In this document: piece by piece, positions 1 to 32,121 of the stretch
Numbering within the stretch: the stretch's first letter is position 1
Layout: each line of letters begins with the position of its first letter
From: Actinomycetota bacterium
GTDB lineage: Bacteria > Actinomycetota > CADDZG01 > JAHWKV01
Reading direction: 5' to 3'
Assembly: GCA_035759705.1 (NCBI GenBank)
Contig: DASTUJ010000191.1
Location: forward strand, 1 to 32,121
DNA length: 32,121 nucleotides
The notes under the pieces: model-generated
Seen by the model: only the letters and a program-made list of their open reading frames with translations
The model's database searches: none
What the model was told of the DNA's origin: nothing
Position numbers and translations under genes: made by a program

Positions 1-1813
1 CGTCACGGCTTACGTCGACGCTGCCGGCAGAACACCCGTCACCACCGTCGGCACCGAGCTCGGCGGCCAGGTGCTGACCCACGGCATCTACGACTCGGCC
101 GCGGGAACCTTCGGCATCACGGGAACCCTCACGCTCGACGCCGAGGGCGACCCCAACGCCGTCTGGATATTCAAGGCGGCCTCAACCCTGATCACCGGCT
201 CAGGGAGCAACGTGAACCTCATCAACGGCGCCAGCCCGTGCAACGTCTTCTGGGTGGTAGGCAGCTCGGCAACCCTCGGCACCGCCTCGACCCTTCGGGG
301 GACGATCCTGTCCCTTGCTTCGATCACGATGACCACCGGCGCAACGCTGGAGGGTCGGGCGCTGGCCCGAAACGCAGCAGTGACCCTGGACACCAACACC
401 ATCACCAACGATTGTGCAGGGGCCGGCCCGGGCGAGCCCACCGTCACCACACAGGTGTCCGCTGCCCAGGTGACGGTCGGCGGCGCCGTAACCGACACCG
501 CGACGGTGACCGGCCTGGCCGCATCGCCCGATCGCGGCAGCCTCGTGTTCTCCGCATACGGCCCCAACGACCCAACCTGCGCCGGCCCGCCGGCCTACAC
601 CTCGGACGCAATCCCGGTCACTGCGGCAGGCAACGGCCTCTACACCTCGTCGCCGGCGTTCACGCCCAGCGCGCCCGGCACCTATCTATTCGTAGTCGAT
701 TACAACGGCGACTCGGTCAACGACGCCTTCGCCACTACCTGCGGAGCCCCCAACGAGACGGTTACCGTCATCGCCGCGCCCGTCGTCGCGCCCAGCGTCG
801 CCGTTACAAAGACCGCCGGCCCCGGCACCCTGCCCGAACCCGGGGGTGTCTTCACCTTCACCGTCGGAATGACCAACACCTCCGCTGCGCCGATAACCAT
901 CTTGACTATCACCGACAACGTCTACGGCAACCTTGCCACCGCCGCCGGCTCCACCTGTAGCACCCTGATCGGCGACATCCTGGCCCCCGGTGCGGCGGCG
1001 TCATGCACCTTCACAGGCACCTTCAACGGGAACGCGGGCGACACCGAGAACGACACGGTTACTGCGACGGTCGGCGGATCGGGCGGGCAGACGGCCACCG
1101 GATCGGACGAGGCGACCGTCTCGCTCACCGACGCCCTGCCCTCTCTAACGGTGAGCAAGACCGCAAGTCCGGTCTCCCTGCCCGAGCCCGGAGGCAACTT
1201 CACCTTCACCGTGGTCGTCACCAACACCAGCGTCGAGCCGCTCCGGATCACCTCGATAACCGACAGCATCTACGGGAACCTGGCCACCCTGACCGGCTCC
1301 ACCTGCGGCGCCGGAATCAACATGAGCCTCGCCGCGTCCCCGGGACCGAACAACTCCTTCACCTGCAGCTTCACGGTGGCCGCGATCGGTAGTAACGGGG
1401 CGCAGGAAACCGACCGGGTGACGGCAACCGGCCGGGACGACGAAGGCAACACCACATCCGGCTTCGACGAAGCAACCATCACCATCACCGCTCCGCCCGC
1501 CGGCCCGGTGATCACCCCGCCGGTGGTTCCGATTGTCCCGAGGATCCAGGTGCCGGCTGTTGTCACCCCGGTCGCTCCGGCGGCGCTGGGCGTAATCACC
1601 CCTCCGGCCGTCGCCGCCCAGACTCCGGCTCCAACCGCCGCGCCAGCGCCCGCAGTGGCAGCTCCGTCCCCGGCGGCGCCGGCCAAGGCGCTGGTCCGAA
1701 CCGGCACCGACACCCTTCCTCTGCTGGGTCTGGCCTGCAACCTGATCGTCTTCGGCTTCCTGCTGCTGAGCCCGGCAGCGAACCGCCGCCGTTACTCGAG
1801 GTCGCACACCTAA
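1..1813 (+). CDS. Ice-binding (DUF3494) surface protein, 3' part
   Basis: The reading frame is open from the left edge, so the true start and any signal peptide lie outside the window. The first ~140 visible residues match the DUF3494 ice-binding fold (landmarks: AAGRTP, LGGQVLT, GDPNAVWIF, CNVFWVVGSSATLGT, GTILSLASIT, LEGRALARNAAVTLD), a beta-solenoid used for ice binding or adhesion. An Ig-like segment follows, then two DUF11-like beta domains beginning VAVTKTAGP and LTVSKTASP, each with LPEPGG and FTFTV. A Pro/Ala-rich stretch leads to the C-terminus, where LVRTG (1691-1705), a hydrophobic segment and an RRRYSR tail resemble a sortase signal, but with V for the usual P of LPxTG. It is probably a secreted, envelope-attached protein. 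The stop interlocks with that of the convergent next gene. Confidence 0.85.
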   Translation, partial: VTAYVDAAGRTPVTTVGTELGGQVLTHGIYDSAAGTFGITGTLTLDAEGDPNAVWIFKAASTLITGSGSNVNLINGASPCNVFWVVGSSATLGTASTLRGTILSLASITMTTGATLEGRALARNAAVTLDTNTITNDCAGAGPGEPTVTTQVSAAQVTVGGAVTDTATVTGLAASPDRGSLVFSAYGPNDPTCAGPPAYTSDAIPVTAAGNGLYTSSPAFTPSAPGTYLFVVDYNGDSVNDAFATTCGAPNETVTVIAAPVVAPSVAVTKTAGPGTLPEPGGVFTFTVGMTNTSAAPITILTITDNVYGNLATAAGSTCSTLIGDILAPGAAASCTFTGTFNGNAGDTENDTVTATVGGSGGQTATGSDEATVSLTDALPSLTVSKTASPVSLPEPGGNFTFTVVVTNTSVEPLRITSITDSIYGNLATLTGSTCGAGINMSLAASPGPNNSFTCSFTVAAIGSNGAQETDRVTATGRDDEGNTTSGFDEATITITAPPAGPVITPPVVPIVPRIQVPAVVTPVAPAALGVITPPAVAAQTPAPTAAPAPAVAAPSPAAPAKALVRTGTDTLPLLGLACNLIVFGFLLLSPAANRRRYSRSHT

Positions 1814-2964
1814 CTCACGAACTCAACCTCGAGAAGGCCGGGTTCCGCAGTACCGGTCAGGAAGGCCAGCAGGCGTTGACCCTCCGCTGCCAGCTCCTCG
1901 GCTTCGTCGTCGGAGATCCGGACCATCGGCTGCAGCAGGAGGGTGGGGCGGCCGTCACGTAGCTGCGCCTTCCAGGTTCCGGAGAGGAACCCGTCCACCG
2001 AGAACATCGACCAGCTGAGCGGAAGGTTCTGCGGGGGCAGAGGCCCGGTTGCGACGTTGCGGTTCTCCGTCGCCAGCCAGGCGGCGCCCATCTTCCCCCG
2101 AAACTCCTCCGGCGCCATGCGGGAACGATCGGCGTGGGAGATGAAGACGTTGTCGTACTCGGGGAAGAACCTCGGCGGCGCCGGGGCCCCCGGGTCGGGA
2201 CGGGGAGCGTCGGGGAGGTCGAAGAGCTCTTTGCCGTTGGCATCCCGGAACGTGACCAGCTGAGGCCGCAGGCGCTCGACCACCTCCTTTAGCTTCGTGA
2301 TCCCGCACCACTGCCGGACATCGGAGACTGTCGCCGGCCCGAAGGCGGCGAGGTACCTGAGCACGACCTGGTCGATGGAGATCGCGGCTCCCGGGTCCGG
2401 GCCGGTCCAATGCTCGGTCAAGGCCCACCGGGCCTGGGCGCTTTGGCCCCACACGCCGCGGGGGGTCACCTGCACCGCCGGGATCAGAGGCAGGACGTAC
2501 TGGAGCGCGTCCGGAGCGTGGTCCGGCCACCTTTCTGCGAGCAACGCCTTGACCTCGGCCCTGGTTCGCGGCTTCTCCCGCAACAGCTCGAGTGCATCGT
2601 CCCTCACGCCGTCCAGGTCGTCGCCCAGCCTGCCGGCGAATGACCTGCCCCGGTAGGTGCGGTCGAACCACGGCTGCATCAACGGACGGAGCGCCAGAGC
2701 GTCCCGGGCGGTCACCAGGTGGATGGTGCCGCGCATCAGGCCGCACCTAACCACCTTGCGGTCGAGCATCAGTTGGGCCAGCTCGTCGGGGTCGAATCCT
2801 TCGATGCGGGACCACAGACCGGTGTATGGGTCGCCCGGAACCTGGGCCTGCTGGCCGACCAGATGCTCGACGACCTCGACGGCCGGCCGTTCCACCCTTT
2901 TGAGAAGCATCTGCCGTTCGAGTGTCGCCCGGTTCAGGGCCCGGGCGTCGAGCACTTTTGTCAT
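1810..2964 (-). CDS. Winged-helix DNA-binding domain protein (HTH_42, YcaQ/AlkX-like)
   Basis: A 384-aa protein with the pattern of the HTH_42 (PF06224) family: an N-terminal LVGQQAQVP stretch, LMRGTIHLV near residue 95, winged-helix segments in the middle, and a C-terminal FFPEYDNVFISHADRSR region. Members include the E. coli YcaQ/AlkX crosslink glycosylase and many uncharacterised actinobacterial proteins. The family assignment is firm, but the activity (DNA repair or only DNA binding) is not shown. The ATG is preceded by TAGCTT and 6 nt, which suggests a leaderless transcript and supports this start. The gene is divergent from the WYL regulator, 61 nt away. Confidence 0.8.
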   Translation of the reverse strand: MTKVLDARALNRATLERQMLLKRVERPAVEVVEHLVGQQAQVPGDPYTGLWSRIEGFDPDELAQLMLDRKVVRCGLMRGTIHLVTARDALALRPLMQPWFDRTYRGRSFAGRLGDDLDGVRDDALELLREKPRTRAEVKALLAERWPDHAPDALQYVLPLIPAVQVTPRGVWGQSAQARWALTEHWTGPDPGAAISIDQVVLRYLAAFGPATVSDVRQWCGITKLKEVVERLRPQLVTFRDANGKELFDLPDAPRPDPGAPAPPRFFPEYDNVFISHADRSRMAPEEFRGKMGAAWLATENRNVATGPLPPQNLPLSWSMFSVDGFLSGTWKAQLRDGRPTLLLQPMVRISDDEAEELAAEGQRLLAFLTGTAEPGLLEVEFVS

Positions 2965-2970
2965 GGTCCC

Positions 2971-2976
2971 AAGCTA
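2971..2976 (-). promoter_or_regulatory. Putative -10 box, leaderless start
   Basis: On the minus strand TAGCTT is followed by GGGACC and then the ATG at 2964. This TANNNT-N6-ATG layout recurs in the window. No convincing -35 was seen. Confidence 0.35.
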
Positions 2977-3025
2977 CCCCCGAACGAGGTCAGAAGCTGA
3001 CCGCAATTGGTGCAAGAATTCCTTC

Positions 3026-3997
3026 ATGAGCGACACGACATCGAGGATCCTCCGCCTCTTGTCCCTGCTGCAGACCCATCGCGACTGGTCGGGCAGTGAG
3101 CTCGCCGGGCGCCTCGAGGTAAGCCCCCGAACGATCAGGCGGGACATCGACCGGCTGCGGGAGCTCGGCTACCCGGTTTACGCCAGCGCCGGGGTCGCCG
3201 GCGGGTACCGCCTGCAAGCCGGCGCATCCATGCCGCCGCTGCTGCTGGACGACGAGGAGGCGGTGGCCATCGCCGTCGGCCTGCGCTTCGCAGCCGGCGG
3301 ATCGGTCGCCGGCATCGACGAAGCATCGGTGCGGGCCCTCGCCAAGGTCGAGCAGGTCCTCCCCTCCCGCCTGCGCCGGCAGGTGAACGCTCTCCAGACC
3401 TACACGGTTCCCATGACCTACGCCGGCAACTCCGGCCCGACGGTAGACCCGGACACCCTCATCTGCATCGTCCAGGCCTGCCGGGACCTGGAGCGGCTGC
3501 GTTTCGACTACACGGCGAAGGACGGAGCCGACACCAAGCGGCTGGTGGAGCCGCACCGCCTGGTCTCCGCCGGGCGGCGGTGGTACCTGGTGTGCTGGGA
3601 CGTCGACCGCCACGACTGGCGGACCTTTCGCGTGGATCGACTGAGTGCCTGCGAGACCCAGGGCATCCACTTCCACCCCCGTGAGCTGCCGGCCGAGGAC
3701 GCAGCCGCCTACGTCCAGAGCGCCATTGCCTCCACCTACACCCGGTACCAGCTGGTGGTGCGGCTGCACGCTCCGCTGACCGAGCTCGCCGACAAGGTGC
3801 GTTCTTCCGACGCCCAGCTGGAGGAGGTCGACGAGAACACCTGCATCCTGCGGGCAACCGGCGACTCCCTGGAGTGGCTGGCCGCCTGGATGGGTTGGTT
3901 CGGGGTCGACTTCGAGATCCTCGAGCCCCCCGAGCTGATCGACTACGTTCGGAACCTGGCGGCCCGGATGGAACGGTCCACCGGCAACGGGAGCTAG
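3026..3997 (+). CDS. HTH/WYL-domain transcriptional regulator (YafY type)
   Basis: A 323-aa protein. Residues ~5-60 are a DeoR-like helix-turn-helix (LLSLLQTHRDWSGSELA, then VSPRTIRRDIDRLRELGYPV). GGYRL follows, then a WYL domain around residues 140-220 (LVEPHRLVSAGRRWYLVCWD), whose WYL triplet is visible as W-Y-L in RRWYLV, and a C-terminal WCX-like extension. WYL domains sense nucleic-acid or other ligands; the target here is unknown. The reading frame is open further upstream but would overlap the divergent gene, and the ATG at 3026 begins exactly where homology is expected. The stop interlocks (CTAG) with the convergent DUF427 gene. Confidence 0.85.
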   Translation: MSDTTSRILRLLSLLQTHRDWSGSELAGRLEVSPRTIRRDIDRLRELGYPVYASAGVAGGYRLQAGASMPPLLLDDEEAVAIAVGLRFAAGGSVAGIDEASVRALAKVEQVLPSRLRRQVNALQTYTVPMTYAGNSGPTVDPDTLICIVQACRDLERLRFDYTAKDGADTKRLVEPHRLVSAGRRWYLVCWDVDRHDWRTFRVDRLSACETQGIHFHPRELPAEDAAAYVQSAIASTYTRYQLVVRLHAPLTELADKVRSSDAQLEEVDENTCILRATGDSLEWLAAWMGWFGVDFEILEPPELIDYVRNLAARMERSTGNGS

Positions 3998-4785
3998 GCG
4001 AAGGGTGAGTCCCGGCTGTCCTGCCTGACCCCGTCGACGTAGACGTCGACCAACTCGGAGTAGAAGGCCACGTGGTTGGCGATCAAAGAGCACTCCAGCC
4101 GGGGAAACGGGTAGCTCCAGCAAACGTTCTTCTTTCCGTCCGGAACAGACCAGTACTGCGTGGCCTTGCCTTTGTAGGGACACATGCTGGTGTGATCCGA
4201 CGGAGTCAGCCGGTCGAAACGCACATCCAGCTTGGGGATGTAGTACCGAACCGGCAGGTTGGTCTCCAGCAGCATCATGGGGCGGTTGGTCTCAGCGAGG
4301 GTCACGTCGCCCACCAACACCCGGACGTGCTTGGAGCTGCGAAGCACCTCAACGCGGTGGTACGGGTCCCTGGCGTGGCCGAAAACCTCCTCTTCCTCCT
4401 CGAAGATCGTGTCCATCCGGGCCCAGTACATCCCGATCAGCTCGCTGAGGTCCGGGCACCCGTCCGGCGATTCTTCGTAGGAGAAAAGAGCCTCCTCCAC
4501 GGTACGTGACTCCGATACCACGGCCCACACAGTGGCCGGGCCCTTCCGTCCCGCAGGCCGGTCCGACGCCTGGGGCTTCAGCAACTCCATACGGACGTCG
4601 TCCTTGGGGACGTAGACGACGGGGAGGTAGCCGGCCTCGAACATGATCTGCGCCCGGTTGCTGTCCACGACAAGCTCACCTGCTGCAAAGGCGCGGACCC
4701 GTTTGGGGGTGGGTTCGAGCCGGATGTCCTCGGGGCCGTAACGCATATGGGGGATCTGCATCTCCTCCAGGAGGAACCCGCTCAT
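3994..4785 (-). CDS. DUF427 domain-containing protein, two domain copies
   Basis: A 263-aa protein with two tandem DUF427 (PF04248) units. The first covers ~residues 29-70 (VRAFAAGELVVDS, YVPKDDVRMELL). The second covers ~residues 150-235 (VRVLVGDVTLAET, YYIPKLDVRFDRL, then CPYKGKATQYWSV). DUF427 proteins are common in actinobacteria and fungi, and their biochemical role is not established. A Shine-Dalgarno-like AGGAG lies about 11 nt before the ATG. The gene is divergent from the hydroxy-acid oxidase and convergent with the WYL gene, sharing a 4-nt stop overlap. Confidence 0.85.
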   Translation of the reverse strand: MSGFLLEEMQIPHMRYGPEDIRLEPTPKRVRAFAAGELVVDSNRAQIMFEAGYLPVVYVPKDDVRMELLKPQASDRPAGRKGPATVWAVVSESRTVEEALFSYEESPDGCPDLSELIGMYWARMDTIFEEEEEVFGHARDPYHRVEVLRSSKHVRVLVGDVTLAETNRPMMLLETNLPVRYYIPKLDVRFDRLTPSDHTSMCPYKGKATQYWSVPDGKKNVCWSYPFPRLECSLIANHVAFYSELVDVYVDGVRQDSRDSPFA

Positions 4786-4895
4786 CGATGCACCACTCCT
4801 ACGACCTGCGCTCCAACCATCCCGGCCTCCCGTGTAGACATCAGAGCCTTCCGGTGTAATCCACGGAACCGCACATTACAAGACGTCGTTGCGAA

Positions 4896-4901
4896 TATTC
4901 T
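4896..4901 (+). promoter_or_regulatory. Putative -10 box of the hydroxy-acid oxidase gene
   Basis: TATTCT lies 7 nt before the GTG at 4909, so transcription would begin at or beside the start codon. No Shine-Dalgarno sequence is visible. The -35 is weak (TTACAA at 4876 is spaced too short). Confidence 0.35.
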
Positions 4902-4908
4902 TGGCTAC

Positions 4909-5988
4909 GTGAAACCATCCGAGCTTCTCAACGTCTCCGATTTCGGCAGGGCAGCCGAAGAAGCGCTGCAGCACGACGTCTTCGACTACTACGCCGGCGG
5001 GGCCCTCGACGAATTCACCCTGAGGGACAACGTCGACGCCTGGCAACGATTGAAGTTGTATTACCGCGTGATGGCAGGGGTCGGCGAGATCGACCTGGGC
5101 ACGACAGTTCTCGGCCGGCGGGTCTCGATGCCGGTGCTGGTCGCCCCGACGGCGTTTCACAAGCTTGCCTGCACGGTCGGAGAGGTCGCAGCCGCCCGGG
5201 CCGCGGGCCGCGCCGGGACCGCCTTCTGCCTGAGCTCGCTATCGACCACCGCTATGGAGGATGTCTTCGCCGAAGCCTCCAGCCCCAAGTGGTTCCAGCT
5301 CTACATATACAAGGACCGGGGGCTGACCCGGGAACTGATCGCCCGGGCCGAGGCGGCCGGGGCGGAGGCCATAGTCCTTACCGTGGACGCGCCGGGCTGG
5401 GGGAACCGGGAACGGGATGCCCGGAACGCTTTCCGCCTGCCGCCGGGCATGACCGTTGCCAACGTCGCACCGGTCGGCAAGGGCGAATTCCCGGAGGTCG
5501 AAGGATCCGGCCTGGCAGCCTACGTGCGAACCCATTTCGAGTCGGCGCTGAGCTTCGACGACCTGGACTGGCTGTGCGCCACCACCGACCTGCCGGTGGT
5601 GGTCAAAGGCGTATGCCGGGGAGACGACGCCCGGCGCTCGGCGGAGCAGGGCGCAAAGGCGGTGATCGTCAGCAACCACGGCGGCCGGCAGCTGGACACC
5701 GCCCCGTCGACGTGCGACGCACTCCCCCACGTGATCGACCGGGTGGGGGAAGCCTGCGAGGTCTGGGTCGACGGCGGCATCCGCCGGGGCAGCGACGTCC
5801 TGAAGGCTCTCGCCATGGGCGCCGGGGCCGTGTTGGTGGGCCGCCCGGTCCTCTGGGGCCTCGCGGTCGACGGCGAGGAGGGGGCGTTTACCGTATTGGA
5901 AATCCTGCGCCGCGAACTGGAGGAAGCGATGCTCCTGTCTGGTTTCGCCACGACGGGCGAAATCGACCGGGCGATCCTTAACCCCTGA
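4909..5988 (+). CDS. FMN-dependent alpha-hydroxy-acid oxidase/dehydrogenase
   Basis: A 359-aa TIM-barrel flavoprotein of the glycolate oxidase/lactate oxidase/lactate dehydrogenase family, which oxidises L-2-hydroxy acids to 2-oxo acids. Active-site elements are visible in order: DYYAGGA near residue 24 (Tyr), WFQLYIYKD (second Tyr), VLTVDAP (Asp), a conserved Arg in NRERDAR, VVVKGV (Lys) and SNHGGRQLD (catalytic His and Arg), then WVDGGIRRGSDVLKALAMGA for FMN phosphate. The exact substrate cannot be read. The frame is open upstream to 4747, but the GTG at 4909 gives the normal N-terminus and has a -10 box at leaderless spacing. The nitronate monooxygenase follows about 50 nt later on the same strand. 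Confidence 0.85.
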   Translation: MKPSELLNVSDFGRAAEEALQHDVFDYYAGGALDEFTLRDNVDAWQRLKLYYRVMAGVGEIDLGTTVLGRRVSMPVLVAPTAFHKLACTVGEVAAARAAGRAGTAFCLSSLSTTAMEDVFAEASSPKWFQLYIYKDRGLTRELIARAEAAGAEAIVLTVDAPGWGNRERDARNAFRLPPGMTVANVAPVGKGEFPEVEGSGLAAYVRTHFESALSFDDLDWLCATTDLPVVVKGVCRGDDARRSAEQGAKAVIVSNHGGRQLDTAPSTCDALPHVIDRVGEACEVWVDGGIRRGSDVLKALAMGAGAVLVGRPVLWGLAVDGEEGAFTVLEILRRELEEAMLLSGFATTGEIDRAILNP

Positions 5989-6025
5989 CGCCAAATCGGC
6001 TCTGGATGGAGCCAACCTGCGGTGC

Positions 6026-6031
6026 TAGGTT
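6026..6031 (+). promoter_or_regulatory. Putative -10 box of the nitronate monooxygenase gene
   Basis: TAGGTT is followed by six bases and then the ATG at 6038, which is leaderless spacing. A small inverted repeat (GGCTC 5998-6002, GAGCC 6009-6013) sits where the -35 would be. Confidence 0.35.
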
Positions 6032-6037
6032 GGGCCC

Positions 6038-7033
6038 ATGGCAAGCGTCCTCCGGACCCTTCTATGCGACCTGTTGCAGATTGAGGTTCCCGTAATCCAG
6101 GGAGCGATCGGCGGCCCCTGGGATGTGTCGTCGCAGATGATAGCGGCGGTGTCCAACGCCGGAGGCCTGGGAAGCATCTCCGCCACCCTCAAGACGCCGG
6201 AGCAGATCGAGCGCCAAATCAGCGAGGTCCGGCAGATGACCGACAAACCCTTCGCCGTGAACCACACCCGCCGGCCTTTCAACGAGGAGGCGTTCCGGGC
6301 GACGCTGGCCGCGGCTCCGGCAGTCATCTCTTTCGCCCAGGGCGATCCGGGGGACCTGGTGGATCGGGCCCACGACGCCGGCGCCAGGTTTCTGCACCAG
6401 GTGGCTACTGTCGCGCAGGCGCGCATCGCCAACCGGGCGGGAGCAGACGTAATCATCGCTCAGGGAGGAGAGGCGGGGGGATTCGGAGGGTCGATCGGGA
6501 CCATGACCCTGGTTCCCCAGGTGGTGGACGCCGTCGCACCGACGCCCGTGGTTGCGGCCGGCGGGATTGCCGACGGTCGCGGTCTTGCGGCCGCCTTGAT
6601 CCTGGGGGCCGCGGGGGTCAACATCGGCACCCGTTTCCTGGCATCCGTCGAGTGCGCAGTCAGCGAGGAGTGGAAAAGCCTGATCGTTGCTTCCGAATCG
6701 GAGGACGTGGTGAAGATCAACTTCGCAGAGTCCGTCGTGCCGCCGATGACCGAGGGAGGGTGGCCGGCGATCCCACGATCTCTCAGGACCGAATTCATCG
6801 ATGAGTGGAATGCCCGGCTGCCCGAGGTCGCCGAAAACGCCGGGCATCTGAGGGCCGAGCTCGGTGAGGCAATGCGCAGCGGCTTGGCTCACCGGCTCAT
6901 CCCGCTGGCGGGGCAGACTGCGGGACAGATTGCCGAGGTTCTCCCCGTGGCCGAAATCATGCAGCTTCTGGTCGGCCAGGCGGAGAGCGCCCTTTTGGGG
7001 TGGCGGCGAGATGCCGGAAGCATGGATGCGTAG
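6038..7033 (+). CDS. Nitronate monooxygenase / 2-nitropropane dioxygenase family
   Basis: A 331-aa FMN TIM-barrel protein of the NPD/NMO family. Landmarks are VPVIQGAIGG at the N-terminus, VSNAGGLGSISA near residue 40, FAVNHTRR, GADVIIAQGGEAGGFGGS around residue 140 (the conserved active-site His region reads IAQGGEAGG here), PVVAAGGIADGRGLAAALILGAAGVNIGTRFLA, and a C-terminal helical region. Members oxidise nitronates or serve as enoyl reductase-like enzymes. The usual H in the QGxEAGGH motif is F (GGF), so the substrate may differ from classical NMO. It is probably transcribed alone from the -10 box at 6026. Confidence 0.8.
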   Translation: MASVLRTLLCDLLQIEVPVIQGAIGGPWDVSSQMIAAVSNAGGLGSISATLKTPEQIERQISEVRQMTDKPFAVNHTRRPFNEEAFRATLAAAPAVISFAQGDPGDLVDRAHDAGARFLHQVATVAQARIANRAGADVIIAQGGEAGGFGGSIGTMTLVPQVVDAVAPTPVVAAGGIADGRGLAAALILGAAGVNIGTRFLASVECAVSEEWKSLIVASESEDVVKINFAESVVPPMTEGGWPAIPRSLRTEFIDEWNARLPEVAENAGHLRAELGEAMRSGLAHRLIPLAGQTAGQIAEVLPVAEIMQLLVGQAESALLGWRRDAGSMDA

Positions 7034-7045
7034 CCCGCTCCCGTC

Positions 7046-7071
7046 GTTTTGCCCATCCAGGGAACGGGTAG
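7046..7071 (+). promoter_or_regulatory. SigB/SigF-like stress promoter
   Basis: GTTT (7046-7049), a 16-nt spacer and GGGTAG (7066-7071) match the actinobacterial general-stress sigma pattern GTTT-N15-17-GGGTAT. It lies about 40 nt before the small gene at 7112. Confidence 0.45.
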
Positions 7072-7111
7072 CTACAAACAAGGAACATACCGACGACTGA
7101 GGAGGCATTCC

Positions 7112-7318
7112 ATGGTAGAGGAAGCCAAAGACGCAGCGGGCGACCCGGTAATCACTCCCAAAGGCCGGCACCGCCCAGAGGGTATGGGCGTAGACGTGCC
7201 CGACGACATCGAACTCCCGCACGGCATTACGGATACCCAGACCACGCCCAAAAACGACCCGAACGTCGAGTTCGGCGGAGACGGCAAGTCGAGCCAGGCG
7301 GTCCCGGGAACCGTTTAG
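7112..7318 (+). CDS. Small hydrophilic protein of unknown function
   Basis: A 68-aa acidic, glycine/proline-rich protein with no predicted membrane segment and few hydrophobic residues, so it is probably disordered. I recognise no family. A strong Shine-Dalgarno (GAGGAGG, 7 nt before the ATG), a SigB/SigF-like promoter upstream and a perfect 11-bp terminator hairpin just downstream together mark a real, independently transcribed gene. By analogy small hydrophilic proteins under general-stress control often protect against desiccation or osmotic stress, but that is inference only. The opposite-strand neighbour is an equally small, strongly basic protein. Confidence 0.65.
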   Translation: MVEEAKDAAGDPVITPKGRHRPEGMGVDVPDDIELPHGITDTQTTPKNDPNVEFGGDGKSSQAVPGTV

Positions 7319-7333
7319 ATCTCAAAGCTCCAC

Positions 7334-7365
7334 AGGCCGCCCGCAATGCGGGCGGCCTTTGGTTT
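7334..7365 (+). terminator. Rho-independent terminator
   Basis: AGGCCGCCCGC (7334-7344), loop AAT, GCGGGCGGCCT (7348-7358) form a perfect 11-bp stem followed by TTTGGTTT. It ends the 7112 gene and sits directly against the stop of the convergent lysine-rich gene. Confidence 0.85.
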
Positions 7366-7513
7366 ATGCGGCCTTTTTGACCTTCTTGTTGACCTTCTTG
7401 GCGGCCTTGTCCTTCCTGGCTTTTTTCCTCAGGTCCTTCACCGCCTTGCGGGCCTTCCTCAAGGTTTTCTTCGCCTTCCTCAAGGCTTTGTTGCCGCCCT
7501 TCTTTCCGGACAT
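7364..7513 (-). CDS. 49-aa lysine-rich basic protein
   Basis: This short gene encodes 49 residues, nearly half of them Lys or Arg, arranged as KK/RK pairs every three to four residues (ALRKAKKTLRKARKAVKDLR, then KKARKDKAAKKVNKKVKKAA). That spacing gives an amphipathic, very basic helix like the tails of histone H1-like or nucleoid proteins. A good Shine-Dalgarno (AAAGGAAG) stands 5 nt before the ATG and the gene ends 6 nt from the terminator hairpin. Upstream on the minus strand, GGGTAG with GAGT 15 nt before it resembles a SigB-type promoter. Nucleic-acid binding is likely; the partner is unknown. Confidence 0.7.
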   Translation of the reverse strand: MSGKKGGNKALRKAKKTLRKARKAVKDLRKKARKDKAAKKVNKKVKKAA

Positions 7514-7610
7514 GGGGCTTCCTTTCTTCCGTTGATTGTTGGGTTCCTACCCCAATCGCCGAAGGCCACTCCGGCGGGTGTTCCCAGGTCGCATCCAAAA
7601 AGAAGTTTGT

Positions 7611-7638
7611 AGGGAGTATCCCTCCGGGCCGGTCCGGC
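7611..7638 (+). promoter_or_regulatory. Two short inverted repeats before the acidic membrane protein
   Basis: AGGGA-GTA-TCCCT (7611-7623) and GCCGG-T-CCGGC (7628-7638) lie 16-43 nt before the ATG at 7654. They may be operator sites; no clear -10/-35 pair was found. Confidence 0.3.
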
Positions 7639-7653
7639 GGTTACTGATACGAG

Positions 7654-8526
7654 ATGAGAAAAATCCAGAATTCCCACATCACCTTTGATCGGCTGATCGA
7701 CGGTAAGGCCCCCTCCGCCGATTCGCCGGCCGACGGCCTGTCGCTATTTGTCGAACAGGCCAAGAGGGTCGCCGCCATCGCTCCCAGCCCGGCTGCCGAG
7801 CAGGCTCATCTGAAGACGATTCTGGAGCAAGCTCATCTTCTCGTAGACAAAGGCGAACCGGCCGCGAGACCGGCAAGCAAAGCCACCGGGCCTGAGATTC
7901 AGGCGTCCGGGCTGCCAACACGAAGGAGGAAAGTGGTGCTCAGCTCTTTGTTCGGTTCACTCACAACCAAGCTGGCTGCCGCCGGAGTGGCGGTCATGAT
8001 GACCGGCACCGGCGCACTGGCAGCAACGGGAAGCCTTCCCGACGCCGTGCAGGACAAGTTTGCAGTAGCCGCCGAGGTGGTCGGGATCGACCTCCCCACC
8101 GGGGACGACGAGGTCACCGACACCGAAACCGACGGCACGACCGATGACGGCACCGACGGCACCGACGGCACCGAAGGCACCGAAGGCACTTCCGGCAAGA
8201 GCTCCAGCGACGACGTTCACGCCGCCCAGGACGCAACCGAGCCCGGCCCCGAGCGCGGCAAAGCGGTCTCCGAGGCCGCTCGCCAGAAGCCGGCCGGCGA
8301 GTCCGACCCCGACGTCGACGAGTCCGATGCGGATGTCGACGAGTCGGACAACCAGACCAGCGCCGCAGTTCACGAAGCAATCGAGTCCACCGAGCCCGGC
8401 CCCGAGCGTGGCAGGGCGGTCTCCGAGGCAGCCTCCGGCAAGAGCCGGGGCGGCGAGGACACCGACTCGGAAGAGTCTGAGGAGGAAACGGAGTCCCCCG
8501 CCGGCGAAAAGACGAACAAGAAGTAA
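7654..8526 (+). CDS. Membrane-anchored acidic protein with repeated motif, possible anti-sigma partner
   Basis: A 290-aa protein. Residues 1-90 are a soluble N-terminal part with a helical stretch (QAKRVAAIAPSPAAEQAHLK). RRRK precedes one transmembrane segment at ~98-125, then LPDAVQDKFAVAAEVVGIDLP, a (D/E)GT triplet run (~160-180) and a long acidic tail. The tail carries a 22-residue motif twice (188-209 and 239-260; 17 of 22 identical), with core TEPGPERG(K/R)AVSEAA. By the positive-inside rule the basic N-terminal side would be cytoplasmic and the tail outside. Proteins of this build often sit beside ECF sigma genes in actinobacteria, and a sigma factor follows here, so an anti-sigma or envelope-sensing role is plausible but unproven. 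Confidence 0.6.
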   Translation: MRKIQNSHITFDRLIDGKAPSADSPADGLSLFVEQAKRVAAIAPSPAAEQAHLKTILEQAHLLVDKGEPAARPASKATGPEIQASGLPTRRRKVVLSSLFGSLTTKLAAAGVAVMMTGTGALAATGSLPDAVQDKFAVAAEVVGIDLPTGDDEVTDTETDGTTDDGTDGTDGTEGTEGTSGKSSSDDVHAAQDATEPGPERGKAVSEAARQKPAGESDPDVDESDADVDESDNQTSAAVHEAIESTEPGPERGRAVSEAASGKSRGGEDTDSEESEEETESPAGEKTNKK

Positions 8527-8529
8527 TCC

Positions 8530-8544
8530 GCTAGCTACGCTAGC
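8530..8544 (+). promoter_or_regulatory. Inverted repeat overlapping a -10 box
   Basis: GCTAGC-TAC-GCTAGC is an inverted (and direct) repeat that contains TACGCT (8536-8541), spaced 6 nt before the ATG at 8548. It could be a promoter with an overlapping operator feeding the sigma gene separately from the membrane protein. Confidence 0.35.
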
Positions 8545-8547
8545 CAG

Positions 8548-8634
8548 ATGAGTTTCAAAGGAGGGCAACGCCCGCTTCGCCAACCAGCCCGCCATCTACG
8601 GCAGTCACTTTCCTGTCGGTGGAGACTTCCGTAG
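8548..8634 (+). CDS. Possible 28-codon leader ORF before the sigma gene
   Basis: ATG at 8548 opens a 28-codon, arginine-rich frame that runs through both arms of the hairpin described at 8575-8650. It ends with TAG at 8632-8634, immediately followed by the sigma-factor ATG, in the same frame. A ribosome reading it would melt the hairpin and stop exactly on the sigma start, a classic layout for translational coupling. It has no Shine-Dalgarno of its own, but TACGCT lies 6 nt upstream (leaderless spacing). It may be only a chance open frame. Confidence 0.35.
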   Translation: MSFKGGQRPLRQPARHLRQSLSCRWRLP

Positions 8635-8650
8635 ATGGCAGTTGGCGAGG
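8575..8650 (+). promoter_or_regulatory. Long RNA hairpin holding the sigma-factor start codon
   Basis: TCGCCAAC (8577-8584) pairs with GTTGGCGA (8641-8648), and GCCATCTACGG (8591-8601) pairs perfectly with CCGTAGATGGC (8629-8639). A 6:1 internal loop separates the stems. The 27-nt apical loop contains the likely ribosome-binding site (GGTGGAG, 8618-8624), while the ATG at 8635-8637 is base-paired. There is no U-tract, so it is not a terminator. Confidence 0.65.
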
Positions 8651-9240
8651 GCTTCCCCGAAATTCTGAGAGCCGCTCAGCTTGGAGCTGAGTGGGCTTGG
8701 CGCACCCTGTACCGGGATCTCGCACCGGCAGTCACCGGATACCTTCGTCTGCACGGCGTCGGCGAGCCCGAAGACCTTACCGGCGAGGTGTTCGTCCAAA
8801 TCGTACGGGGCTTGAGCGGCTTCACCGGCGACGAGATGCAGTTCCGCTCCTGGGTGTTCGTGATTGCCCACCACCGCATAGCGGACGAGAGACGCGCCCG
8901 TACCCGCAAGCCCTCCGCACCCGCCGAATTCCAGGCCCTGGAGCAGGTGGCGCCAACCGGCAACGCCGAGGAGGAAGCCCTCGGCCGGCTTTCGGTCGGG
9001 GAGATCCGCCGGGTCCTGGACGCCCTGTCGGACGACCAGAGGGATATCATGCTTCTTCGGATCGTCGGAGGACTGACTCTGGAGGAGACCGCCGGGGTTG
9101 TCGGCAAAAGGATCGGATCGGTGAAAGCGCTTCAGCGCCGGGCGATCGCCACCATCCGGAGGATGGGCCTGGTCAAGATGAGCGCCGCTCCGGGCAAGCT
9201 GACCACCGAGCTGGGACTAAACAGCTCCGCCGGCCGGTAG
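8635..9240 (+). CDS. ECF-type RNA polymerase sigma factor
   Basis: A 201-aa sigma-70 family protein. Region 2 spans ~residues 18-85 (EDLTGEVFVQIVRGLSGF, FRSWVFVIAHHRIADERR, the -10 binding helix). A linker follows, then region 4 at ~118-170 (LSDDQRDIMLLRIVGGLTLEETAGVVGKRIGSVKALQRRAIATIRR, helix-turn-helix for the -35). Size and domain content fit an ECF factor; the subgroup is not assigned. The ATG at 8635 sits inside a strong hairpin and directly after the TAG of an in-frame leader ORF, so initiation is probably regulated or coupled. The upstream membrane protein is a candidate anti-sigma factor. The 3' end overlaps the convergent gene by 24 nt. Confidence 0.85.
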   Translation: MAVGEGFPEILRAAQLGAEWAWRTLYRDLAPAVTGYLRLHGVGEPEDLTGEVFVQIVRGLSGFTGDEMQFRSWVFVIAHHRIADERRARTRKPSAPAEFQALEQVAPTGNAEEEALGRLSVGEIRRVLDALSDDQRDIMLLRIVGGLTLEETAGVVGKRIGSVKALQRRAIATIRRMGLVKMSAAPGKLTTELGLNSSAGR

Positions 9241-9687
9241 GCCCGAACAGATCTCAGCCAGAAGGGCGATAGCCTCGTCGAGCGACGAGGTGATCCGGCC
9301 GCCGCTCACCCGGATGAAGTACTCGACCTGAAGGTTGACGACGGCCCCGGCCTCTCCGGTCTGCCGGATGTCCGTGCGGTAGCCGACCACCGGCCGGCCG
9401 AGCGCCGCGGCGTACCCGATCTCGGCGGCGGTGCCGCTGTCCACGTCGGTTCCGTCGAGCACCGCCAGAACTGCATGCGCCTTCTCGATCATCCGAGCGT
9501 TCTTCTCGCCGATGGCCATCGGGTCTACCGGCTCGTGGACATCTGAGCCCGGCGAAAGCTGCCACGGGTCCAGGACGGCGAAGCCCGCCGCAGCCAGGGC
9601 GGCGAGAAGCTCGGTTTCGTAGAAGAGCCGCGTGGGAACAGAAAATCCCAGAGGGCTGGCGACGTAGACACTCCCGCTTGCAATCAA
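9217..9687 (-). CDS. Nucleoside 2-deoxyribosyltransferase-like protein
   Basis: About 156 aa with the PF05014 pattern: an N-terminal GSVYVASPLGFS strand-loop, LLAALAAAGFAVLDPW, GEKNARMIEKAHAVLAVLDGTDVDSGTAAEIGYAAALGRPVVGYRTD (with the usual Asp and catalytic Glu of SGTAAEIG), and a C-terminal helix. Family members transfer 2-deoxyribose between bases or hydrolyse nucleotide glycosidic bonds in salvage and pool cleaning. I place the start at TTG 9687, just before the conserved first strand. The frame stays open to TTG 9783, but that extension is Arg-rich, unlike the family, and overlaps the neighbouring promoter. Start uncertain. Confidence 0.75.
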   Translation of the reverse strand: MIASGSVYVASPLGFSVPTRLFYETELLAALAAAGFAVLDPWQLSPGSDVHEPVDPMAIGEKNARMIEKAHAVLAVLDGTDVDSGTAAEIGYAAALGRPVVGYRTDIRQTGEAGAVVNLQVEYFIRVSGGRITSSLDEAIALLAEICSGLPAGGAV

Positions 9688-9749
9688 ATCGAACGGAAGC
9701 CTAGCCGATCGATTTTGGAGCCCGATGAACTCGCCTGTCGCTCTGCGCC

Positions 9750-9755
9750 TATGAT
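9750..9755 (+). promoter_or_regulatory. Putative -10 box of the first GAF-ANTAR gene
   Basis: TATGAT with TGAACT 18 nt upstream (9726-9731). Transcription would start near 9762, giving a short leader with the Shine-Dalgarno GAAGGAAGG before the ATG at 9783. Confidence 0.4.
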
Positions 9756-9782
9756 GTGTGATGAAGGAAGGATTTCCCGACA

Positions 9783-10508
9783 ATGTCCACGGAACGTTTG
9801 CTCGCTAAGACCTTCGTAGAGTTGGCCGATACCCTGGTCGCCGACTTCGACGTGGTGGACTTTCTTCACACACTCGCCAACCGAACGGCGGAGTTGTTTG
9901 AGGCCGCCGAAGCCGGGGTGATGCTGGGAGACCAGCGCGGGGGCTTAAGGGTAATGGCCTCCTCCAGCGAGCGGGCTCGCCTTTTGGAGCTGTTCGAGCT
10001 CCAGAACGAGCAGGGCCCCTGCCTGGACAGCTTCAAGTCGGGGGAACCGGTCAACGTGGAAGACCTCCTGAAGGAGAGCCGCTGGCCGCTGTTCACTGCC
10101 GAGGCAACCGAAGCGGGATTCCGATCGGTTCACAGCCTTCCGCTGAGGTTCCGCTCCGAGGTCATCGGTGCGCTAAACCTGTTCCGAGCCACGCCCGGCC
10201 TTCTGGCGGCGCACGAGCTGGCAGGAGCGCAGGCGATGGCGGACATCGCCACGATCAGCATCCTGCAGGAGCGGGCGCTGCGAGAGGCAAAGGTACTGGC
10301 CGACCAGCTCCAGCGCGCTCTCAACAGCCGCGTGATCATCGAACAGGCAAAGGGGGTGCTGGCCGAGCGGGCACAGGTCAACCTGGACGATGCGTTCAAC
10401 ATGCTTCGCAGCTACGCCAGGAACCACAACCGGCGGCTACACGATGTCGCTACCGCCGTCGTCTCGAGCCTGCTCAGCATCGAGGACCTGAAAAAGCACG
10501 GCTCTTAG
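9783..10508 (+). CDS. GAF and ANTAR domain regulator 1
   Basis: A 241-aa protein. The GAF domain covers ~residues 15-160 (FVELADTLVADFDVVDFLHTLANR, AAEAGVMLGD, ELQNEQGPCLDSFKSG, SLPLRFRSEVIGALNLF). An ANTAR RNA-binding domain covers ~175-235 (LNSRVIIEQAKGVLAERAQVNLDDAFNMLRSYARNHNRRLHDVA). ANTAR proteins act by binding paired RNA hairpins to prevent transcription termination; GAF senses a small ligand or redox state. Cys in GPCLDS is shared with the second copy and may matter. It has a clear Shine-Dalgarno. The stop abuts the stop of the convergent 68-aa gene with no base between. Confidence 0.85.
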   Translation: MSTERLLAKTFVELADTLVADFDVVDFLHTLANRTAELFEAAEAGVMLGDQRGGLRVMASSSERARLLELFELQNEQGPCLDSFKSGEPVNVEDLLKESRWPLFTAEATEAGFRSVHSLPLRFRSEVIGALNLFRATPGLLAAHELAGAQAMADIATISILQERALREAKVLADQLQRALNSRVIIEQAKGVLAERAQVNLDDAFNMLRSYARNHNRRLHDVATAVVSSLLSIEDLKKHGS

Positions 10509-10715
10509 CTACTGGGCCGGGAGGATGGAGCCGACCTCCGCCTCGAACGAGGTGGCGAGCTTTTGTCTTGGCTTCGGCCAGTCGCCCAATCCCAGAGGTT
10601 CCAGCAGGTACTGGGCGATCCTCGCGCTCGGATTGCAGAGTCGAGCAAGCAATAGATCGTCTGCTTCGTGGACTGGGGCGTTGAGGTCTGTGCCCTGCTC
10701 GTCGTTTGCCGGCAT
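10509..10715 (-). CDS. 68-aa hypothetical protein
   Basis: A small acidic protein (start MPANDEQGTDL; then EADDLLLARLCNPSARIAQY and a C-terminal FEAEVGSILPAQ), probably soluble and helical. No family is recognised. The ATG at 10715 is preferred because the residues after it read as normal protein; TTG 10727 is an alternative. Upstream is a good promoter at 10787-10815 with a ~65-nt leader. A G-run (GGGGGG) 4-9 nt before the ATG is the only ribosome-binding candidate. It lies between GAF-ANTAR genes on both sides and may belong to the same regulatory circuit, but nothing in it shows how. Confidence 0.55.
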   Translation of the reverse strand: MPANDEQGTDLNAPVHEADDLLLARLCNPSARIAQYLLEPLGLGDWPKPRQKLATSFEAEVGSILPAQ

Positions 10716-10786
10716 GCTGCCCCCCAATCGATTCGGTTACCCAAACAACCGGGGTCCGGGGCAGTTGCGCCTGAAGGCGTGCCTGA

Positions 10787-10815
10787 ATTGTACTCCTGAC
10801 AGGACGTGGCAACAA
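10787..10815 (-). promoter_or_regulatory. Sigma-70-type promoter
   Basis: On the minus strand TTGTTG (10815-10810), a 17-nt spacer and TACAAT (10792-10787). It drives the 68-aa gene and lies in the gap after the second GAF-ANTAR gene. Confidence 0.55.
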
Positions 10816-10835
10816 GGGGCCAATCGGGGGGGCGG

Positions 10836-11576
10836 TTAGCCCTTCGACGGTGCCCCGGTCGCGCCGAGGTCTGCCATTACGAGCCTGCTCTCGATGAACG
10901 CTTCTGCGACCTCCCTGAGCCTCAGGTGGTTGCTGCGGGCGTATCGGCGGAGGATCTCAAAGGCCTCGTCCACTCCGATCTGCGCCCTCTCGGACAACAC
11001 TCCTTTGGCCTGCTCGATCACCACCCGGCTGTTCAGGGCGGACTGAAGCTGTTCTGCCAGGATCCTCGCCTCTGCTATTGCGCGTTGCTGGAGGATCCCG
11101 ATGGTCGCAACGTCGGCCATCGCCTGGGCCGAGACCAGGTCGTCGGCGCTGAAGGCTCCGGGGGTGGTCCCAAAAAGGTTGAGCGCGCCGATGACCTGGT
11201 TCTGGCACCGGAGCGCCAGCGCATGCACGGAGCGGTAGCCGGCGCGGGTAGCTTCGGGAGCGAACATCGGCCACCGGTCGAACTCGCTCTCCAGATCGTC
11301 TGCGACCGAGGGCTTGCCGCTTCGGAAGCATTCCAGGCACGGGCCCTCCTGGTTCTGGATCTCGAAGAGCTCCAAAAGGCGGGCCCGCTCGCTGGAGGAC
11401 GCCACGACCCGCAGCCCGCCATCGGGTCGGACCAGCATGATCCCGGCTTCAGCCGCATCGAGAAGCTCGGCACACCTCAGGGCGAGGGTGCTGAGAAAGT
11501 CCACCACGTCGAAGTCCTGTACCAAGGTGTCGGCAAGCTCGACGAAGGTGCGAACCAGTCGTTGGTCCTCTCTCAT
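10836..11576 (-). CDS. GAF and ANTAR domain regulator 2
   Basis: A 246-aa paralogue of the 9783 gene, aligned almost end to end (FVELADTLVQDFDVVDFLSTLALR, AAEAGIML, ELFEIQNQEGPCLECFRSGKP, ALNLFGTTPGAFSADDL). The C-terminal ANTAR domain at ~175-235 reads LNSRVVIEQAKGVLSERAQIGVDEAFEILRRYAR. It has two Cys in GPCLEC. A strong Shine-Dalgarno (GAAGGAGG) stands before the ATG, and the third GAF-ANTAR gene ends 19 nt upstream, so the two are probably one operon. The near-identity of layout with the 9783 copy on the opposite strand suggests a local duplication with inversion. Confidence 0.85.
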   Translation of the reverse strand: MREDQRLVRTFVELADTLVQDFDVVDFLSTLALRCAELLDAAEAGIMLVRPDGGLRVVASSSERARLLELFEIQNQEGPCLECFRSGKPSVADDLESEFDRWPMFAPEATRAGYRSVHALALRCQNQVIGALNLFGTTPGAFSADDLVSAQAMADVATIGILQQRAIAEARILAEQLQSALNSRVVIEQAKGVLSERAQIGVDEAFEILRRYARSNHLRLREVAEAFIESRLVMADLGATGAPSKG

Positions 11577-11595
11577 CGCACCCCCTCCTTCCCGG

Positions 11596-12291
11596 CTAAG
11601 GCTGCGCGGTTAGACGGAGCCGCCGGGCGATGACCTCCTCGGCCACCTCGAAGATCGTCAGCTCGTTGGCAAAGGCGTACCCGCGGATGCGGGCCAGGGC
11701 GTTGGCCATGTCCGACTCGATCTGTGCCGCCACCATCCCGGTTGCCTGGTGGACCCGCGCCCGCTCGGCGAAACGGTCCGACAGCGGCCAGTGGAGGGAC
11801 CCTTCCGCCTGCAGGTCGATGATGTCCTGAGTTGCGACGTCGGCCAGGACCAGAGCGTCCGACAGTTGGCCCTTGGAGAGCCACCCCGGCTCCTTTCGGA
11901 AAAGGTTCAGCGCTCCGAGGCGGATGACACCGATCTGGAGGGGATAAGAAAACACCGCTGAGATCCCCAGTTCCACCGCTTGGGGCGCGAAGAACGGCCA
12001 CCGGGAGCCGGCCTCGGCCAGGTTTGGCTCCAGGGCGGGGCGTCCCAGCCCGTGTGCGTCCAACGCCGGGCCCTCGCCGAGCGCGAACTGGAGGTCCTCC
12101 ACCGTTTCTGCCAGCTGATCGGAAGCCCATACCGCCCCCAGCTCGGACTTGGTCATCAAGGTCAGGCCTGCGGCGTCGACCCCGAGCAGATGAACCCCGG
12201 CAACACAGACCCGCGCCGGATAGGTTGCGGGGTCCGGGTCCCCGGCTGCGCTGACTGCGCCGATCACTCTGGCGAGACGCTCTGCGTCCAC
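11596..12291 (-). CDS. GAF and ANTAR domain regulator 3 (divergent)
   Basis: A 231-aa protein. GAF-like residues ~20-155 (VAGVHLLGVDAAGLTLM, LQFALGEGPALDAHGLGRP, YPLQIGVIRLGALNLFRKEPG) lead to an ANTAR domain at ~172-225 (VHQATGMVAAQIESDMANALARIRGYAFANELTIFEVAEEVI). It lacks the Cys of the other two copies (GEGPALDA instead of GPCLD or GPCLEC). It starts at GTG 12291 and is the first gene of the minus-strand pair. A CTCCC/GGGAG hairpin with an A-rich loop (about 12326-12345) lies in its leader, which could be an ANTAR target, but this was not tested. Confidence 0.8.
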   Translation of the reverse strand: MDAERLARVIGAVSAAGDPDPATYPARVCVAGVHLLGVDAAGLTLMTKSELGAVWASDQLAETVEDLQFALGEGPALDAHGLGRPALEPNLAEAGSRWPFFAPQAVELGISAVFSYPLQIGVIRLGALNLFRKEPGWLSKGQLSDALVLADVATQDIIDLQAEGSLHWPLSDRFAERARVHQATGMVAAQIESDMANALARIRGYAFANELTIFEVAEEVIARRLRLTAQP

Positions 12292-12386
12292 GTGATGCCC
12301 CCGAACGAGTTTTCAACGGCTGCTCCCTCTTTTCTTGGGGAGACTGGAGCGGCGCCATCGGGTCCAGGGTGAGCGCTTGCTGGATG

Positions 12387-12431
12387 AATAAAAGGTGGTT
12401 AGGTAACCATCCTACCGCCACAGCGGCGGTA
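12387..12431 (-). terminator. Terminator of tRNA-Arg, two hairpins
   Basis: Reading the minus strand after the tRNA: TACCGCC-GCTGT-GGCGGTA (12431-12413), then AGG(A)TGGTTA-CC-TAACCACCT (12414-12393) followed by TTTATT. The second hairpin with its U-rich tail fits an intrinsic terminator. Confidence 0.6.
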
Positions 12432-12440
12432 CCTTACGAG

Positions 12441-12514
12441 TGCGCCCGGGAGGACTTGAACCCCCAACCTGCCGGGTAGAAGCCGGCTGCTCTATCCAGT
12501 TGAGCTACGAGCGC
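12441..12514 (-). tRNA. tRNA-Arg(TCT)
   Basis: A complete cloverleaf: acceptor GCGCTCG/CGGGCGC, D stem GCTC/GAGC, anticodon stem GCCGG/CCGGC with loop CTTCTAC (anticodon TCT, reading AGA), T arm GGGGG-TTCAAGT-CCTCC, discriminator A. The 3' CCA is not encoded. Confidence 0.95.
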
Positions 12515-12523
12515 GGTGTCTTA

Positions 12524-12529
12524 AGTGTA
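12524..12529 (-). promoter_or_regulatory. -10 box of tRNA-Arg
   Basis: TACACT on the minus strand, 9 nt before the mature tRNA 5' end. The -35 is not clear. Confidence 0.5.
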
Positions 12530-12580
12530 GAGGCTGGCGCCCACCCCCCTCATTGTGGAACCGACTTCAGCCTGCGTCGG

Positions 12581-12586
12581 TACACT
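12581..12586 (+). promoter_or_regulatory. -10 box of tRNA-Pro
   Basis: The same hexamer TACACT, 8 nt before the tRNA-Pro gene. The two divergent tRNA genes thus use identical -10 boxes about 50 bp apart. Confidence 0.5.
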
Positions 12587-12594
12587 GAGGGTTA

Positions 12595-12668
12595 CGGGAT
12601 GTAGCGTAGCTTGGTAGCGCGCGGCGTTTGGGACGCCGAGGTCGTCGGTTCGAATCCGGCCATCCCGA
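12595..12668 (+). tRNA. tRNA-Pro(TGG)
   Basis: Acceptor CGGGATG/CATCCCG, anticodon stem CGGCG/CGCCG with loop TTTGGGA (anticodon TGG, reading CCA), T arm GTCGG-TTCGAAT-CCGGC, discriminator A. No CCA is encoded. It ends 1 nt before the stop of the convergent VOC gene. Confidence 0.95.
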
Positions 12669-12669
12669 C

Positions 12670-13080
12670 TCAGCCGGCAAAGTCCTCCGCAGTCATGCCG
12701 TCGGGATGGCCGGCAGGCCACTGGACCAGCTCAATCCGGTTCCCGTCGGGGTCGACAATCCACGATGTGAAAAAGTCGTCTGAGCCGTGTGAGGCCGGCT
12801 CCTCGGCTTCAACGCCAAGGGTAGCGAGCTTGGCGGTCGCGGCTTCCATTGATTCGACCTGGATGACCAGGTGGCTGAGTCCGGTGCCGGGGTTCGGGTG
12901 GTTTTCCGGATCGTAAACGAGCTCGATGGTGACGAAATCGTCCCCCGGGAGTTTGAGCATGACCAGCTTGCCCAAGGGGGTTTCGGGGACGGTGCCGAGG
13001 ACCTCGTAGCCGACGGACTCGTAAAACTTGAGCGAGCGGTCCAGATCGGCCACCCGCAGGCCGATGTGCAACGTCCTCAT
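12670..13080 (-). CDS. Glyoxalase/VOC family protein
   Basis: A 136-aa protein with two paired beta-alpha-beta-beta-beta modules of the vicinal-oxygen-chelate fold. The expected metal ligands of glyoxalase I are all present: His5 (LHIGLRV), Glu53 (TIELVYD), His70 (LSHLVIQV) and Glu117 (NRIELVQWP). This makes lactoylglutathione lyase-type chemistry (methylglyoxal detoxification) possible, although actinobacteria usually lack glutathione, so another thiol or substrate is likely. Shine-Dalgarno GGGAG precedes the ATG. Its start codon overlaps the end of a decayed DHFR-like fragment. Confidence 0.85.
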   Translation of the reverse strand: MRTLHIGLRVADLDRSLKFYESVGYEVLGTVPETPLGKLVMLKLPGDDFVTIELVYDPENHPNPGTGLSHLVIQVESMEAATAKLATLGVEAEEPASHGSDDFFTSWIVDPDGNRIELVQWPAGHPDGMTAEDFAG

Positions 13081-13180
13081 TCCGTTCTCCCACGCTCGTG
13101 CTCGCCCATCGCCCAGTCGGTCACCCAGGGGCCGAGACGCCGTCGAGGGTCATCTGGGTCGAGATGATCAGCCTTCCCAT
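13077..13180 (-). pseudogene. Decayed N-terminal fragment of a DHFR/RibD-like protein
   Basis: The ATG at 13180 opens MGRLIISTQMTLDGVSAPG and then TGA (13123-13121). This opening resembles the first strand and loop of the dihydrofolate reductase/RibD C-terminal family (pattern M-x-K/R-L/V-I-V-x-x-x-x-T/S-L-D-G). One frame over, VTDWAMGEHERGRTE continues up to a TGA that overlaps the ATG of the VOC gene. A single missing base would join the two. The rest of the gene is absent. It is short, so the identification is tentative. Confidence 0.45.
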
Positions 13181-13250
13181 GGGTTACCTGAGGTTGTTGG
13201 TCTTGTCAGGACCGAGTGCTTCGGCTGTGTGATTTCGGTACTAAAACTGC

Positions 13251-13646
13251 CTAGTCGGCCCAGAATTCGTCGAAAGCGTAAAGATCGTCCAGGTTCGACC
13301 AAAACTCCGAGAACTTGCCGTCTTTTACGTGCCAGACGTGAACATCGTTCGAGTTCAACGACTTACCTTTTCTTTCCCCCGTGAGCTTGACAAGGGCGAC
13401 GCCGTGCTCGTCGTTGGCAAGCAGGTCGTGGATCTCCAGCTTGAAGGTTCCCCCGGTGTGCTCCATAAGCTTTTGGAAGAACCCTCCGACCTCCTGTTTG
13501 CCGTTGTAGTCTCCGGCGACTTTGTCGTTTCGGCCGGGGGCGTGCCACCTTATGTCGTCGGTGAACAGCCCCATAACGGTTTCGATGTCACCTCTCCCGA
13601 ATGCCTCGTATCCCTGCCTGAGCGCTTCCTCGTTGGGATGAGCCAT
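13251..13646 (-). CDS. SnoaL-like (NTF2 fold) protein
   Basis: A 131-aa protein that starts EEALRQGYEAFGRGDIETVMGLFTDDIRWHAPG, the typical opening of SnoaL-like/ketosteroid-isomerase-related proteins. It continues with GFFQKLMEHTGGTFKLEIHDLLA and ends with VWHVKDGKFSEFWSNLDDLYAFDEFW. Such cone-shaped folds bind small hydrophobic ligands, and many have no known substrate. It has a good Shine-Dalgarno (AAGGAG) and a TAGAAT -10 box upstream. It stands alone between the VOC gene and tRNA-Gly. The 170 bases between it and the VOC gene hold the DHFR-like fragment and a possible promoter (CTGACA at 13209-13204, TAACCC at 13186-13181, minus strand). Confidence 0.8.
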   Translation of the reverse strand: MAHPNEEALRQGYEAFGRGDIETVMGLFTDDIRWHAPGRNDKVAGDYNGKQEVGGFFQKLMEHTGGTFKLEIHDLLANDEHGVALVKLTGERKGKSLNSNDVHVWHVKDGKFSEFWSNLDDLYAFDEFWAD

Positions 13647-13684
13647 GCCGTTCTCCTTCCGGGCGATTGGAAGTTCCTAGCTCA

Positions 13685-13690
13685 ATTCTA
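13685..13690 (-). promoter_or_regulatory. -10 box of the SnoaL-like gene
   Basis: TAGAAT on the minus strand with a weak TAGGCT -35 17 nt upstream. An inverted repeat CCTAG-N7-CTAGG (13676-13692) overlaps it and could be an operator. Confidence 0.45.
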
Positions 13691-13787
13691 GGCGTACTCG
13701 ACCTCCCAGCCTAGCCCCGGCCGGGGAGTTATGCACTTGCGGAGGGTGACTTTGGGGCGGGAGCCACAGCGTGCGGACCCATGCCGG

Positions 13788-13793
13788 TAGACT
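13788..13793 (+). promoter_or_regulatory. -10 box of tRNA-Gly
   Basis: TAGACT, 14 nt before the tRNA-Gly gene; no clear -35. Confidence 0.4.
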
Positions 13794-13807
13794 AGGTTTC
13801 GAACGTC

Positions 13808-13878
<71 letters not shown>

Positions 13879-13927
13879 CTGTTGTCGAGCCCCGGCCCCC
13901 GAAGGGTTGCGGTCCCGGTTCGGCGGT

Positions 13928-13933
13928 TAGGAT
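13928..13933 (+). promoter_or_regulatory. -10 box of the M20 peptidase gene, leaderless start
   Basis: TAGGAT, then 7 nt, then the ATG at 13941. TTGCGG (13907-13912) is a possible -35 with a short 15-nt spacer. No Shine-Dalgarno is present. Confidence 0.45.
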
Positions 13934-13940
13934 CATTCGC

Positions 13941-15314
13941 ATGACCGAACGCCAGCGAATCCTCGACGCCGTCTCCAGGTACTCCGACCGCTTTCTTGCC
14001 CACCTCACCGAGGCCTGCGCCATCCCCAGCGTGGCCACCGAGGGACAGGGGGTCGAGATGATGGTGTGGCTCGAAAATCGCTTGCTGGAACTGGGCGCCA
14101 AGGTCTCCCGGCTGTCCGTGCCCGGGTCGCCCGAGGCGATCCTCGGCGAGTTCGTCGGCGCCGACAGCACCCGCACCCTGATGATCTACGACCACTACGA
14201 CGTCCAGCCGGTAGACCCGCTCAACCTGTGGATCTCTCCTCCGTTCGAGCCGGCAGTCCGGGACGGCAGGCTGTACGCCCGGGGCGCCGCCGACAACAAG
14301 GGCGACCTGATCGCCCGGCTCTGTGCGCTGGAGGTCTACCAGGAGCTCTACGGCCAGCTCCCCTACACGGTCAAGTTCCTCATCGAGGGCGAGGAGGAGA
14401 ACGGCAGCGTCTACTTCGAGCGGATCTGCCAGGCGTACGCCGAGGAACTGAAGGCCGACGACTGCGTCTGGGAAGGCGGCTGGATGGACCTCGACGGCCG
14501 GCCGGAGATGTACTACGGCTGCAAAGGCCTTCTTTACATCGAGCTGCGTTACAGGGCGCTGACCGGCGACCAGCACTCGTCGATCGCCGTGTACGCCCCC
14601 TCGGCCGCCTGGCACGTCCTCAAAGCGGTCAACTCGTTGAAGGACGACAAGGGAAACATCGTCATCGAGGGGTTCCACGACAAGATCGTCCCGCCCGGCC
14701 CGCGGGAGGAGGAGCTCATCGCCAGGATTCCGTTCAACGAGGAGGCGATGAAGAAGCGCCTTGGCATCACCGAGTTCTACAAGGGGTTGACCGGCACCGA
14801 CCTGAAGCACGAGCTGCTCTACGCCCCCACTGCGAACATCGCCGGCTTTGAAACCGGCTACACGGTCCCCGGGGGGCAGAAGACCGTCCTGCCGGCCGAG
14901 GCCATGGCCAAGGTGGACTTCCGTCTGGTGCCCGACCAGGACGGCACCGAGATCGCCGGGTTGGTGCGCAAACATCTGAAGGACAAGGGCTTCGGTGACA
15001 TCGAGGTCAGCGTGATGAGCCACGAGAACCCGTCCCGGTCCCCGCTGGACTCCACGCTCGGCCGGGCTGCTGAGAAGGCCGCCGAAGGGTGGTTCGAGGA
15101 CCCGGTCACCATCTACCCGTACATGTGGGCCACCGGGCCGATGTTCCCCATCGCCCAGGGCCTCGGGATTCCCATCTGCTCGCCCCCGGGGGTCGGGCGC
15201 CCGGACTCGAACCTTCACGCCCCCAACGAGCACGTTCACATCGACGATTTCTACGACATCATCGGCTACACCGTCGCCTACCTGCGGGAGTACGGTCAAA
15301 CCGACCCGGTTTAG
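13941..15314 (+). CDS. M20 family metallopeptidase (dipeptidase type)
   Basis: A 457-aa zinc peptidase of the M20/ArgE-DapE-carnosinase group. Metal and catalytic residues are in place: YDHYDVQ (His85, Asp87), ADNKGD (bridging Asp118), EGEEENGS at 149-156 (catalytic Glu and metal Glu), and NLHAPNEHV near the C-terminus (last His ligand). The central insertion (~190-330) is the dimerisation lid with the substrate-contacting H in GDQHSS. It probably cleaves dipeptides or acyl-amino acids in the cytoplasm. The position normally occupied by an Asp ligand reads VWEGG. The leaderless -10 box supports the start. thiO begins 33 nt after the stop. Confidence 0.85.
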   Translation: MTERQRILDAVSRYSDRFLAHLTEACAIPSVATEGQGVEMMVWLENRLLELGAKVSRLSVPGSPEAILGEFVGADSTRTLMIYDHYDVQPVDPLNLWISPPFEPAVRDGRLYARGAADNKGDLIARLCALEVYQELYGQLPYTVKFLIEGEEENGSVYFERICQAYAEELKADDCVWEGGWMDLDGRPEMYYGCKGLLYIELRYRALTGDQHSSIAVYAPSAAWHVLKAVNSLKDDKGNIVIEGFHDKIVPPGPREEELIARIPFNEEAMKKRLGITEFYKGLTGTDLKHELLYAPTANIAGFETGYTVPGGQKTVLPAEAMAKVDFRLVPDQDGTEIAGLVRKHLKDKGFGDIEVSVMSHENPSRSPLDSTLGRAAEKAAEGWFEDPVTIYPYMWATGPMFPIAQGLGIPICSPPGVGRPDSNLHAPNEHVHIDDFYDIIGYTVAYLREYGQTDPV

Positions 15315-15334
15315 TGCCTTGTGGCACCAGCGAG

Positions 15335-15340
15335 TATTTT
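15335..15340 (+). promoter_or_regulatory. -10 box of thiO, leaderless GTG start
   Basis: TATTTT, then 7 nt, then the GTG at 15348. This supports a start 9 codons downstream of the first GTG (15321) and leaves no room for a thiamine riboswitch. Confidence 0.45.
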
Positions 15341-15347
15341 TGATGGA

Positions 15348-16463
15348 GTGAACTACGACTCCATAATCGTCGGCGGCGGGATCATCGGGCTCAGCATCGG
15401 CTGGCGCGCCTCCCAGCTCGGCCTGTCGGTTCTCATCCTCGACCGGTCCGACCCTCCGGACGCGGCATCGACCGTCGCCGCCGGCATGCTCGCCCCGGTC
15501 ACCGAGACGACCTTCGGCGAGGACGACCTGCTCCGGCTGAACCTGGAGGGTGCCCGGCGCTGGAAGGGGTTCGCCGAGGAGCTTTCTTTCGCCGCCGGGG
15601 TCAACCTGGCCGACCACCGGCGCGGGATCCTGCACACCGCCCTGGACCGCGACCAGTCCGAAGCCCTCTCCCGGCTCTACGAGTACCAGCAGGAGCTGGG
15701 GTTGGAGGTCGAGTGGCTCTCCTCCATGGCGTGCCGCCGGCTGGAGCCGGCCCTGCACCCCTCGACCCGGGCCGGGATCCTCGCCGGGGGCGATTGGGCC
15801 GTGGACCCCCGGGCCGTGCTGGAATCTCTGCGGACCGTTTTGAAGGCTTCCGGGGCGGCCATCCGTCACGGTGTCGAGGTGACGAAGGTCACCGGAGGCG
15901 CCCAGCCTTCGGTCGCCCTGGCAACCGGTGAGCTGCTGGTGACCCGCACCGTCGTGGTGGCCGCCGGGCCGTGGTCCGGCCTGGTGCCGGGCGTTCCCGC
16001 CGGCATCGCCAAAGCGATACGGCCGGTGAAGGGTCAGATCCTGCGCCTGAATCCCTCGGCGTCGCTACCCGCGCCGATCAGCCACGCCGTCCGCAGCGAG
16101 GACGTCTACCTGGTCCCCCGCCCGGGGGGCGAGGTCGTCGTGGGAGCCACGGTTGAGGAGAAGGGCTTTGACACGGCCCCGACCGCCGGGGGGGTCTTCG
16201 AGCTGCTCCGGGCGGCCGACGAGCTGGTGCCCGGCATCCGCGAGATGGAGATCGGTGAGGTGGGCGCCGGCCTCCGCCCCGCCACTCCCGACAACGCTCC
16301 CCTGCTGGGTCTGATCGAGCCGGGGATTGCGATCGCCACGGGCCACTACCGCAACGGCGTGCTGCTGGCGCCGGTGACTGCCGACGGCATCGCCGAGCTG
16401 CTCGCCAAGGGCGAGCTGCCGCCCGAGCTGGCTCCGTTCGACCCCCACCGGTTCGCCCGATGA
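15348..16463 (+). CDS. thiO: Glycine oxidase ThiO
   Basis: A 371-aa FAD-dependent D-amino-acid oxidase family protein. The N-terminus carries the Rossmann motif SIIVGGGIIGLSIGWRASQLG, then DRSDPPDAASTVAAGMLAPV (the ThiO hallmark after the FAD site), GGDWAVDPRAV, and a C-terminal GLRPATPDNAPLLG with TGHYRNGVLLAP. ThiO makes the imine dehydroglycine that ThiG needs for the thiazole ring. The start at GTG 15348 fits both the leaderless -10 box and the usual short N-terminus before the FAD motif. The stop overlaps thiS by ATGA, so translation is coupled. Confidence 0.9.
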   Translation: MNYDSIIVGGGIIGLSIGWRASQLGLSVLILDRSDPPDAASTVAAGMLAPVTETTFGEDDLLRLNLEGARRWKGFAEELSFAAGVNLADHRRGILHTALDRDQSEALSRLYEYQQELGLEVEWLSSMACRRLEPALHPSTRAGILAGGDWAVDPRAVLESLRTVLKASGAAIRHGVEVTKVTGGAQPSVALATGELLVTRTVVVAAGPWSGLVPGVPAGIAKAIRPVKGQILRLNPSASLPAPISHAVRSEDVYLVPRPGGEVVVGATVEEKGFDTAPTAGGVFELLRAADELVPGIREMEIGEVGAGLRPATPDNAPLLGLIEPGIAIATGHYRNGVLLAPVTADGIAELLAKGELPPELAPFDPHRFAR

Positions 16464-16663
16464 AGCTCAAGCTCAACGGTGAGGAGCACCGGTTGAGCGC
16501 CGGAGCGTCGATCCCCGACGTCCTTGGCATACTTGGATTCGAGGCGGCACGCGGCGTGGCCGTCGCAGTCGACGGTGAGGTGGTCCCCCGGAGCGAGTGG
16601 GGAGAGTTCGCCCTCTCGGACGGCATGCGGGTAGAGGTTCTAAGAGCGGTTCAGGGAGGTTAG
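16460..16663 (+). CDS. thiS: Sulfur carrier protein ThiS
   Basis: A 67-aa ubiquitin-fold carrier that starts MKLKLNGEEHRL and ends in the required Gly-Gly (AVQGG). Its C-terminus is adenylated and thiocarboxylated and gives sulfur to ThiG. It overlaps thiO by 4 nt, and its stop directly abuts the GTG of thiG. Normal length, with all expected features. The adenylating enzyme (ThiF/MoeB) is not in this window. Confidence 0.9.
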   Translation: MKLKLNGEEHRLSAGASIPDVLGILGFEAARGVAVAVDGEVVPRSEWGEFALSDGMRVEVLRAVQGG

Positions 16664-18123
<1,460 letters not shown>

Positions 18124-18239
18124 GAGGCTCCTCCGCTGTTAAACGTTTGATTTAAGCGTATGCTCAAATCCGGGTCCGGTCAAGCTGTGTCTCAGGAGTC
18201 AACAAGTAGTAAAGAGAGTCCGATTGAGGCAATTTCCGC

Positions 18240-18245
18240 TAGAAT
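18240..18245 (+). promoter_or_regulatory. -10 box, leaderless GTG start
   Basis: TAGAAT, 7 nt, then GTG at 18253. The preceding 117 bases are AT-richer than the surroundings and include AAACGTTT (18141-18148), a palindrome that may be an operator for this gene or the divergent one. Confidence 0.4.
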
Positions 18246-18252
18246 GGCGAGC

Positions 18253-20619
18253 GTGACGGGCTTCGCAACAGGGATGATTGCGGGCGCGCTGTGGCTCGTG
18301 TTCTTTATTGGACTCGGCTTGACTGCCCGTAACTCCCCCGGTCATCCCTTCAAAAGCATAAAAAGGTTCCGGTCTTCGACCAAGAGCCTTGACCTCGACG
18401 TGCCCAGTGCCCTCCAACCCCCCGCCCCTTCAGGGTCCTCCGAGGTGCGCATCATGAACCCCGGCGCCACCCCCGCCAGGACCACCGGCGAGTGGGAGCA
18501 GCCTCGGGCCGCACGGGACGGCGACCCATGGGACGAGCCGAAGCCGAAGTCGACCAGGCAGTTCCAACGCCCAACCCTTAGGCCGGTCCCCGACCTGCCG
18601 GAGCCTACGGTCCTGATCGACCCCGCCACCTTCTTCGAGCCGGACCATCCGCGTTCCCGGCCCCGCCCGGTTCGCCAGGAGTCGCCCCCGGTCTTCGAAG
18701 ACGAGCGCCAGTTCCAGCCAACCCTGATCGAGACTGAGCACCCGGCCTTGGCGCAGGCTTCGGCCCGCACCGGGTCGGGCGGATTCGGCGGCGGTGAGAT
18801 GGGCGGGGGCAGGATGAGCCACCAGTCGATGATGTCGGCTTCGAACAAGCCTCCCCAAGGCCCACCCGAGCCCGCGCGCGGACCGGACCCGGGCTACCCC
18901 ACCTCTCCGGGCTTCGCACCTGAATCGTTCCCGCCACCCGACTCCGGTCCGCCCGCCCCGCAGGCCGGGCCGTCGCTGCCTGCTTTCCCCCCACCCGCCC
19001 CCTTCGAGGAGCCCAAATCGGGCCGCTTCGGCAAGAAGGGCCGCGCCAAGCCGGAGAAGGCGCCGAAGCCCGAGAAGTCTCCCAAGCCCGCAGCGGCAGC
19101 TCCGCCTCCCGCCGCCCCGGCGCCGTTGGTGCCCCCGGCAGCCGCCCGGGAGAAGCCCAAGAAGGAGAAAAAGGGCCTGTTCAAGCCCCCCAGGCCGAAG
19201 GAAGCACCCCAGGCCGCCGTCCCGCCGCCCCCCGTTCCGCCCAAGCCGGTAGCGCCGCCCAAGCCGCGCTTCACGGCCCCGTTCAACTACACCCCGCCGA
19301 CCTCAGCGCCCCCGGCGGCACCGCCCAGGTACCCCACCACCCCGGCAACCGGGCCTGCCAACCGTTCGCCATGGGCACCCCCGGCGTCCTTCAGCCCGCC
19401 CGCCACACCTTCGTTCGGCAACTGGGGTCCCAAGGCGCCCGAGCCGGCACCCGAGCCGCCGGCGCAGTCCGGGCCGGCTTCAACCCCGCCCGGGCAACCG
19501 TTCGTGCCGCCCGCCTCGCCCTTCTTCGGCAACGGGAACGGCCACGGCAACAAGGTCCCGGAGGACACCGCCCTCGAGTCCGGGCAGTGGCCGTTTGGCT
19601 TCAACGCAGCCGGCGCCTCCGACACCAGCGCGCCGAACCGAGATCCTGAGCTGCCCGCGTACATCGAGCTTTCGATGTTCCAGGACCCCACCTCCGCCGA
19701 CGACATCGCCGCCGAGCAGGATTCGGAAACCGACCAGCCCGAGGCTGAGGCCGAAGAGGTCGCAGAGACCGGCGGCGCCCAGGAGGCGTGGCTGGCCGAC
19801 GACGCATGGCCCGCCCCGAAGGAGTCCCGGCGCAGGTGGAAGCGGGATCCGTGGCCCACGGAGGACATCCCGCCGGTCGAGGAGACCCAGCTCCTCGAAC
19901 AGCACTGGCCGGAAAATGCCCCGGAGGCCGAGGAGGTTGCGGTAACCGACTGGACCTCTCCCGACACTCCCTGGCCCGGTGAGACCCGCCGGCCGGCCGA
20001 GCCGTCCTGGGCCGCCGAACCTCCGGAAGCGGAGTCGCAGCAACCCCCGCCCCAGTGGGGAGACGAGCCCTGGCAGCACGAGCGTCCATCCGCCCCCGAG
20101 CCGGTCGCCGAACAGCAGTGGACCCACCGCGAGCCCAGCGCCGAACACCCCGCGACCGACCCCTGGGGCCAGGAACACGACCGTCGCGCCGCCTCGCAAC
20201 AGCCGGCTCCCGAACCGTGGGGCCGGGAACCCGAACCGGAGCCCGCGCAGCAGGCACCCGAGCCTTGGAGCCGGCAGCCCCAGTTTGCCCCCGAAGCCCC
20301 CGCCGAGGACCCCTGGGCCCAGGCGCGGGTGCGTGAGGTCGAGCCGGTCCGCGCTCCCGTGGAGCCGCCGGAACACCGAGCGCCGGCCGAGCCGGAGCCT
20401 GCGCCCGAACCCCCCTCGAACGGGCGTCAGATCTTCGTCGACGACGAAGAGGACTGGAAGCCCCTCAGCATCGACCTCAACCTCGACGAGGACAAGCCTG
20501 CGCCGAACCCGGTTTTGGAGGCCGCCGCCCGGCTTAAGGCCGCCGAGACGGCTATCAAGGTAGAGAACGGGCTGGCTTACGTGCTGGTCGACGACGAAGG
20601 CCGTCCAGTCCTCCGCTGA
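18253..20619 (+). CDS. Single-pass membrane protein with long Pro/Trp-rich disordered region
   Basis: About 788 aa. One transmembrane segment lies near the N-terminus (GMIAGALWLVFFIGLGL), followed by basic SIKRFRSS. Next comes a very long Pro/Ala/Glu-rich region with Lys-rich blocks (~GRFGKKGRAKPEKAPKPEKS). A second half has Trp-containing elements every 12-25 residues, of the form D/E-P-W (DPWPTED, EPWQHE, DPWGQE, EPWGREP, EPWSRQ, DPWAQA). A compact C-terminal ~60 residues (DWKPLSIDLNLDED, then AIKVENGLAYVLVDDEGRP) looks folded. The function is unknown; the pattern suggests a scaffold with many short binding motifs. The start at GTG 18253 is chosen from the -10 box and because codons from ATG 18160 to there look non-coding. 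ATG 18244 is another candidate. Confidence 0.65.
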   Translation: MTGFATGMIAGALWLVFFIGLGLTARNSPGHPFKSIKRFRSSTKSLDLDVPSALQPPAPSGSSEVRIMNPGATPARTTGEWEQPRAARDGDPWDEPKPKSTRQFQRPTLRPVPDLPEPTVLIDPATFFEPDHPRSRPRPVRQESPPVFEDERQFQPTLIETEHPALAQASARTGSGGFGGGEMGGGRMSHQSMMSASNKPPQGPPEPARGPDPGYPTSPGFAPESFPPPDSGPPAPQAGPSLPAFPPPAPFEEPKSGRFGKKGRAKPEKAPKPEKSPKPAAAAPPPAAPAPLVPPAAAREKPKKEKKGLFKPPRPKEAPQAAVPPPPVPPKPVAPPKPRFTAPFNYTPPTSAPPAAPPRYPTTPATGPANRSPWAPPASFSPPATPSFGNWGPKAPEPAPEPPAQSGPASTPPGQPFVPPASPFFGNGNGHGNKVPEDTALESGQWPFGFNAAGASDTSAPNRDPELPAYIELSMFQDPTSADDIAAEQDSETDQPEAEAEEVAETGGAQEAWLADDAWPAPKESRRRWKRDPWPTEDIPPVEETQLLEQHWPENAPEAEEVAVTDWTSPDTPWPGETRRPAEPSWAAEPPEAESQQPPPQWGDEPWQHERPSAPEPVAEQQWTHREPSAEHPATDPWGQEHDRRAASQQPAPEPWGREPEPEPAQQAPEPWSRQPQFAPEAPAEDPWAQARVREVEPVRAPVEPPEHRAPAEPEPAPEPPSNGRQIFVDDEEDWKPLSIDLNLDEDKPAPNPVLEAAARLKAAETAIKVENGLAYVLVDDEGRPVLR

Positions 20620-21522
20620 GTGCCGGGTTCCAAGAACATCTTCATCGGGACCGCTTCCTGGACCGACAAGACCCTCATCGAGAGCGGGAAGTTCTATCCG
20701 AAGGAGGCGAACAACGCCGAGTCCCGCCTCCGCTTCTATGCCGACAACTTCCCGATTGTCGAGGTCGACTCCACCTACTACTACCCGCCCTCCGATCAGG
20801 CGGTGGACGCCTGGGTGAACCGAACGCCCGACGAGTTCACGTTCCACATCAAGGCCTGGTCGTTACTCACCAAACACCCGACCCGGCCCAACTCCCTGGC
20901 GCCCGACCTCCGGGAGACCGCCACCGAACGCAAGGGCAAGTTCCTGTACGCCAGCCACCTGCCCGACGAGACCATGGACGAGGTCTGGCGCCGGTTCGCC
21001 GCATCCCTCATGCCGCTGCACTCAACCGGCAAGCTCGGGGTTATCCACTTCCAGTACCCCGAGTGGTTCATGCCGGGGACCGAGAGCCGCAACTACATCG
21101 TCGAGTGCCAGGAGCGGCTGCACAACTTCCGGATCGCCGTGGAGTTTCGTAATTCGCTGTGGTTCGAGGAGCGAAACCTTCAGAGGACCCTCGAGTTCCT
21201 CCGAAGCCACGACATCCCGGTTACCAGCGTCGACATGCCGCAGGGCTTCCGCTCCAGCATGCCTCCGGTGGCGGCGGCAACCGCCAAGGACCTGGCGTAC
21301 GTCCGCTTCCACGGGCGCAACACCGAGCAGTGGGACAAGCCGCAGGAGATCGCCACCCCGCGATTCGCCTACAAGTACACTCAGGAGGAGTTGTTGCCCT
21401 GGGTTCCGAAGCTCAAAGAGCTGGCGAACCAGGCGAAGGAGGTTCACGTGCTCATGAACAACTGCTACCAGGACTACGCGGTCCAAAACGCCCGCGACCT
21501 GGGCGAGCTGCTGGAGGAGTAG
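20620..21522 (+). CDS. DUF72 family protein (YecE-like)
   Basis: A 300-aa TIM-barrel-like protein of PF01904: FIGTASWTDKTLIESGKFYP at the N-terminus, IVEVDSTYYYPPS (~45-57), FTFHIKAWSLLT, WFMPGTESRNYIVECQERL, IAVEFRNSLWFEE, PVTSVDMPQGFRSSMPPV, YVRFHGRNTEQWDK, and VHVLMNNCYQDYAVQNARDLGELL. The family is widespread and of unsettled function. The GTG start directly abuts the TGA of the preceding Pro-rich gene, so the two are co-translated. The stop lies 4 nt before the proposed start of the acetyltransferase. Confidence 0.85.
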   Translation: MPGSKNIFIGTASWTDKTLIESGKFYPKEANNAESRLRFYADNFPIVEVDSTYYYPPSDQAVDAWVNRTPDEFTFHIKAWSLLTKHPTRPNSLAPDLRETATERKGKFLYASHLPDETMDEVWRRFAASLMPLHSTGKLGVIHFQYPEWFMPGTESRNYIVECQERLHNFRIAVEFRNSLWFEERNLQRTLEFLRSHDIPVTSVDMPQGFRSSMPPVAAATAKDLAYVRFHGRNTEQWDKPQEIATPRFAYKYTQEELLPWVPKLKELANQAKEVHVLMNNCYQDYAVQNARDLGELLEE

Positions 21523-21526
21523 GGCC

Positions 21527-22036
21527 ATCGGCATTCGAGCTGAGAACGGTTGGGACCACCCCGAAACTCGCCGCGTGGTGACCGCCGCCTTCGGGCGGAG
21601 AGCCGAGGCAGAGCTTGTCGACAAGCTGCGGGACACCGACGGCTTCGTCCCGCAACTCTCGTTGGTTGCGGACAAGTCGGGGGTCATTCTGGGGCACGTC
21701 ATGTTCACCCACGTAACCCTTGAATCGGACCCGCCGGCGAAGGTCCTGGCCCTGGCCCCCGTCTCGGTCTACCCGGCGTTTCAGAAGCGGGGCATCGGAA
21801 GCGCTCTGATCAGCAGGGGGCTGGCGATCGCCGAGGAGCGCGGCGAGCCGCTGGTAGTGGTCCTGGGGCACCCGGAGTACTACCCGCGCTTCGGGTTCGT
21901 GCGGGCGAGCACGCTCGGCATCACCTCGCCCTGGCCGGACATCCCCGACGACGCCTTCATGGTCAAGACCCTAAGCGCCTACCGGGAGGATATGAAGGGA
22001 ACCGTGAGGTACCCCCCGGAGTTCGACGAAGCCTAG
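21527..22036 (+). CDS. GNAT acetyltransferase, apparent ATC start
   Basis: About 169 aa. The acetyl-CoA motif A is clear: LALAPVSVYPAFQKRGIGSALISRGLAIAEERGEPLVVVLGHPEYYPRFGF, as in YhbS-like N-acetyltransferases. The first beta strand and helix (IGIRAENGWDHPETRRVVTAAFG) lie upstream of the first ATG/GTG (GTG 21575), and no ATG, GTG, TTG or CTG exists in this frame between there and the TGA at 21455. A strong Shine-Dalgarno (GGAGGAG, 21513-21519) stands 7 nt before an ATC at 21527, right after the DUF72 stop. A non-standard ATC (or ATT 21533) start, or a sequence error, is implied. The substrate is unknown. Confidence 0.75.
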   Translation: MGIRAENGWDHPETRRVVTAAFGRRAEAELVDKLRDTDGFVPQLSLVADKSGVILGHVMFTHVTLESDPPAKVLALAPVSVYPAFQKRGIGSALISRGLAIAEERGEPLVVVLGHPEYYPRFGFVRASTLGITSPWPDIPDDAFMVKTLSAYREDMKGTVRYPPEFDEA

Positions 22037-22413
22037 TTGACCCACTTCCCCTCGAGCGGATAACCCGCGTCCTCCCAGGCAACTATCCCGCCGGCAAACC
22101 GGCGCAGGTTGCGGTAACCCCGCTCCTCGAGATGTTTGTACAGCTCCGAGCTTGCCCGGCACGACGGGTTTGAGCAGTACACAACTATCTCGTCGTCGAC
22201 GGAGAGCTCCCGGACGGCCTCCTCGACGGTGTGCAGGTGAAGAGAGCCCGGAATGTGCTTCGCTTCGAACTCCCAGTTTCCCAAAGCGTTCACAAGCTTG
22301 AAGTGGTCGCCTCGGACCAGCTTCTCCCGCAGCTCCTGCGCGCCGATCACATTGATCCCCTCGTCTTCCTGCGCGCCTGAAACGACCTCTGCCGCCGTGC
22401 GAGGTTCGGGCAT
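22033..22413 (-). CDS. Rhodanese-like sulfurtransferase domain protein
   Basis: A 126-aa single rhodanese domain: ELREKLVRGDHFKLVNALG, FEAKHIPGSLHL, and the active-site loop VVYCSNPSCRASSELYKHL with the persulfide-forming Cys80 (a second Cys at 85 lies in the loop). RFAGGIVAWEDAGYPLEG closes the domain. Such proteins transfer sulfane sulfur or act in thiol stress. The ATG at 22413 overlaps the TGA of the zinc-finger gene (TGATG), so the two are coupled. The frame is open upstream, but only through that gene. The stop interlocks (CTAG) with the acetyltransferase gene. Confidence 0.85.
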   Translation of the reverse strand: MPEPRTAAEVVSGAQEDEGINVIGAQELREKLVRGDHFKLVNALGNWEFEAKHIPGSLHLHTVEEAVRELSVDDEIVVYCSNPSCRASSELYKHLEERGYRNLRRFAGGIVAWEDAGYPLEGKWVN

Positions 22414-22601
22414 CAAGCCACCTTCTTTCCGCGCAGACGGGGGACGTAGATCTGAGCGTGGACGTAGCACGCGTCGTATCGGTTGTAAGCCGACAGCTTG
22501 GTTATACATCCCGGGTGGGAGCACCTACGATCAGCAGCATAGGTGCGGTTGCGCTTCGGCAAGCCGTGCAAGCCGGTCGCCCGAATGCCCTTGGTACTCA
22601 T
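22413..22601 (-). CDS. 62-aa zinc-finger-like basic protein
   Basis: A small basic protein with a Cys27-x4-Cys32 ... Cys45-x2-His48 arrangement (RRCSHPGCITKLSAYNRYDACYVH), which would bind one zinc ion, and basic tails on both sides. Similar short proteins are found in actinobacteria and are of unknown role; nucleic-acid binding is likely. It starts at ATG 22601 with a good Shine-Dalgarno (GGAGGG) 6 nt upstream. It is the first gene of a two-gene unit with the rhodanese. The upstream gap with the RraA-like gene is AT-rich for this window and holds TATTAT (22665-22660), a possible minus-strand -10 box. Confidence 0.75.
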   Translation of the reverse strand: MSTKGIRATGLHGLPKRNRTYAADRRCSHPGCITKLSAYNRYDACYVHAQIYVPRLRGKKVA

Positions 22602-22699
22602 CTTCAACCCTCCATCTCGAAAACTGCCGAGCCGTGAACGGGCCGTCCTATAGGCTCCCATAATACCAACTATTTTAGGTTTTAGAGCCTTCGGTGGCG

Positions 22700-22728
22700 C
22701 TAACGTAAGCACTTGTTTCCTTTAGAAT
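22700..22728 (+). promoter_or_regulatory. Promoter of the RraA-like operon, leaderless start
   Basis: CTAACG (22700-22705), 17 nt, TAGAAT (22723-22728), 7 nt, then the ATG at 22736. This is the most complete of the leaderless-type promoters in the window. Confidence 0.5.
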
Positions 22729-22735
22729 TGACGTC

Positions 22736-23449
22736 ATGGCGAGCACAGGAGCAGGCGACAAGACGTTGGAGGTGGTCGGCCGAGTTTCATCGGCGGCCCT
22801 GGTCGATGCGATGGGCCGGTTCCACAGGCACCGGTGCCACATCCTGGATCTGGTAAGTCCGACGCCCGGTAGGGTGCTGTTCGGCCCGGCGGTGACGATC
22901 TCGTTTTTCCCCGCCTGTTCGGCATCCACGGATCCGGACAAGGTCAACTTTGCCGGCCTGTTCTACGAAGCGGTGGGAGCGGAGCCTGCGGGGAAAGTCC
23001 TTGTGCTGGCAAGCAACGGGTACCCCGAGACGTCGCTTGGCGGCGCCACCAAACTCTCCCGCGTTGAGAACCACCACCTCGCCGGGGTTCTCACCGATGG
23101 GCGGTTGAGGGATTTTCAGCAACTAGGCGGCTACCGGTTTGCGACCTATTGCCGGGGAGAGACCACCAGGTGGGGCGGCGATGCCGTCACCCCGTTCCAG
23201 GCCAACGTTCCCGTTGTCGTCGGGGGCGTCGGCATCATTCCGGGCAACTACATCTACGCCGACTCCGGCGGTGCGGTGGTGATACCTGCGGACGAGCTCG
23301 AAAGCATCCTCAAAGAGGCGGAGCAGATCGAATCGGACGACGTTGCCTATCTCGAGACCATCAGGGCGGAGCGATTGCCGGCTCCCCGGAAGTCTCCCGC
23401 CCGGACGGGGCCGATCGTTGGACGAGACAGATCCAGGAGGACCAATTGA
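22736..23449 (+). CDS. RraA-like / HMG aldolase family protein
   Basis: A 237-aa protein of the RraA fold. Landmarks are a VSSAALVDAMGR start (the family's S/T-x-x-L-x-D-A), VLFGPAVTISFFP, GKVLVLASNGYPETSLGGATKLSRVENHHLAGVLTDGRLRDF (the conserved GG...A and D-G-x-x-R-D metal/substrate residues), and VPVVVGGVGIIPGNYIYADSGGAVVIPADEL. Relatives include 4-hydroxy-4-methyl-2-oxoglutarate/oxaloacetate aldolases and regulators of ribonuclease E. The D-G-R-x-R-D motif favours an aldolase or decarboxylase. It is first in an operon with the reductase and transaldolase; its TGA overlaps the TTG start of the next gene. Confidence 0.8.
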   Translation: MASTGAGDKTLEVVGRVSSAALVDAMGRFHRHRCHILDLVSPTPGRVLFGPAVTISFFPACSASTDPDKVNFAGLFYEAVGAEPAGKVLVLASNGYPETSLGGATKLSRVENHHLAGVLTDGRLRDFQQLGGYRFATYCRGETTRWGGDAVTPFQANVPVVVGGVGIIPGNYIYADSGGAVVIPADELESILKEAEQIESDDVAYLETIRAERLPAPRKSPARTGPIVGRDRSRRTN

Positions 23450-24705
23450 GCAAAACGCAAACTTTTGTGATTGTCGGGGCCGGGCTGGCCGGGGCCAAAG
23501 CGGCAGAGGCGTTGCGTAAAGAGGGGTTCGACGGCCGAATCCTCCTCATCGGTTCCGAAGATGCTTCGCCCTACAACCGGCCGCCCCTGTCGAAGGGTTA
23601 CCTACGGGGGGAACGGGCCCGGGCCACCATCCTCGTTTCCCAAGAAGAGTTCTACTCCGAAAACGACATCGAGCTACTGCTTTCCACCCGGGTAACGGCG
23701 CTGTCGGCCGACCCGGCTCAGCTGGAGACGGACTCCGGCAGGATTCTGAAATACGACCGGCTGCTTCTCGCCACCGGCGCCCGGCCCCGGACTCTGAAGG
23801 TAGCCGGCGGCAACCTGGCAGGAATCCACTATCTGCGAACGGTCGCCGACGCGGACCGGCTGCGCGAACGGATTCAGTCGGCTACCAGGCTCGCTGTCGT
23901 GGGTGCAGGCTGGATCGGCTCCGAGGTGGCGGCATCTGCCCGGCAGATGGGTATCGACGTGGTTCTTCTCCACCCGAGGGCAACCCCTCTGGAGAAGGTC
24001 CTGGGCCCTGAGGTTGGCGGGGTCTTTCGCACCCTTCACGCCGAACACGGCGTTGAGCTCCGGCCCCACACCCGCATCGAGTCGTTCGTCGGTAACTCCA
24101 CCGTTGAGGGCGTCAGAACGACCACCGGTGAGGTCATCCCTGCCGACCTGGTTCTGGCCGGCATCGGGGTCGAGCCCCGAACCGAGCTGGCCGAGCGGGC
24201 CGGGCTCCGGGTCGGGGACGGCATTGTGGTTGACGAGCGGCTTCGAACGGGGGATCCCGCCATTTTTGCCGCCGGCGATGTCGCCTCCGCCTGGCATCCG
24301 ATCTACAACCGCCGCCTGCGGGTTGAACACTGGGCCAACGCGATCTACCAGGGCGCCACGGCGGCCCGGAACATGCTCGGGCATGACGAGGTCTACGATC
24401 GGGTCCCCAACTTCTTCTCCGACCAATACGACCTCAGCATCGAGTATCTCGGGCACTCCGGAGAGTCGGACGGAATGGCCTTTCGCGGCGACCCCGCGTC
24501 ACGCACCTTCCTGGCCTTCTGGCTGCAGGACGGGCGGGTTGTCGCGGGGATGAACTGCGGCTTTCGCAGGGTCCACGATCCCATCGAAGCCCTCATCAGG
24601 AGCCGGAGGCGCGTCTCCACTGAAGAGCTGGCCGACCCCGAAATCCCGCTTGAACAGATCGCCGAAGGGAGACGCCATGACCAGGCTTCAACAGCTCTAC
24701 GCTGA
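23446..24705 (+). CDS. FAD/NAD-dependent ferredoxin reductase-like oxidoreductase
   Basis: A 419-aa two-nucleotide-binding reductase. The FAD motif is VIVGAGLAGAKAAEALRKEG near residue 8, followed by PYNRPPLSKGYL (hallmark of rhodocoxin/putidaredoxin reductases), LATGARPR, the NAD motif LAVVGAGWIGSEVAASARQMG, and IFAAGDVASAWHP near residue 280. A C-terminal domain is present (FSDQYDLSIEYLGHS). It passes electrons from NAD(P)H to a ferredoxin or Rieske partner that is not in the window. It starts at TTG 23446, whose last bases are the TGA of the RraA-like gene (TTGA overlap), with CAGGAGGA 5 nt upstream. It overlaps the transaldolase by 29 nt. Confidence 0.85.
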   Translation: MSKTQTFVIVGAGLAGAKAAEALRKEGFDGRILLIGSEDASPYNRPPLSKGYLRGERARATILVSQEEFYSENDIELLLSTRVTALSADPAQLETDSGRILKYDRLLLATGARPRTLKVAGGNLAGIHYLRTVADADRLRERIQSATRLAVVGAGWIGSEVAASARQMGIDVVLLHPRATPLEKVLGPEVGGVFRTLHAEHGVELRPHTRIESFVGNSTVEGVRTTTGEVIPADLVLAGIGVEPRTELAERAGLRVGDGIVVDERLRTGDPAIFAAGDVASAWHPIYNRRLRVEHWANAIYQGATAARNMLGHDEVYDRVPNFFSDQYDLSIEYLGHSGESDGMAFRGDPASRTFLAFWLQDGRVVAGMNCGFRRVHDPIEALIRSRRRVSTEELADPEIPLEQIAEGRRHDQASTALR

Positions 24706-25813
24706 GCAGGGGCAGAGCCCCTGGCTGGACAACTTGACGCGGGGATACCTGCGTGACGGCACGCTGCAGCGCATGATCGGCCGGGGCATCCGGGGGGTCA
24801 CCGCCAACCCGACCATCATCGCCAAGGCGATTCATGGCTCCGAGGAATACGACGACCAGCTTCGGGCCCTTGCGTCCGCAGGCTACTCAGCTGAGGACGC
24901 CTACTGGGAACTGGCGATCTCCGACATAGCCGATGCGCTGGAGGTGATGCGCCCGGTATTCGACGAAAGCGGGGGGGCGGATGGTTTTGTTTCCATAGAG
25001 GTCTCGCCCGACCTGGCCCGGGACACGGCGGCAACGGTAGCCGCCGCCCGAACGCTGCACCGGCGAATCGAACGGCCCAACCTCATGGTAAAGATCCCTG
25101 CCACCGCGGAGGGCATCCCGGCCATCGAGACGATGGTCGCCGAAGGCCGGAACATCAATGTGACCCTGATCTTTTCCCTCGCCCGCTACGCAGAGGTCAT
25201 CGAGGCGTACCTTTCCGGACTCGAACGGTTTGTCGCATCCGGCGGCGACCCCTCGACGGTTTTCGGCGTCGCCTCGTTTTTCGTCGGCAGAGTCGACGCC
25301 GAGGTGGACGAACGCCTCGATGCGCTCGCCGTCGACCGGAGCGACAACCTGAGCGGCTGGGCCGCGGTGTCCCAGGCCCGGTTGGCGTATCGCATGTTCA
25401 CCGAGGCGTTCGCCGGGCCGCGGTGGGAGCGCCTGTCGGGACTGGGGGCTCAACCGCAGAGACCGCTCTGGGCATCGACGTCGACGAAGAACCCCGCTTT
25501 CCCGGACACGCTCTACGTGGACGAGCTGATCGGCCCCCGGACCGTCACCACCCTCCAGGAAGCCACGATCGACCGGTTTGAAGACCACGGCACGGTTGCC
25601 CGGACCATCGACCGGGGCGTCGACGAGGCGGTTGAGGTCGTCGACCGGCTGGCGGAGGTGGGCATCGACCTGAACGACGTGGCGCTGCTTCTGGAAACGG
25701 CGGGCGTAGCCGCGTTCACAAGGTCGGTACAGGACGTGGTGGCCGAGCTGGAATCCAAGGCCGGACGGTGGGCTGCCGCCGCAGGGCTGGCCGGGTCCGC
25801 TGCGAGCGTTTAA
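24677..25813 (+). CDS. tal: Transaldolase
   Basis: A 378-aa class I aldolase of the pentose phosphate pathway, which moves a dihydroxyacetone unit between sugar phosphates. The Schiff-base lysine is Lys139 in NLMVKIPAT. Other landmarks are WLDNLTR, GIRGVTANPTIIAKAI (Asp/Asn region), GRNINVTLIFSLARY, VASFFVGRVDAEVDERL and PLWASTSTKNPAFPDTLYVDELIGP. The length fits the actinobacterial Tal type. The ATG at 24677 with GGGAGA upstream is chosen over TTG 24650. The 5' end overlaps the reductase gene, so the two are co-translated. Its link to the RraA-like and reductase genes is unclear; they may form a sugar-acid or redox module. Confidence 0.9.
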   Translation: MTRLQQLYAEQGQSPWLDNLTRGYLRDGTLQRMIGRGIRGVTANPTIIAKAIHGSEEYDDQLRALASAGYSAEDAYWELAISDIADALEVMRPVFDESGGADGFVSIEVSPDLARDTAATVAAARTLHRRIERPNLMVKIPATAEGIPAIETMVAEGRNINVTLIFSLARYAEVIEAYLSGLERFVASGGDPSTVFGVASFFVGRVDAEVDERLDALAVDRSDNLSGWAAVSQARLAYRMFTEAFAGPRWERLSGLGAQPQRPLWASTSTKNPAFPDTLYVDELIGPRTVTTLQEATIDRFEDHGTVARTIDRGVDEAVEVVDRLAEVGIDLNDVALLLETAGVAAFTRSVQDVVAELESKAGRWAAAAGLAGSAASV

Positions 25814-25857
25814 CGGGGCCCAAAGGGAAAGCACCTCGGGATTGCGTGACGAATGTA

Positions 25858-25891
25858 GTAGTTGTGCTATGTCTTAGGTAGTCGTACTATG
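25858..25891 (+). promoter_or_regulatory. Promoter of the ABC export operon, overlaid by two direct repeats
   Basis: TTGTGC (25862-25867), 17 nt, TACTAT (25885-25890) form a good promoter. GTAGTTGTGCTATG (25858-25871) and GTAGTCGTACTATG (25878-25891) are direct repeats with 12 of 14 bases alike, exactly 20 bp apart. One covers the -35 and the other the -10, so a protein bound to both would repress. Each is also partly symmetric (TAG-N5-CTA). The XRE regulator inside the operon is the obvious candidate. Confidence 0.65.
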
Positions 25892-25919
25892 CCCTTATCC
25901 ATCGAATGGGGGCATACAA

Positions 25920-26866
<947 letters not shown>

Positions 26867-26870
<4 letters not shown>

Positions 26871-27721
26871 GCCCGAAGATGCACGCGATCCGTGTCGGGC
26901 TCGGCCGCGGCTGGACCGAGTTCAAGCAGAGTCTGCGCAGCCCCCAGGACCAGGTGTTCTACCTGATGACCGCCGGAGCCACCCTCGCCTACCTGTGGTT
27001 TCGCCGGAACACCGAGATAGAGGGCACCGGCCTCATGCTGCCGTCGGTCTCGATGCCCAGCATCCTCGGCGCCCTGATCGCCTTCGGCGTGGTGGTGGGA
27101 CCGGCCTACTCGCTCGCCATGGAGCGGGAGGACGGAACCCTGCTCAGGTCCAAGGCGGTGCCCCACGGCATGCTCGGCTACGTCACCGGGCAGCTGACCT
27201 ACCAGTCGGCAAACCTGGTGCCCTCCCTCGCCTCGATCCTCATCCCGGGGTTCTTCCTGTTCGACAACCTGATGCACAAAGGAGCCTCCGGCTGGCTGAC
27301 GATGTTGTGGGTCACCGTGCTGGGCCTGCTGGCCACCATGCCGCTGGGGATCATCATCGGATCGCTGGTGCCGGGAACCCAGAAGGTCGGCACCTGGGGG
27401 ATGCTGCCGATCATGGTGCTGGCCGGCATCTCCGGAGTCTTCACGTCGATGGACTCGCTCTGGGGTTGGGTGCAAAACGTCGCCCAGGTCTTCCCGATGT
27501 ACTGGCTCGCCCTCGGTATGCGGTCCGCATTCCTGCCCGACGCGGCGGCCGCGGTCGAGATCACCGGCTCGTGGAGGACGCTCGAGACGGTCGTAGTGCT
27601 ATCGCTCTGGGCCCTGTTCGGGCTGGTGGTCGCTCCGATCGTCCTTCGCCGGATGGCCCAACGCCAATCGGGCTCGGCGGTGGAGAAGGCCAGGGAGACT
27701 GCAGGTCAGTGGCTCAGGTAA
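26867..27721 (+). CDS. ABC-2 type permease 1
   Basis: A 284-aa protein with about six hydrophobic segments: ~residues 30-45, 62-85, 112-132, 143-170, 178-200 and 240-262. It has the ABC-2 features LAMEREDGTLLR (the conserved E-R/K-E-x-G-T-x motif after the second segment) and MPLGIIIGSLV. It is about 75% identical by hand alignment to the permease at 27954, with the same length and no gaps. It begins inside the stop of the ATPase (ATGA). Its 3' end overlaps the XRE gene by 13 nt. Confidence 0.88.
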
Positions 27722-27957
27722 GCGACTCCGTTCACAACCGCATCGCGCTGCTGCGTGCGGAGCAGGGGGTGACCCGCCGGCAACTGGCGGACGCGCTGGG
27801 GGTGCACTACCAGACGATCGGCTACCTGGAGCGGGGCGAGTACAGCCCCAGCCTGCACCTGGCCCTGCGCATCGCGGAGTTCTTCGACCTGCCGGTGGAG
27901 GTCATCTTCTCCATCAAGCCCTTCCCGAGGATCAGCGACACGGCCCGGTCGGCATGA
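27709..27957 (+). CDS. XRE-family HTH regulator
   Basis: An 82-aa protein that is almost entirely a Cro/CI-type helix-turn-helix (~residues 9-65: NRIALLRAEQGVTRRQLADALGVHYQTIGYLERGEYSPSLHLALRIAEFFDLPVEVIF). It is the usual size of small regulators found next to ABC exporters. I start it at GTG 27709 (VAQVSDSV), which overlaps the end of permease 1. The stop overlaps permease 2 by ATGA. Its position between two permeases ties its level to the exporter. It probably binds the 20-bp-spaced repeats in front of the operon, though this is inference. Confidence 0.85.
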   Translation: MAQVSDSVHNRIALLRAEQGVTRRQLADALGVHYQTIGYLERGEYSPSLHLALRIAEFFDLPVEVIFSIKPFPRISDTARSA

Positions 27958-28808
27958 ACCACAAGGCTCACGCCCTGCGGGTCGGTGTGGGGCGAGGCTG
28001 GACCGAGTTCACGCAGAGCCTGCGCAGCCCACAGGACCAGATCTCGTACGTCCTCATGGGGGTGGGCGTGGTTGCCTACCTGCTGATCCGGCGCAACACC
28101 GAGGTCGAGGGGACCGGGCTCATGCTCCCGACGGTAGCCCTGCCGAGCATCCTTGCCGGCCTGCTCGCCTACGCCGTCGTGGTGGGGCCCGCCTACCTGC
28201 TGGCCATGGAACGGGAGGACGGCACTCTGCTTCGGGCAAAGGCGGTGCCGAATGGCATGCTCGGTTACGTGGCGGGACAACTGCTGTACCACTCCCTCAA
28301 CCTCGTTCCGATGCTGGCGACGATCCTCATTCCAAGCTTTCTGCTGTTCGACGATCTCATGCACCGAGGGTCGGCCGGCTGGTTCACGATGTTGTGGGTG
28401 GTGGTGCTCGGGCTGCTGGCGACGCTGCCGCTGGGCATCATCGTCGGCTCGCTGGTTCCGAGCGTCCAGAAGGTGGGGACCTGGGGCATGCTGCCGATCC
28501 TGGTGCTCACCGGAATCTCGGGGATTTTCACCTCGATGGACTCCCTGTGGGGCTGGTTGAGGGCGGTTGGGCAGATGTTCCCCATGTACTGGATGGCGCT
28601 TGGGATGCGGTCGGCGTTCCTCCCGGAGGCCGCAGCGGCGGTGGAGATCGGCGGGTCGTGGAGAACCCCTCAGACCGTGGTGGTCCTTTCCCTGTGGGCG
28701 GCGTTCGGTTTGACCGTGGGCCCCGTCGTCCTGCGCCGGATGGCCCAAAAGCAGTCGGGCTCCGCGGTGGCGGCGGCCAAGGAGACGGCCGGGCAGTGGA
28801 TCAAGTAA
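27954..28808 (+). CDS. ABC-2 type permease 2
   Basis: A 284-aa paralogue of permease 1 with the same layout (LAMEREDGTLLR, LPLGIIVGSLV, GTWGMLPILVLTGISGIFTSMDSLWGW) and conserved C-terminal QSGSAV...ETAGQW. Differences concentrate in the first transmembrane region (residues 30-45) and around residues 205-215, which could alter substrate or pairing. Together they could form a heterodimer with the single ATPase, or the copy could be recent and redundant. It ends 22 nt before the convergent epimerase stop. Confidence 0.88.
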   Translation: MNHKAHALRVGVGRGWTEFTQSLRSPQDQISYVLMGVGVVAYLLIRRNTEVEGTGLMLPTVALPSILAGLLAYAVVVGPAYLLAMEREDGTLLRAKAVPNGMLGYVAGQLLYHSLNLVPMLATILIPSFLLFDDLMHRGSAGWFTMLWVVVLGLLATLPLGIIVGSLVPSVQKVGTWGMLPILVLTGISGIFTSMDSLWGWLRAVGQMFPMYWMALGMRSAFLPEAAAAVEIGGSWRTPQTVVVLSLWAAFGLTVGPVVLRRMAQKQSGSAVAAAKETAGQWIK

Positions 28809-28829
28809 GCGCCGCTCGCGGGAGAACCC

Positions 28830-29729
28830 TCATTTCAGGCACTTTCCCAATGTACGGCGCAGATCGGGGTCCACAAATTCGTAGCCTGCCTCGACAAGTT
28901 TCTCCGGCAACGCCCGCTGACTCGACAGAAGCACCTCCTTCGCGCGCTCCTTCCCGGCCGCCAGCTTCAGGAACCAGGCAGGCGCCCAGCCGATCCTCGG
29001 TCTGCCGAGCGTCTGAGACAGTGCTTGTGCGAACTCCCGGTTCGTCACGGGCTCCGGTGACGCGACGTTGACCGCGCCCGAAACACGGTCTGCCGCCAGC
29101 AGGTGGACCACCGCCCCTACCGCATCCGCCAGCGAGATCCAGCTCACGAATTGGCGACCGCTACCCAGCCGGGTGCCCAGGCCGAGCCGCGCCGGAATCA
29201 CCAGAACCGGCAGCAGCCCTCCTCCGGCTCCCAGGACGATGCCGAAGCGCAGGTGCACCACCCGAATGCCGGCCGTTTCAGCCGGCGAGGTTGCCGCTTC
29301 CCACCTCCGGCACACCTCGGCCCGAAACCCGGTGCCGGGAGGGCTGTTCTCGGTGAGCACCTCGTCGCCCCGGTCCCCGTACCAGCCGATCGCCGATGCG
29401 CTGAGCAGGACCTTGGGCGGCCGGTCCAAACCTGCCAGGGTCTCCGAGATCAGCCGGGTGCCGTCGACCCGCGACCGCAGGATCTTCTCCTTGTAGCTGC
29501 GGGTCCACGGCCTGATCCCAATGCCCGCGCCCGCCAGGTGCACCACCGCGTCCAAGCCCTCCAGCGCCTTGATGTCGATCGCCCAGCTTCCGGGGTCCCA
29601 CTCGACAGAGCCCGGGACCGGCGGCGATCCGGGACGCAGAAGCCGCAGCACCCCGTGTCCTTCGCTCTCCAGCCGGGCGACCAGAGCCCTGCCGACGAAC
29701 CCGCTGGAGCCGGTGACGGCGACCCTCAT
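28830..29729 (-). CDS. TIGR01777 family sugar-nucleotide epimerase-like SDR
   Basis: A 299-aa extended SDR protein: VAVTGSSGFVGRALVARLESEGH (NAD(P)-binding), VVHLAGAGIG, KEKILRSRVDGTRLISE, LLSASAIGWYGDRGDE (family hallmark S-A-x-G-x-Y-G), FGIVLGAGGGLLP and FVSWISLADAVGAVVHLL. The C-terminal region is NVASPEPVTNREFAQAL...RPRIGWAPAWFLKL. This matches the YfcH/SDR39U1 group, whose substrate is unknown. It follows threonine aldolase by 12 nt in the same direction and probably shares its transcript. No good Shine-Dalgarno is seen. Confidence 0.85.
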   Translation of the reverse strand: MRVAVTGSSGFVGRALVARLESEGHGVLRLLRPGSPPVPGSVEWDPGSWAIDIKALEGLDAVVHLAGAGIGIRPWTRSYKEKILRSRVDGTRLISETLAGLDRPPKVLLSASAIGWYGDRGDEVLTENSPPGTGFRAEVCRRWEAATSPAETAGIRVVHLRFGIVLGAGGGLLPVLVIPARLGLGTRLGSGRQFVSWISLADAVGAVVHLLAADRVSGAVNVASPEPVTNREFAQALSQTLGRPRIGWAPAWFLKLAAGKERAKEVLLSSQRALPEKLVEAGYEFVDPDLRRTLGKCLK

Positions 29730-29741
29730 CGAACCGAGGGG

Positions 29742-30785
29742 CTAGCGGGTGATGGCGTTGATGCGGTCCAGCGTGTAGTCGATGTCGGCGGTCGAGACAT
29801 CCTTGTGCGTGACCATCCGGACGGTCCCCCGCTGGTAGGCCAGGCACTTCACGCCCTCCAGCTCGATGGCGTCGACGAACTCCGAGGTGGAGTAGCCCAG
29901 GTGCTCGGTCTTCACCAGGACCATGTTGGTCTGGACATTCGCCGGCACCGTCGCGTGCTCGCTGATCTTCTTGATTCCGTTGGCCAGGCGGCGGGCGTTG
30001 GCGTGGTCGTCGGCCAGGCGGTCGATCATGGTGTCGAGCGCCACCAGGCACGCCGCGGTCAACACGCCGGTCTGGCGCATGCCTCCCCCGTGCATCTTGC
30101 GGTAGCGGTGGGCCTGCTTGATGAAGTCCCTCGAACCCACCACCATCGAGCCAACCGGGCAGCTGAGCCCCTTCGAGAAGCAGAAGGTCAGGCCGTCGAC
30201 CAGCGAGCAGTACTCGGCCACGGGAACGCCGCTGGCGACCGAGGCGTTGAAGATGCGGGCGCCGTCCATGTGGATCTTGAGGCCGTACTCGTCGGCCACC
30301 TTGCGGGCGGCCCGGATGTCGTCGATGGGGTAGACCGTGCCGCCGGCGAGGTTATGGGTGTTCTCCAGCGCAAGCACGGTGCTCCTGGGAAACGTGTCGA
30401 ACGCCGGACGGATGGCCGAGGCGATGCGCTCCGGGTCGAGCACCCCCCAGTGGCCGGGCACCGGCCGGGCCTGGATGCCGCCGACCGCCGCCAGGGAGGC
30501 AACCTCGTAGTTGAAGATGTGGGCGTCGGCGTGGCAGATGACCTCGTCGCCCGGGCTGGCCATGGAACGCAGCGACACCAGGTTGCCCATGCTGCCGGAG
30601 GGGACGAACAGGGCCGCTTCGGTCCCGCAGAGCTCGGCCACGCGTTCCTGCAGCAGGTTGGTGGTGGGGTCCTCGCCGAAGACGTCGTCGCCCAGAACCG
30701 CGCGGGCCATCGCCTCGCGCATCTCGGGCGTGGGGGTGGTCAGTGTGTCCGACCGAAGATCGACCACCCGGCGCTCAGGCGTCAA
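29742..30785 (-). CDS. Low-specificity L-threonine aldolase
   Basis: A 347-aa PLP enzyme, fold type I. It starts VVDLRSDTLTTPTPEMREAM with DDVFGEDPTTNLLQ, then VPSGSMGNLVSL, HADAHIFNYE, ENTHNLAGGTVYP, HMDGARIFNASVA (Asp holding the PLP ring) and FCFSKGLSCPVGS (Lys205, Schiff base). It cleaves threonine to glycine and acetaldehyde, or related beta-hydroxy amino acids. The TTG at 30785 gives this length; GTG 30767 would start at VDLRSDT, as in many homologues, and is an equal choice. A TAGAAT box lies upstream at 30816-30821. Confidence 0.88.
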   Translation of the reverse strand: MTPERRVVDLRSDTLTTPTPEMREAMARAVLGDDVFGEDPTTNLLQERVAELCGTEAALFVPSGSMGNLVSLRSMASPGDEVICHADAHIFNYEVASLAAVGGIQARPVPGHWGVLDPERIASAIRPAFDTFPRSTVLALENTHNLAGGTVYPIDDIRAARKVADEYGLKIHMDGARIFNASVASGVPVAEYCSLVDGLTFCFSKGLSCPVGSMVVGSRDFIKQAHRYRKMHGGGMRQTGVLTAACLVALDTMIDRLADDHANARRLANGIKKISEHATVPANVQTNMVLVKTEHLGYSTSEFVDAIELEGVKCLAYQRGTVRMVTHKDVSTADIDYTLDRINAITR

Positions 30786-30815
30786 GGCGGCACCGTCCGG
30801 GGAAGTCCATATTTA

Positions 30816-30821
30816 ATTCTA
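30816..30821 (-). promoter_or_regulatory. -10 box of the threonine aldolase gene
   Basis: TAGAAT on the minus strand. It is followed 5 nt later by an ATG that opens an 11-codon frame overlapping the aldolase start, which may be a chance leader ORF. The -35 is poor. Confidence 0.35.
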
Positions 30822-30847
30822 GGCGGTTAGCCGACGATAAAAACCTG

Positions 30848-31885
30848 CTATCCAAAGAAGACCTTGGCGACGTCGTAAAGCTCGGGCGGAACGACCTTCA
30901 AGGTGCCGACGGCCTCCGCCAGGTCGACCGTCTTGATCTCGGCGCCCCGCAGGGCGACCATCTTGCCGCGCTCGCCGTCGTGCATCGCGTTGATCGCAGC
31001 CACGCCGAACCGGGAGCCGAGCACCCGGTCGAAAGCGGTGGGGCTGCCGCCGCGCTGGATGTGGCCGAGAACGGTGGATCGGGTCTCGAAGCCGGTCCGG
31101 TCCTCGATCTCCTTCTCCAGGGCCTGGGCGATCCCGCCGAGGCGAACGTGGCCGAAGGCGTCCAGCTCTCCGTCGCCGACTGTGGCGAAGCTGCCGCCCT
31201 CCTTGGGGACCGCGCCCTCGGCAACCACGATGATCGAAAAGTCGACGCCCTCCTGGGCGTGGCGGTGCTTGAGGTGGGCGACGACCTCGTCGATGTCGAA
31301 GGGGAACTCGGGGATGAGGGTGACGTCGGCGCCGCCGGCCATGCCGGCGTGAAGGGCGATCCAGCCCGCGTGTCGTCCCATGACCTCAACCACGATCGTG
31401 CGGTCGTGCGACTCACCGGTGGAGTGGCAGCGGTCGATGGCCTCCATAGCGATGTTGACGGCGGTGTCGAACCCGAAGGTGTAGTCGGTGCCGGAGAGGT
31501 CGTTGTCGATGGTCTTCGGCACCCCGATGACCGAGACGCCCTCGCCGTGCAGCTTGTTGGCCGCCCCCAGGGTGTCCTCGCCGCCTATGGGGATCAGGCA
31601 GTCGATCTTGTTCGCTTCCATGTGGTCGAGGATCTTCTGGACACCGCCCTCGATCTTGAACGGGTTCGTGCGCGAGCTGCGGAGGATGGTTCCGCCCCGG
31701 TGGAGGATGCCCCGGGTGTTCTCCAGGTTGAGGGGCATGGTGAGGTTCTCAATGGGGCCCTTCCAGCCGTAGCGGAAGCCGACGATCTCATCGCCGTAGT
31801 GGTTGATTCCCTGCCGGACGATTCCCCGGATAACTGCGTTCAGGCCGGGACAGTCGCCTCCGCCGGTCAACACTCCTACGCGCAT
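30848..31885 (-). CDS. pfkA: 6-phosphofructokinase, probably pyrophosphate-dependent
   Basis: A 345-aa PFK: MRVGVLTGGGDCPGLNA (phosphate loop), GGEDTLGAA at 101-109, PKTIDNDL at 123-130 (catalytic Asp127), VMGRHAGWIAL, EGAVPKEGG, LGHIQRGGSPTAFDR. Position 104 is Asp and 124 is Lys, whereas ATP-using bacterial enzymes have Gly at both. In Amycolatopsis methanolica and related actinobacteria this pair marks the PPi-dependent enzyme. It converts fructose 6-phosphate to the 1,6-bisphosphate, reversibly if PPi is used. ATG 31885 with AAGGAG 5 nt before it is preferred over GTG 31888. A ~90-nt structured leader precedes it. Confidence 0.88.
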   Translation of the reverse strand: MRVGVLTGGGDCPGLNAVIRGIVRQGINHYGDEIVGFRYGWKGPIENLTMPLNLENTRGILHRGGTILRSSRTNPFKIEGGVQKILDHMEANKIDCLIPIGGEDTLGAANKLHGEGVSVIGVPKTIDNDLSGTDYTFGFDTAVNIAMEAIDRCHSTGESHDRTIVVEVMGRHAGWIALHAGMAGGADVTLIPEFPFDIDEVVAHLKHRHAQEGVDFSIIVVAEGAVPKEGGSFATVGDGELDAFGHVRLGGIAQALEKEIEDRTGFETRSTVLGHIQRGGSPTAFDRVLGSRFGVAAINAMHDGERGKMVALRGAEIKTVDLAEAVGTLKVVPPELYDVAKVFFG

Positions 31886-31926
31886 CACAACTCCTTCTTC
31901 TCGGCTGGTTTGCCACCTGCCACTAC

Positions 31927-31972
31927 AAAAGGGCCGCCGGCCCCAACCGCCGGAGGCTCCGGCCGGTGTTGG
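31927..31972 (-). promoter_or_regulatory. Two-hairpin, attenuator-like leader of pfkA
   Basis: In the minus-strand leader, a first hairpin with arms CCAAC/GTTGG and CCGGAG/CTCCGG (31972-31943) is followed directly by GGGCC-GGC-GGCCC (31943-31931) and TTTT (31930-31927). The second looks like an intrinsic terminator placed between the pfkA promoter and gene. The two stems share the base at 31943, so they may compete. Confidence 0.4.
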
Positions 31973-31981
31973 CTGACCTCA

Positions 31982-32011
31982 ACCGTACCCGCGCCGGGCG
32001 GAAAGCGGCAA
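31982..32011 (-). promoter_or_regulatory. Promoter of pfkA
   Basis: TTGCCG (32011-32006), 18 nt, TACGGT (31987-31982) on the minus strand. Transcription would begin near 31975, just before the first leader hairpin. Confidence 0.5.
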
Positions 32012-32020
32012 CTTGGGGTT

Positions 32021-32026
32021 TAGATT
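32021..32026 (+). promoter_or_regulatory. -10 box of the last, truncated gene
   Basis: TAGATT, 6 nt, then GTG at 32033: leaderless spacing again. Confidence 0.35.
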
Positions 32027-32032
32027 GCGTCT

Positions 32033-32121
32033 GTGCGTCGGATCACAGGATGGGTTCCGCTGATTCCGGCCGACGACGCAGGCACCACGGGCATCACGGG
32101 TGCTGGTGGTGAACGAGCGTG
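32033..32121 (+). CDS. 5' end of an unidentified gene
   Basis: A GTG with a -10 box at leaderless spacing opens a frame that stays open for 29 codons to the right edge (VRRITGWVPLIPADDAG at its start). Too little is present to name a family. It would be divergent from pfkA, with the two promoters back to back in 31982-32026. Confidence 0.35.
   Translation, partial: MRRITGWVPLIPADDAGTTGITGAGGERA

Follow-up and report, generated by a model that had tools for sequence, protein, structure and literature searches.

How does a ribosome reach the start codon of an ECF sigma factor gene when that codon is held in the stem of a long hairpin and directly follows the stop codon of a short upstream ORF? 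The question is raised by a locus in the window, the whole stretch of 32,121 nucleotides analyzed here, which is a 32-kb contig from a 3.0-Mb actinobacterial MAG. The usual view of ECF sigma factors is that an anti-sigma partner controls them after synthesis. The answer that we favor, with a probability of about 0.5, is that the short ORF is translated from a leaderless message, that the ribosome terminating on it reinitiates at the sigma gene, and that the hairpin bars independent initiation there.

The sigma factor gene (8635 to 9240, forward strand) encodes a protein of 201 amino acids with Sigma70_r2 and Sigma70_r4_2 domains (PF04542 and PF08281, both above cut-off, with TIGR02937 also above cut-off). 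Regions 2 and 4 are the only sigma-70 regions in the product, as in an ECF sigma factor. The N-terminus MA[VI]GE is conserved, which supports ATG 8635 as the start. Directly 5′ of the sigma locus lies the gene of a putative anti-sigma-like partner (7654 to 8526, forward strand; 290 amino acids). Its protein has one membrane-spanning stretch, predicted by eye, and a comparison with Pfam and NCBIfam returned no family; the partner protein of the orthologous locus described below matched DUF2275, at a sub-threshold score only. Relatives of the partner adjoin relatives of the sigma factor in many genomes across the class, mostly downstream of the sigma gene and, in the genus of the window, upstream of it. 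The C-terminal half of the partner contains a segment of the approximate form TEPGPERG.AVSEAA twice, with small changes, along with DGT-rich runs, and the repeated segment is also present in the orthologue. In G005, several tandem partner-like stretches lie on a single contig (C30). Close to the sigma locus, between 9783 and 12288 of the window, three ANTAR-domain genes stand near each other, two of them with GAF domains; these are regulators of the RNA-binding antiterminator type.

A sequence-only reading of the window had placed the sigma start codon in an 11-bp perfect stem extended by an 8-bp outer stem, and both stems proved exact. The left arm of the inner stem, GCCATCTACGG (8591 to 8601), pairs with the right arm, CCGTAGATGGC (8629 to 8639), which holds both the leader TAG and the sigma ATG. 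The outer stem is formed by TCGCCAAC (8577 to 8584) and GTTGGCGA (8641 to 8648), the latter within the sigma coding sequence, with a pairing probability of 0.98 at 37 °C. The inner arms in fact reach 16 nt with a single mismatch (8591–8606 with 8624–8639, 94% complementarity): an inner extension, AGTC at 8603–8606, pairs with GACT at 8624–8627 with a probability of 0.98, beside the likely ribosome site. That site is GGTGGAG (8618 to 8624), the likely Shine-Dalgarno sequence of the sigma gene by its position relative to ATG 8635; GTGGA precedes the ATG of the orthologue as well. The sequence-only reading had the ribosome site free in the loop. Its identification of the site stands, but the extension of the arms to 16 nt leaves GGTGGAG itself partly paired. 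All of these elements are on the forward strand.

The fold of 8520–8680, which had been proposed as a check, gave −66.7 kcal/mol, compared to −50.9 ± 4.3 kcal/mol for dinucleotide shuffles (z −3.68, reached by 0 of 200). The 72-nt hairpin folded alone gave −38.3 kcal/mol. Within 411 kb sampled from the genome of the window we counted 31 inverted repeats with perfect arms of 11 bp or longer and loops of at most 60 nt, and the hairpin at the sigma start is the sole one with an outer stem of at least 8 bp. Three shuffles of the whole sample (1.2 Mb), with 8 to 10 repeats each, produced no such outer stem. Opening the region from −14 to +5 around the sigma AUG was calculated to cost 22.3 kcal/mol, third among 295 gene starts in this genome (the top 1%; median 11.1 kcal/mol). 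With the RNA held in the model by a ribosome up to 8594 or beyond, the cost drops to approximately 11–12 kcal/mol, that is, to the genome median. The origin of the hairpin as a repeat element was considered and dismissed, as no further copy of the region was found in its own genome or in relatives. The 11-mer of the inner arm occurs four times exactly in the genome, two of these being the arms themselves, and near matches are about as frequent as for the reversed control. An intrinsic terminator, with a G+C stem followed by a T run, was also sought between 8400 and 8800, and none was present. A search of Rfam returned no family above threshold, only two sub-threshold microRNA models.

The second element is the leader ORF (8548 to 8634, forward strand), which encodes MSFKGGQRPLRQPARHLRQSLSCRWRLP in 28 codons before its TAG and is predicted to be leaderless. 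As described in the sequence-only reading, it runs from ATG 8548 across both arms of the hairpin and ends with TAG 8632–8634 directly before ATG 8635, so that stop and start codons adjoin with zero spacing (8632 to 8637). The sequence TACGCT (8536 to 8541, forward strand) is a putative −10 element of the TANNNT type, separated from ATG 8548 by a 6-nt spacer; no −35 of the sigma-70 type was found near it. A short dyad, GCTAGC-TAC-GCTAGC (8530 to 8544), surrounds the putative −10 and is not a dyad in the orthologue. There is no Shine-Dalgarno sequence before ATG 8548, as expected for leaderless translation. Our genome statistics come from a sample of approximately 400 kb for each genome, that of the window and that of the orthologue. 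In both, TANNNT is enriched at 12–13 nt from the ATG of genes, the arrangement of leaderless transcripts, and TACGCT stands at exactly this distance from the leader ATG in both species. Since TANNNT marks leaderless starts in the genus, the leader ORF is probably translated in leaderless fashion.

Short ORFs of the leaderless type that end between −8 and +3 nt of a gene start are few, 2 for approximately 295 gene starts in the genome of the window and 3 for approximately 286 in that of the orthologue, the two loci themselves included. As a class they showed no enrichment over control motifs. By a count made by eye, roughly half of the 28 codons in the leader have G or C in third position, compared to a fraction of 0.82 in the genes of the genome; nothing therefore suggests selection on the codons. 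No run of one residue, as in an amino-acid attenuator, was seen in the leader peptides (arginine accounts for 6 of 28 residues here and for 2 of 14 in the orthologue).

A scan of genome contigs, in collections with 8 genomes of the order and 24 of the class, gave one syntenic orthologous locus. It belongs to another MAG of this genus (isolate YX3bin35, record JAUJPC010000001.1), and its sigma factor is 68% identical in sequence. The same partner gene is present, and genes for an FMN-dependent dehydrogenase and a WYL regulator, judged by their translations, are likewise found upstream. TACGCT, the 6-nt spacer and the leader ATG recur in both loci, as do a reading frame that stays open as far as the sigma gene and a TAG immediately preceding the sigma ATG, so that the −10, ATG, frame and junction are conserved in this one orthologue. 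The leader ATG lies 21 nt past the stop codon of the partner in the window and 22 nt past it in the orthologue. At fourfold-degenerate sites the two sigma genes have reached saturation (0.40 identical, 0.36 expected), and the features common to the two loci have therefore probably been kept by selection. The rarity of coupled ORFs of the leaderless type makes their recurrence at an orthologous gene unlikely by chance (approximately 0.5%).

The leader of the orthologue, MSRIGPRPHFKWTK, has 14 codons compared to the 28 here, the lengths differing by exactly 14 codons. The two peptides have no detectable likeness (shuffle P 0.4–0.5). The left arm of the hairpin is missing from the orthologue, where the corresponding stretch is absent. 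Occlusion of the start is unremarkable in the orthologous gene (rank 67 of 286 gene starts), and no conserved fold of the start region was detected there. In one predicted fold, the GTGGA site of the orthologue lies within a small hairpin of 7 bp, which may be similar in effect; its homology to the hairpin of the window is not demonstrable. The sequence-only reading had named two features whose loss from homologues would tell against it, the pairing and the leader frame. In the only orthologue found the pairing is lost and the leader frame is kept. With the leader architecture kept and the hairpin arm missing, the coupling of leader to sigma gene is probably conserved, whereas the hairpin, as judged from this comparison, is specific to the species of the window.

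Based on these observations, we propose the following mechanism, in which the transcription start, the leaderless translation, the reinitiation and the requirement of the leader for sigma synthesis are inferred. The sigma gene would have its own promoter just past the stop codon of the partner, with TACGCT at 8536–8541. Transcription would begin at or beside A8548, such that the message opens with the leader AUG, and the 28-codon leader would be translated leaderless. The ribosome would cross both arms of the hairpin and terminate at UAG 8632–8634. There it would cover the right arm and leave the adjoining sigma AUG exposed, and reinitiation would take place at this codon. In the event that the leader is not translated, the hairpin would hide the AUG and GGUGGAG, and independent initiation would be strongly reduced. 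The conserved function would then be the coupling of leader to sigma factor, and the strong hairpin a species-specific tightening of it. The idea of the sequence-only reading, in which a ribosome translating the leader melts the hairpin and is passed on to the sigma gene, is the best-supported explanation. It is strengthened by the leader ATG, the leaderless-type −10, the frame and the TAG/ATG junction that the orthologous locus keeps; the hairpin is not conserved in this only orthologue found. We count against the mechanism that the collections searched contain only two orthologous loci, the second of which has no left arm and an ordinary degree of start occlusion, and that strong structure just 3′ of a stop codon has been reported to lower coupling (PMC12548453). 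The unlike leader peptides, the codon composition of the leader, the missing −35 and the lack of enrichment of such coupled ORFs as a class also weigh against it. Translational control at this locus is plausible and probably real, and other bacteria have control of the same kind.

Our main doubt concerns the hairpin, which may have no function: a template switch could have produced it recently as a quasi-palindrome, with its left arm an inverted copy of the sigma start. The coupling would then be real and the hairpin neutral, and it would be tolerated since a coupled ribosome melts it in any case. Allowing for small gaps, the arms do fit an inverted duplication of the start region, the leader of the window is 14 codons longer through an insertion that covers the left arm missing in the orthologue, and the coupling features are conserved where the hairpin is not. 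However, the 11-bp inner and 8-bp outer stems are still perfect, even though 6 nt separate them on one side and 1 nt on the other, which suggests either youth or selection for pairing. We consider a neutral hairpin unlikely, while taking it as a serious possibility. That the palindrome acts instead as DNA, as an operator for a regulator near the promoter and possibly for the sigma and partner system itself, seems very unlikely to us. Such an operator would fit a perfect dyad of this length lying no more than 110 bp from the putative −10, but the arms are asymmetric, lie 27–56 nt apart and are situated 3′ of the predicted transcription start, and the dyad has no second copy in the genome and is absent from the orthologue.

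The leader ORF, for its part, might be accidental, a stretch of plain untranslated leader whose shared features reflect chance or conservation of the promoter only. The comparison involves two sequences only, the peptide is not conserved and the leader carries no coding signature, all of which such an explanation would accommodate. It has to contend with the TAG/ATG junction, the frame and the leader ATG being common to both loci despite the saturation of neutral sites, and with the chance background of approximately 0.5%; we regard it as improbable. The sequence-only reading had also allowed for temperature or a ligand as the controlling signal, and neither survived our calculations. A thermosensor or riboswitch at the start codon, with the leader ORF having no role, would account for the pairing of the start codon and the ribosome site. 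However, when pair probabilities were computed from 25 to 75 °C, the start region did not melt: in the model the AUG is paired up to 75 °C, at which temperature its unpaired probability is at most 0.022. A ligand-binding element is disfavored by the absence of any Rfam family above threshold and of any fold conserved in the orthologue, and either device would leave the conserved leader ATG and TAG/ATG junction unexplained. We give a thermosensor or riboswitch almost no credence. The alternative pairings of GCCC 8570–8573, from which switching had been suggested, are borne out by the fold (probability 0.76 with 8649–8652 and 0.21 with 8563–8566), but the AUG is paired in both, and the pair probabilities speak against a switch.

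Beyond the orthologue, the sigma factor family shows other arrangements. Among 30 family loci, only the orthologue likewise has a leader ORF that abuts the sigma start codon; one further locus (L009) has the TAG/ATG junction, but the frame before it has no start codon. At L011 (minus strand), a possible leaderless ORF, TACCCT-N8-ATG, lies 5′ of the sigma gene; it encodes MSMFLVRLERFASGFRFCEPDAAL and ends in a TGA that overlaps the sigma ATG. By its sequence, this locus is another possible case of leader coupling among these sigma genes. A sister group of sigma genes in the same genus (L008, L010 and L044, the last on the minus strand) is also preceded by a partner gene. These three have an in-frame N-terminal extension of 29 codons continuous with the sigma gene (V.VND.N..G.ALA.GGGR..R..LR.P). 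Its length is the same in the three species, it begins at a GTG that they share, and changes are fewest at codon position 2; there is a stem-loop inside it. The extension is possibly part of a long sigma isoform. We also considered homology between the leader and this extension, and the likeness was not significant (P 0.05–0.5 for the leader of the window, 0.5–0.9 for that of the orthologue).

If the proposed mechanism is true, the coupled leaderless leader and the locked start would place a stress-type sigma factor under an additional control at translation. The locus comes from a little-studied actinobacterial lineage and offers a compact case for asking whether leaderless short ORFs deliver ribosomes. 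A further reading, which we regard as a long shot, is that only ribosomes which started on the leaderless message synthesize the sigma factor. With ordinary initiation barred by the hairpin, sigma synthesis would then report the capacity for leaderless (70S-type) translation, and the regulon would follow the state of the ribosome pool and not only the partner. The finding itself is modest, because its separate ingredients are already known.

The sequence-only reading had held that no element with this layout was described, a view that the literature on iraD (PMC5574718), on coupled leaderless small ORFs of mycobacteria (PMC4633059) and on uPPE2 (PMC11260477) does not sustain; with these systems on record, the layout is of an already known kind. 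The unfolding model and the reinitiation model are both described in a 2025 review (PMC12548453). In Escherichia coli iraD, a structure sequesters the Shine-Dalgarno sequence, the stop codon of a short ORF overlaps the start codon, and downstream expression depends on that ORF (PMC5574718, Park et al. 2017). The locus described here resembles iraD in two respects: the initiation region of the downstream gene is buried in structure, and a short ORF terminates where that gene starts. The hiding structure is overlapped by the upstream ORF, both arms lying within or beside it, though it is not conserved in the orthologue. The iraD ORF is repressed by CsrA and has its own Shine-Dalgarno sequence, whereas the ORF here looks leaderless, and the product of iraD is an anti-adaptor that protects RpoS, whereas here it is a sigma factor (PMC5574718). 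PPE2 of Mycobacterium tuberculosis depends strictly on translation of the upstream ORF uPPE2, by termination-reinitiation, the mode that we propose here; in that system a B12 riboswitch governs initiation and the overlap is AUGA, whereas our locus has no such aptamer (PMC11260477). The leaderless polycysteine short ORFs of Canestrari et al. (2020), as cited in PMC9094748, are likewise located at the 5′ end and regulate what lies downstream; according to that account they are cysteine-responsive attenuators, whereas no single-residue run is conserved here. Leaderless small ORFs coupled to downstream genes are common in mycobacteria, where the linkage is conserved and the peptides have diverged (PMC4633059, Shell et al. 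2015). Unlike in those cases, the downstream gene here encodes an ECF sigma factor and a strong hairpin covers its start codon; the spacing also differs, with an RTGA overlap there and the zero-spaced TAG/ATG here (PMC4633059). This too is a member of the Actinomycetota with a short ORF predicted at the 5′ end of the transcript, which terminates right at the following gene's start codon in both the window and the orthologue, and as in mycobacteria (PMC4633059) the linkage is conserved more than the peptide, the junction and the start being kept between the two loci while the peptides are unlike.
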